Positions 1 to 64,000 of a DNA stretch of 64,000 bases are shown here, in pieces. The notes under the pieces are model-generated. The model ran no database searches. It was given only the letters and a program-made list of their open reading frames with translations, and was not told the DNA's origin. The position numbers were made by a program, and so were the translations under genes. The DNA comes from Antedon mediterranea (taxonomy: Eukaryota; Echinodermata; Crinoidea; Comatulida; Antedonidae), in the NCBI RefSeq assembly GCF_964355755.1, contig NC_092677.1:3229001-3293000 (forward strand), given 5' to 3'. Numbering within the stretch: position 1 is the stretch's first letter; every line of letters starts with the position of its first letter.

Positions 1-1039
1 AAGCAACGTATTAAATTGCGCAAGTAATCTGCAAATTGCGCAAGGTTTTTCGACAGATTGTGAAATCATGCACACCCATATTTTTATAGTAATTTCTAAG
101 AATGATTCAAAATTAAAGATAAATATCGCATTTCCTTATTTTAGTAGTGCAAATATTGTTATAAGTTAGCATACCGTCGAAGAACCGACGAAGGAAAACG
201 AAGCGGTGGTGTTCCACCAGGCGGGCGCGGCGCGGGCGGCCGGCTATACTACTCTAGCCTAGCTAGGGTCTGGACTACTGATACTGACTAGGTTACATGG
301 CCTAGCTTAAACTAATATTAAAAACTTAAAAAGTGAGTATTAAACATTATCTTCATTGAAATGGTCTTATTTATATAATAAAATACTAAATTTTAAACTC
401 CTCTGCCTAGGCCTAGCCTAGCCATGTATGGGAAAATTTACAGTTCGTTTTCAAATTGCGCAAAGGTGTCATATTGCGCAAGAACTATCTTGCGCAATTT
501 ACAAATTGTGCAGCGCAATTTAAAATTGCGCAAAGATTTTCTTGCGCAATTTCAAATTGCGCAAGTTGATTGCGCAATTTGAAATTGCGCAAAAAAATCC
601 TTGCGCAATTTAAAATTGCGCAAGAATTCTTTGCGCAATTTCAAATTGCGCAAGGATTTTTTTGCGCAATTTCAAATTGCGCAAATCGTTCAAATCGCGC
701 ATAACATAAGCCTATTAGGGCCTACATTATAGAGCTAGAGAGGAGCCTATTACTAATACTATATTAGTATTAATTTAAATTTAAAAAAATTAACCTATAG
801 GAGTAGGCCTAGTAGTAGCATTGCCATATTAATATTAATAATTTCTAGGCCCTATGTAGTGTTTTGTTCCGACACAGCCTGTGTGTGAACAATTTAATTT
901 GCAATCGTAATGTCAGATGAGTGAATTAACAATGCCACGGTGATGCAGTATGAAAAATATAAGTTTTATAAATTAAATAATGATTTCATTTGTTTTGTTA
1001 CAATTCAGAAAAAGTCCATCACCAGGCCTAGGATACCCG
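1..1039. repeat. TTGCGCAA palindrome array and 5' flank of TSNAXIP1
   Basis: Between about 448 and 690 the 8-bp palindrome TTGCGCAA, usually within AAATTGCGCAA or TTGCGCAATTT, recurs about 13 times in alternating orientation, and two more copies lie at 14-46. Neighbouring copies can pair into hairpins. The core matches the consensus of C/EBP-type bZIP binding sites (ATTGCGCAAT), but a simple palindromic repeat is an equally good reading. The rest of the stretch is AT-rich with CCTAGGCCTAG-type words. A 3' splice acceptor (pyrimidine-rich run ending CAG at 1006-1008) precedes the first TSNAXIP1 coding exon, so at least one upstream 5' exon should lie here or outside the window; I could not place it. 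Confidence 0.7.
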
Positions 1040-4000
1040 ATGAGTCAATCAGGACCGCATTATCAATTGACGTTAACTGGCGACTTAATGAAACATAACT
1101 TACCTGAACCAAACACGCTAAAGGTAACAACAAGAGGGTATATTTAACCATTAAATCCTTGTACAGTAGAACCAAGGGGACACCTTCATTCAGGACCCAT
1201 CAATGTGTCCCCCTAATAGAGGTGTCTTAAAGTAGTGATTCTACCATTAACAAGGCACATACAGAACTAACTTTAAATTCTTTTCACAGCCATATGTAGA
1301 CATAAAAGCTGGGAAGGTGGACACATGGCCAGCCCACGCCACTGCTCAAGCAACTACCGCGCTGACGTCGTACAACCAGAGGCAGCAGCACAACGTAGAT
1401 GGCGTTGATGACAACAGTCCACAACGATCTATCATTCCAAAGCCGAAGTTTTTAGACCAATTGGAATCATTTCTAAAAAAGGAACTAAGAAACCTAGACT
1501 GTTCTCAGTCTGGGCCTAGCGAGCTAAGGCTACAGGTATCATTTTAAACTTCCCCCTTTTATTGGAATACTAGTAGTCCTAACCTAGGACTATCACAGAC
1601 ATATGCAGTACATTATATTAATATTTCTTTAATTTTTTTAATTCCTAAAAAAATTTCTTTTAAATTAAACAGGCTTTCAGAGAAGTATTTGAATATTTAA
1701 TTCAAGATTTTAAAACGTATCGTCCACTTCTGTCGGCCATCAAGAATGAATATGAAATGATGTTATCGCATCAACGTCAGCAGATCCGTGAACTTCAACC
1801 TCTCAAGGTTTGTTTACCTCCATGTTTTAACCTCTGTCTACACTATCAAATTATGCCCAAATATGGTAGTGATGTGACATCATCATGTCCATATATGAGC
1901 ACATAATTTTTTGTCACATAAATTTGATAGTGTAGACAGAGCTTTCCAAAATTCAAATATTTTAAATATAAAACATTTGTTTCCTGTGACATTACTGTAT
2001 TTTTTGCATCATTTTAGTCGATGCTGGTAACAGTATCTGAACAGTGCGACCAGAAGGTGATGGCATTACGAGGAGAGGAACGACAAGAGATGACGGAACT
2101 GAAACAAGAGAATAAAAATTTACAAGAAACAATTACTATCATGAAACGGGACCATGTGGAGTTTGAAGAACAGATTAAAAAGGTGAGTGAGTCCCCTTGA
2201 GGGGTACAAAGTGTCTTCTTAATAGGGGTACAAAGTGTCTTCTTAATAGGGGTACAAAGTGTCTCCTTAATAGGGATACAAAGTGTCTCCTTAATAGGGG
2301 TACAAAGTGTCTCCTTAATAGGGGTACAAAGTGTCTTCTTAATAGGGGTACAAAGTGTCTTCTTAATAGGGGTACAAAGTGTCTCCTTAATAGGGGTACA
2401 AAGTGTCTTCTTAATAGGGGTACAAAGTGTCTTCTTAATAGGGGTACAAAGTGTCTTCTTAATAGGGGTACAAAGTGTCTTCTTAATAGGGGTACAAAGT
2501 GTCTCCTTAATAGGGATACAAAGTGTCTTCTTAATAGGGGTACAAAGTGTCTCCTTAATAGGGGTACAAAGTGTCTTCTTAATAGGGGTACAAAGTGTCT
2601 TCTTAATAGGGGTACAAAGTGTCTCCTTAATAGGGGTACAAAGTGTCTTCTTAATAGGGATACAAAGTGTCTCCTTAATAGGGATACAAAGAGTCTTCTT
2701 AATAGGGGTACAAAGTGTCTTCTTAATAGGGGTACAAAGTGTCTTCTTAATAGGGGTACAAAGTGTCTTCTTAATAGGGGTACAAAGTGTCTCCTTAATA
2801 GGGATACAAAGTGTCTTCTTAATAGGGGTACAAAGTGTCTCCTTAATAGGGATACAAAGTGTCTCCTTAATAGGGGTACAAAGTGTCTTCTTAATAGGGG
2901 TACAAAGTGTCTCCTTAATAGGGATACAAAGTGTCTTCTTAATAGGGGTACAAAGTGTCTCCTTAATAGGGGTACAAAGTGTCTTCTTAATAGGGGTACA
3001 AAGTGTCTCCTTAATAGGGATACAAAGTGTCTTCTTAATAGGGGTACAAAGTGTCTTCTTAATAGGGGTACAAAGTGTCTTCTTAATAGGGGTACAAAGT
3101 GTCTCCTTAATAGGGATACAAAGTGTCTCCTTAATAGGGATACAAAGTGTCTTCTTAATAGGGGTACAAAGTGTCTTCTCAATAGGGGTACAAAGTGTCT
3201 TCTTAATAGGGGTACAAAGTGTCTTCTCAATAGGGGTACAAAGTGTCTTCTCAATAGGGGTACAAAGTGTCTCCTTAATAGGGGTACAAAGTGTCTTCTT
3301 AATAGGAGTACAAAGTGTCTTCTTAATAGGGATACAAAGTGTCTTCTTAATAGGGGTACAAAGTGTCTTCTTAATAGAGGTACAAAGTGTCTTCTTAATA
3401 GGGGTACAAAGTGTCTCCTTAATAGGGGTACAAAGTGTCTTCTTAATAGGGGTACAAAGTGTCTCCTTAATAGGGGTACAAAGTGTCTCCTTAATAGGGG
3501 TACAAAGTGTCTCCTTAATAGGGGTACAAAGTGTCTCCTTAATAGGGGGACAAAGTGTCTCCTTAATAGGGGGACAAAGTGTCTTCTTAATATGGGTACA
3601 AAGTGTCTTCTTAATAGGGGTACAAAGTGTCTCCTTAATAGGGGTACAAAGTGTCTCCTTAATAGGGGTACAAAGTGTCTCCTTAATAGGGGTACAAAGT
3701 GTCTCCTTAATAGGGGTACAAAGTGTCGTCTTAATAGGGATACAAAGTGTCTTCTTAATAGGGGTACAAAGTGTCTCCTTAATAGGGGTACAAAGTGTCT
3801 CCTTAATAGGGGTACAAAGTGTCTCCTTAATAGGGGTACAAAGTGTCTCCTTAATAGGGGTACAAAGTGTCTTCTTAATAGGGGTACAAAGTGTCTTCTT
3901 AATAGGGATACAAAGTGTCTCCTTAATAGGGATACAAAGTGTCTTCTTAATAGGGGTACAAACTGTCTTCTTAATAGGGGTACAAAGTGTCTTCTTAATA

Positions 4001-7000
4001 GGGGTACAAAGTGTCTTCTTAATAGGGGTACAAAGTGTCTCCTTAATAGGGATACAAAGTGTCTTCTTAATAGGGGTACAAAGTGTCTTCTTAATAGGGG
4101 TACAAAGTGTCTTCTTAATAGGGGTACAAACTGTCTTCTTAATAGGGGTACAAAGTGTCTCCTTAATAGGGATACAAAGTGTCTCCTTAATAGGGATACA
4201 AAGTGTCTTCTTAATAGGGGTACAAACTGTCTTCTTAATAGGGGTACAAACTGTCTTCTTAATAGGGGTACAAACTGTCTTCTTAATAGGGGTACAAAGT
4301 GTCTTCTTAATAGGGGTACAAAGTGTCTTCTTAATAGGGATACAAAGTGTCTCCTTAATAGGGATACAAAGTGTCTTCTTAATAGGGGTACAAACTGTCT
4401 TCTTAATAGGGGTACAAAGTGTCTTCTTAATAGGGGTACAAAGTGTCTTCTTAATAGGGGTACAAAGTGTCTTCTTAATAGGGGTACAAAGTGTCTCCTT
4501 AATAGGGATACAAAGTGTCTTCTTAATAGGGGTACAAAGTGTCTTCTTAATAGGGGTACAAAGTGTCTTCTTAATAGGGATACAAAGTGTCTCCTTAATA
4601 GGGATACAAAGTGTCTCCTTAATAGGGGTACAAAGTGTCTCCTTAATAGGGGTACAAAGTGTCTCCTTAATAGGGGTACAAAGTGTCTCCTTAATAGGGG
4701 TACAAAGTGTCTTCTTAATAGGGGTCTTCTGAACTTTGCTTTATTTTTCACAGCTCCAAGATGAAGTTGCAGTTGAATATCAAAAATACAGAAATGAATG
4801 CGACGCCAGAAAACTTCTTGTGTCAGACATCAATGATCTGAAATATCAACAAGAGGACAACCAGAAGAACCAAGCCGGTATGCAAGAGGTGTCGGCAGAA
4901 TCCAAGGAAGACCCTATCAGACTTAAGATCGCTCTTAAGTAAGTGCTTTGACTAGATTTGTCAGTATTCCCATAGAGATAGTGTAGTACGGTATACATAG
5001 AGAACTATAGTATCTCAATGGTATTAATATCTCTATGGCATGGCATTGCATGCACAATGAATAGTGAAATTTTCCTAATCTACTCGGATTATTGTTTGTT
5101 TGTTTTATCTTTATACTGGGTGACCTCTTCAGTCAAAGACTGATCTCCCAGAGGGCCCAGTTGGTGATCAGTGGCTGTGATGTACTAATACACCGGGGTA
5201 ACCCCCTACTCGTCTCGAAAGATGTACTAGGTTCTTTAAAGTGCACACGAGCAAGTTGTGTACACTGGACCTACGGTTTATAGTCCTTATCCGAGAAGAC
5301 TCGTTCTACCACCAGAACCATGGAGTGAGTGAGCCTCGAACCCCTGCCGATGTTATGACTACGTGATTACGGTTCAACTGTCTTAACCGCTCGGCCACTC
5401 ACTCCTTTTTATTACAAAAACTGCACCAAACATACTAGAAGACTACAAGACACTGGTGCACACACACAAGACTAGATAAAAGAAACAAAAGATAACACAT
5501 ACTAATTATTTTTATTAATGTTTATAGAAAAGCTCGAGAAGACATGACAGCAGTTACGATACAATTAAACGAGATGATTGCCAATTATGGTGATGTCATT
5601 CCAAGAAGGGATTTTGAAAACCTTACAAAAGAACATGAGGTTTGTATATATCATAACACATGTATAAAGTAATTAGGTCTGACATTCATCTCAGTGAATA
5701 TCTGGTACACACCAGCCATTTTGTGTCCTTTTCATCACCATTAATACACATAAAAAATATTCATATGATAACAAAATTTCAATAATAACAATGATTATGA
5801 CATACTGTATTTATAATCTTTCATTTAGGTTGTTACGAATCAGCTGACACAATTACAGGCCGATAACGCGCAGTTGATGTCCGAACATGAGTAAGTACAA
5901 TTTAAAAAGCGCTGGGGCGGTTCCAGTTTCACTGGTTTGGAGGATTTGAAAATATAACTAATAAAATTGTTGTTATTAAATTGTCTAAAGCCCTGTCTAC
6001 ACTATCTAACAAAAAAAAAGTGTGATATGCCCAAATATCGTCCATATATGTGCACATCACATTTTAAAAATTAAGTTTGATAGTGTAAACAGACCTTAAA
6101 GTTTAAGATTGTTTGTCTTTTATTAGCACGCTGTTACAAGTTCATGATCAGGTGATCCAGCAACGAGATCAGTTTTACACGGATCTTGAAACACTCAAGA
6201 GAAGCGCAACACCAAGGTATAAATAAAAAACAGAATATTTTAAATGTCTGAAAATCAAGTAACATTGCAAACAAATGATTATTACATGGCAACTTATATG
6301 GATAAACAAATAAATGCCATTATACCTACATTATAATACACCCCTAAACAATTAATGGAACTTTCCAGACATTTTTATCATCATACAAATATTAATCACT
6401 TAGACCGGACTGGGCAAGATGTGCAGAGGTCATTTCAGGTGGAGAAGATAAATGGCAGGACCTCTCAAAAGACAAGACAAGTAATGAACGTGTAGAGGTG
6501 CTTCTGCAGATCATATCAGGTGCAGCTGCGGCGGAAGATTTCTATGAAGGAAGGGTATGTGGTCAATTTATGAATTATGAATAAAAGTGACTGCTTTTTT
6601 TTTAAGTGACCCTCAAACACTAGAGGCCTTGGACATTTTTATCCTTTTTCAACATATTTTAATGCCTGTTTTTTCCTCTGGGCACTGCTCAGAGTCCCCC
6701 ATAAGCTCCGGGGCCCCTATGTTTTTCCAGTGAGCACTCATAGCCACCTCTTCCATCAAAACTCAAAGGTCAATCTTTAAGCCAATTTAGGGCCAAACAA
6801 AGCAAAATTAATTTATGTGTTTGTACAATGATTCCTCCAGGGTACTGGTGAGGATGTTCCCAAATACCTTCAACATGAAGGAATGGTTAAGAAACTGAAA
6901 TGGACCAGACCGGAAGCAGTTGCCATCATCAAAGAACTATGGGCAGAGAAGTCTAAAGCCAATGTTGAAGTACGTACATTCCTGATCTGAAGCAGTTAAA

Positions 7001-9690
7001 GCACATAAACTTTGCTCGACAAATAATACAGAAAACAAAGTCATATTTACAATTATGGAGCTAGCTTGGTGGTTAACATGCTTGCCTTTATGTCCCAAGG
7101 TCCGGGGTTCAATCCTGAACTATTGCGCAGGGTTCACGACTCTTTCAACTCCACTCCCTAAGCCTCAAATGAGACTTGGTTTATAAGCTTTATAAATTAT
7201 AAAATAGTTTATCCATCCTGTAATTGGCGAGTTACTTGCTGTTTGATGCGTAGATAATAAATAATATAAAAACATTATTCATGAGCTTATTCATGGTTAG
7301 CTATTTACACTTATCACCAACTTTGGCGGGTATTTATTACAGAGAGAAACCGAGTCACGGGAAACAATGGCGGACTTCCTGAATACGTACCTAATGCAGA
7401 AACTAAATAATGAGCCAACAGCTGTTGTTGAGTATTTCTACAACTTACAAGATGCCTGCGAGACTTACGATGACTCACCATTTGATCTTTTTTATGGCGT
7501 ATTGACAGAAGAAGTAAGATGTACAGTATTTAACTTTAAAAACAAACAATAACAAATAAATAACTTTATTGACAAAATATGATTTGAAATTTGTCTTCCT
7601 CAAAGCAACAATAGGAATAAATAAGACATTGTTTATACAGTAGTTAACCTAGTCTATTAAAGTGACACCATCAAGGACCCAACAGAGGTTGGCCGTAGTG
7701 TAAAAACCTACAGTTTTGTTTCTTTTGGCCCTTAAATTTAAATGTTTTTTTTTTACAGATTGATGAAGAAAGGTATTACCAAGAAATAGAGTCATTATCC
7801 AAACTTCATGATTCACTGCAAAAAGCCGACGAAGAAATGGCGACCGAGGTATTTCACTCAATATTCCAACTTACATTATGTGATGCTGTATCATGGATTT
7901 GGACTATGATACTGGACAAATTTTTCCTCATCACCCTGTCTTCAACAATAGAAACAAGATTATTACATGGCACCTTACATGGATAAACTAATAAATGCCA
8001 TTATACGTACACTATGATACACCCCTAAAAAATTAATGGAGCTTTCCTTTATTATGTGACACTGTATCATGGATTTGGACTATGGTACTAGACAAACTGT
8101 TTCTCATTTTGTATGTTTTTTTCTACAGGGTTTACTTCCACGTGATTTATTTGAGAAGGTGCTAAGAGACAACTTTCCTTTATTATGTGACACTGTATCA
8201 TGGATTTTGACTATGGTACTGGACAAACTGTTTCTCATTTTGTATGTTTTTTTCAACAGGGTTTACTTCCACGTGATTTATTTGAGAAGGTGCTAAGAGA
8301 CAACTTTCCGATCAAAGAGGACGAATCAATACAGAAATTAATGGACACCGCCCTCGCAGAGCTTAATTCCGACGACCCAACGACGATGAAATACCAAGAT
8401 TTGTTCTTAGTGGTATGTCATAACATGATAATATGATATTTTATCATAATCATATTGATTACGATTCCAATGGTAAATTCCTGGTTTAGTTTTTAAGGCC
8501 ACGGATGGAACTAACAAAAAGTGATAATTGCGTTAACTCTATCTTTTAGGATGAAGAAGGAAAGAATAGTACATTCCTGATACTGATACAAAGCCAAGGA
8601 CAAGAGGAGAGAGAGATTTATATAGAACAGATTAAAAAAGAACTCGGAGAAAGAGAGTAAGTACAGGGGCTAGTACTATAGAGAGTAAGTACAGGGGCTA
8701 GTACTATAGAGAGTAAGTACAGGGGCTAGTACTATAAATATGAAAGCACTCAGAAACTGAGTGAAGTACTTGGCAAAATAGACCACAGACGGCGCATGTT
8801 GATATTTTGGCCCAAGTTAAAAGAATACAACTTCGTTTATTTGTGAAGTTATTAATTATTAATGATCTTTGTATACCTTCTTTTTTTTTTTTTTAACTGG
8901 TGGTCACTACTTAAAGTTGTCCGCAACTTATTTTGACCTCCATCCGCACATTTTTTATGTTTTTCTTGTTTATTGTAATTTTCTTTTTGCAATTTGTAAT
9001 TTTTATCTTTTATTTTAAAATGTGTGGAGAAACTAATAAACAAACAAACAATCTGATTATACTGTACACAAATAACAGGGATCAGAGATTAAATATATGC
9101 ATGTATAGAAGATTAAGATTACTCCCAAAAAAAAATTCAATCATACTAGATGAAATATACTGAAATATTCAGAATGATAACTTGAAAATTGTAGGCGCTA
9201 TCATGCTAACAAACAAAGCAAATACTATACTTCGCAAAATTTTATTTTGCCAAGTACTAATAAAATACACAAAGGGATCGAATTAAATATATATATTTTA
9301 TTTTTCCAAGTACTAATACCATACACAAATAACAGGGAACAGAGATTAAATATATGCATGTAATAGAAGATTAAGATTATTCCCCAAAAACAAATTCAAA
9401 CTATACTAGATAAAATATACTTCACGCTTTAAAAATATTTTAATACAAAAAAAAACTTTCATTTTTTCCGTAGGGAGAATGTTCCAGTTAAAGAACTAAG
9501 AATCGCAATCGCTGTCGTCGACGCAGAAATCGACAAAACTTCCCTGCGTTCGTATCTCGCTCGTGCTTATAACGTTTCCAAAGATTTGATAAACGATGCC
9601 GAACCAGAACACATCGATGTTATCTTAAAACGCCTGAGTACCGGTGCTGTACGACGAATCGGTAAACTGAACACCTCCGATATGATGTGA
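1040..9690 (+). CDS. TSNAXIP1: TSNAXIP1 (translin-associated factor X-interacting protein 1), 15 coding exons
   Basis: Exons by eye: 1009-1123 (ATG 1040), 1290-1535, 1673-1807, 2018-2182, 4754-4938, 5528-5639, 5829-5890, 6127-6216, 6404-6554, 6841-6969, 7343-7513, 7759-7848, 8260-8412, 8550-8656, 9474-9690. All have GT-AG borders and phases that join into one frame of about 698 aa, the usual family length. Residues 85-210 match the TSNAXIP1 N-terminal domain (FREVFEYLIQDFKTYRPLLS, then IRELQPLK). A long charged coiled coil follows, with the family blocks EDPIRLKIALK and YGDVIPRRDFE, then TPRPDWARC and a helical C-terminus with GLLPRDLFEKVLRDNFPIK. The vertebrate protein binds translin-associated factor X and is testis/cilium-enriched. 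The frame is open upstream of ATG 1040, so the true N-terminus may lie in an earlier exon. The TGA at 9688 overlaps a possible donor (GTGAGT), but AATAAA at 9777-9782 supports ending there. Confidence 0.9.
1832..1944. mobile_element. MITE copy 1 (CTGTCTACACTATCA family), internally deleted
   Basis: Lies in TSNAXIP1 intron 3. The left end reads CTCTGTCTACACTATCAAA and the right end is its near reverse complement, TTTGATAGTGTAGACAGAGC. The middle holds the family words for a TGTGCCC-like box, CATCATCATGTCCATATATG and TTTTTTGTCACATAAA. No coding capacity. Confidence 0.85.
2198..4727. repeat. 24-bp minisatellite, about 105 copies, in TSNAXIP1 intron 4
   Basis: The unit starts AATAGGGGTACAAAGTGTCT and continues TCTT or CCTT, 24 bp in all. 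Copies differ almost only at two positions: GGGGTA versus GGGATA, and TCTTCTT versus TCTCCTT; rare variants are CAAACTG and TCTCAAT. Because 24 is divisible by 3 and the unit lacks stops in some frames, both strands show open frames of over 850 codons made of octapeptides. These are artefacts of the repeat, which sits between two well-supported exons (donor after 2182, acceptor before 4754). Confidence 0.95.
5088..5405 (-). mobile_element. tRNA-Leu/Ser-like SINE
   Basis: Read on the minus strand the head (5405 downward) contains GTGGCCGAGCGGTTAAG, a type-II tRNA A box, and about 45 bases later GGGTTCGAGGCTC, a B box, with a complementary GAGTGAGTG/CACTCACTC stem. A body of about 230 bp follows toward 5088. 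It lies antisense in TSNAXIP1 intron 5. The long unrelated tail and imperfect stems indicate a tRNA-derived SINE rather than a working tRNA gene. Confidence 0.75.
5988..6099. mobile_element. MITE copy 2 (CTGTCTACACTATCA family), short form
   Basis: In TSNAXIP1 intron 7. Ends AAGCCCTGTCTACACTATC and TTTGATAGTGTAAACAGACC flank a shortened core with TGATATGCCCAAATAT and GTCCATATATGTGCACATCA. Confidence 0.8.
6277..6366 (+). repeat. 90-bp dispersed repeat, first copy
   Basis: In TSNAXIP1 intron 8. About 90 bp beginning GATTATTACATGGC and ending ATTAATGGAACTTTCC. It recurs with few changes at 7958-8047 in intron 12 of the same gene, so a local copy event or two insertions of one element is likely. 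Confidence 0.75.
6600..6775 (+). repeat. Dispersed repeat with GAGGCCTTGG...GGGGCCCCTAT words
   Basis: In TSNAXIP1 intron 9. The run AGTGACC...GAGGCCTTGG, TTTTTCAACATATTTTAATG and GGGGCCCCTAT is repeated in the same order at about 44040-44200 inside the KCC gene. Related GGGGCCCC/GAGGGCCC words seed the 69-bp array at 10527-11577. No coding content. Confidence 0.6.
7057..7265 (+). mobile_element. tRNA-derived SINE (TAGCTTGGTGGTTAAC head)
   Basis: In TSNAXIP1 intron 10. The head has an A-box-like TAGCTTGGTGGTTAAC and a B-box-like GGGGTTCAATCC; the body ends TAATTGGCGAGTTACTTGC. A second copy lies reversed at 39480-39689 and a head-truncated one at 44446-44610. Confidence 0.75.
7958..8047 (+). 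repeat. 90-bp dispersed repeat, second copy
   Basis: In TSNAXIP1 intron 12. Matches 6277-6366 over about 90 bp. It directly abuts the 131-bp tandem duplication that starts at 8042. Confidence 0.7.
8042..8303 (+). repeat. 131-bp tandem duplication carrying an acceptor and 5' part of TSNAXIP1 exon 13
   Basis: 8042-8172 and 8173-8303 are near-identical. Each contains a pyrimidine tract, a CAG acceptor (before 8129 and before 8260) and the first 45 or so bases of exon 13 (GLLPRDLFEKVLRDNF). Only the second copy continues into the full exon. The offset of 131 is not a multiple of 3: using the first acceptor reads through the duplicate and hits a stop. A further degraded piece of the flanking intron (TGTATCATGGATTTGGACTA) lies at about 7888. 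Confidence 0.9.
8656..8738 (+). repeat. 29-bp tandem repeat (x3) that triplicates the exon 14 splice donor
   Basis: Each unit reads GAGTAAGTACAGGGGCTAGT and nine more bases. The first GTAAGT is the exon 14 donor at 8657; equal donors recur 29 and 58 bp later. Use of either would add an immediate in-frame TAA after the exon's last Arg. Confidence 0.9.
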
Positions 9691-11903
9691 GTGATGATGC
9701 CATTTCCAAATCATAAAAAGTGAAATAATATTTTATTTTTACTCAGGTTGGGAAAACAAATACATTTCTTGCTTGAATAAAAAGAATGTTCGGCTTCATT
9801 GAACCTTTCCTTGTTTATTGTAAATTGTGAAAGCGGGTTATAAAGCGTGTGGACGCAACTTGTCATCAAGAACCGTAATAAATTAGGCATGTTTGGTTTT
9901 ACCCTTTTGTTCTAATCCAACTACTTTAAGACAATATCAATCAATATTGATTGTCAATGTAGTTGGATATTTTAAACTTTTGAGTAAAAACGTTAAAAAT
10001 TGTATTTACAGTAGTATGAAGAAAATATTTTATGTTTTGTATAATAAAATACTTTATAATATTGTACAATTTTGACTTTTGACTGCCAATCAATACCATT
10101 ACAAGACAAAAACTAAATAAAAATTTCAACTTTTTCATTAAAACAACGACTACAGATACATAGTAGTAGTAAACAATAGAGTAATAAATTAATCTATTTA
10201 TAACTAATTAATAATAATATAAAGGTTTTACTATACATTCTAGTACACATATTTCAATTGGCAACAACGTGTTTGTCGATAATATTATTTGTTCAAAATG
10301 GAAGCAAATGCAGCAAATTTATTTTACAGCATATGGTATTGCATATGTATAATGTTACTGTAATTATCAACCATACAGCTTCCACAAAAAAGGGATGGGA
10401 AGGGGCTTCTGTATGGTACTTGATGTAAATATGAGCGTTCACTGGCTAAATTCAGGGGCCCCAGAACTTAAGGGCCCAGAGCATGCAATGCAACTAACTA
10501 CCCAATGTTGGAAGGCCACTCACTTATGAGTGCTAAACCAGGGGCACCAGAGCATGAGCAGTCCAATGCAACTACCCAGCGTTTGAGGGCCCTTAGGAGT
10601 GCTAAACCAGGGGCACCAGAGCATGAGCAGTCCAATGCAACTACCCAGCGTTTGAGGGCCCTTAGGAGTGCTAAACCAGGGGCACCAGAGCATGAGCAGT
10701 CCAATGCAACTACCCAGCGTTTGAGGGCCCTTAGGAGTGCTAAACCAGGGGCACCAGAGCATGAGCAGTCCAATGCAACTACCCAGCGTTTGAGGGCCCT
10801 TAGGAGTGCTAAACCAGGGGCACCAGAGCATGAGCAGTCCAATGCAACTACCCAGAGTTTGAGGGCCCTTAGGAGTGCTAAACCAGGGGCACCAGAGCAT
10901 GAGCAGTCCAATGCAACTACCCAGCGTTTGAGGGCCCTTAGGAGTGCTAAACCAGGGGCACCAGAGCATGAGCAGTCCAATGCAACTACCCAGCGTTTGA
11001 GGGCCCTTAGGAGTGCTAAACCAGGGGCACCAGAGCATGAGCAGTCCAATGCAACTACCCAGCGTTTGAGGGCCCTTAGGAGTGCTAAACCAGGGGCACC
11101 AGAGCATGAGCAGTCCAATGCAACTACCCAGCGTTTGAGGGCCCTTAGGAGTGCTAAACCAGGGGCACCAGAGCATGAGCAGTCCAATGCAACTACCCAG
11201 CGTTTGAGGGCCCTTAGGAGTGCTAAACCAGGGGCACCAGAGCATGAGCAGTCCAATGCAACTACCCAGCGTTTGAGGGCCCTTAGGAGTGCTAAACCAG
11301 GGGCACCAGAGCATGAGCAGTCCAATGCAACTACCCAGCGTTTGAGGGCCCTTAGGAGTGCTAAACCAGGGGCACCAGAGCATGAGCAGTCCAATGCAAC
11401 TACCCAGCGTTTGAGGGCCCTTAGGAGTGCTAAACCAGGGGCACCAGAGCATGAGCAGTCCAATGCAACTACCCAGCGTTTGAGGGCCCTTAGGAGTGCT
11501 AAACCAGGGGCACCAGAGCATGAGCAGTCCAATGCAACTACCCAGCGTTTGAGGGCCCTTAGGAGTGCTAAACCAGGGACCTTTGCTCCCTGCATTATGC
11601 CACTGTAAATATGTAAATGACATCAAGAAGGCAGTTAATTGTATCGACAATGTACAAAACAGAGATAACGGCTGGTACTGTATTGATTCCTACACAGATA
11701 ATAAGCTAATAATGTGCAACCATGTGTGCTGAAGAATCATTGCCATTATAAACGTGAATAAAATGTTCATTGTTATTTTTTTTAAACACCCACCCAATAT
11801 ATTTATTTTCAAATTATAGAAAAAAAATCGCCTTATATAGATTGCTAGTCTGTTCACTGCTCACACTGCGATTCCTGGATCATAGCCGTGACAATATCCG
11901 ATT
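9691..11903. other. Convergent intergenic region between TSNAXIP1 and GGCT
   Basis: Holds the TSNAXIP1 3' UTR with AATAAA at 9777-9782, AT-rich sequence with no supported gene to about 10430, a GGGGCCCC-containing dispersed-repeat fragment at about 10380-10500, the 69-bp minisatellite, and the minus-strand polyadenylation signal of GGCT (TTTATT on the plus strand at 11802-11807, 97 bp past the stop). Confidence 0.7.
10527..11577. repeat. 69-bp minisatellite, about 15 nearly identical copies
   Basis: The unit contains GAGTGCTAAACCAGGGGCAC, GAGCATGAGCAGTCCAATGC and GTTTGAGGGCCCTTAG. I saw one difference among copies (CAGCGTTTG to CAGAGTTTG near 10855). Because 69 is divisible by 3, three frames on two strands stay open for over 360 codons; the implied 23-residue peptides have no family support and I treat them as artefacts. 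The near-perfect homogeneity points to very recent expansion or continuing homogenisation. It lies between two convergent genes. Confidence 0.92.
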
Positions 11904-14900
11904 TTAAATATTTTGTTCTATTAATTTAAGTACGTCAAGGTATATAGAAGTTGTTTCCTCAGAGCCATTATGCTCAATTGCTTTTAGTTTATCAATATAG
12001 TCCTCACCTAACTCGTTTTGTACGGCACCCCTGACGATCACATCTAAATAATTTGGGTGCGGTGGACATAAAACTACCTCGTTGCTGATGACGTATGTGC
12101 GGCAAGTTAATGTTCCTTCTGTAGTGGATTCTGTGTTTACTTCAATTCCATGGTATCCTCCTTCTTGTCTAAAAAAAATAAAAATATATACCGACTATAA
12201 AGTCAACAATATATACAGGTTTAAACAATAAAAAATGAGAAAAACCAAGAGTGAAAAATAAAGCAAGACTGAATTTAAAAATGATGAAAAAATAAATAAT
12301 GAATAAAAAAATTGAAAGTGAAAAAAACAGCAACAGTGAAAAAAATTAAGACTGAAAAATAAAGCAAGAGTGAATAAATAAAGCAAGAGTGAATAAATAA
12401 AGCAAGAGTGAAATAAAAAGCAAGAGTGAAAAATAAAGCAAGAATGAAAAATAAAGCAAGAGTGAAAAATAAAGCAAGAGTGAAATATTAAGCAAGAGTG
12501 AAATATTAAGCAAGAGTGAAATATTAAGCAAGAGTGAAATATTAAGCAAGAGTGAAATAAAAAGCAAGAGTGAAATAAAAAGCAAAAGTGAATTAAATAG
12601 CAAGAGTGACAAACAATTCTTTTGCTTGATGTGTAGAAATCATATAGACTGCTAGGATTTATAATGTTTATTTAATATAAACAAATAATTTAATTACAGT
12701 ACACTGAAAAGACAACAATATAAAATGAAAATCATGAAAAGATCAATTATCATTTTAGCTCATCTAAAAATAAAAGCAAAATATTCAGTCATCTATCCTA
12801 TCATTTAAAAATTTTGTTTAGCAATATTGCTAATCAAACTGATTTTTAAGTCGAGAAACATAATTTTGTATTGTATTTTTTGCTACACAATTTTCAAAAT
12901 GTGTAGCAATAAGGTTGTTTTGTATAGCTTTTTGCTACGCTACACTGGCGAAAATGTTCCCTGCAGGCACACAGACAATCATGTTGACTAAAAGTTTTTT
13001 TCTGAATTTGAAGAACATGCCAAGAATTGGTAAATATATTCAAGTAGCGAGAGGAAAGCGACATCACAGAGCAATGACCACCACATCAAGTACTTCAATA
13101 CTTGGCACAAACCACAAAAACCATACAACAGACCACAATTCCATAGACCAACTTGCAGTACCTTTCATACAGCATTCGTTTCCACGCAAACTTTTACAAG
13201 ACTATACATTTGCGAGTCTTTTTCCTCGCTTCCTCCCAATCTTTTATCAACATCAACGTTTCCTGATACGCACGTACATTTCCTTGGTAACGGTTATGAT
13301 CGACTTCAGCGAGTGAGTCTAAATAATCTTGTGGCATGCCTTCGTTTCTAGCACCCATAAGAATAACGTCGACATACTGGGGGGAGGGTTTCATGGGAAT
13401 AAACCGCTCTATGTGATAGGTGTAGACCGGTAGGCCTTCGTCATGTGGGGTTATGGCAGTGGTTTCAAAACGTTGATATATGTGAAGATGTACTCCTAGT
13501 TGACTATTCATATAAGGAAATAATGAAATAATTTATTTTAATAAATTCAATTTATTTAAATTAAATTCAATTAATTTATTTTAATTAAATTCAAAGCCAT
13601 GTTGGTATTTCAGCTAGTCAATAAAAAGGTCATTAAAAAATTTATTTGATCTTCTTTCACATTCCGTACTGTTTTTATTTTATTTATATAAATATCTTTT
13701 GTACTTTTTTGATTGTGAGGGGAAAAAATAATAATAAAAAAAAACCGAATAAATGCTCAACATTATAAAAGATCAACAGGGAACAGAATATTAAGCTCTA
13801 GTAAAGGTCTATCTACACTATCAAGCTAGTTTGACAAAAAAATGTGATGTTCACAAATACGTTAGTGATATGCTTAAATATGGTGATGGTGATATGACAT
13901 CATCATGTCTATATATGGGCACATCACATGTTGTTGTCACATAAAGTTTGATGGTGTAGACAGAGCTTAATTGTCCTCCTACACTCTAAAGGTGGACTAT
14001 AGCTTTTCTTCTGCTCAGCCTCTAGTATAGGATATAAACGTCTGAGAGGAGCTTCAGACTATTTAATCGAACACCCTACAGTATTTTACTACTTTTTTTT
14101 TTGTCTTTTATGGGCTCGTCCACTTTTATTTCACTTTGCAGTACAAATTATTTCAATAATATACAAGTTCACTATAAGTATAATAAGTATAAACAGTATT
14201 TTACTACAGTAATCAAAATACTAATCTTACTGGTCTAGTGTTTTAAGGTGGCGTCTGCTAAGTTTCCAAACAACACCCCACACGTGATCACCGGGTGAAT
14301 ACTCTACACTCGCTACGCCACCTTTCCATACAGAACTTTTCCACGATTTTTGTTGACCAAAAACTAATTTATAATCCTAAAAAAACCAAATATTTATTAA
14401 TTTAGTTATGTTGGCTATCTATGATGATTAATATGAGAGTGCAATGACATTCAATAGAGTTTAAGGAGACAATTTTAGGTACTCTTTTCATAGAGGTGTC
14501 TCCTGATTAGAGGTTGGGCGTAGTGTTAAAACCCATAGTGTCCCTTTAACAGGGATGTCTCATAAACAGAAGTATCCCTTTAATATTGTGTCCTCTGAAT
14601 AGGCATGTCCCCTAAATAGGCGTGTCCCCATAATAGGTGCGTCCACTAAATAGAAGTATCCTTTTATTTTTTAATATGGTGTCCTCTGAATAGGCATGTC
14701 CCCTAAATAGAAGTATCCCTTTAATATGGTGTCCTCTGAATAGGTGTCCCATTAATAGGCGTGTCCCTAAATAGGCGTGTCCCTAAATAGGCGTGTCCCC
14801 TAAATAGAAGTATCCCCTTAATGTTGTATCCCCTGAATAGGTGTCCCATTAATATAGGCATGGCCCCTAAATAGGTGTGTCCCCTAAATAGAAGTATCCT

Positions 14901-16175
14901 TTTAATGTAGTGAACCTTGAATAGAGGTGTTCCATATGGAGGTATGTATAGACAAATACTGTAGGCCTACAATATTCTGTCCGTTCATTTGTGGGTGGGA
15001 AATGCAAATATTGTAAACATTCAAAAACTGATAAACAAAACAGTTTCACTGCAATTAGTAAGAATATAATCATTAAGAAGTATTCTTTAAATCAACTCAT
15101 AGGCAGAATATTCAATAAAACAATCAATTGTTTTGTCTAAAATAGCTTCAAATCAATACATGAACAATCAACTTGAGGTCAAACAGGCATTGAGTTCACT
15201 GATGAATATGAACGCCACAAATGAGACGTGTGAAGATGGTTATAATACTGAAATATTTCAGCTATTAAGTTTCAATAAAATATTCTTGTAAACAAATAGT
15301 TAAATGCTGTTGTTTCAAAATGGTTTGAATGTACTGTACATGCATTTTAAAAATAGTCTACTGCAGTTACTGCAGTAACTCTGCTGTTTTTTTAACCTTT
15401 TATTAAATTATTTGACAAGCTTTGTTTTTGTAATCATACACACTGTTGTTGTTTCAAAATGTTTGAATGTACCTGTATTTTTAAACATTATTCTACTGCA
15501 GTTACTGCAGTAACTACATTTTCTTTTTTATATTTTGTTTCTTTAAAATTTTATTCAATTATTTAAGTTTTTTTTATTCAATCATAAACACTGTCTACAC
15601 CATCAAACTTTGTGACAAAAATATGTGCCAATATATGGACATGATGATATATATATCATTACCATATTTGGGCATATCTCTACCATATTTGGGCACATCA
15701 ACATTTTTGTTAAACTATTTTGATAGTATAGACAGAGTTATACTGCCTTCATAAAATTCCAAATTGAAACCAAAACAACAAATCATATTTTCTGCAGTAA
15801 AAAATGTAGTTACTGTGCAGCTGAATTCAGTAAATTCTTACCCCTTCCCACCTGTAATTAAAGGTAAAATGGAGATAAATATTATTTAAAAATTTGGAAT
15901 GAAATTAAACATAATTCATAATGGAAAACAGGATAAAAGTTAATTACCTCTAGTTTTGCAATTGTCAGAAATGTGGCGGAAGGATTTTTGATGAGAAGTC
16001 GTTCTCTTAACAAATTGCTGCCATAACTGAAATACAAGAAGAAACCTCTACGCAAAGGTCGGAATTCCTCTTCATTAAATTGCCGCGATGATGACATTTC
16101 AGATGCTTCGTCACTTTCCGACGGTTTGAGCTCAAACACGGGGCCTTCCGCTACCTCATTCGCATTTGTCGCCAT
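11904..16175 (-). CDS. GGCT: Gamma-glutamylcyclotransferase, isoform A (distal last exon, catalytic Glu present)
   Basis: Minus-strand coding exons: 16175-15948, 14376-14231, 12168-11904, about 212 aa. GGCT converts gamma-glutamyl amino acids to 5-oxoproline plus the free amino acid in the cytosolic gamma-glutamyl/glutathione cycle. Exon 2 has an acidic 40-residue N-terminal extension, then the substrate-binding YFSYGSNLL (residues 49-57) and the NPSATF block. Exon 3 carries GDHVWGVVWKL. The phase-2 junction gives LDQQEGG, in which Glu127 aligns with the catalytic Glu98 of human GGCT. The last exon ends with YLDVIVRGA and DYIDKLKAIEHNG, the family C-terminus. Exon borders match the places where the family sequence is expected to break. 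A non-coding 5' exon lies at about 16758-16900. Confidence 0.88.
12342..12612. repeat. 17-18-bp minisatellite (AAGCAAGAGTGAAATAA) between the two GGCT last exons
   Basis: About 15 units of AAGCAAGAGTGAAA plus 3-4 variable bases; a looser AGTGAAAAA-type region extends down to about 12235. On the transcribed (minus) strand it is a pyrimidine-rich CTCTTGCTT repeat just upstream of the distal last exon. Confidence 0.85.
13194..16175 (-). CDS. GGCT: Gamma-glutamylcyclotransferase, isoform B (proximal last exon, Glu replaced by Leu, CaaX end)
   Basis: Shares exons 16175-15948 and 14376-14231 with isoform A but ends with 13503-13194, giving about 227 aa. The acceptor (pyrimidine-rich run ending ATAG) and phase 2 fit the same upstream donor. 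The exon is clearly homologous to the other last exon (MKPSPQYVDVILMGARNEGM, then YLDSLAEVDHNRY), but the junction reads LDHQLGV, so Leu127 stands where the family's catalytic Glu should be. The C-terminus is EARKKTRKCIVL: a basic patch followed by a CaaX box ending in Leu, the form favoured for geranylgeranylation. By inference this isoform is membrane-anchored and catalytically altered. Mutual exclusion of the two last exons is inferred from genomic structure only. Confidence 0.75.
13803..13969. mobile_element. MITE copy 3 (CTGTCTACACTATCA family)
   Basis: In the intron between GGCT exons 3 and 4B. Ends AAGGTCTATCTACACTATCA and TTTGATGGTGTAGACAGAGC; core contains TGTGATGTTC, ATATGGTGATGGTGATATGA and CATGTCTATATATGGGCACA. 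Confidence 0.85.
14500..14935. repeat. Degenerate 16-33-bp repeats of the (T)AATAGG.GTGTCCC type
   Basis: In GGCT intron 2. Irregular alternation of TAGAAGTATCCCTTTAAT, GTCCTCTGAATAGGCATGTC and CCCTAAATAGGCGTGTC. The words resemble the 24-bp unit at 2198-4727 and fragments at 1190-1250, 7655-7720 and 45655-45712, so these probably come from one old dispersed repeat. Confidence 0.65.
15357..15515. repeat. Two copies of a CTGCAGTTACTGCAGTAAC-bearing dispersed element
   Basis: CTACTGCAGTTACTGCAGTAA occurs at about 15358 and 15493, each followed by a TTTTAATT..CTTT stretch and an 'AATCATA(A/C)ACACTGT' end. The inner 14 bases, GTTACTGCAGTAAC, form a perfect palindrome. Related copies lie at about 42200-42370 (two inverted ends), 48470, 54460 and 56765. 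It is probably a non-autonomous element end. Confidence 0.6.
15590..15739. mobile_element. MITE copy 4 (CTGTCTACACTATCA family), two core units
   Basis: In GGCT intron 2. Ends CACTGTCTACACCATCAAAC and TTTTGATAGTATAGACAGAG. The core carries two adjacent ACCATATTTGGGCA units, one more than the simplest copies. Confidence 0.85.
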
Positions 16176-16757
16176 ACTACCAAAACAAACAATTTTCAAA
16201 ATATGATTATCAATAAATTATATAACCCCAAAATGAAAAACAAATTATAGTAACTTTAAAAGAAAAATATTTGGCCTATTATTATTTATTCTCTAGTGTT
16301 TTAAAAAGATAATTTTTTTTTCTATTTGGTTTTCAAATTTTTTAATATTAATTATTTCAAATAATTTTAGAAAATTGATCTTATTAAGTTCTTAAATTGA
16401 ATTCCTAAAATAGTTCTCCAGGAATACTATCCATAAATGTCCTGGATTTATATTTAAATTAATATTATCAGTTATAATTTGTAATATTTAATATATTAAG
16501 CATTTACGAATATGTAGGCCACTAGGTACAGGTCAGAGTAAACATGTGTTGTGGTGGGCTTCAGTAGGCCTAGTAGAGTAGTCACCCGCTGGATTAGCAA
16601 AAACATTATGCGCCGGGAGGGCTTACCCTGCCTGGCCAGTCAAAGCACTACATATAGGGTGGGTATTATTTTATACTGTTACTTCTTGTTGTTTTGAATT
16701 AATATTCTTTAATACATTTAATATAACAGCTAAACTACTTTAGTAACTAAAACTTAC

Positions 16758-16900
16758 CTGTACAGTTTTACGTGACCACCACCAGCGCAGGTCTTGTCTG
16801 CTCACATACGCTCCTCCTCCTACCGCCTGTCGAATGTAACTTTTTATCGCAGGGGAAAGTACCGTTCTTTGAATATGCAGAGCGCCACCAACAATCTTAA
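16758..16900 (-). other. Probable non-coding 5' exon of GGCT (upper limit approximate)
   Basis: The minus strand shows a strong donor (CAG|GTAAGT, exon end at 16758), and the next acceptor (TTTTGGTAG, before 16176) lies directly before the GGCT ATG. If transcription starts near 16850-16900, the leader holds a minimal ATGTGA start-stop upstream reading frame at 16807-16802. The transcription start was not determined. Confidence 0.5.
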
Positions 16901-17977
16901 AAAGGAAATTCCCCTATGACGACATGACAATGTTGGAGAAAGACTAATATAACGCCCGTACTCTTAACCAATCAATGACGGTTACATTTTTTATAAACCT
17001 CGTTTAAATACCATTTAGTCGGCGATTTAGCCTTCCCCCTCGAGGACTAAAAAATTGATCAAAATCCGTCTCGATTTAGTCGAGGTTGGCCTGATTTAGT
17101 CGCCGATTTTTAGTTGAAGTTCGGTTTATGAATTAAAATGTCATATTTAAAGTTTTAGCTCGAACTACGACTATAGTAGGCTACATAGATTTTTTTCTAA
17201 AAATTGCCAAAATTTCCAATTTTTAAAAACAAATATGTAAGCGATAATATTGCCATTTCCCGGTGCCATTTATGCACACAATATTGTGTTAACGTCATAT
17301 TATAGAGCCATAGTAACTAGTTAAGTCAAAAAATAAAAGGGTCAAAATTTGGCCATTTTTCTAAAATTTTCCTGTACTATAGGCATGACCAGACAGAATA
17401 CTCTGGGACAGTTGCCTACACTTGAATCGACCCGGAGAGGGGGTGAGGGTTGTCGGATATTAATTTCGTAAGATAAAATATTACTGCCATTAATGTTGCT
17501 CTAAAAAAAGTACACTAACATAAATGTGACGTCAATATAGGACTTTATTTACGAATTAATACAGTTTTTGAACAAGTAAAATTACATTAAGAAAATGATT
17601 ATAATTTGAAATGACGTAGGTGGTTAACGAATTGCCAATAAATGTAATGGATGTAGCCCATGGGCCTAATTATATTTTAAAATATATTATGACGTCATCA
17701 TCATAACAAAAACGCTGAGTCGCTCCAACAACGTTAGAGAATGGAAGAACGATATGCAAGGCATTACAAAACAGTTACAAATTGCTTCCCTTTAAAAAAA
17801 ATCAATTTTTAACTATCGAAAATCATGTTGCCCAATTTAAGGTTTTGAATAGTGAACATGGTATTGTTAATGTTAGGTATAACTCTCGATATATGATCGA
17901 GACGTGACCAATCTGTCCAGTACGCAGCTTGAATATTCTTACGCGTAACACTACTTTCTCTCCAAATACGCATAACT
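16901..17977. other. Divergent intergenic region between GGCT and RGSL copy 1
   Basis: About 1.1 kb between divergent gene starts. It includes a block of ATTTAGTCG-type words at 17010-17110 (GATTTAGTCG recurring). I see no supported gene. The proximal promoter of RGSL copy 1 (X-box) follows at its right edge. Confidence 0.5.
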
Positions 17978-17991
17978 GTCGCTGTGGTAAC
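17978..17991 (+). promoter_or_regulatory. RFX X-box upstream of RGSL copy 1
   Basis: GTCGCTGTGGTAAC fits the RFX X-box pattern RYYNYY-N2-RRNRAC exactly and lies 120 bp before the ATG. Nearly the same 14-mer with similar flanks (AATACGCAT..CTGTCGCTGT) precedes the second copy. X-boxes typically mark RFX-controlled ciliary genes. Confidence 0.65.
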
Positions 17992-18110
17992 TGGTTACTC
18001 AGACAACAAAATGCGCAGAAATGTAACAAGTAAAAGTTTTAGTTTTCTATATTATGGTGTCGAGTCGGCAGGCGGAGCGTGGCCGAAGAAAATAAAATAA
18101 CAATTTTAAA

Positions 18111-21100
18111 ATGGATTTTGATATTAATGATTTGGAACCAAAAGGTTAGTTCAGTTTTATATTTACTTTTTAGTTAGGCCTAAGCTAAACGTTTAGTACT
18201 GACTGACAGATTATTCTTTTATTTTCAATCTTTCAGGTCCAATTCCTACCGAGACGGAATTAGCTCGACTTCTTTGTGACCGCACGTTCGTCGACTATTT
18301 CAATATATTTCTATCATTACCGGTAATTTGATTGTAGTTAATAAATGTTTGAAATTCGATAGGCCTATCATATCAATATTCATACTGTATTAGGATTGGC
18401 ATGTATAGTCTATCACTAGCCTAGGCCTAGATTCTTTCATTTCACAATTTATTTTCTTTAAGATTTTTGCTCAACGGTTGTTATATCGTTTCTCGGAGCA
18501 TGTATTTGAGCTTGACCCTCCTTTAAAACGAACTCAATACGTAAGTAATATATGTAAAATATAGGCAAGGATAAGGTGCAGTACTGTAAATAAAATTACT
18601 TAAAAAAAAAAAAATATTATTATTATTCGAACTTTATAAATAATGTTTAAGCGTTTAGATCGAGTGAAGTTGATGAGATGGGTGAGAACGCATCGTGCTC
18701 CACTATTCTTCAAGACAGACCTCTATCTACATTACATTCTGTGTAAGCATCTACTAAAGACACATTTATACCAACCAACTCATGCAATTACTACTGAATA
18801 TGGTAAGTAAAAATTAACGTAGTAAGGCCAATTTACACAGTAACCGGAAAAAAACAAAATATAGAATCTATGTTATTTATTATACCATTTAGGCCTACAC
18901 AAAACAGGAAAGATACAAACACTACGATCGGTACAAGCTCTCGGTTTTCCGCTTACGGTCACCGCTCATATGTGTAAATTGGCTTAATCTAACCTTCTCT
19001 TTGAGAGTGGAATTTTGTCATGACAAACTTCCTAACCACTGACAGAAATTGAACCAATGACTGCGGTATTAGTAGTCGAGCATCTTAACGACCAAACCGC
19101 ACAACACACCCTGCCTGTACTAATATATTTTATTTACCTCCATCTTTCTCGATAAACCCATAACTAGGCTTGAAAGACAAGACATTAGACCGAAGGCTTC
19201 TTAGCAAATGCTTAAGCAAAGCATCCGGAATGCGACGCTTTCGGACGTTTTTGGTTGGCACCGCAGGAGAACGAGGCTACGAGTTCTGGATAGATGCCGA
19301 ACGATTTCGAAAAGCGACGACAGATGACAAAGAACTGAGTCGGGAACTGTTTCGTGAAATCTCGGCCAAGTATTACAAAAACGGAGGAGTTATGGAACTG
19401 TGGGACGAATGGAAGCCCTTTTCAGGTAGTATCATCTTTTCATTTTAATTCCATAATCACAACAGTAATCATAATCATAATCACAACAGTCATAATCATA
19501 ATTACAACACGGTAATCATAATCATAATCACAACAGTAATCAGAATCACAACAGTAATCATAATCACAACAGTAATCATAATCATAATCACAACAGTAAT
19601 CATAATTATAATCACAAAAGTAATCATAATTATCACTACCGTATTTGAAATTCATATATGAAACTGATTCATATTATTTCAGAGTTAAAGCGTCGCAAAC
19701 GTGACGTCATGTTAACTGCAGTTTCTGATGCGGCAACAGATTCCAGCATTAATAACAACAATGAAATATTGAACACGTTTACCATCGTCCAGGGATTCAT
19801 CTTAAAATCTCTCCAAAATTACTGGGTTCCACGATTTCTGATCAGATGTAAGGCCACGTGGATTAAAAATAGAGAAGGTAAGTAAGACGTCATCATAGGC
19901 CTACTAGATGTCATAGGTGTTAGTGACAATGATAGGCCTGGCAATTCTCTTTGACACAACCTCGTTAAATATTTTCAATGTTCACCCTTTGTTTCAGTTC
20001 AAAAGGACATAGTGTATCAACCTGATTGTTGCATGGTTCACGTTCGAAATTTGTCTGAACTTACCGACACCGACGAAGGTGCCAACAAACAGGAAATGAT
20101 GTCAGATAACATTAAGGTCGCGCGCAAGACGCATCTCAAGAGCCAGAGTGTCAACAATCTGCTTTCAATGTTCACATCATCCAGTATCAGGCGTTCTGAA
20201 CTGGCAGCCATGTTGAAATTAGAAGATACCGGAGAAACGACAACAGCTAATAAAGACCAGTATGACGAGAATGAATGGAATACGAGTGATGGGTTTCCTC
20301 TACCAACTATCTCTGAGGAAGATATTTCTGAAGAAACAGAACCAACTACACCACCACCACCAGAAGCTGACAACGCGTGTGTTGAACCGGTACTCACACC
20401 AAAAGAAAAACAAGAGCAACAACAAAAAACAGAAATCGTTTCTAAAAAAAGTGAAGTATTTCACGATGACAGTCAAAAAGAATGTAAGTCACAAATGATA
20501 TGCTTCAATAAGCAATGGTTTTGTTCTATTATTAGATCTAGTATTATTTCTGTTACTTAACTGTAATATCCGTCTTTTTTCAGTGAATGCTGTAGAGGTC
20601 GATTTAAAGAAGCAAATAAGCAAAGAAACAGTAACTAATAAAAAACCAGATGAAATACCAACTAACATAGACGAAACTACGCAACAGGTCACTGAATCTG
20701 ATGAAGATAAAAAACAAGACACCAAAGATGACGATGAAGAAAAAAGAATAGACAACGAAAAATTTAACCAGTATCACGAACGGTTTAAAAAGATGGCTCA
20801 GCGCAGACGACAGAGTTTTGCCACACCTGAACTTTTGGCGCGAGATTCCAGTTCATCCAGCATGCGCCGACTGTCATGGTCTTCTTCTGGTGTTGCATCA
20901 TTACGAAGAATTTCCACGGGGTCTTTCACAACAGAAAAACAAGAAGTAATAGTAACAAAGACTCCTGTGCCACCAAAGAAAAAGAAATATAAACCACAGA
21001 AAAGACGACAACAAGCTATGTCAGTCGAATTTCGTCTTGGTGATTTCTCAATGCTAATGCAATCACTCACAAACGAGTCTAGCGCTCCGACGACGACTGC

Positions 21101-24100
21101 TGAAGAGACTACCAAACCCAAAGCAGGAAAGAAAGGCAAAAAGAAACCAATTGGCGACCCCTCCCTTGAAGATGCACTCAAACTTGGTTTACCCCAACTT
21201 CAAGCAGACATTCTAGCACTTCAGAAAGTCAAGGAAGATGGTCCAAAGAAGAAAAAGAAAACAAAGACAGACGAAGAACCTCCAAACGCAACAAAAGGAG
21301 GACGCCGAGGTTCAATAAAAGCAGACTCTACAAAAATGGCGGGAAGAAGACGAAAGGTATCATCTGGACGTAGAGTAAGTGGTGAGATGGGACCATTGAC
21401 CAAAGCGAACTTGGCACGTTTGGAGCAGATTGCCAATAAAGCGATGGGAAAGTCTTGTGACAACGAAGACAAGCTTAAGTTACCAGAGATTAAGAAGCCG
21501 AGCATAATATCTATAGGCACTGAGCAAACAGTCAGTCAATCAGAATGTGATCCAATGGTTTCCTCTTTACCTAGCCTGACAAACAAGTCCCACTTAAGCG
21601 CCTTCCACAAAGTTTCTGTAACGGAACCATGTTATGTCTATTGGAACTTAAGATCCGTTGTCAATAAAACCGAAATTGTTAGCGTGTTTGACACAATTGT
21701 TTCGGACAGACTTGCAGGGGGTCCGTTTGAAAATTTCTTACGTAGAAACGGTCAGCAACAAAACATCAACTGCTTGAAATTCTGGCAGAAGTCTGAAGAT
21801 TACCTAAACACTGCCATCTATCAATGTGATGTCAGCGGCCATAGAGTAAGGTACATTACTGCAATGCATATCAAAACAGTATATCTTGCCAGCTCCAGTA
21901 GTCAGTGTATTCAACTTGGAAATGACCTGATGGAAAAATTGGCGGAATACCTGACATTGGATAGTTATGTTGCAGACGAATTTGTTCGATATGTACAAGG
22001 CCTGGTTTGTGAAAAGCTGAGAGAAGTGTTGCAACTGTTCAAGAAGTACGATGGAGAGGACTTTCTCAATCGAACGGTACGGTCGAGATGGACATATAAT
22101 AGGCTTACAGTATATTCAATTCAATCCCATCATATCACTTTCAAACGTCTTATTTCTATTTTTACAGACAAGAAAGAAAGCGGCCAGGTTTTGGATGAAG
22201 CGAAGTGATCAACAACAAGCAGCGTCAATCCTGCCATCCAGCTTGACTAACCATCAGCAGCCACCTAAAAAGGACGACATTACCGACGACAAGTCTGGTA
22301 ATGCCACGACCTCCAAGACCAACGCTGACGATGATACAGGTCTTTCAAAGGCTCTTGTTCCGCGCAGAATGATAAAATCATTAGAGCGTGCAAAAAGCTT
22401 GTCAGCTTTCGCAAGTAAGTTATTAGACTTGATCTTAAAACATTTCGATCTGTATCAAAAAAATATATCCGAATAATGTTTATACATTTTAATGCTCGTT
22501 CTTGATGTTAAAATCAAGTAAAATTCTTTATTTATTAATTTTGTATCTGATTAACAAATATTAATAGCAAAAAAACGTATTTTTCTGATTTTGTTTAGAA
22601 AACGAAAATGAAGACAGCATGGCCGACTTGTCAGATCCAGATAGTGACAGTGACGATGAAGGAAGTTTGAAACCGACAAAGATTAAAGTTATTCGTAAAT
22701 GTTAGTACACAATAAAAAGTAATTACATGAATTAGAAAAGACATGCATTTATTTTTGGATCACTTCTATAAATCAGCAATCTGTTTTGATCTTAGGTAAA
22801 GAGGAAGTGAAATATATCGAAGAACCAGAGAAGATCGAATCGAAAGAAGAAACAAAAGCAGTGGAAAAAATAGAAATTAGACGTACACAAACTGGCAGAA
22901 TAGAATCAAAAGATATGTTGAAAGCTAGCGGCTCAACTTTAGAAACTATCAAGAAAAATGGCAAGACTCTCCACCGACCGTTGCAACCCAAGTAAGACTT
23001 GTCTAACTTCAGTATGATGTTCCCTTCGTTATCTTTAAATTCGTTATCTTAAATTCGTTATTATATAAGTATACAAATACTGGTGCCAATTTCAGATAAT
23101 TCAATGAGATACTAAAGGCCAACTCGGACAGCGTCGTACGACAAGTCCAGACGAAACTTCTTGACTCTTCTGTGCTGTCTGAGTTGAATCCCGACGAGAC
23201 GAGTCGTCTGATCGTGAGAAAGCGTCGGACGTAGTTTTTAGGTCATCGAGAGAAATTGTTTAATTTTGTATCGGGTGTCGTCGTACGACGCTGTCTGAGT
23301 TGGCCTTTAAACATTAGTCCTCTGGTGCCTTTCAACTACATTATGTCTACATGATCTCTTAATTTACTGGTGACTTTTTTCAGTGAGACATTCACATATA
23401 GCTCTCAACTTGAGTTCATCAGTCCTCTTTCTTCTTTTCAATTCCAGTATGTCTCCATGTTATTTCATCTCTTAACGTTAATTTCAGATCATTTAGTGAG
23501 ATACTCAGAGACAGCTCTCAACTTGAGTTCTTCAAACGATTCTTGGCACGTGAGAAGAGTGACTTGCCAATCCTCTTTTGGCAATCTGTGGAGAATATGA
23601 AGAATGTTTGCAAAGACGCCAAATCACGACAAAGCAAGACCAACCAGATTGTCAGAAAGTACTTCAACAAATCCACTGGATATGGTATGTAGCTTGTTAG
23701 TAAAGAATTTTTATCAAAGCCAAGAAAGCTTGTGCGCATGCGTATAACCACGTTTAATTTCCATACGTACATTCATTCCAGGTTCGGCTTTGCAGTGTAG
23801 CGCTGAAATAATTGAAGATATTCCATATTTGGACAAAGTGACACCTCAGATGATCATGTCAGCTCAGGTCTGTGTCGCTAAGAGCATCGAAGATAATTGG
23901 TGAGCAAATAGACTCCTTAAGCTTCTCCAAATATTTTTAAATTTGTTTTTAAAATTACGATTTGATTTCTCCTTGTATTTGTTTACTTTTCATTGTTATT
24001 CGATTATATTTTTAAGGTTTGAATTATACAGAGACTCATTTCCGGAAGAAGAGGCGGAGACGACAGGGACCGAGTCTCTGCTCACAATTCGAATGGCACC

Positions 24101-26165
24101 AGGACAGAAAAGTGTAAGAATAAACTCATTTAAATGTATAAGCTATCATAGTAATGACATTGTTAATGTTGGTATGCAAGTTCGGTTTCCACTTGAAATG
24201 ACATGTAACTTTGATAATCCGCCGACTGTCGCTTATGATTGGTCAATTCACTGCGTTACGAAGCGTGACGATGCGCAATAATGAAGTAATGCTTTTCGTT
24301 ACTTTCAGAAAGCATTATGGGGAATGTTCATCAGTAATGTGGCCAGCGTTCGACGAGGATTAATGAACCCAGTATTGTTAAACCTATTCGAGAAGTTCGT
24401 GCAAAAAGAAGTTCATAAAGAGCTCGAAAGTAAGCCCATTAGTTAACTTAAATCATCGCAAAAATACAAACATTGTTACAGGTTTATAATAAGCTTTTGA
24501 ATCAAAATGAAAATTGTAAAACTTTACATTACCCCGAGTACAACTCTTTCTTCCTATTTATGTCCGCCGTTTATGCATTACGTCATTCATAACGGATTGT
24601 AACTAGTACGTACCATCGCACTACTGTAAACATTACTTTTTTTCTTGTTTCTGTCAGAACAAAAACAAACCGGTGTTCAATCTAAACGAATGATCTGTAA
24701 CAAAGTAGTGATTGTTGATAGAATACAGAACGACCTCAGATTCTGGGCAGAGGTAGAAAGGTAGGCTACAAATATCGATACGATGATGACAAGTAAAGCT
24801 ACCATTGAACCCCAACTATCAATCTTGCCCCGTGTTTATGTCGTTTATGCATTACGTCATTTAATGAATTAATCACGCATAACGGATTGTAACTAGCGCT
24901 GTCACACTACTACCAAGACAGTTTATATTATTGCAAACTATTATCTATCTATCTGTATGATTTTTTGACAGGTACAAACAGTTAACTGATAACGCCGCCA
25001 GAGCAGCCTCACAAGGAACCTACACGATTGACGACGAAGAGTTTGTCCAACTGAAGGCACGAGCCATTATCAGTTGTTACATTGATTCACATGTACTACC
25101 TAAGCTACAGGTTAGTATGGTACTCCCAAATCTGCAACAGTCACTAGATATATCCTAACTGACGAGCGCAAGTCATTGAGATACAAGATTACTGTACGTT
25201 ACATTTGAAACTTCGAATATAAGTTTTCTAACATGGGTATTCACGACTCAATTTCAGATTAACATATCGCAAGAATTAGCAGATCAGATCCTGGATACAG
25301 CAAACAGTGGACTGATAGAAAGAGGATTGTTCCACGACGCGATAGTATCAATATTCGCTGTTGTACTCTATTGCTGGAAAAAGTAAGAATTGTTATGATT
25401 GCTTAGACGTTTTTAGTTTTTAAACTGAGAAAAGAATGAAATTATAGTACAGTGTGCCGAACGACCAATTTGTTAGTTTTATTTGTATAATAACGTTTTA
25501 TTTCGTTAGGTTTTGTAGAGAAAGGATTGCGCCGTCTGAGTCTGCAACATTGACTAAGCCTCCCAAGACCAAGAAACGCAGCAAGAGATCACCATTGAAG
25601 TTTAAGAATGGTCAATACAAATTAAAACACATTACTGGAACATCTGGTGAGCATGAAATCAAACCCAACAATTCAGTCACCGAATGCAAACAAAAACTCC
25701 ACACAAACTCTATACATTTTGTCTCACTTTCTCAAAATTCTCCGCAAACAATCTTTCATTGAAATGTGGCAGTGTTTTTACAATTATTCGCCATGCAAAC
25801 ATTTAAACAATAATATTGCGTAATAATTAGTGTAAGATTTGGTATAAACTTGTTGATTGTTTTACTTGATAGTGGACGACCCACCGAAGATAACGTTCAA
25901 CCTACAGCAGGGCCTGGAACTAATTCTACCGCCTAAACCAAAGTCCGCCGTAAACCACGACCGTTACCGCAACATGATGCGGCAACTATACCAATCCGGT
26001 GAATTTGACAGCGGCGGCACAAACGACATACTACTGAACGTCATGCAGCAGTCGTCACAGGGAATGAGCGCTAAGCAACATAGAAGGTTTAGCCAGTCTA
26101 TAAATAGCATTAGACAACAGTTAAAATTTGCACAGCAATTTATGCCTGCTGGTGTGCCTAACTAA
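18111..26165 (+). CDS. Multi-RGS-domain protein, RGSL1/RGS22 family, copy 1 (20 exons)
   Basis: Exons: 18111-18144, 18237-18322, 18463-18540, 18652-18802, 19168-19425, 19683-19877, 19998-20483, 20584-22076, 22168-22414, 22599-22700, 22796-22991, 23488-23684, 23782-23899, 24017-24113, 24309-24429, 24658-24760, 24972-25110, 25258-25382, 25510-25646, 25873-26165; about 1551 aa in one frame. The N-terminus has FVDYFNIFLSLP and FKTDLYLHYILCK. RGS-type helical blocks are at about 125-200 (GMRRFRTFLVGTAGE), 793-925 (VFDTIVSDRLAGGPFENFL), 1109-1245 (FFKRFLAREKSDLPILFWQ) and 1250-1410. Between the first two lies a disordered Lys/Ser linker with six RRxS-type sites. RGS domains bind G-alpha; the family is testis/cilium-associated. 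RGSL1 fits best from memory, RGS22 is the alternative. ATTAAA at 26262-26267 is the likely polyadenylation signal. Confidence 0.88.
19441..19640. repeat. AATCATAATCACAACAGT repeat in RGSL copy 1 intron 5
   Basis: About 12 irregular units combining AATCATAATCACAACAGT and shorter forms. It is absent from the matching intron of copy 2 (28708-28856), so it arose after the gene duplication or was lost there. Confidence 0.85.
23383..23425 (+). pseudogene. Decayed partial copy of RGSL exon 12, copy 1 locus
   Basis: A CAG acceptor followed by TGAGACATTCACATATAGCT and CTCAACTTGAGTTCATCAG repeats the start of exon 12 (AGTGAGATACTCAGAGACAG...), about 110 bp upstream of the real exon. It lacks the rest of the exon. 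The same relic occurs at 33689 in copy 2, so it predates the gene duplication. Confidence 0.65.
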
Positions 26166-27233
26166 ATGCAATTCAACAAATCCTAGACAGAATATTGTTT
26201 TGTTTATGACGTCATAACGAACTAATACTTTTTCTTCAAACGAAATAATGTTGTTGTATCAATTAAAGTTAAGTAACATAAGTTTCAAATGGTTTTTTTT
26301 AACCGAATAATATGACAATAATACACAAACTCGTGACGACATAATGCGATAGTTGACGACATAATGCGATAGTTGACGTCATAATGCGATAGTGACGTCA
26401 TAATGCGATAGTTGACGTCATAATGCCATAGTTAACGTCATATTGCTTATGAATGAATGTATACATTAGTGGACAGAATTCCAATATCATTATAATCCAT
26501 TAACGATAACATTTTAGATGCTTCGTCACTCTCTTTGGTTTGAACTCAGGGCCTTACTCTACCGATCATTTGCATGTTGTCGCCGTGCGTACAGATAAAA
26601 ATGCGATTGATTTTTAAAATCTCATACTAACTCAATTTAATTCAATTACTAACTAAATGTAGGTTGTAGAACGTTTGATGGTCAATAACTAGCTATCATC
26701 AAAGAACGTTGATATCATTGGTCAGAATAGAATTTCTTTAAAAATGTTAAACATTAAAATGCCTATATGGGTACGATACGGTACGGTATAGGAGAACGTG
26801 CATGGATGGTGCCTAGATTTAGCATAACAGTTAATAACACGTCGTACAGCCTACGTGTTTCTTATCTGCATTTTAATAAGGCTATATACATGGCTGCAGT
26901 CGCGTGCTAAAATTTGAGCAACCGACCTACATAGGCCTAGTGAGCTGTAGAGTCGCGTTTGTACGCGACTAAAAATACTAATATTATAATTGCTGAGAAT
27001 TACCTTAATTTTATTTGACTTATTTGTCCAGCAGTTTTACGTATATGAGTATGTCACATCTTACCTACCACCACACGCCGCTTTGTGAGTCTTGAATGAC
27101 GTCATTTTGTTTGTACACCGTTCTTTTAGCTAGATATTACTAGAGCGCCATTAAATGAAAAAGAATATAGTGCGTATCGTGCGAACAACGCGTCGGGCCG
27201 GCGCAACCTTACATTTTTCCGAAATACGCATCT
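26166..27233. other. Intergenic region between the two RGSL copies
   Basis: Contains the copy 1 3' end, the TGACGTCA-rich array at 26333-26446 and about 700 bp of unassigned sequence. A short stretch at 26515-26580 (GATGCTTCGTCACTCT, CATTTGCATGTTGTCGCC) resembles GGCT exon 2 (16105-16175) and is probably a decayed fragment of it. Confidence 0.55.
26333..26446. repeat. TGACGTCATAATGCGATAGT array after RGSL copy 1 (about 6 units)
   Basis: 19-20-bp units; three contain the perfect palindrome TGACGTCA (CRE/bZIP consensus), the others TGACGACA or AACGTCA. The preceding ACCGAATAATATGACA is also found before the array at 38131-38425, showing that the duplicated segment extended through this site. 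Confidence 0.85.
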
Positions 27234-27247
27234 GTCGCTGTAGTAAC
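27234..27247 (+). promoter_or_regulatory. RFX X-box upstream of RGSL copy 2
   Basis: GTCGCTGTAGTAAC, 135 bp before the ATG, fits RYYNYY-N2-RRNRAC and differs from the copy 1 site at a single base within the pattern. Confidence 0.65.
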
Positions 27248-27381
27248 TAGCACTGGTGGGAGACAACAACAACAAAGGTACACTCGGAACAACCGGCCGT
27301 ACAGGTTTTAATATACGATGTCGGCGATGGCTGAGAGACTTGACGAGTAAAACAATATAAGAAAGGATAAATGAATTTAAA

Positions 27382-30300
27382 ATGGATTTTGATATAAATG
27401 ATTTAGAACCAAAAGGTGAGATCAGTTTTCTATGTTAGTTACTAACGACAGCTCGTACCTAAACATCTAGGCTATGCTAGTGGTGAGGTGATCATAAAAA
27501 ATATTCTTTTTGATTTTCAATCTTTCAGGTCCAATTCCTACCGAGACGGAATTAGCTCGACTGCTTTCTGACCGCACGTTCGTCGATTATTTCAATATAT
27601 TTCTATCTTTACCGGTAAAGTCTAATCAGTGTTTAAAATTTAATATCAATATTCATATTATTATAGGCCCCCTATAATGAATACTTTCTCCGTTTACAGC
27701 ACAACACAGAAACGGTAGCTTTACTTTTTAGGCCTACATAAAATTTACAATCATTTTGTCTTTCATATTTAAACAGATTTTTGCTCAACGGTTGTTATAT
27801 CGTTTCTCGGAGCATGTATTTGAGCTAGACCCTCCTTTAAAACGAACTGAACACGTAAGTTAATATTAGCCTTAATGGTATCATAAGTTATTATAACTAT
27901 GAATACTTCTTGCTTAAAATAAAAGATGAACCTGTAATGTATACTATGAGGTGTGCCTATTGTAAGTTATTCTAAATATCACCTTTAATTCATGTCTTGA
28001 AAGCGTTTAGATCGAGTGAAGTTAATGAGATGGTTGAGAACGCATCGTGCTCCGCTATTCTTTAAAACAGACCTCTACCTACATTACACTCTGTGTAAGC
28101 ATCTACTAAAGACACATTTACACCAGCCAACTCATGCAATTACTACTGAAAACGGTAAATAACGTATAACAATGCATTACATTGAAATTTAGTGGAAGGA
28201 AAAGCTATAAGAGACTATAAAGCTCTGTCCACACTATCAAACTCTGTGACAAACGTCAAACAAATGTGATGTGCCCATAATGATGTCATGGCACACCACA
28301 CTTTTTTTCACAAACCAGTTTGAAAGTGTAGACAGATCTTAATAAGATGAGCATAGACGTGATTGAAAGAATAAGGGCTAGAGATTAAACCTAAGTACAA
28401 TACTATACTGTTTATCTCATTCTCAATATAACAAAAATACGGTAAATAGGATTGGAAGACAAGACAATAGACCGAAACCTTCTTAGCAAATGCTTAAGCA
28501 AAGCATCCGGAATGCGACGCTTTCGGACGTTTTTGGTTGGCACCGCAGGAGAACGAGGCTACGAGTTCTGGATAGATGCCGAACGATTCCGAAAAGCGAC
28601 GAAAGATGACAAAGAACTGAGTCGGGAACTGTTCAGTAAAATCTCGGCCAAGTATTACAAAAATGGAGGAGTTATGGAACTGTGGGACGAATGGAAGCCT
28701 TGTTCAGGTATTGATATAATATTCATCATCTTCGGCCATCATTTCAATTTGATATGATTATCATCATCATTACCGGTATTGATTATAAATTATTATCATT
28801 ATTTGTCTCTGTATCAATGCTAATTTTTGATAAACTATTTCATATTAACAATTCAGAGTTCATGAGTCGCAAACATGGTATATTACCTGTAGATTCTGAT
28901 AAGACGACGACAGATTCCTTTGATACTATAAACACATTAACTATCGTCCAAGGATTTATCCTGAAATCTTTAAAAAATTACTGGGTTCCACGATTTCTGA
29001 TCAGCAGTAAGACAACGTGGATGAAAAATAGAGAAGGTTAGTAAGACGTCATAAGATAATACATCGCTTGTGATTGGTCAAATCACTTGCGTTGCGTGCT
29101 AGTGGTAACCAAGCATAAGTTTTACTTTTATACTCAACCCAGAGGCTAGGACGTTACCTAAACAGTATAATATCACCTTTTCTCTTCAACAGTTCAAAGA
29201 GACATTGTGTATCAACCTGGTTGTTGTATGATTCACGTTCGAAGTTTGTCTGAACTTACCGACACCGACAAAGGTTCCAAAAAACAGGAAGTGATGTCAG
29301 ATAACATTAGGGTTGAAGGCAAGACGCATCTCAACGTGCTGTCAATGTTCACATCGTCGAGTATTAGTACCGAACTGGCAGCCACGTTGAAATTAGAAGA
29401 TACAGTAGTTAATAAAGACCAGTATGACGAGAATGAATGGAACCCACCTGATGGATTGCCTCCACCTAATATTTCCGTGGAAAAAATTTCAGAAGAGACA
29501 GAACCCACTACTCCACCATCAGAATCTCCTGACAACTTGGATATTGAACCAGTACACACACCAGAAGGACAACAACCAATGGTTCCTCAAAAGGAAGGCA
29601 AGTTATAAATGAAAAACGTCGTAAGCAATGACCTTGTTCTCTGTTCAGTTTTTTTAACTTAACTGAGATGTGCCTCTTTGTTTTTCCAGTGGAAACAGTA
29701 GAGAAGAGTAGAGAGCAAAATAGCAAAGAAACAGTATCTCAGAAAACTGAAGAAACATCTGATAAAACAGACGAAATACAACAAGTCATTGAATCTGATG
29801 ACGATAAAAAACAAGAGTTGATGGATAATGATGCTGCAAGAACTTCCATGGGATCGACTGAAAAACAAGACGTTAGAGAAATAAAATCTCCTGGGCCACG
29901 AAAGAAAAAGAAAAACACACCAGAAAAAGGCATCGAATTCAGTGATTTATCAATGCTAATGCAATCACGTACACGCGAATCTAGTGCTGCTGAAGAGACT
30001 ACTTCTAAATTCAAAGGAGGGGAGAAAGGTAAAAAGATTGGCGACCCCTCTCTTGAAGATGCACGCAAACCGGGTTTACGACAACTTCAGAAAGTAAAAG
30101 AAAACGGTTCAAACAATAAAACAGACCCTTTAAACGCTACAAAAGACAAATACAGAGAGTCATTAAAAGCACATTACATAACGATGGGGGGAGGAAGAAG
30201 AAAGACTCCTGGAAAAAATGGTGTAATGAGACCATTAACCAAAGCGAACTTGGCACGTTTAGAGCAGATAGCCAATAAAGCGATGGGGAAGGTTGAGGAG

Positions 30301-33300
30301 AACGAAGAAAGGCATAAGTTACCAGTGATTAATAAGAAGCCGAGCATAACAATAGTCAAGACTGAACAAAAACAAAAAACCAGCCAATCAGAATGCGACC
30401 CAATGGTTTCATCTTTACCTAATCAGACGAACAAGTCTCAGTTAAGCGCATTTCACGATGTTTCTGTTACAGAACCTTGTTACGTCGATTGGAACTTGAG
30501 ATCTGTTGTCAATGAAAATGAGATTGTTAGCGTGTTTGACACCATTGTTTCGGACAGACTTGCTGGAGGTCCGTTTGAAAATTTCTTACGTTGCAATGGA
30601 CAGCAACAAAACATCAAATACTTGAAATTCTGGCAGAAATCAGAAGATTACCTAAACACGGCCATCTATCATTTTGACACCAGCGGTCACAGAGTAAGGT
30701 ACATTGCTGCAATGCATATCAAAACGGTGTATCTTACCAGCTCCAGTAGCCAGTGTATTCAACTTGGAAATCACTTGATGCAAAAATTGGCGGAATACTT
30801 GACACTGGATAGTTATGTCACAGACGAATGTGTTCGGTATGTACAAGGCCTGGTTTGTGAAAAGCTGAGAGAGGTGTTGCAACTGTTCAAGAAGTACGAT
30901 GGAGAGGAATTCCTCAATCGAACGGTACGATTAGTGAATAAAACTAATAGGCCTACAGTATTCAATTTACAAATTCTAGTCAATCAGATCAATCTAAAAC
31001 CTCTTGTTTCTATTTACAGACAAGGAAGAAAGCTGCCAGAGCTTGGATGAAGAGAAGAAGTGATCAACAACCAGCTTCAGTCAGCTTGACTAACAATCAG
31101 CAGCCATCTAAAAAAGACGACATTACCGACGAGAAGTCTGGTGATGCCACGACCTCCAAGACAGATGATTATGGTGATATAGGTCTTTCGAAAGCTCTGG
31201 TTCCGCGAAGAATTATCAAGTCCTTTGAGCACGCTAAAAGTCTATCGTCTTACACAAGTAACGTATCCGGATATTCACCCCCTGGACATTTACCCCCAGG
31301 AAAACTACCCCCCCGGACAACCACCACCTGGACCACTACCCCCTTAGGACAACTACCCCTTTAGGACAACTACCCCCGGACAACTACCCCCCGGACAAAT
31401 ACCCCCTTAGGACAACAACCCCCTTAGGACAACAACCCCCTGGACAACTACCCCCTGGACAACTACCCCCCGGACAATTACCCCTAGGAACAATTACCCC
31501 CCCCCCCCGGACAATTACCCCCACCCCGGGTAATTACCCCGCGGACAACTACCTCTGACACAATACTCGTAGGACAACTACTTCCTGGACAACTACCACC
31601 CAGAAAACTATCCCTTTAGAACAACTACTTTCCGGACGGACAACTACCACCCAGACCATTCAACAACCTGACTCTGCAACAGTGTATAATAGGAATTAAT
31701 AACTATATTTTAATTCGTTACTTTGACGAATTACTATTCATTATTGTAAACAAAAGTAAATGATTGAACATAAATATAGCCTGGTATAAACTGAAGATTG
31801 TCACACATGATCATAGGATAGTCGAACGTATTATAGTATTCCCTGTATTTACTGTAAAGACTGGGTTCGCTAATAATAATAATAATTTTTGCGTCAGGAC
31901 AATGCTTCGATAACCACTGGGTCTTAAAAGAATTAATTTTTGTCTCCAATTTTTCATATATGTATTTTTGTACACTTGAAGAATAATATCACTTTTGATA
32001 TTTGACCTCAATGTTCACTCACCGAATAAACGGCGATCTTTAAATAAATTCCCCTCAAATAAACGGTGACTATGTCACTCCCATGAAACATCATATGGAA
32101 TAATCGGCATCTTTTTCCATTAGATTATACCCCCTCCCATTGAATAAACAACTTTCTTCCAATAAATGTCCACCTAAAAACCACCTAAACAATAAACAGC
32201 CTAGGCCGTTTTTTCAATAAAAATACGGTACTTTAAATCTAGCACATCTAGGGTCTAGCGTGCTGTTAAACAGAATAATCGGTTAAAAACGGGTGTTTCG
32301 AAACTAGAGACCCGAGACCAGAGAAACCGAGACCCAATACGAAAAGGGAGACCTAAATATACGAAAAGGGAGACCCACGTACGAAAAGGGAGACCCCACT
32401 ATACGAAAAGGGAGACCTAAATATACGAAAAGGGAGACCCAAATATACGAAAAGGGAGACCCAAATATACAAAATGGGAGACCCAAATATACGAAAAGGG
32501 AGACCCACTATAAGAAAAGGGAGACCCCACTATACGAAAAGAGATACCACACTATACGAAAAGGGAGACTCTAATATACGAAAAGGGAGACCCAAATATA
32601 GGTCTCCCTTTTCGTATTGGGTCTCGTGTCAGGTCTCTGGTCTCGGGTCTCGGGTCTCTATAGTTTCGAAACACCCGTGGGGGAGGGTAGTTGGTCGGGG
32701 GGAGGGGGGGGGGGGGGGTAGGGTAGTTGGTCGGGGGAGGGGGAGGGTAGTTGGTCGGGGGGGGGGGTAGTTGACCGGGGAATAGTTGACCGGGGGTAGT
32801 TACCCGGGGGTAGTTATCCTAAGGAGGTAGTTGTCCTAAGGGGGTGGTTGTCCGGGGGGGCGTAGTTGTCCTAAGGGGGTAGTTGTCCTAAGGGGGTAGT
32901 TGTCCGGGGGGTAGTTGGTCCGGGGGGTAGTTGTCCTAACGGGTAAACATCCGGGGGGTAACTGTCTAGGGGGTAGGTGTCCTAGAACCCACAAGTAAGT
33001 ATAAACTTGTTCGGGTTCACAACTAATTCCATGTTTACATATTATAACATTTTTTAATACTTTTGGTGTTTCTTAAAGTCTAAAATCTACTTTTGTACTA
33101 CAAATACTACACTATTAAATAGTGAACACCGATGGTTATACCCGTTACATATTGACAAAAAGTATGATTTTTTTAGAAAACGAAGACAGCATGGCCGACT
33201 TGTCAGATCCAGATAGTGACAGCGATGATGAAGGAAGTTTGAAACCGACAAAGATTAAAGTTATTCGTAAATGTTAGTACACTCTTCAATAATCTCTCCA

Positions 33301-36300
33301 ATTAAAACCATTATGAAAAAAGACATTTAGTTTTGGATTGCTAACAATAAGAAATTACTTTTATATTAGCCAAAGAGGAAGTGAAATATATTGAGGAACC
33401 GGAAAAGATCGAACCGAAAGCTGAAGAAATAAAAGTACCGGTAATGGAAATTCGACAAATATCAAAGCCGATAGGAGCAACGACAGAATCGAGAGATTCC
33501 TTGATAGGAAGCCTCTCAACTCTAAAAACTATTAGGAACAAAAACGGAAGGATTCCCTATCGTCCGTTACAACCCAAGTAAGAATTAATTCTCTTCAGTC
33601 CTCTCCAACTACAGTATACTTCTTATTTTTGTTCTTGTATCCTAAGTACCTTGAACGTGTGATATGATAACAATTTCCGATTTTTCAGTGAGACACTCAC
33701 AGACAGCTCATCTATCCTCTTTCTTCTTTTCAACTCCAGTATGTCTCCATGTTATCTCATCTCTTAACGTTTAATATGTACTGTGCCAATTTCAGATCAT
33801 TCCGTGAGATACTCAGAGACAGCTCTCAACTTGAGTTCTTCAGACGGTTCTTAGCACATGAGAAGAGTGACTTGCCACTTCTCTTTTGGCAAGCAGTGGA
33901 GAACATGAAGAGTATTTTCAAAGACGCCAAATCACGACAAATGAAGACCAACCAGATTGTCAAAAAGTTTTTCAACAAATCCACTGGAAACGGTAAAGGA
34001 ATCTTCTATTAAATTCGTACGTATACGGTGTATAATTTTGAATAATAAATTCCCGATCAAAATATACGTTTAAAACGTGTTTTCTACTGTTAGGTTCGGC
34101 TTTGCAGTGTAGCGCTGAAATAATTGAAGATATTCCATATTTGGAAAAAGTGACACCTCAGATGATCATGTTAGCTCAGGCTTGTGTTGCTATAAGTATA
34201 GAAGACAACTGGTAAGACAATAACATGATTTTAACTTTATTTTCTAAAGCAATCAATAATTTAAATTTTTCTTATGATTTATATCTGTTTCAATGTGTTT
34301 CAAAGGTTTGAATTGTACAGAGACTCATTTCCAGAAGAGCCGGAAATGGTATTGACCGAGTCATCGCTCTCAACTCGAATTGACAGGACAGGACGACATA
34401 AGAAAAGGGTAACGCTGTCTAACAATATTAAACTTTATGTGTGAAGTGCCCATATATGGACATGATGATGTTGTATCACTACCATATTTGGCCATATCAC
34501 CACCATATTTGGGCACATCACACTTTCTTTTGTCAAACTAGTTTGATAGTGTAGACAGAGTTTAAGAACAATAACTTTCATTCATTTATTCGATTCCGTC
34601 TGACAGGCGTGACTTCAAAACTGGGTCGCCAAATAGGTCGGTCTTCAGTTAGTCGATATATTTCAATTAAAGTTTTTAATCTGTCAAAGCATCTTGACTT
34701 TGGAGGTCCTGGAGCGGATTGTAATTATAAAGGCTTAAGTCCAAGACCTTAGTAGCTTAAAACCTTTATTGCAATCCGTCCGTCCCTGGTCTTCATCCGT
34801 GTGAGTGTCTGTACGTTCTTCCGTTATTTGCCGAATATTATATAATTTATGCTTTTTTTTTAAACTTCAGAAATTATTATGGAGAATATTCATCAGTAGT
34901 GTTGTCAGCTTTAGACGAGGGTTACTGAACCCAGTATCGCTACTCCTGTTTGAGAACTTCATGCGAAAAGAAGTTCATAAAGATCTCGAAAGTAAGCCCC
35001 TTTAATCAGCTGGGATTACAGCAGCTAATTTCTTCATATCAGCAATCCAAAATCCGTTCATTTAAAAAACACCAGAAACTTATTGATTTTATGAAAATAT
35101 ATGCCTCTGATGGCGCGGTCAATAAGTTAACTTCACCGTTATATACAAGATATCTGGCTTGACACATTCCGGACTCCCGTACTCGCAGCGAACCACGAAT
35201 ACAAAATCTTCCCAGTTTATGCATTACGTCATTCATTAATTACTCATGCATAACAGATTGTTACTAGCGCTATCGCACTACTATAAACATTCCGTTTTTT
35301 CCTGTCAGGACAAAAACAATCCGGTATTTTACTTAAACGAGTGATCTGCAACAAAGTAGTGATTGTTGATAGAATTCAGAATGACCTCAGATTTTTAGCA
35401 GAGGTTGAAAGGTAGGCTACAATCCGCGTCAATACGACAATATGTAGGCCTAATAACCGCCAACTAGACATATCAAGCAATACGTTTCCATAATGCTTTG
35501 GTTCCCATTGGTGGCGCAGGACGTACGAGCAACGTAAGCGATTTAACCAATCAAAGGCGATGGATTATTCAACTGTCGGTTGTCATTGGTCAACTTGCTT
35601 TCGTTACGTCTCTTAAGTGGGACAATGCAATTACTTTTATCACTATAATGGTCAAACTACTTTCGATACGTTTACGTCCCTGCGTTGCGTTATAGTAAAG
35701 CGTGGTTCCCACTAGCGACGCAACGCAAGGACGTAACGCAACGTAAGTTAATTGACCAATCACAGGCGATGGCTTATTCGTTTGTGATTGCTAACTGTCT
35801 ATAACTTCGCTTGTCATTGGTTAAAACGCTTGCGTTGCGTTTACGTCCTTGCGTTACGTTCTAGTGGGAACCAAGCTTAAGAACCAAGCTTAAGCACGCT
35901 TTGCGGTGTCAATTGTTTGTTCATAATATGCATGTTATAAACAGACTCTGCGCTAAGAAAGTTTAGTCCAAGTTTAACAATTAATTTGACAGGTACAAAC
36001 AGTTGGCCGATAACGCCGCCAGAGCAGCTTCACAAGGAACCTACACGATTGACGACGAAGAGTTTGTCCAACTGAAGGCACGAGCCATTATCAGCTGTTA
36101 CATTGATTCACATGTACCACCTAAGCTACAGGTTAGTATATGAACTGACTATCAACAACTCCTTAACTCTGTCTACACTATCAAACTGATGTGCCCAAAT
36201 ATGGTAGTGATATGACGTCATCATGTCCATATGAGCACATCACATTTGTTGTCACATAAAAGTTTGATAATGTAGACAGAGCTTTAGATTAGACAAATGA

Positions 36301-37936
36301 GATGCTACCACCAGCAATTGCGGCGTTCAAAGAATCCCGCCTCTGGTGGTGCGTGACGATACGTTCGGTGCCCTGCGCCCCAAGAATAGAACAGGGAAAA
36401 GAGCCGAATCATGTGCGTGTGTATGTAAATTGCACGGTGGCTTAGTAGATTAGACAAAATTCGATGCTACCACCAGGAATTACGGCGTTCCATAGTCGGA
36501 ATCCCGCCACTGGTGGTGCGTGACGATACGTTTGGTGTCCTGCGCGCGAAGTGCCGGATGCGAATGGCACGGTGGCTTAGAGGAATCCTTCCTCAGCGAC
36601 TGTTTGCTAATTTGTCTATTACTCTACCTGCCATTTCAGATTAACATATCGCAAGAAATAGCAGATCAGATTCTGGATACAGCAAATAGTGGACTTATAG
36701 AAAGAGGATTGTTCCACGACGCCACAGTATCAATATTCGCTGTTGTACTCTACTGCTGGAAGAAGTAAGAAATCTATTTTTATATCTCTTTTTTATTTAC
36801 CATCATTTCTCTGATCCAATCTACTCATTTCGTAAGCAACGAAATGACCAATCACAAGTGAGGGATTATTCAACGGTTGCTTGTCATTGGTGGTCAACTC
36901 GCTTGCGTTAAGTCTCTAATTGGAACGAAGCTTTCTCCTTAGCACACGAAATAACGCAATAAATTTGACCATTTTTACTGGTCTAACTACTTGCGATGCG
37001 TTGTATAAGGTTTATCGCAAATAGCTGGATTTCGCGAGGAACGTCATTGCTCAATGCATGATGGGAAGGGTTTGGGAGCAAACGTCACGTTTGCTCCCAA
37101 TTCCTTCCCATCATGCGTCGCGTTCGCTATTTGCTTAGAGTAGTCAATAAATGTTTTCAAGTTGTTTTTTATTACGTAATACATCGTATGATTGAGAGCG
37201 ATTTTAATTAAAATGTGTTCAGTTTTGTTTACGGACTGCACAAAGTACCGTACCGCATCGATCTAAAAATGCAAAATTTATTTTTTAAGATTTTGCCGAG
37301 AACGGTTTGCCCCAGTACGTCGAATGGAATCAACGGCATCTGCAACAATCCAGCGCACGCACAGCATCATGAATCCACCATTACAGTTTACGGATGGTCA
37401 ATACAAATTTAAACAAGCTATTGGAAGATCTGGTGAGTAGACCTATGACGTCATAAAAAAAAATTATAATAGTCAAGCAGCCACCGAAAGCAAAACATAC
37501 GGCTTTGCCTTGGCGTTTATCTACTTCTGTAACCAAATTACCGCTAATGGTTTTATTATTCTTTTTAAAAAAAGGTTTTGCAGTTTTATAATTCTTAACT
37601 AGATATCATTTCATAAACACAAATTGATATTATAATTAATAAGATTTTGTATGACTTTTGTACTTGATAGTGGATGAAGCACCAAAGATAACGTTCAACT
37701 TACAACACGGTCTCCAACTAATTCTACCGCCTAAACCAAAGTCGACAGTAAAACAGAGTCGTTTCCGCAGCATGATGCGGCAATTATACCAATCGGGTGA
37801 ATTTGACAGCGGCGGTACGAACGACAGCAAACTACTTCTGAACGCCATGCAGTCACAGGGACTGACAAGGTTCAGCCAGCCTATCAATACCATTAGACAA
37901 CAGTTGAAATTTGCACAACAGCCTGTTAGTACTTGA
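27382..37936 (+). CDS. Multi-RGS-domain protein, RGSL1/RGS22 family, copy 2 (20 exons)
   Basis: Exons: 27382-27415, 27529-27614, 27777-27854, 28004-28154, 28450-28707, 28857-29036, 29193-29597, 29690-30924, 31020-31257, 33177-33272, 33370-33577, 33796-33992, 34094-34211, 34306-34408, 34871-34991, 35309-35411, 35993-36131, 36640-36764, 37290-37432, 37671-37936; about 1427 aa, no frame breaks. Phases equal copy 1 at every junction, and four RGS-type blocks are kept. The shortening is mainly in the linker exons 7 and 8 (81 and 258 bp less), which removes the RRxS cluster. Intron 7 begins with GC instead of GT. Intron 9 has grown to 1.9 kb with nested inverted repeats. ATTAAA at 38043-38048 matches copy 1. 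Open frames and conserved splice sites argue that both copies are functional. Confidence 0.87.
28220..28340. mobile_element. MITE copy 5 (CTGTCTACACTATCA family)
   Basis: In RGSL copy 2 intron 4. Ends AAGCTCTGTCCACACTATCA and TTTGAAAGTGTAGACAGATC. Absent from the matching copy 1 intron, so it inserted after the duplication. Confidence 0.85.
29598..29599 (+). other. GC splice donor of RGSL copy 2 intron 7
   Basis: Exon 7 ends AAGGAAG|GCAAGT, the typical GC-AG donor context. The phase-1 end fits the next acceptor (TTTTTCCAG before 29690). No GT donor that keeps the frame was seen nearby. Copy 1 uses a normal GTAAGT here. Confidence 0.7.
31262..31640. repeat. C-rich GGACAACTACCCCC repeat, left arm of a long inverted structure
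   Basis: In RGSL copy 2 intron 9, directly after the exon 9 donor. About 22 irregular units of GGACAACTACCCCC or TTAGGACAACTACCCCC. The right arm at 32690-32990 is the same repeat reverse-complemented. Confidence 0.85.
32289..32678. mobile_element. Palindromic element with a GAAAAGGGAGACC minisatellite inside
   Basis: Starts ACGGGTGTTTCGAAACTAGA and ends with the near reverse complement TATAGTTTCGAAACACCCGT; both arms continue with GAGACCCGAGACC-type sequence. Inside are about 11 units like TATACGAAAAGGGAGACC. It looks like a MITE whose arm sequence has been tandemly amplified. Confidence 0.75.
32690..32990. repeat. G-rich GGGGGTAGTTGTCC repeat, right arm, with G-quadruplex potential
   Basis: Reverse complement of the 31262-31640 repeat. 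The stretch 32696-32775 has many runs of four or more G on the coding strand, separated by short TAGTTGGTC spacers, fitting a G-quadruplex-forming pattern in the pre-mRNA. Confidence 0.85.
33689..33715 (+). pseudogene. Decayed partial copy of RGSL exon 12, copy 2 locus
   Basis: CAG followed by TGAGACACTCACAGACAGCT repeats the start of exon 12 and corresponds to the relic at 23383 in copy 1. It is cut off after about 25 bases and is followed by intron sequence shared with copy 1 (TCCAGTATGTCTCCATGTTA). Confidence 0.6.
34412..34563. mobile_element. MITE copy 6 (CTGTCTACACTATCA family), two core units
   Basis: In RGSL copy 2 intron 14. Degraded left end, intact right end TTTGATAGTGTAGACAGAGT; two adjacent ACCATATTTGG units. 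Not present in copy 1. Confidence 0.85.
35700..35876. mobile_element. Palindromic MITE with GGTTCCCACTAG ends
   Basis: In RGSL copy 2 intron 16. Left end TGGTTCCCACTAGCGACGCA and right end TTACGTTCTAGTGGGAACCA are near reverse complements, with further pairing through GCAACGCAAGGACGTAA and ACCAATCACA/TGTGATTG. A diverged relative lies directly before it (35500-35695), and fragments lie at 29066-29125 and 36830-36935. Confidence 0.75.
36165..36284. mobile_element. MITE copy 7 (CTGTCTACACTATCA family)
   Basis: In RGSL copy 2 intron 17. Ends AACTCTGTCTACACTATCAA and TTTGATAATGTAGACAGAGC. Confidence 0.85.
36299..36590. repeat. Two tandem copies of a 150-bp segment (ATGCTACCACCAG...GTGGTGCGTGACGATACGTT)
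   Basis: In RGSL copy 2 intron 17. ATGCTACCACCAGCAATTGC and CTGGTGGTGCGTGACGATAC recur about 160 bp later with small changes, each followed by a GCACGGTGGCTTAG segment. The CACCAG/CTGGTG words within each copy are inverted. Confidence 0.75.
37017..37134. mobile_element. 118-bp palindromic element (GCAAATAGC ends)
   Basis: In RGSL copy 2 intron 18. The two halves are near reverse complements around AAACGTCACGTTT: GCATGATGGGAAGG..GGGAGCAAACGT pairs with ACGTTTGCTCCC..CCTTCCCATCATGC. One arm of the same family lies at 49098-49175 in the KCC gene. Confidence 0.8.
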
Positions 37937-38130
37937 TGCAAAATCCAACATAGAATATATATATTTTTTTACTTTCATGAGGTCATGAAACCGCTCTTTA
38001 AATTCAAACGAAAACGTGTTGTTGTACATATATGTTGTATCAATTAAAGTGAAGTATTGTGACTTAAGCTTATGAATTTTTTACCCCGAATAATATGACA
38101 TATAATACAAAAAAATATTTACAATAGTAC

Positions 38131-38425
38131 TTTGATGTCACATTGCGATAGTATGACGTCAGCAAATTGCGATAGTTCGACGTTACATTGCGATAGTTTG
38201 ACGTCATATTTCGATAGATCGACGTTACTTTTCGATAGTTAAGTTACGCGGACATAAGATGGTTGACGTTAAAATACGTTAGATTGACGTTAAATTGCGA
38301 TAGCTTGACGTTAAATTGCGATAGTTTGACGTCACAATGCGATAGTTTGACGTCAGCACAATGCGATAGTTTGACGTCATATTTTGATAGTTCGACGTCA
38401 CATTGCTATAGTGTGTGACGTCACT
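38131..38425. repeat. TGACGTCA...TTGCGATAGT array after RGSL copy 2 (about 14 units)
   Basis: 19-21-bp units, counterpart of 26333-26446 but longer and more diverged. Six units keep the perfect TGACGTCA palindrome; others read GACGTTA or GATGTCA. Confidence 0.85.
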
Positions 38426-38941
38426 ATTCATAATAATATTGTAGATCAAAGTCCAATATTGAAAAAACTGCAGAAAAGTAATATCTAAGAAAAAAAAGGT
38501 GTAACTGTAGTTAACAGTCCGATAAAACATAATTATTAAAAAGAGAGTGCATTTACTACAGAATATTTATTTAAAACATTGGTTTCTATGGTAACGATAC
38601 GAAATATAAACACAATATACAAGGATGCAGTTTTAACTATCTAAAAATCTAATATCACAAAATGTTACATTTAATTAGGTTTTAATAGAAAACATTGAAA
38701 GTTTACTATGTATTATGCAATGACATTGTAGATGAGATCACTGAGAAGGCAAGTTGTCAAATGTGGTTACTCATGTTAGGCTAACATAAACTTGTCTGAT
38801 GATACACACTGCATGATAAAAGTGTTCTAGAGTGAACACGCCTTATTTTGGCTTTACTCTGAAGTGTACCATCGTTGATTCCTTGTTAGTAAAACCTTTA
38901 TCTGTATAGTACCTGTAATACTTAACTAGTGTGAAACAACC

Positions 38942-39249
38942 TTTAATAACTCTAGTGTGAACTAACCCCTATTTGAATGTGTACCTTTAATAACTCTAGT
39001 GTGAACTAACCCCTATTTGAATGTGTACCTTTAATAACTCTAGTGTGAACTAACCCCTATTTGAATGTGTACCTTTAATAACTCTAGTGTGAACTAACCC
39101 CTATTTGAATGTGTACCTTTAATAACTCTAGTGTGAACTAACCCCTATTTGAATGTGTACCTTTAATAACTCTAGTGTGAACTAACCCCTATTTGAATGT
39201 GTACCTTTAATAACTCTAGTGTGAACTAACCCCTATTTGAATGTGTACC
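38942..39249. repeat. 44-bp minisatellite, about 7 copies
   Basis: The unit contains ACCTTTAATAACTCTAGTGT and GAACTAACCCCTATTTGAAT. Copies are essentially identical, with weaker relatives on both sides (38880-38940, 39290-39350). Confidence 0.92.
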
Positions 39250-39479
39250 AAACTCATATTTTAATATGTACAGTATGTATATGCTTTACTAATGTGAACC
39301 AATCTTTAATAATTCTAATGACGTGTGTGAACCAACCTCTATTTATCCCTTCAGTACACCAACATCTACAATCTAACTAAAAGGCATCACATTTACAAAA
39401 CCTATACACTTAATATAGACTATAATATAATCTATAACAGCATTTCACTCATAAAAAACTATTTTTTAAAATTTCATAC

Positions 39480-39689
39480 GCATCCAACAGCGAGTAACTC
39501 GCCAATTACAGGTTGGATGGATAAACTATTTTATAATATATCGTGCTTATAAACTAAGTCTCATTTGGAGGCTTAGGGAGTGGAGTTTAAATAGCCCGCG
39601 AGTTGCAACCATGGCATTGGTCAGGATTGAACCCAGGACCTTGGGATTTGAAGGCAAGCACATTAACCACCAAGCTACAGCTCCACTCC
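39480..39689 (-). mobile_element. tRNA-derived SINE, reversed copy
   Basis: Reverse complement of the family at 7057-7265: the minus strand reads GTAGCTTGGTGGTTAATGTG, GGGTTCAATCCTGACC and ends GCGAGTTACTCGCTG. Confidence 0.75.
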
Positions 39690-40676
39690 AATATTTTTTT
39701 CCTTACAATCAACTGTAGAAAAATAATTAGTAAAACTATGAAATAAATGCTATGATTAAGGTGATATAAGTTGTTGCAGCATGCGATTATTATATCATCC
39801 TGAATTTCGCAGAATCTACAAAATAAAAGAAATATATATTTACATCGGCGGATCACCTCCTAAGTATAGGAATTGGTTGTACACCAGATTAGACATGCAT
39901 TCGTACAGTATAAGTTGCGAAATATATTTAAATAGACGGATCCAAAGGGGGAGGGGGGAGGGATGTGGGATTACCTACTTACCTACTCTAACCCCGTAAA
40001 TAACAAAATAAATAAATGAAAAAGTTCTGCACTTTTTACAATGTTTAGGTTGTTTTAAAAGCCTGGATCCACCACAGATTGCTATTGCTATAAAATGACG
40101 GGTAAAGTTTTATACGCGCATAACTATTACGCAAGCTTTCGTTATGTCGCGATCAAACGCGACAACTACCAAATAACAGCAATACAAAAACTAAACATAT
40201 AAAATATAACATTTTCTCTCTATGGCAGCTGATGCATAGCTAATGAAGCACCGTGGTTGCTCGATCAAGCGTGACGAACAGTCGCATCTCTACAGACGCT
40301 ATTTTGTCTGTAAAGATAAAGTTTTTTCATTAAGAAACAAAATACAACAACACAATTACATCTAGCTTAACACATATTATACTATTTTTTTTTTTTTGAA
40401 CTACAAATTAGTTTACAAAATTACAAAACATTAATTTCAGTTAATATAATTTAAGTAAGTTTACCTATTTTCAACAAGCACACCGTACAGAAGTCACGTA
40501 CAAAAATACAACACTTATTAAGGTAGTTTAATATTTGGCTAAACTGTTTAAAAAAATACCTAATACTAAACTTAAAATATATCAGCATTTTAAACTATGT
40601 AATCATCATTTTATCCTAAGTAAATTTACACATATATTTTTTTATTAAAGGAAGTCCTATTTGTCAAGATCCGTAA

Positions 40677-40796
40677 ACCTTCCCATGAATCAAAGACCTT
40701 CCCATGAATCAATAAACCTTCCCATGAATCAATACACCTTCCCATGAGTCAATACACCTTCCCATGAGTCAATAAATCTTCCCATGAGTCAAAGAA
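40677..40796. repeat. 20-bp repeat (CTTCCCATGAATCAATAAAC) in the KCC 3' UTR
   Basis: Six units with G/A variation (ATGAATC or ATGAGTC), starting about 40 bases past the KCC stop codon. On the transcript strand the units read TTGATTCATGGGAAG. Confidence 0.9.
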
Positions 40797-40833
40797 TGTT
40801 GGCTGAGTTGCTCTTTGTTACCTGGCCAACATC

Positions 40834-43800
40834 TTAAGAATAAATTGTGATGACCTCTCTTCCTCCTCCACGAACCATTAGAACACGTTCAAGACCTTCT
40901 GTTAAGACCTCAAGATATTCCATATCTGTAAAATTTTAAGGAAAATTCTTAGTATTTAATTTCACGTTATAACGTATAAAAATTGAGAGCACATTATTGC
41001 ATGTAATATCACAAACAAAAATATTAACAACAATTATTCATTTTGAGGTTCATAAAAAATAAAGATAGTAAACAGTGGCAAAAGGCATCCTTTGCTTTCT
41101 TAACACTTTGACTGCCAGAGGTTTTTCCAGTTAGAAACTGCCACCGCCAGCGTTTATAGCCCAATTCGATGTTTTTATTAAAGCTGATTGAAACTATGTA
41201 TGTGATCTGATTTACATGTAATTTAGACTAAAATAATCATAAAGATTTTAGCATTACAATGGTACCAAGAACGATTTTCAAATCGCAATATGTAAATCGT
41301 AACAGTAAAATGAAAGTAACCCACTTTTTGAGTTTTTTGTAGTTTCGCGCAAGAAAGTCGAGATATTCGCGATTTTGTGCAAGACATCACAATATGAAAA
41401 TATCGCCCGGTGAGATCAACAAACAACGAAAAAGTTACTTACATGGCACCGGTAGGCCTATAAAAACAAGTTATGACTATTGAAAAATGTATTTCATTTT
41501 ATAAATCATAAATCTTACATCAATGTTTCGCTAAAATCCACATAGTAAAGACACCAGGCCTAGTTAACTAGGCCTAAAGTTGGTCCGGTACCGTTTTACG
41601 ACTAGGCCTAGGCTATAGCCTAGTACTACTAGCCTAGCTAGTAAACTGATGATAATATTCATACCATTTCTAAACAAGTTTGTTGCGTGAAACTCGGCCA
41701 CTTACAGTGAAACACCAAAACAATTAGGGTATACATACAATAATAAAATTAAAGACTTCATATTGAAAATTCATCCATTATTTTTTATTCAGATAACAAA
41801 CAAACATGCCAATCCACATAAACCTTTGTAATGCTTCGGCGGCATATTTAGCGCGCGACCGGTAAACCATCCAACCCAACCATCGCTGTACGCGCTACTG
41901 TGATGTGCGGTGTATGTTATTTCGACAGGTACCATTTTGACAATCGTTCGTAACCAGATTAGTTACTTTCAAAAAGTAAATTATTCACGGTCCAGACCGA
42001 ATATAGTGTCCATATTTATAGTATATACCAATAATTAACCTATCTACCGGATTTCGTAAAAAAACGTGAAAAACGAAGATCTTCGTGTTTGGCAGTCAAG
42101 CGTTGTGTTTCCAAAAATGAAGATCTTCGTGTTTGGCAGTCAAAGTGTTAAGCCTCAATGGGTCTCCTTTCATTTGATTTTGGGATCTTGTCAAAATTAT
42201 TCTACTGCAGTTACTGCATTAGCTACATATTTTACAGCAATAATGTACGAATTTAGTTTACAGTCACTGCAATAAACAGTGTGTATGATCACTCCCCAAA
42301 AAGCTTGCTAAATAATTGCATAAACAGGTTAAAGAATAAATAAAATAGAGCTGTACTGCAGTAACTGCAGTGGAATCATGGTCACTTAGGTGCAGCTTAG
42401 GTAGTCTATGGAAGTAGACATGAATTTGTTAAAGGATACAGTTTTGTTCTTTTCGTTGCAACTTAGGTGGTCCAGGCAAGTTTAATATTACAAGGTGAGC
42501 TTTGTGAGACTTCTCCACGATGATCTCATTCAGTCTAACGGCTGTGTGCATTCTACGTACATTACGATCAGATCTAATTCAAAAAAACAAAAATTAACAT
42601 GGAATTTAAATTCATGATTTTGTCTTTAACTACATCATTTAAAACCTCAACAACGACCAATAATCTAAATTTTAACACAATTTCTATAAAGCTCTGTCCA
42701 CACTATCAAACTTTATGTGACAATAAAGTATGATGTGCCCATATATGGACACGATGACATCACTACCATATTTGGGCACATCACACTTTTTTGTCAAAGT
42801 GGTTTGATAGTTTAGACAAACCTCAATACTATTATTATGTATGTCTTTTCTAAAGCTCTGTCCACACCATCAAACTTTATGTGACAAAAAAATGTGATGT
42901 GCCCATATATGGACATGATATTTGGGCATATCACTAACACATTTGGCTACATCACACTTTTTTGTCAAACTAGTTTGATAGTGTAGCTTAATACTTACGG
43001 TTTAATGTCAAGCAACCCATCAGTATCATTATCAGCTGCATCAGCCTTCTGTTTCTCAGGTTCCATGTCCATTAAATCAATATCGTCTTCCGTAACCTCA
43101 CTTATGTCCGTTAAATTTGACACATTCAGCACTTCTTCCTTTTCACTTTCCTCGTCAAATGGAGACGACTCTTGTCGGGCAAATCGAACCTTACGTCCAG
43201 TATTTTTTGCCGGAGAGGCGCCGTCGGTTTCACTTGCAGGGATGTGATGAAGATCAACAATTGCTTGAGCCTATATCATTAATTAAAATGATTTAACTTG
43301 TATGACCTATGACCTTTAAGACTAGAGGTGGTTCAAATGTGAGATAACTTACATCGAAAGAGCTCTCTTTACGTGATTAAACTACCCTTGTATGACCATG
43401 ACCTTTAAGACTAGAGGTTTCAAATGGGAGATACTTACATCGAAAGAGCTCTCTTTACGTGATTAAACTACCCTTGTATGACCATGACCTTTAAGACTAG
43501 AGGTTTCAAATGGGAGATACTTACATCGAAAGAGCTCTCTTTACGTGATTAAACTACCCTTGTATGACCTATGACCTTTAAGACTAGAGGTTTCAAATGG
43601 GAGATACTTACATCGAAAGAGCTCTCTTTACGTGATTAAACTACCCTTGTATGACCTATGACCTTTAAGGCTAGAGGTTTCAAATGAGAGATACTTACAT
43701 CGAACAAGCTCTCTTTACGTGATTAAACTACCCTTGTATGACCTATGACCTTTAAGACTAGAGGTTTCAAATGCGAGATACTTACATCGAACAAGCTCTC

Positions 43801-46800
43801 TTTACGTGATTAAACTACCCTTGTATGACCTATGACCTTTAAGACTAGAGGTTTCAAATGTGAGATACTTACATCGAAAGAGCTCTCTTTACGGGTGAGT
43901 TTCATCTGGCGCAGTAGTTGGGTCCTCTGTTCCATCAACAAAGTTCTTTCATACGTGTAAGCTGAGATGTCACAACCAGGCTAGCAAAACAAATCAATTG
44001 GTTACAAAGTATAATCATTGTTATAGGGTTGTGGCCAGTTGGATAACACAGAGGCCTGAGCTGGTTTAGGGACGCTAAGTGACCTCTGGAGGCCTTGGGC
44101 GTTTTTAGTCTTTTTCAACATATTTTAATGCCTTATTTCTCCTTTGGTCCTGTTCAGGGGCCCCTATAAGCACCAGAGCCCTTATAGCCGTTATGCCACT
44201 GGTTGTGGCTATAAATATCTACAACAACAATACTTAAATGCAAAATGATTTGGGTAATTAATTTACCAACTCAACAACTTCAATCTCGGCGTCAATTCTC
44301 AAATGATACAGAAATGTTTTTAAATCTTTCTTCATTTGAATGCTGTTATCTTCCATTTCTGTTGAATATTGTTAAGAAGCATTTACTTTCATTATGGTTT
44401 TGCCATACATGGACATGATGATGTCAATCATTACCATATTTCCAATCCCAAGGTCTGGGGTTCAATCCTGACCTAGTACCAGGCTTGTATTAAACTCACA
44501 ACTCTTCAACTCAACTCCCTAAGTCTCAAATGAGACTTGGTTTATAAGCGTAATAAATTATAAAATAGTTTATCCATCCTGTAATTGGCGAGTTACTTGC
44601 TGTTGAATGAGTATGAGAAGAAGAAAAGGAATAGCACTACTGTAAATGCTGTGAGCATTGGAACACAACAAAAGGATACGGGCCACAGTGTATATCTTCA
44701 TAGTACAGTTCTTCCATACTTTGTGTTGTCTTAGGAGGAACGGCAGTAACATTAGCATACCACCGTCATCTGAACAGCAGTTAAGGAATTAGAAATCAAA
44801 TTATATACAAGAACAATAGCTAGAATAAGGAATTTTTACATAGTATATTATATATACAAATCATTTTTAAAATACAAATAACAGAATATTAAGTAAATTA
44901 AACATGTAGTGTGGATGATATCAAATTTTATTTTAAGCTATTTTAGCTATAAAGTGATCATGGTCAATAGGGTGGGGTAAGGCTGCACTGAGCAAAAACC
45001 CATTGACATTCTTCATTAAATATTTATTGTTAATATTAATTAATATGTGTACACTCATCTTTGCAATAACATTTCTATTTGTTTAACACAAGAACAATAA
45101 TTGTCAATAACCCATCTTTAGTAAAAAAATAGATGAAAAAATATATGAAATAATATTAAAATAATAAAAAATATAATAACATAATCAATAAAAAAGATAC
45201 GGACAATCCACCAGACGTCAATACTGCCCCCTTCCAGCTTCTGATCGTTGCTAGGAAACAGCGTTATGTTCTTTGGAACAAGAAGTGCGTTATGCATTGA
45301 GGACACGTTGCGAACAACATCTAGAAAACATACAAAATTTATATTATACATTGTAAAAAACAATAGGTAAAATAATGCTACAATATTGGTCAACTTAATA
45401 AAGTTTACACATTTAAGGGTTATTGATTGAATTTTATTACTCGATTTTTAATATAATTGGTTTACACTTACTGAGGAAGACTCTAAATGCTCTGTCATCA
45501 GTAGACTGTCGCCACCCGTAGGGCCAACCAGCGATTACTGTATTATGTTGAAGTCCACCCAGACCAGACATCTGGATGCTGTAAAAAGTAAGTATAATAA
45601 TACTATAACAAATAATATTTGAAATAGAATACAGTAAAAACTACCGAACTATTAATCTATTAAAGGGACACTCCTATTAAAGGGACACTCCTATTAAAGG
45701 GACACTCCTATTATTATTTTCCACAATAGTGATTATTATTATTACATACAATGATACTTAAATTCTAGTGTGGTCTGGTGCTTTATTTATGGAGATCCTT
45801 ACCATGCAGAGATACCATCATTGACATCTCTTGCTATGAGTACTTGGTGAAACCCTTTTACTTTCTCCTCAGTCATAACCTTTCTTAATTCCTGTCAATT
45901 AGAAAGAGTAAATAAATGATTGGGACTATGATAAATGTGTAAAGACCTATAATTTACACAGACGAGTGGTAACGGTAAGCAGAAAACCGCAGAGATCTGT
46001 ATCTATCCTGAGCGGAAACTGCCCGTCAGTTCCGCGTTTTGAGTAAATGGTCATAACAAATACCATAGATTCTATATTTTTATTACTGATACCGTCGTCT
46101 CTGTAAATTGGTCTTAAGTCTAATTTGATTACAAAATATGACAAAATACAAACAACAGATTTCTGAGCATGCTCACAAACCAGTGTCGTGATAGCTTCTG
46201 TATGCATGGCTTTAAAGGCCAGGTGCGGGCAAAAAATTTCTATTGATCATACATTCCAATAATTATCGATCTATAGTTTCCCCTATGTTTCATAATTTTG
46301 GGGATTTTATTTGTGTTACTTTCATATCAGTGGGGGGATAGTTCAAATTACACAGTAAAATCTCTATTCTTTTGTACACAAATTTAGAAAATAGAGAGGT
46401 ATTTTAAAAAGCTATGAAAAATAAACGGTGTGGTAAAAAATGTTATCAGATGACTAAATATAGGTAATATAACTTGAATTTTACATTTCTGGTATTTTTA
46501 TTCAACTTCAGAATTCTATTTTCATGCTATAGCAAAAATTATCCACTGTATATCCACTATGTTTTTTCACCTTCTAGGGTAACTACCTAACTACTGAAAA
46601 AAAGTCCAAATTTTGTATTTGACCATATTAGGGGAAATTCAGGGTTTTTCGTCTTGATTTATGGTACAAATATTTGATTTATGTACAATTAACCAGATAT
46701 TATATTTAAAATTCATGTCTGTACCTGAGCTTTAAATGATTCAAGCACCTATAGTATTTGATATACATTTGAAAATTCCGTATTAACAATTAATAATCCA

Positions 46801-49800
46801 AACCTGTGCGGCTGCTTGACTGTCTGGATACTTTGTTGTGTAGTCGCCCTCTATAACTGAGCTGACGAGAGTTAAACCACGACCAGCTTTCAACTGGCTT
46901 GCAAAGCTCAGCAACCTACGATGTTTTGGCAATAACTCCTCATCCAATTTGCACAGAACTAACACTTGAGGTCTAAAGAGCGAACAAAATAATTTAAGTA
47001 ACACCTAGTTGTTCCACGAGACACCAATTTAAACAACAGCAGAGTTACCACTAAGAAATACTGTATTAATTTTCCAAATCATTTACTGATAAGACATCCT
47101 ATATTGTATAATTCTTGACTCGTTTTACACAATCATTTTTATTCGCTAAAGCATACCTCCAGTTTTTGGTGTGAGGAGGTCCTTCTTCTAGCCTTAGTAA
47201 GCTGTAACGTGCAGCTTGTAAAGACAGACCACGCAGTCCGTCTCCCCACTCTTTTTCGGCCCTATAAAAAGAACATTTGAAATAAGGCTAGAATGATTTT
47301 CTTTTTTTTTAACGTTTATTTGGGTCAATGCAAATTATTTGTGTACGATGCATGAATTTGTGTCATATCTTTGATGTTATGTCTCTTGATCACTTTCTAT
47401 TTTATTTCCTAATGTTAAACCTCTAAGTAACCTACCCTCTGTACTCAATGTATTTGTATATACAACCAGCCAGCGCCATTGCAGCTAATGCGTAATACCA
47501 ACTAGATATGAACATCAACGACACGCACATCACCATGCCGATGAATGACAACGACCAATGGTAGTACTTGAAGCGAGGGCGCCAGTTGGGTGTCCGTAAC
47601 AACGTCTGTAATGCACAGGCTAAGTTCACAAACATGTAACACATCAGGAAAAACCTAAAAAATGTAAACAAAATTGAGGTCAGATACAACATATACAAAA
47701 ATATAATTAAAATAGTGTAAAAAATGGTCAGATAAACTTAAGTACTTTTAAATGGAATGAATACTCACATAGTGATAATAGGAGCTACAGAATCAAGTTT
47801 AGCTATGATAATTCCGAGTTCAGAAATAGCTGCCGTTAGTAGTAAAGCCCACGTAGGCTCTCCAATTGCTGAACCTTTACCAAAAACAGCGAGGAACGGA
47901 ATCAGGTTGTCCTTAGCGATGGCTTGCAGTAGACGTGGAGCTCCTGTTAAACTCTGCAACCCAGCTCCGATGGTAGATAGAAACGAACCAATCAGAATTA
48001 CCCATTGTGATGGCCATGCTATGTTGGCAACTACTAGCCCTCCATCAATACTTTCCCCAAATCTAAAAAAAAAATTATATCATAGACAATTTTTTTCCCA
48101 AAATTATAAGGTTGAAAAATAGAGAGGGACCATCAAATATGGCTGCTCCACAGTGGACAATCAGATAGTTCATTTTGAAAATGAAATGCAATTTAAAAAA
48201 AAAAATTAAAGCGACCATTTTAAGAAGACCCTGTCCTGTTCACATGACATTCTATGGAATTGTGCAATATTATCATTATAATTTTGGGTGGAGTGGGAAA
48301 ATCCAAAGTTAACTAAATTTAACCATTTTAATTCAGCCGTTGCACAAACAGGAAGAGGATACAATTTATAATAAGATGGTGTTAATGTATAAATTGGCAC
48401 TGTGCCCTATGGCTTTCATTATATTGGAAGAAAATAAAGATACACACATACTATGACAAAGTGATATTCTACTGCAGTTACTGCAGAAACTACAGTTATT
48501 TAGAAAATCTTTTGAGAGGTAGATCATACATAATTATTTCTATCACTGCCTCACTGACTAAAATAATACATCATTGCAATAACAAAAATATAGTTGAATA
48601 ATTGTTTACATATCATCATTTTTTATTATATAAAAACTGAAATATATAATCATGTACAGCCAACTCAGAGGACCCAAATTCTATCCCACTATCAAAAATG
48701 ATTTTTGAAAAAAGAAATCAAAATTTTTGGGCCAGCTTTATGTTTTGGCCAAGTAGTAGAGTAGTAAAGTAGTTGCTCCTTACTTATCTCTCAGTATTTC
48801 CCCTCTTACTGCACCAGCAAAAAATAATACACATGTGATATCTGTAAAAAACCTAATTAAAGAAAAAATAATATTGAATATAAAGAAATAAATAAAATCA
48901 ACACACAAAAAGTTGTCATTTACAATAAATAATACTACCTGTACTTGAATAGGAAGATTTGGACCTACACAATATGCATATTGTGATATAGGTCGTCGAC
49001 TTAAATTCCACCAAGAAGAAATAAAGTGAGTAATCACATTACAATAGCGCCACCACCTGTATATAAAGATTTTATTATAATTGTTGTAATTATTGTATTT
49101 GCTCCCAAACCCTTCCCATCATGCATTGTGCAATGACGTTTCTCGCGAAAATCAAGCTATTTGCGATAAACCTTATTTCTCTGCACATTAATAGTTCCTG
49201 GGTTAAAGGTCATTGCAAATCAATACCTCCATACTATATGCAAATGAGTACTTGGTAACCTTTCACCTTTTTATTTAAAAAAAAGGATACAAATCAAACT
49301 GGTGGTGAAGATGGCGCCTAACGTTCCTCGTGGAATGGAGAACTGCGCATCTTTAAGGTCACCTGACCTATTACTGCCCGCCATAATTCCTGAAATAGAA
49401 AACATGAAAATGTTTAAAATCTTGTTTGTTTATAATCTATGTAGAGTATGTGCTTTTGTTTGACTGTTCTGTATATTTATTGTTATTGCTATTTTATTTT
49501 GTTAATTTTTTAAAATTCAATTTATTTTAATTTAATATATTGTATGCTATTGTCTTGTCAAATTGTATGTTTGTGAGGGTCCCTAATAATCAGCTTTGGC
49601 TGGATGGAGCACTCTCGTAAAATATTGTTGAAATAAAAATAAACATCTTACCTGTTACAGAGGGGAAGAAAATAGCTAGAAGTATTGTAAATGATGTTGT
49701 AATATCGGACACTATCTCGTTTGGACCTTTTCCTTCTTCTCGCGGTAATACTTCTCCGCCATCACGGTATAAATTCTTTAAATTGTCTATGGAGAGACAA

Positions 49801-52800
49801 AAAGGAAAAAATAATGGTGATATCTATTAAATAATGAAATACTATAGGTACTTTAATTAATAGACTTTGATCAAAAGTACAAGTAAAATAAACTAAATAT
49901 TTTTTAAATTACAATTACCTTTCAGACAAATCTATAGAATTGACAAATAATTTGTCTATGGTACATTTCCAAATTATAGATACAGCAGAACCTTTATTTT
50001 AGAAAAGTATATGCAGGCTGTGTGATGTTTAAATACAGTGTTATAAATAAAAAATCTATATATTTTCTATCAATAAAAACAGTCGCTGCTGTGTAGGGGG
50101 AATGCACGTATGTGGATTGTCTCACAGCCATGGCGTTGTGGAAACTAGTTGTTGATTTGCGCCCTCAATGTAAAAAAATAACACACTATTTATGTAATAA
50201 ATTAATAAAAATGATGATGTCATCGGTAATTTCATGAGTATGTAAAATCCAGGGTACGTAAAACAACAGGTTATATTGTGTATGTATTACCTGAAAACAA
50301 TCCATTTCCTAGGCCTGGAATTGCTGGCGTTAATTTTGCGGAGTGTTTGCTTAAATAACTCACACATTCATCGACTTTTAGGTCATCAGCATCACATAAC
50401 GACTGCCCTAGTGTACTCGGCACCGACGCGTTGCCTTGGAAATATAACGTACACTCCTCTATTGATCGGAAGTCAGAATGGATTGCTATGTTGTCATCCA
50501 AACAGCAAAATCTAGATATTATAATAAAAAATGTGATATGAGAATGAGTACATTTATTTAAGTATATTTTTATATTGAACATACATTGTTTTTTTAACAA
50601 TTTCTCTGTAAACTCTGGTTATGATACTTGGCTACCAATCAAGGGTCCTGGGTTCAAGTCCTGTCATATGTCAGGATTTTTTTTATAATGACAAATTACA
50701 ACTCTACTCCTAAAAACTTTGTTTATGTAGAGCATTTTGTGTATATGTTTGTCTTGTGAAAAGGATTACCACCTTTAAGAAGGATAGTGAATTAATTCGC
50801 TTAGTATTCCTTAGCAATTTGCCTAAATATATAAACAAACAAAAAACCACAAAATATTCTCAATTTAGAGTATTTCCAAGGATAGCCATAGTGAGTTTAC
50901 TGTCCTTCTCAAATGTACCAACCCTATTCACAAGATTATATCAAAATAAAATACATACTTACTGTAAATCATTCGGTATAAAAACGCCAATATATATGCA
51001 GAAGATGGAGATAACGACGCAGAATAAGAAGAGGAGGGCGCACTTGTTGACGTACTTAACCCCGACAAAGACAAGTAGAGAGAGAACAAATAGAATGATT
51101 GTTCCATATACTCTCATGTTATTCAACATGTCTGGTGAATTGCTTGTTGTGCCACTACCTACGCCATCATCAAATATTGCAATCACTGGCGCTATATATA
51201 CCTATATAAATACAAAATTGTATACGTGCTGATAACAAATATAATTTTTTTTTTCCTAAACAAACTTACAGCACAAAAATTCAAAATTTGTTCAAGAGGA
51301 AATTGTCCCTTTTAAATTGTCCTTTTCAAATTGTCACTTTTGTGACAAAAACCTTTAAAAAAAAAGATCGTCAAAAAATTCATTTTTTTTAAATTACTGT
51401 ATCTTTGTGTTTTATTTTTGTTGCTTCAATTTTTTCTTATGTATTGAATGGCTTAGAGCGTGGACGAAATGTTTGAAACTATTTGCAAGAAAGTTTGCAT
51501 ATGCACACATATGATTCTCTTGTGCACATTATAAAACCCACACAACAGAAAGAAATCAAACTAAATTGACTATAAAATAAAAAATCTAATTCTTACCAGT
51601 AAAATCTCGATGGCACCAAGAATATACATGGAAGATGCAAATGTGGTACCAAGATAGAAGAGGACACCAACAGCGCCACCAAACTCAGGCCCTAATGCTC
51701 TGGAGATCATAAAATATGAACCACCAGCTGGAACAACACCATTTGTTGCCACGGCACTCATAGAGATAGCAGTTAGTGAAGTCTGGGGGGGAAAAAGTAA
51801 AATGAACTTTGATTGGATGATTGCAAATCCAGTTTCCAATCTTTCTTTCACGCCAAACTGGCCATTTCTCTGGCCTTGTCTACATTATCAAATGTGATGT
51901 GCCAATACGGACATGATGATGTCATATCACTACCATATTTGGACATATCACCACCATATTTGGACATATCACTACCATATTTGGAGATATCACTACCATA
52001 TTTGGGCATATCATCACTACCATATTTGGAGATATCACTACCATATTTGGGCATATCACTACCATATTTGGACATATCACCACCATATTTGGACATATCA
52101 CCACCATATTTGGACATATCACCACCATATTTGGACATATCACCACCATATTTGGACATATCACCACCATATTTGGACATATCACTACCATATTTGGAGA
52201 TATCACTACCATATTTGGAGATATCACTACCATATTTGGGCATATCACTACCATATTTGGGCATATCACTACCATATTTGGGCATATCACTACCATATTT
52301 GGAGATATCACTACCATATTTGGGCATATCACTACCATATTTGGACATATCACCACCATATTTGGACATATCACTACCATATTTGGACATATCACCACCA
52401 TATTTGGACATATCACCACCATATTTGGACATATCACCACCATATTTGGACATATCACCACCATATTTGGAGATATCACTACCATATTTGGGCATATCAC
52501 TACCATATTTGGGCATATCACTACCATATTTGGGCATATCACTACCATATTATTTGGGCATATCACTACCATATTTGGAGATATCACTACCATATTTGGG
52601 CATATCACTACCATATTTGGACATATCACCACCATATTTGGACATATCACTACCATATTTGGACATATCACCACCATATTTGGACATATCACTACCATAT
52701 TTGGACATATCACTACCATATTTGGACATATCACTACCATATTTGGACATATCACCACCCTATTTGGACATATCACCACCATATTTGGGCATATCACTAC

Positions 52801-55800
52801 CATATTTGGGCATATCACTACCATATTTGGGCATATCACTACCATATTTGGACATATCACTACCATATTTGGACATATCACTACCATATTTGGGCATATC
52901 ACTACCATATTTGGACATATCACTACCATAGTTGGGCATATCACTACCATATTTGGGCACATCACCACCATATTTGGGCACTCAATTTCCCTTTGCCAAA
53001 TCGTAATTACTTACAGTTGCACATGATATTACAATGATAAAGAAGCTTTCCAGCGCTCCAGCATTTCCTACGATCCAAGTGAGACGAATGAACAGAATGA
53101 CGCCAAGAATATTCTGAAGACAGGGCAAGTACACTCCCATCAATGTGCCCATTTGAGGAGCTACATTCTGTAAAAGAAACATATACTGAAATAAATTAAA
53201 TTCTTTTAAAATAAGCTTTTATTTTATTATCGTCTTGAATTTTGATTTTGAGATAATGCTTAAGCTCTGTCTACACTACCAAACTTTATGTGACAAAAAA
53301 ATGTGATGTGCCCATAATGGACATGATGATCACTACCATATTTGGGCATATCACTACCATATTTGGGCATATCACTGCCATATATTTGGGCACATCACAC
53401 TTTTTTGTCACATAAAGTTTGATAGTGTAGACAGAGCTTTATTGATATTTTAGTTGTAGTATATCCATTAACAGTAAAATGCACATTCACAATGAATATT
53501 TAAAAATATATTTAAGTGTCTTAAAAATCAGTATACCACAGACAAACATAAAAACATATTGAAAATACACAAATACATTGAATTTTATGGCATTTTGGTG
53601 AAATCAACCTTTTTATAAACCTTTGAATAAATAATAATAATAATAATCAACAGAAAATTCACTCGACACTCAATTTTAGCAAATCCCTGTCAGATTCCAA
53701 ATTTTATAACAACTGACAGCGGACCTTCCATTTCCGCAACAAATCCCATTCTCATTTAATAGTAACCTTCAACAAACATCATTTAATTTCCTATCAAACT
53801 CGATAACATATTTTCTCTCTGTAAGTTATATACTGACCTACACTACAACCATACAGTATATTTAAAAAAAAGTATATAAATATAAAAGAGCTTTATTCAA
53901 CCTGTCAAATAACAGTAATATGCATAAAATCAATACATTTTTTAGTTATACATAACATTCATGTTTACATACCTTTAATTGTTTATCTCTTCCTTCTGGT
54001 TCTTGTGAATGTTCTGGCAATGTTTTGTAGTTTGCTAACGTATTGAGTAAAGACGATATCTTGGGTCGGTGCTTAAAATCATCCTATTATAATTGTAATC
54101 AAAATATGAAATAAAAATGGTTAATAAACGACAATATAAAAGTAAAAAATAAAAAAAAGTGAGGCAAGCCATTATGATTTAAAAATGAAGTGCCCCAAAT
54201 GTTTTTTTAAATGACATATTTCAATCTCAATTTATTTCCACAATATAACACCAGATAATTATTAAATATCAACGTATTTCAATCTAGTTTGTTAATAAAT
54301 AAAATTGAATATAATACAATTGGGGGGGAGAGTCATATAAGTCCAAAAGACTCGCCCCAAGATATAACAAAAAAAATGAATTAGAAAAAAAAATTACATA
54401 AACTAATAATGTATTAGATACAGTACAGTTAGTAGGTATGAGAAGTTGTTTCATTGTTGCAGTTACTGCAGTAACTATGTACATGATACAAATATTTAGT
54501 ACGCTTAACACTACTTTATTGTACAGCTGAGCTAGTAGAATAAGTTTGACATGACCCTTAATCAGTACCATAGCCATCTGTATGGTTCACGAGGACACAC
54601 CAATTGACTAATTAAGTTAAGTTCTGTCTACACTATAAAACTTTATGTGACAAAAAAATGTGATGTGCCCATATATGGACATGATGATGTCATAGTACTA
54701 CCATATTTAAGCATATCACTACCATATTTGGGCACATCTAGTTTGATACAATGACCAAAATTGTGGAAAGAATTCATTTGTAATGGTGGTAATAAACCGG
54801 TTATTTTAAAGAAACAAAATAAATGTATAAAAAAACAGGTCAAAAAATACTTTTTATCACTATATGCTGATTAACAACACCTTTGTTTATTTAAGTTCTA
54901 TATAAATTGTAAAAGGGTCCTACAAAAAAAACGAAGCTACAGCTTTTTTATCCAGGATCCCTGTTTTCAGTTGTACTGTAATTATGATGTACTGTAATTA
55001 ATGACTAAATAAATGTGGAATAAATAAATGATAGTGTAGACAGAGTTTTAAGCTCTATCTATGTACACTATCAAACTAGTTTGACAAAAAAAAGTGTGAT
55101 GTGCCTAAATATGGTAGTGATGCTTAAATATGATAGTAAGACATCACAATTGGACACAGACAGACCTTAACTGTAAATAAATACATAATCTGTTAAGCAT
55201 TTAATAATTTTTCATACATCTTCGTTATCTGTCTGGTCAAAGGTCATTCATTGTCTGATAATTAATATTCAAATCCAAAATATTGTAAGTGACACTTTTT
55301 CCACTTGCTAAGACGTGATCAGCTGGAATCGTAACGTGATATTCTGTCAAAATATCAATATCAATTGATTTTCACAACTTCTAAGACGATATTAATTAAA
55401 AACTATTTTTATTTTGAATCCATTGTATCTAATTTCAATGTGATAAGTAAATTTAAGAATAATATCCCCTTACAAATCATAGCAATATTATTATTGGACA
55501 ATTTTCATTGTATATAATTATATAAAAATATGAAATATATATACATTTTTCAGCACATTCTAATAACTAGAACATCTGTTTTCAAATATATTAATAATTT
55601 TGTTTTGTCCCACCAAATTAAGTATAAAAATAGATGTACCGTACCACATGAAAATATGCTATATAAAAATGATTTATTATTTAACAAAATTTTACTTCGA
55701 CTATGGTGATAAAATATGGACATATTTTATGTTTGTGAAATAAAACTACTACAGGTATGCATAATTGTATATCATTTTTGGAATTCTAAATTCTCAAAGT

Positions 55801-58800
55801 TTCTCTGAAAATGTTTCTTTCTTTCCTGTATAATTCACAATTTTTTAAATAAGAAATAATGATTTTTTTTAAACAAATTTGTACCAAAGGATATTCATAT
55901 ATTATTTTCTTATTAAATTATATTTTATCAATTGGAACCAATAGTATTATTGATAGAAAATTAAAATCTTCTATTTTTTAACTTTAAAGACACAAAAATC
56001 ATATAAATGGTTATTGCATTAAATGATTAAATTTAAAAGCTTTACCTCATAGAGAGCTAAATTGCCGTCATTATTAACACCTTTCTCTGCATCGTTCATA
56101 AACGGGGCGCCCTCTTCACCTGTAAGACAAATATTAATTTATGTTTATAAATTTACCATACCAATTATACATTTCACCCTCTGATAATGAAAATTCCTAT
56201 AAAATTTATTTTCAACTTTTATTTATTTTTAATTTTTATTTATTTTTAATGAAAAGAAAAGGTGACAGTGAAACTCTATTAACTTCACTGAAAGAATGAA
56301 TAGCTTTTTTATAATACAAATAGGAGTATTACAGCTATTACTGTATTAACAGTGCTTACTAAAATGTCTAATATATCATAGTTTAGCTATGGTTCTCTAT
56401 TTCTATACAGCAAATTTCTATTTTATTAACTTGTACTAACTGTAGCTGCTACTAGAAAGAAAACATGCAGTACAAATTTAGTTTTAATACTACGGCAAAA
56501 TAAACCTACCGGCGTTTCTATTATAGTTAAAAATTGTTTTGTTTTAGTTTTCCCTTCTTCCAAACGGTGTGATATTGAAAATTAGAGTAAGAATAAAAAA
56601 AAAAACGATTATGCTAAATCATAAAAAGAATTTTAAGACTATTTCAATATTGTGATAGAATTTGAAACCTTGACTTGGTTAAGAACACACACACATGTGG
56701 TGCAACTGTGTTAACAGTCGTCAAAAAACAGAGTAACTATGAATGTGATTTATGGAGAGATGTTGAGTTACTGCAGTAACTGCACACTAATTCATGGCAT
56801 TAATCACAGCATTGTTAATGATACTACTGAATGTCCACACTAAAATGAAATCTACTGAAAACTCTTTACAGTAGGTACAACATAATATGTTATTGATACT
56901 GACAATTGACAGTAGACAATGCAAGTCTGTGGTCCCTACGATGTCCGTAATCATAATAGGCCTAATGTGATGTGACAATTGATATTATACCAAGTGGGTT
57001 TTAAATGTGGGTGTGTTAATGTGCATGAGTGAATAAGGAAATCTTTGAGTGGTTTGATTTCAGTAAAAATTTTACCTATAACTTAAAACATAATTATTAG
57101 AAACCAACTTAATTAAGAATTAAAAAAAAATGAACTTTCATAAACAAACTTTAAACAAATTTTAATAAAACTGGTTATAATATCAGCAACAACATTATAA
57201 TAATACTCTCTTTTACAGATAATGGTGAACTATTTTTTTAACGCGCCTTGAGTGATATGTGCGCTATAGAAATCTATATTATTATTATTAATTATTAATA
57301 TGTTCTATAAATATTTCTTAGTAGAATATTTTAGACATTTGGTCTACGATGACAAATCAACTATGACCAATCCTGCGCCTTAGTGACTGATTCTGCAACC
57401 CATGAAGTCTCCACGCTTTCAGAATTTGGTGTTACTACAGCAGTCAAAAGCTATCACAACAGCAATTTTGTTGTAGGCACATGCAGTACTTTGGAATTCT
57501 TAGAAATTATTTTTCTGGATAATTTATACAGTATTTGATCTTAATTAATCATTTTCGTCTGTTAAAACTCTGACGGAGGAATACCTGCATTTTTGTATTT
57601 CTTGTTGGTTGCCTTGGAAACATAATGCTCAGAATCATCTAAGAAACACCGAATAGTGAGTAAACAACTACAACATTATAGGTACAATACAACAGTTGGC
57701 AACACCAAAACCTCTCTGCCAGCCCCACACCCCCTGTCAAAGATCTACACTCCTCAACCAGCCCCACACCCCCTGTCAAAGATCTACACTCCTCAACCAG
57801 CCCCACACCCCCTGTCAAAGATCTACACTCCTCAACCAGCCCCACACCCCCTGTCAAAGATCTACACTCCTCAACCAGCCCCACACCCCCTGTCAAAGAT
57901 CTACACTCCTCAACCGGCCCCATACCTCCCTCTCCCAGCACCATACTCTGTTACTGGGTCCACACTTCTCCTGTTCTCAAACCCCTCTCATAGAATCCAC
58001 ATCACCTTCTTCTAGCCCACACCTCTTCTCCCAGTCCCACAAACCTCTCCCAGGCTTCACATCTTCAGCTCTACCTCCTGGGTAACAAGCCTCCTCTGCT
58101 GGCCCCACATCTCTACTTTCAGCCATAAAGACATCTCCCATGCTTCACACCTCCTCTACTGGGTCACACACCTCTTCTCCTGGATCACCCACCTCCTCTG
58201 CTGGCCCTACATCTCTTCTTCTGAGCTCCTTACCATCCTCTTCCAAACCACATCCACCTCCCTCTGGCCCAATCGCTATCCCATCATCTTGGTGTTGCCA
58301 CACAGTTGTCTACAAAATACACATGCCATGCAACACTAGACAATACGTGTATGTGCAACAAGCTCACTATATTGATATAAAACACACGCTAATATGGAGG
58401 AATTTCTAATTCTTCCTTGTTACATCTACAGTACATGCGCAATGCTACATAAATGGGAGAATTAGTTTCTAATTCTGCATCACATTTGACAACTAAATAC
58501 TGTACATGCGCAATACTTGTGAAAACTAAACATTCAAATTAAAATAATTATGTCGTTAGTAATAATATTATCCAGTAATTAATTAGAATAAAATACTAGG
58601 AGGTTATTAGTTTAACTAAAGGTTACTTCAATTAACCTATTTCCTATTATATTTCAACACATACTAATGTAAGTGAACTTATAGGTTTAAAACAAACCAA
58701 ACAAGACTTAATCTAGTTTCTTTACCAGGGATATTTTTTTCAATCGATTCAAGCAACAGTATGTGTATGACATGCCAAGTGTGCCAAAATGTTTTGATTT

Positions 58801-61800
58801 CAGTTTTGATCATCAAAACGGTTTTTATAAACCGTTCTTTTGGAATTTTTTGAGTAAAACAGGCCCCAGGTCAGTCTACAGACACATTGGAATAAAAATA
58901 ATCGCACTGTAAATTAAATCTACTACTATTAATTTTATTTTTTTAGTCGTTGGGAAGTTATAAACTGTCTTTATAACACAAAGTCATTTCTTATTACTAC
59001 TGTCATTTCTGAAATTCCATCAAATCTGCGAAAAATTGATCTAATCTCAAAATTTATCATTTTATACACTAAGATCTTAAAACCATAAATCTTGGCAAAC
59101 ATGTTAAAATGTCTTACTCTATTTCTATCCTAAAAGATTACATTATAAATTATATTTGAACCATCATTTATATTTTTGAAATAATATATTGTAGCAAACG
59201 TTTACATTTTTTTTCATTTTTAAAGCGCAAAATTAATAACTTAGTATTTAAGTTCTTCATCTCACCTGCTTTGCCAAATCATGAAATATTGATAACATAA
59301 ATTTTGTAAAACACTTATTAAGCTTTAGCGGCACTTAAGCTGCTGGCCAACATGTAATGTCGGTCAGCTGCGACATTGCGATATCTGGATTAACCAAATG
59401 AGCTGAACATTCTTTGAAAATCCATCGATTAATGCCAAAATTAAGCTCGGTAATAACTAAAATTTAAAAGAAAAGTACTCATTTTGAGCAGCTTACAGAC
59501 AATTTGCATATCATACCAGTGTGCGTTTTACTTTACATAATTTGTATATTATACAGGTGTGGGTTTTCCTTTACATAATTTGCATATTATACAGGTGTGG
59601 GTTTCCCTTTACATAATTTGCATATTATACAGGTGTGGGTTTTCCTTTACATAATTTGCATATTATACAGTGTGGGGTTTCCTTTACATAATTTGCATAT
59701 TATACAGGTGTGGGTTTTCCTTTACATAATTTGTATTTACAGTATGCAATACTACAGTGTATATTACAAAATGTGGGATTTTCCAATTTACAACTTGGTA
59801 GTGGGGATTCCCCATTTACATGGGGGTATGGGGGGGGATTTTGCATTTACTGTAGAACTTGGTGTAGTGGGGATTTACCATTTACACTTAGCCAAGTGGG
59901 ATTTCCCATTTACACACACCAGTGGGGGACTTCTCATTTACATATATGGACAGTGTGAATTATTATAAAAGATATACTTAGTGGTAATTCCCTAGTCTCT
60001 TGGCATGGAAACAATTTGATGTTTTGTTTTCATCACTAACCATAAAAATATTGATTTTTCACCAACATAAAATGGAAATATTTTTATTGTTTGCATGTGT
60101 TTATGCAATTTTACATACATGCGTCATTAATATTAAATAACGTGATCTTTACTGGTATTGGTCAATTAGACATTTTACTGTGTCATGTGACAGATCAGAG
60201 TGCTAAAATGCAGAGTTACAAAGCAAACGAGAATATCCCACAATACCATTCACTTGTTATTAAACCAAACCAAACATTCCTTCAATTGTAATCAAATTCT
60301 AAAATACACAATCTAGTTTCCTTATTATTAGTAAACCATGACAAGACATCAGGTAGAAAATGATTGTAAAATAAAAGTTTACAGGTTTTGTGTGCAACTA
60401 AAAGTTTTTGTTTGTGCAATGGTGTCAAAAGCTAATGTACCAAAGCTAATGTACCAAAGCAAAAATTCATGTATATAATTCATTTATGAATTTGTAATGA
60501 GGATCACAAACAGCCTAAAGGTCACAGGATGGAATAAAATAGTTTAGATTGAAACAAATTGTATTACAAACATAGTAGTATAGTAAAACAATGTAATATT
60601 AGTATTATATTATCAACCTTCTTTATAATTTTTGTCATTCGAACAATTATACGTTTTTGAGAACCTTTTTTGTATTTGTTGTCACAGCTGGTGGCCTATT
60701 GTTTGTATTTTTGAAAATGAAATAATAAAAAAAAATAGAAAAAAAATATTAGCCTACTTTAGTAGTTTTACTGAGCTGTATTTGCAGCAATGTTAAAATG
60801 CCGATAAATAGATTCTTTCAAAAACTGTGATTTAGTATACTGTAATGCCTTTACTATTGGTGTAAAATTTAATTGTGCTTTATATTTTTTTAAATGTACA
60901 GTATTTAGTTAGTGTACTTATAATTACATGCAACATATCAATCATATCAAGATATTAACATATTAATACACTCTCAACACCAGCTGAATTAGGGGTGAAA
61001 AATTACAGTTAATGTTATCTGAAAACAAAGTGAAAGAAGCAATTATGAATACAGAAATATATATATATATATGTCAGACTCCAGATGATGAATAATGATG
61101 AATCTGCTTGAGAATGTAATAGTAATCAGTATGACAGAATACATGTATGTATATTATAACATACCAGAGTGTATTCTTTGATTGATGAAGTTAATACGCA
61201 TCACGCGTCGTTCGGTATTAGTTAACGCATTTAACACAAAAGTGATAAGCGATATTTAATTTCTAATGCATGTTTAGCTTTTTGTAAAAATGTTGAGAAT
61301 GCAGTGCGTGGCGTCTCTAAATGTTGTACTCTGCGTCAAAATTGGTGCTCTGTCTTTTTTTAATGGCCTAACTTCTGTGCCTAGCCTTTGAAAATTATCC
61401 CGAATGAAAGAAGCGTATTAATTGAATAAAAAACTACTTTAGAACAGTACAGTAAAAAATATAAAACAAAAACTTTCTATATCGTTGAATAGTGAGAAAG
61501 TTCAAGATCAGTTTTTAGTTTAAATAATAACATCTTGGACCTGAGGTTATCGTCTGTTATTACGGGATTGGGCCATATATTTTAATTCTCAAATCGACGA
61601 TCAATCAAATTTCAAATCATTTGGAGTCTGACTTATGAAAGTGTGATGAGATGCGAGTTTGTGACTAAATACAAAGATGCAGCGAACACTAGACAAAAGC
61701 ACAGCAATGCGCGTCGTTCCTTCAAAGCTACGAAGAGCAAGCTCTTGTTATTGTCACAAACTTACTGTAACCCGCGACACTACCGTAAAAATCACCGCTT

Positions 61801-63582
61801 CCACTGTTTATCAAACGTGCTGTGAAAACGTACAGAGAAAAAATGTTAATAAATGTAAAAATATACTAAATAGAAATAAGAAGAAATAAATGATTAAAGC
61901 TCTGCGTACATTATCAAACTTTATGTGACAAAAAAGTGTGATGTGCCCATATATGGACATGATGATGTTAAATCACTACCATATTTAGGCATATATCACC
62001 ACCATATTTGAGGACATCACACTTTTCTTTGTCAAACTAGTTTACTAGACTAGTGTGGACAGAGATTAAGATAACTAATTTATTTAGACTTTAGATTTGA
62101 GGAAAAAAAAATCAGAATCCTCCCAAATTCACTGCTAATAGTAAATGCATTCAATAAAGCTGGAACCAATTTTTACTTCTGGAAAACCAGTTTGACTGTT
62201 TGACACCAACTACCTTTTACAGTTATTAAACTATAGCTTCCTATAGATTTTTGTATCAAATTGTGTAAGTAAATTTATAAAATAATACAATGTTATATAT
62301 TATATTATTAGTATTGAGATTGTAAAGAGCATTATTTTCAATAACAATAAATATATTTAATAATATAGACAAAAATGTGTTAAAATGAGATATTATTAGA
62401 AGCATGCCAAATGGCATAAAAGCAGAATTGACAATAATACATCTGGAAAATTCACTAGGATGTCATAGATTATACCACACTGTATTAGAGGGGTGTTTTT
62501 GTTACATTTAAAGTTAAGGAAAAGTCTGTCAGTTTATTCAGGTAAGTTAGGCACAACATATATTATTATGCTTATCATCATTTAAACTTGTGATTTTTAG
62601 TGTGTGTAGAGTAGTGTAGGAGGGGCTTATTGCTCTATTTTAGGTTTTAATCCAGTTTAATCAAAATAAACATCATGGCATCATTTTGAGTTTTAATTAC
62701 TGACACTAGATTTGTGTTTGTTTGTTTCACATTATTCCTCAAAAATTGTATGATAATAAAGAAGGTACAATAATAAGTTTTTACCTCTCTTTATATCTAA
62801 TCTTAAAGAATTATTCTGTAGCTACTATTTAAAATGGTCTCAACATAGCTGATTAAATACTAATAGTATCTATTCATTGAACATTGGCGAGTGTCTTTCT
62901 TTTTACTTTATGCAAATTGAAAGTAGGCGTAACAAAAAAAAGTAAAGTAAATCCTGGATTTAAAATACTTGAATGAAAATTTATGCTTGATCGACCACAT
63001 GCAAATGTAGGTTCTTCATTCCGATAAAAATTGTAAAAAACTAAATCAATGCTTTTCATTTATTTTCTTGTAGTGGTGTGAAATTATTTGTTATAGAATC
63101 TGGGCACACACAGAATTAGAGAGATGAGATGGGATGGGCTATATACAGTACCACTTAATAATCTTCAGCCAATACAACGGTCCACTGGTGGGAGTTTTGT
63201 TCATTATAAACAATAATGAAATGATAAAGTTTGTAGACTTTCATTTTTTAAAGCAGCTTAAAACTTAACCCTATATAATATAATGACTTGCACATTACAA
63301 TAACACAAAAAAACATTACAAAATAAAACGATAAATTATGAAGTATTGAAGATCACTTAAGCCTAGCTAGGCCTAGTTCAAGGCTCTTCATCTGAAGGGT
63401 AAGAAGCAATTGGTTCCGGTATACTTACAGTATTTTTTGCCATTCTTCGCCGACGACGCACCACCAGCGGTGTCGTTCTCTGCTGCTTGAATCGACGGAG
63501 GTTTATCCCCTCCAACAATTTCAACTTCATTATTGATATCACCTTGTACAGCCGGCTTTGTTACAGTAAATCTTTGAGACAT
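40834..63582 (-). CDS. KCC: K-Cl cotransporter (KCC, SLC12A4-7 type), 24 coding exons
   Basis: Exons (high to low): 63582-63429, 57638-57585, 56119-56046, 54083-53973, 53167-53015, 51782-51597, 51201-50963, 50511-50291, 49786-49652, 49389-49291, 48841-48784, 48062-47769, 47654-47436, 47261-47157, 46972-46804, 45891-45803, 45578-45472, 45320-45201, 44769-44680, 44358-44267, 43980-43873, 43270-42999, 42573-42440, 40925-40834; about 1124 aa, normal for KCCs. It exports K+ with Cl- across the plasma membrane. Seen: RFTV (4-7), the SPAK/OSR1 docking motif; TM1 [18 protein letters not shown]3 [20 protein letters not shown]; a Cys-rich extracellular loop with an NAS glycosylation site; [28 protein letters not shown]-terminal [19 protein letters not shown] and [12 protein letters not shown]. 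Thr1060 in RRMHTAV corresponds to a WNK-pathway phosphosite. The first intron (5.8 kb) could hide alternative first exons. Confidence 0.93.
42689..42824. mobile_element. MITE copy 8 (CTGTCTACACTATCA family)
   Basis: In KCC intron 22. Left end AAGCTCTGTCCACACTATCA; right end GGTTTGATAGTTTAGACAAA; one ACCATATTTGG unit, so the simplest form of the core. Confidence 0.88.
42853..42990. mobile_element. MITE copy 9 (CTGTCTACACTATCA family)
   Basis: 28 bp from copy 8 in the same orientation. Left end AAGCTCTGTCCACACCATCA; right end TTTGATAGTGTAGCTTA is shortened and sits 9 bases before the exon 22 donor sequence. Confidence 0.85.
43290..43904. repeat. 87-bp tandem repeat (x7) that copies the end and splice donor of KCC exon 21
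   Basis: On the transcript strand each unit contains AAAGAGAGCTCTTTCGAT followed by the donor GTAAGTATCTC, then about 58 bp of intron. The real exon end (43873) is the first unit met by the polymerase; six further donor-bearing copies follow downstream. Two copies read TTGTTCGAT instead of CTTTCGAT. Reading past the real donor meets an in-frame stop within the first unit. Confidence 0.9.
44040..44200 (+). repeat. Dispersed repeat, relative of 6600-6775
   Basis: GTGACCTCTGGAGGCCTTGG, TTTTTCAACATATTTTAATG and AGGGGCCCCTATAAGC appear in the same order as at 6600-6775. In KCC intron 20. Confidence 0.6.
44446..44610 (+). mobile_element. tRNA-derived SINE, head-truncated copy
   Basis: Begins near the B-box region (AAGGTCTGGGGTTCAATCCT) and ends GGCGAGTTACTTGCTG. 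It is preceded by a MITE core fragment (44405-44445). In KCC intron 19. Confidence 0.75.
45655..45712. repeat. CTATTAAAGGGACACTC repeat, 3-4 units
   Basis: 17-bp units in KCC intron 16, related in wording to the reverse complement of the GTGTCCCTTTAAT elements at 14500-14935. Confidence 0.8.
49098..49175. mobile_element. Half-copy of the 37017-37134 palindromic element
   Basis: TTTGCTCCCAAACCCTTCCC, ATCATGCATTGTGCAATGAC and AGCTATTTGCGATAAACCTT match one arm of the 118-bp palindrome reverse-complemented. In KCC intron 10. Confidence 0.7.
50616..50690 (+). mobile_element. Possible tRNA-like SINE fragment
   Basis: GGTTATGATACTTGGCTACC resembles an A-box region, and GGGTTCAAGTCCTG a B box, 35-40 bases apart. 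No matching 3' stem. In KCC intron 7. Confidence 0.4.
51874..52985. repeat. 20-bp minisatellite (about 53 units) grown from a MITE core, KCC intron 5
   Basis: The left edge keeps the MITE end (CCTTGTCTACATTATCAAAT, then GTGATGTGCC and GGACATGATGATGTCATATC). The array then repeats ACCATATTTGGACATATCAC with A/G, T/C and GAG/GGC/GAC variants up to 52983, and the right MITE end is missing. Variants form blocks: runs of CACCACC-GGAC units alternate with CACTACC-GGGC units. One unit carries a 3-bp ATT insertion (about 52548). Long open frames on both strands are repeat artefacts. Confidence 0.95.
53262..53439. mobile_element. MITE copy 11 (CTGTCTACACTATCA family), three core units
   Basis: In KCC intron 4, 280 bp from the big array. 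Excellent ends (AAGCTCTGTCTACACTACCA / TTTGATAGTGTAGACAGAGC) and three tandem ACCATATTTGGGCATATCAC-type units, the intermediate stage between single-unit copies and the 53-unit array. Confidence 0.92.
54619..54749. mobile_element. MITE copy 12 (CTGTCTACACTATCA family), right end truncated
   Basis: In KCC intron 3. Left end AAGTTCTGTCTACACTATAA; two core units; right end stops at CTAGTTTGATACA. Confidence 0.85.
55029..55168. mobile_element. MITE copy 13 (CTGTCTACACTATCA family) with an adjacent end fragment
   Basis: In KCC intron 3. A lone right end (GATAGTGTAGACAGAG) at 55030-55045 abuts a second, diverged copy starting AAGCTCTATCTATGTACACT. Confidence 0.75.
57716..57915. repeat. 39-bp minisatellite, 5 copies, in KCC intron 1 near exon 2
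   Basis: The unit contains CCAGCCCCACACCCCCTGTC and AAAGATCTACACTCCTCAA. Looser relatives (CCTCCCAG, CTCTGCTGGCCCCACATC) continue to about 58270. It begins 78 bp upstream (in transcript sense) of the exon 2 acceptor, so on the transcript strand it is a G/A-rich tract. Confidence 0.9.
59508..59745. repeat. 39-40-bp repeat (TACATAATTTGCATATTATA...), about 6 copies, KCC intron 1
   Basis: Units alternate ACATAATTTGCATATTATAC with AGGTGTGGGTTTTCCTTT. Weaker TGTGGGATTTTCC/ATTTACA units continue to about 59950. Confidence 0.88.
61897..62068. mobile_element. MITE copy 14 (CTGTCTACACTATCA family), two core units
   Basis: In KCC intron 1. Left end AAGCTCTGCGTACATTATCA; two ACCATATTT units; right end diverged (CTAGTGTGGACAGAGATTAA). 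Confidence 0.85.
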
Positions 63583-64000
63583 TATTTACAACAATAATGT
63601 ACAAAACCCGTTTTAACAAGTGTTTTTTTAGTAAAGCCTTCTGCAACCGGCCACACAACACACTTTCTACCCGTCGCGATCGTCCGTCGTATTAATAAAA
63701 AGTACGTCTTGGAATTATAGAGGTCGCTGTTCAATTATTTAGTTCACTTTTTTTTTTTCGGAAACTTTTAATTTTTATGGAAAGTTTGTCTGTCAGGCGG
63801 TCTTTAGTATGATCATTAATTTCATATCTACCATCATTAAACCATGGTTACTCCATGATTAAACCAACATCACTTTTATCATCATCATTATAATTCATAT
63901 TACATTAAATTAAAGACACAACACATTAAAATGATACATTTTATTTTTATATTAGCAAATCATTTATTTTTATAAAAAAGTATTGCAATTTAAATATTCG
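63583..64000. other. 5' flank of KCC
   Basis: Upstream (minus-strand sense) of the KCC ATG at 63582. The first 120 bp are relatively CpG-rich (CCCGTCGCGATCGTCCGTCG at about 63669) and are a reasonable place for the promoter and 5' UTR. Beyond 63720 the sequence is AT-rich and I see no gene. Confidence 0.45.

Follow-up and report, generated by a model that had tools for sequence, protein, structure and literature searches.

A GGCT gene with two homologous last exons, one retaining the catalytic glutamate and one ending in a predicted CaaX anchor

Layout of the GGCT locus

The window, that is the whole stretch of DNA that was analysed (64,000 nucleotides), corresponds to positions 3229001-3293000 of contig C8 in a 354-Mb animal assembly of 18 contigs, in which a search for COX1 gave no hit. 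Reading and splicing of its minus strand showed a gene for gamma-glutamylcyclotransferase (GGCT) made of two shared coding exons and two homologous last exons, hereafter proximal and distal (Table 1). Exon 1 starts with an ATG followed by a 44-residue polar N-terminal extension, and continues with FLYFSYGSNL, the substrate-binding loop, through to KLE, up to the donor CTAGAG/GTAATT at 15948. The YGSN/L substrate-binding motif is present in this shared exon as FSYGSNLL. Further upstream, the sequence suggests a non-coding first exon ending at 16758, which would be joined to GGTAG/TATGGCG at 16176. Exon 2 encodes DYKLVFG...VWGVVWKLSRRHLKTLD and the CA of a split codon, and is bordered by the acceptor TTTTTTTAG/GAT at 14376 and by the end CTAGACCA/GTAAGA (GACCA/GTAAGA) at 14231.

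The proximal last exon starts as AG/TCAACTAGGAGTA at 13503 and the distal one as AG/ACAAGAAGGAGGA at 12168. The split codon CA+N is completed by either of them, and the frame is open to the stop in both. An earlier, sequence-only reading of this DNA had proposed two homologous last exons, both phase-compatible with the donor at 14231, and splicing in silico bore this out by giving two in-frame forms, of 227 amino acids with the proximal exon and of 212 with the distal one. Its coordinates were right within one base, the ATG being located at 16175 and not at 16176. The proximal form reads ...LKTLDHQLGVHLHIYQRFE...PSPQYVDVILMGARNEGMPQDYLDSL...EEARKKTRKCIVL, and the distal form ...LKTLDQQEGGYHGIEV...PPHPNYLDVIVRGAVQNELGEDYIDKLKAIE...LKLIEQNI. 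The locus presents the layout of alternative last exons, with a common donor, two in-frame acceptors and separate candidate poly(A) signals. Two other splicing routes were rejected: a single protein carrying both last exons, through the donor CTT/GTAAAA at the CIVL codons, fits in phase, but with a donor score of only 1.0, and a stronger acceptor at 13613, upstream of the proximal exon, is unusable since TGA would be the second codon.

Table 1 Features of the GGCT locus and its surroundings, in positions of the window
Feature	Position	Strand	Remarks
Candidate donor of a non-coding first exon	16758	-	strong CAG/GTAAGT; inferred only
Exon 1, coding part	15948..16175	-	read and spliced; single copy in the genome
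Exon 2, shared	14231..14376	-	read and spliced; single copy in the genome
Proximal last exon, coding part	13194..13503	-	QLGV...KKTRKCIVL stop; weak acceptor TATATGAATAG/T
AATAAA, candidate poly(A) signal of the proximal exon	12667..12672	-	about 520 bases past the stop
18-bp tandem repeat	12242..12613	-	about 21 copies, sense CACTCTTGCTTTATTTTT; candidate regulatory element
Distal last exon, coding part	11904..12168	-	QEGG...LKLIEQNI stop; strong acceptor TTTTTTTTAG/A
AATAAA, candidate poly(A) signal of the distal exon	11802..11807	-	
Degenerate tandem repeat in intron 1	14588..14891		GTGTCCCCTAAATAGGC
69-bp minisatellite	10523..11578		15 copies, 99% identity
Exon of a neighbouring gene	19164..19448	+	RGS domain (PF00615, 29.1 bits)

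Conservation of the proximal exon and signals for its use

Both spliced forms passed PF13772 (AIG2_2) with 68.9 and 68.3 bits (cut-off 27) and PF06094 with 25.0 and 34.7 bits (cut-off 22.8), and both matched human GGCT at about 1e-41. Each last exon alone also passed the Pfam AIG2_2 model, at 41.8 and 44.8 bits against the cut-off of 27, and only 7 of 3000 dinucleotide shuffles of the proximal exon were free of in-frame stops; the homology of the last exons is not due to chance. The common first half exhibited 54% identity to human GGCT, and in the second half the identity was 48% over 69 aligned residues for the distal form and 33% over 79 for the proximal form.

Compared with each other, the proximal and distal last exons are 36% identical over 85 residues, with different codons at 18 of the 26 residues common to both. 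Identity reached 59% at codon position 2 (29% expected) and 44% at position 1 (26% expected), while the 34% found at position 3 did not differ significantly from the 27% expected. As silent sites are saturated between the two last exons, their duplication is old. This saturation of position 3, together with the conservation of positions 1 and 2 and the absence of stops and frameshifts in either exon, points to both exons having long been under protein-level constraint, and argues for protein-level selection on the proximal exon through most of its history. The G+C content of the proximal exon is coding-like (43.5%, versus 27-31% in the flanks), and its codon-position structure is retained.

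For the scoring of acceptors, an approximate matrix drawn from general knowledge was used, and scores were expressed as percentiles among all AGs in the window. The proximal acceptor, which is homologous to the distal one in position and phase, obtained a score of 3.0 (67th percentile), compared to 7.9 (99th percentile) for the distal acceptor. A 3' splice site as weak as the proximal one is compatible with an exon under regulation, and also with one that is fading. The 18-bp repeat array lies past the proximal poly(A) signal and ahead of the distal acceptor. Its 372 bases are 78% pyrimidine and contain 16 TCTT words, and a pattern search did not find the repeat elsewhere in the genome. Binding of pyrimidine-tract proteins to the array could determine which exon is chosen, but the array could just as well be a neutral minisatellite.

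The weakness of the proximal acceptor is also what would be seen in a recently silenced relic, the main rival to regulated use of this exon. The proximal exon would once have served as an alternative last exon, would today be included rarely or not at all, and would owe its intact state only to the recency of its loss. The catalytic residue is gone from it, and in simulated neutral drift its frame was still free of stops in 43% of cases after 0.05 substitutions per site and in about 20% after 0.1, the fraction falling to 0.003 after 0.5. Nevertheless, the exon has acquired no stop or frameshift, its coding G+C content and codon-position structure persist, and a complete basic patch and CaaX box stand exactly ahead of the stop, unlike the product of random wear. 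Taken together, we consider a silenced relic unlikely, and still the most serious of the competing explanations.

Catalytic site, C-terminal tail and copy number

The sequence-only reading had also assigned the catalytic Glu to the distal exon and a Leu in its place to the proximal one, and alignment to human GGCT (LDEQEGV, Glu98) agreed on both counts. The distal exon gives LDQQEGG with the catalytic Glu, and the proximal exon gives LDHQLGV, in which Leu replaces Glu98 (E98L in human numbering) in every in-frame splice. The distal isoform thus possesses the catalytic Glu and the proximal isoform is devoid of it. Human GGCT relies on Glu98 as acid/base, and mutation of this residue leaves it inactive (PMC7022552); E98A served as the enzyme-activity mutant of GGCT in a 2026 study (PMC13039682). 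Judged on its residues, the proximal form is a GGCT homologue with no basis for being filed as a GGCT enzyme, and a loss of catalysis is likely. Among PDB entries, 2rbh matches it best, and the 2rbh sequence carries Ala at position 98, which indicates that the fold need not suffer from losing the Glu98 side chain. Right after the catalytic Glu, in the stretch 12078-12168, the distal exon is four residues shorter (QEGG----YHG) than human GGCT and the proximal exon.

The C-terminus KKTRKCIVL of the proximal form, described earlier as a basic patch plus a CaaX box, was confirmed as such, the full end being ARKKTRKCIVL then stop, with an ideal C-aliphatic-aliphatic-X box behind a hydrophilic linker. 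When the residues of the proximal exon were shuffled, a CaaX-type end appeared by chance in about 4 of 10,000 shuffles, and the strict form, C[ILV][ILV][LF] preceded by a basic patch, in none of 200,000. In Rho-type proteins, a basic patch of this kind adds membrane affinity. Leu as the X residue of CaaX is preferred by geranylgeranyltransferase I (PMC1175975), and prenyltransferase-type loci were found in the genome as three exon clusters, on C4, C10 and C11. The proximal form is predicted to be geranylgeranylated and attached to membranes.

Both isoforms could be made and the proximal one prenylated, while the Leu form would remain active via another residue or on an altered substrate, so that the two forms differ in location and specificity. 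The proximal exon does retain the pocket-lining Tyr residues 105 and 139 (human numbering), as well as the length of the loop that follows the catalytic position; in the distal exon this loop is shortened. Moreover, ChaC2 tolerates the E-to-Q change and stays active (PMC7022552), which also weighs against the inactivity of the proximal form. However, equivalent Glu changes abolish the activity of GGCT and ChaC1 (PMC7022552), and Leu is incapable of an acid/base role. An active Leu form is consequently improbable in our view.

Using each protein in a six-frame search of the whole assembly, exons 1 and 2 were found once and the last exon twice, all at this locus. A whole-assembly family search had the same outcome, with one detected GGCT locus. 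With exons 1 and 2 occurring once, no other upstream half was detected that either last exon could serve. In addition, the proximal frame is closed upstream at 13532, so that an acceptor is required, and one is present at the homologous position and phase. These observations uphold the proposal of one gene, and no separate gene was detected for the two last exons. The weak proximal acceptor would agree with the proximal exon lying in a gene of its own, under another promoter and behind other first exons, and nothing else was found in favour of this; since the assembly is without any second copy of exon 1 or 2, we regard it as very improbable. An assembly or sequencing error at the Leu codon or in the second last exon is least credible of all, as two base changes are needed from Glu to CTA, the window contains no N, and the last exons differ at about two thirds of their residues, which rules out a mis-joined haplotype.

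The only other family-like exon in the assembly is located on C2 (10852707-10852892). It reads LDRLEGHPIYYQRTDI / VMGEVFEIDNTMLAALDRLEGHPIYYQRTDI, keeps the catalytic Glu motif LEG, and is probably GGACT, the related enzyme gamma-glutamylamine cyclotransferase. Two weak matches were discarded as not being GGCT. The one on C3 is actually a repeat array near 5833614, similar to the intron-1 repeat, which gave a false weak protein match, and there is no readable GGCT exon at the one on C5. A scan of prokaryote contigs, based on human GGCT aligned to the two isoforms, returned no relatives.

Proposed use of the two last exons, known parallels and neighbouring features

We favour, with a probability of about 0.6, the hypothesis of one GGCT gene whose alternative last exons yield either a soluble enzyme or an anchored, probably inactive form. 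The last exon would have undergone a tandem duplication long ago, and the copies would now be alternatives, each with its own stop and poly(A) signal. Upon skipping of the proximal exon and use of the distal one, the product would be a conventional soluble GGCT that carries the catalytic Glu. Splicing to the proximal exon, with cleavage downstream, would give the same YGSNL half followed by a Leu-substituted homologous second half and the CIVL end. The CIVL end would be modified by a cytosolic prenyltransferase, most likely geranylgeranyltransferase I, leading to a probably inactive GGCT on membranes. Expression, prenylation and inactivity of the proximal form are all inferred.

A wider proposal, which we offer tentatively, is that the soluble enzyme and a geranylgeranylated pseudoenzyme, its partner or competitor at the membrane, may link the glutathione cycle to sites on membranes. 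A role as "sensor or decoy", put forward before, in which gamma-glutamyl ligands would be bound by the membrane form without turnover, is speculative. An anchor subunit that would keep the active isoform at the membrane, should the two form dimers, is as plausible a guess. Provided that both forms are produced, the choice of last exon would toggle a metabolic enzyme between an active-soluble and an inactive-anchored state, as an enzyme/pseudoenzyme pair inside one gene, and would point to GGCT having a regulatory function besides the turnover of gamma-glutamyl amino acids. As half of the fold is common to both forms and half is swapped, the gene would constitute a clean natural test.

Across the entire domain, the sequences of the two forms place them in the family and fold of human GGCT (C7orf24; PDB 2pn7, 2rbh, 3cry), and they share the YGSNL loop of the human protein. 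Its catalytic Glu is matched by the distal form, whereas the proximal form differs by Leu at 98 and by its CaaX end, which is lacking in the human protein sequence. The tail KKTRKCIVL resembles KKSRRCVLL, the tail of ubiquitous CDC42. In the CDC42 exon 6 and exon 7 isoforms (PMC6411841), last-exon alternatives lead to differing C-terminal lipid modification, as predicted here, but CDC42 is a GTPase in which only the last 10 residues are swapped and the catalytic domain is common to both isoforms. The alternative oxidase of oyster (Crassostrea) is likewise encoded by one gene with a tandem-duplicated last coding exon and alternative 3' use, and the first exon copy is, as here, more diverged around functional sites; its exons, at about 64% DNA identity, resemble each other much more closely than the GGCT pair does, with no stated loss of a catalytic residue and no lipid anchor gained (PMC5589949). 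In the same way, human capping protein beta uses homologous 3'-terminal exons as alternative 3' ends, without the active-site loss or lipid anchor being described (PMC3228551).

Duplicated last exons and lipid-anchor swaps by last exon are therefore each already known. In the open-licence literature, we found no description of a GGCT combining both last-exon changes, and none of a single exon swap that both eliminates a catalytic residue and introduces a prenylation signal. To our knowledge, there is no known GGCT-fold pseudoenzyme with a lipid anchor.

Apart from the GGCT exons, the locus contains a degenerate tandem repeat in intron 1 and, just downstream of the distal last exon, the 69-bp minisatellite. 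As 69 is a multiple of 3, some 370-390 codons are open there in several frames on both strands, and these open reading frames are no evidence of a gene. The neighbouring gene presents a plus-strand exon with an RGS domain.
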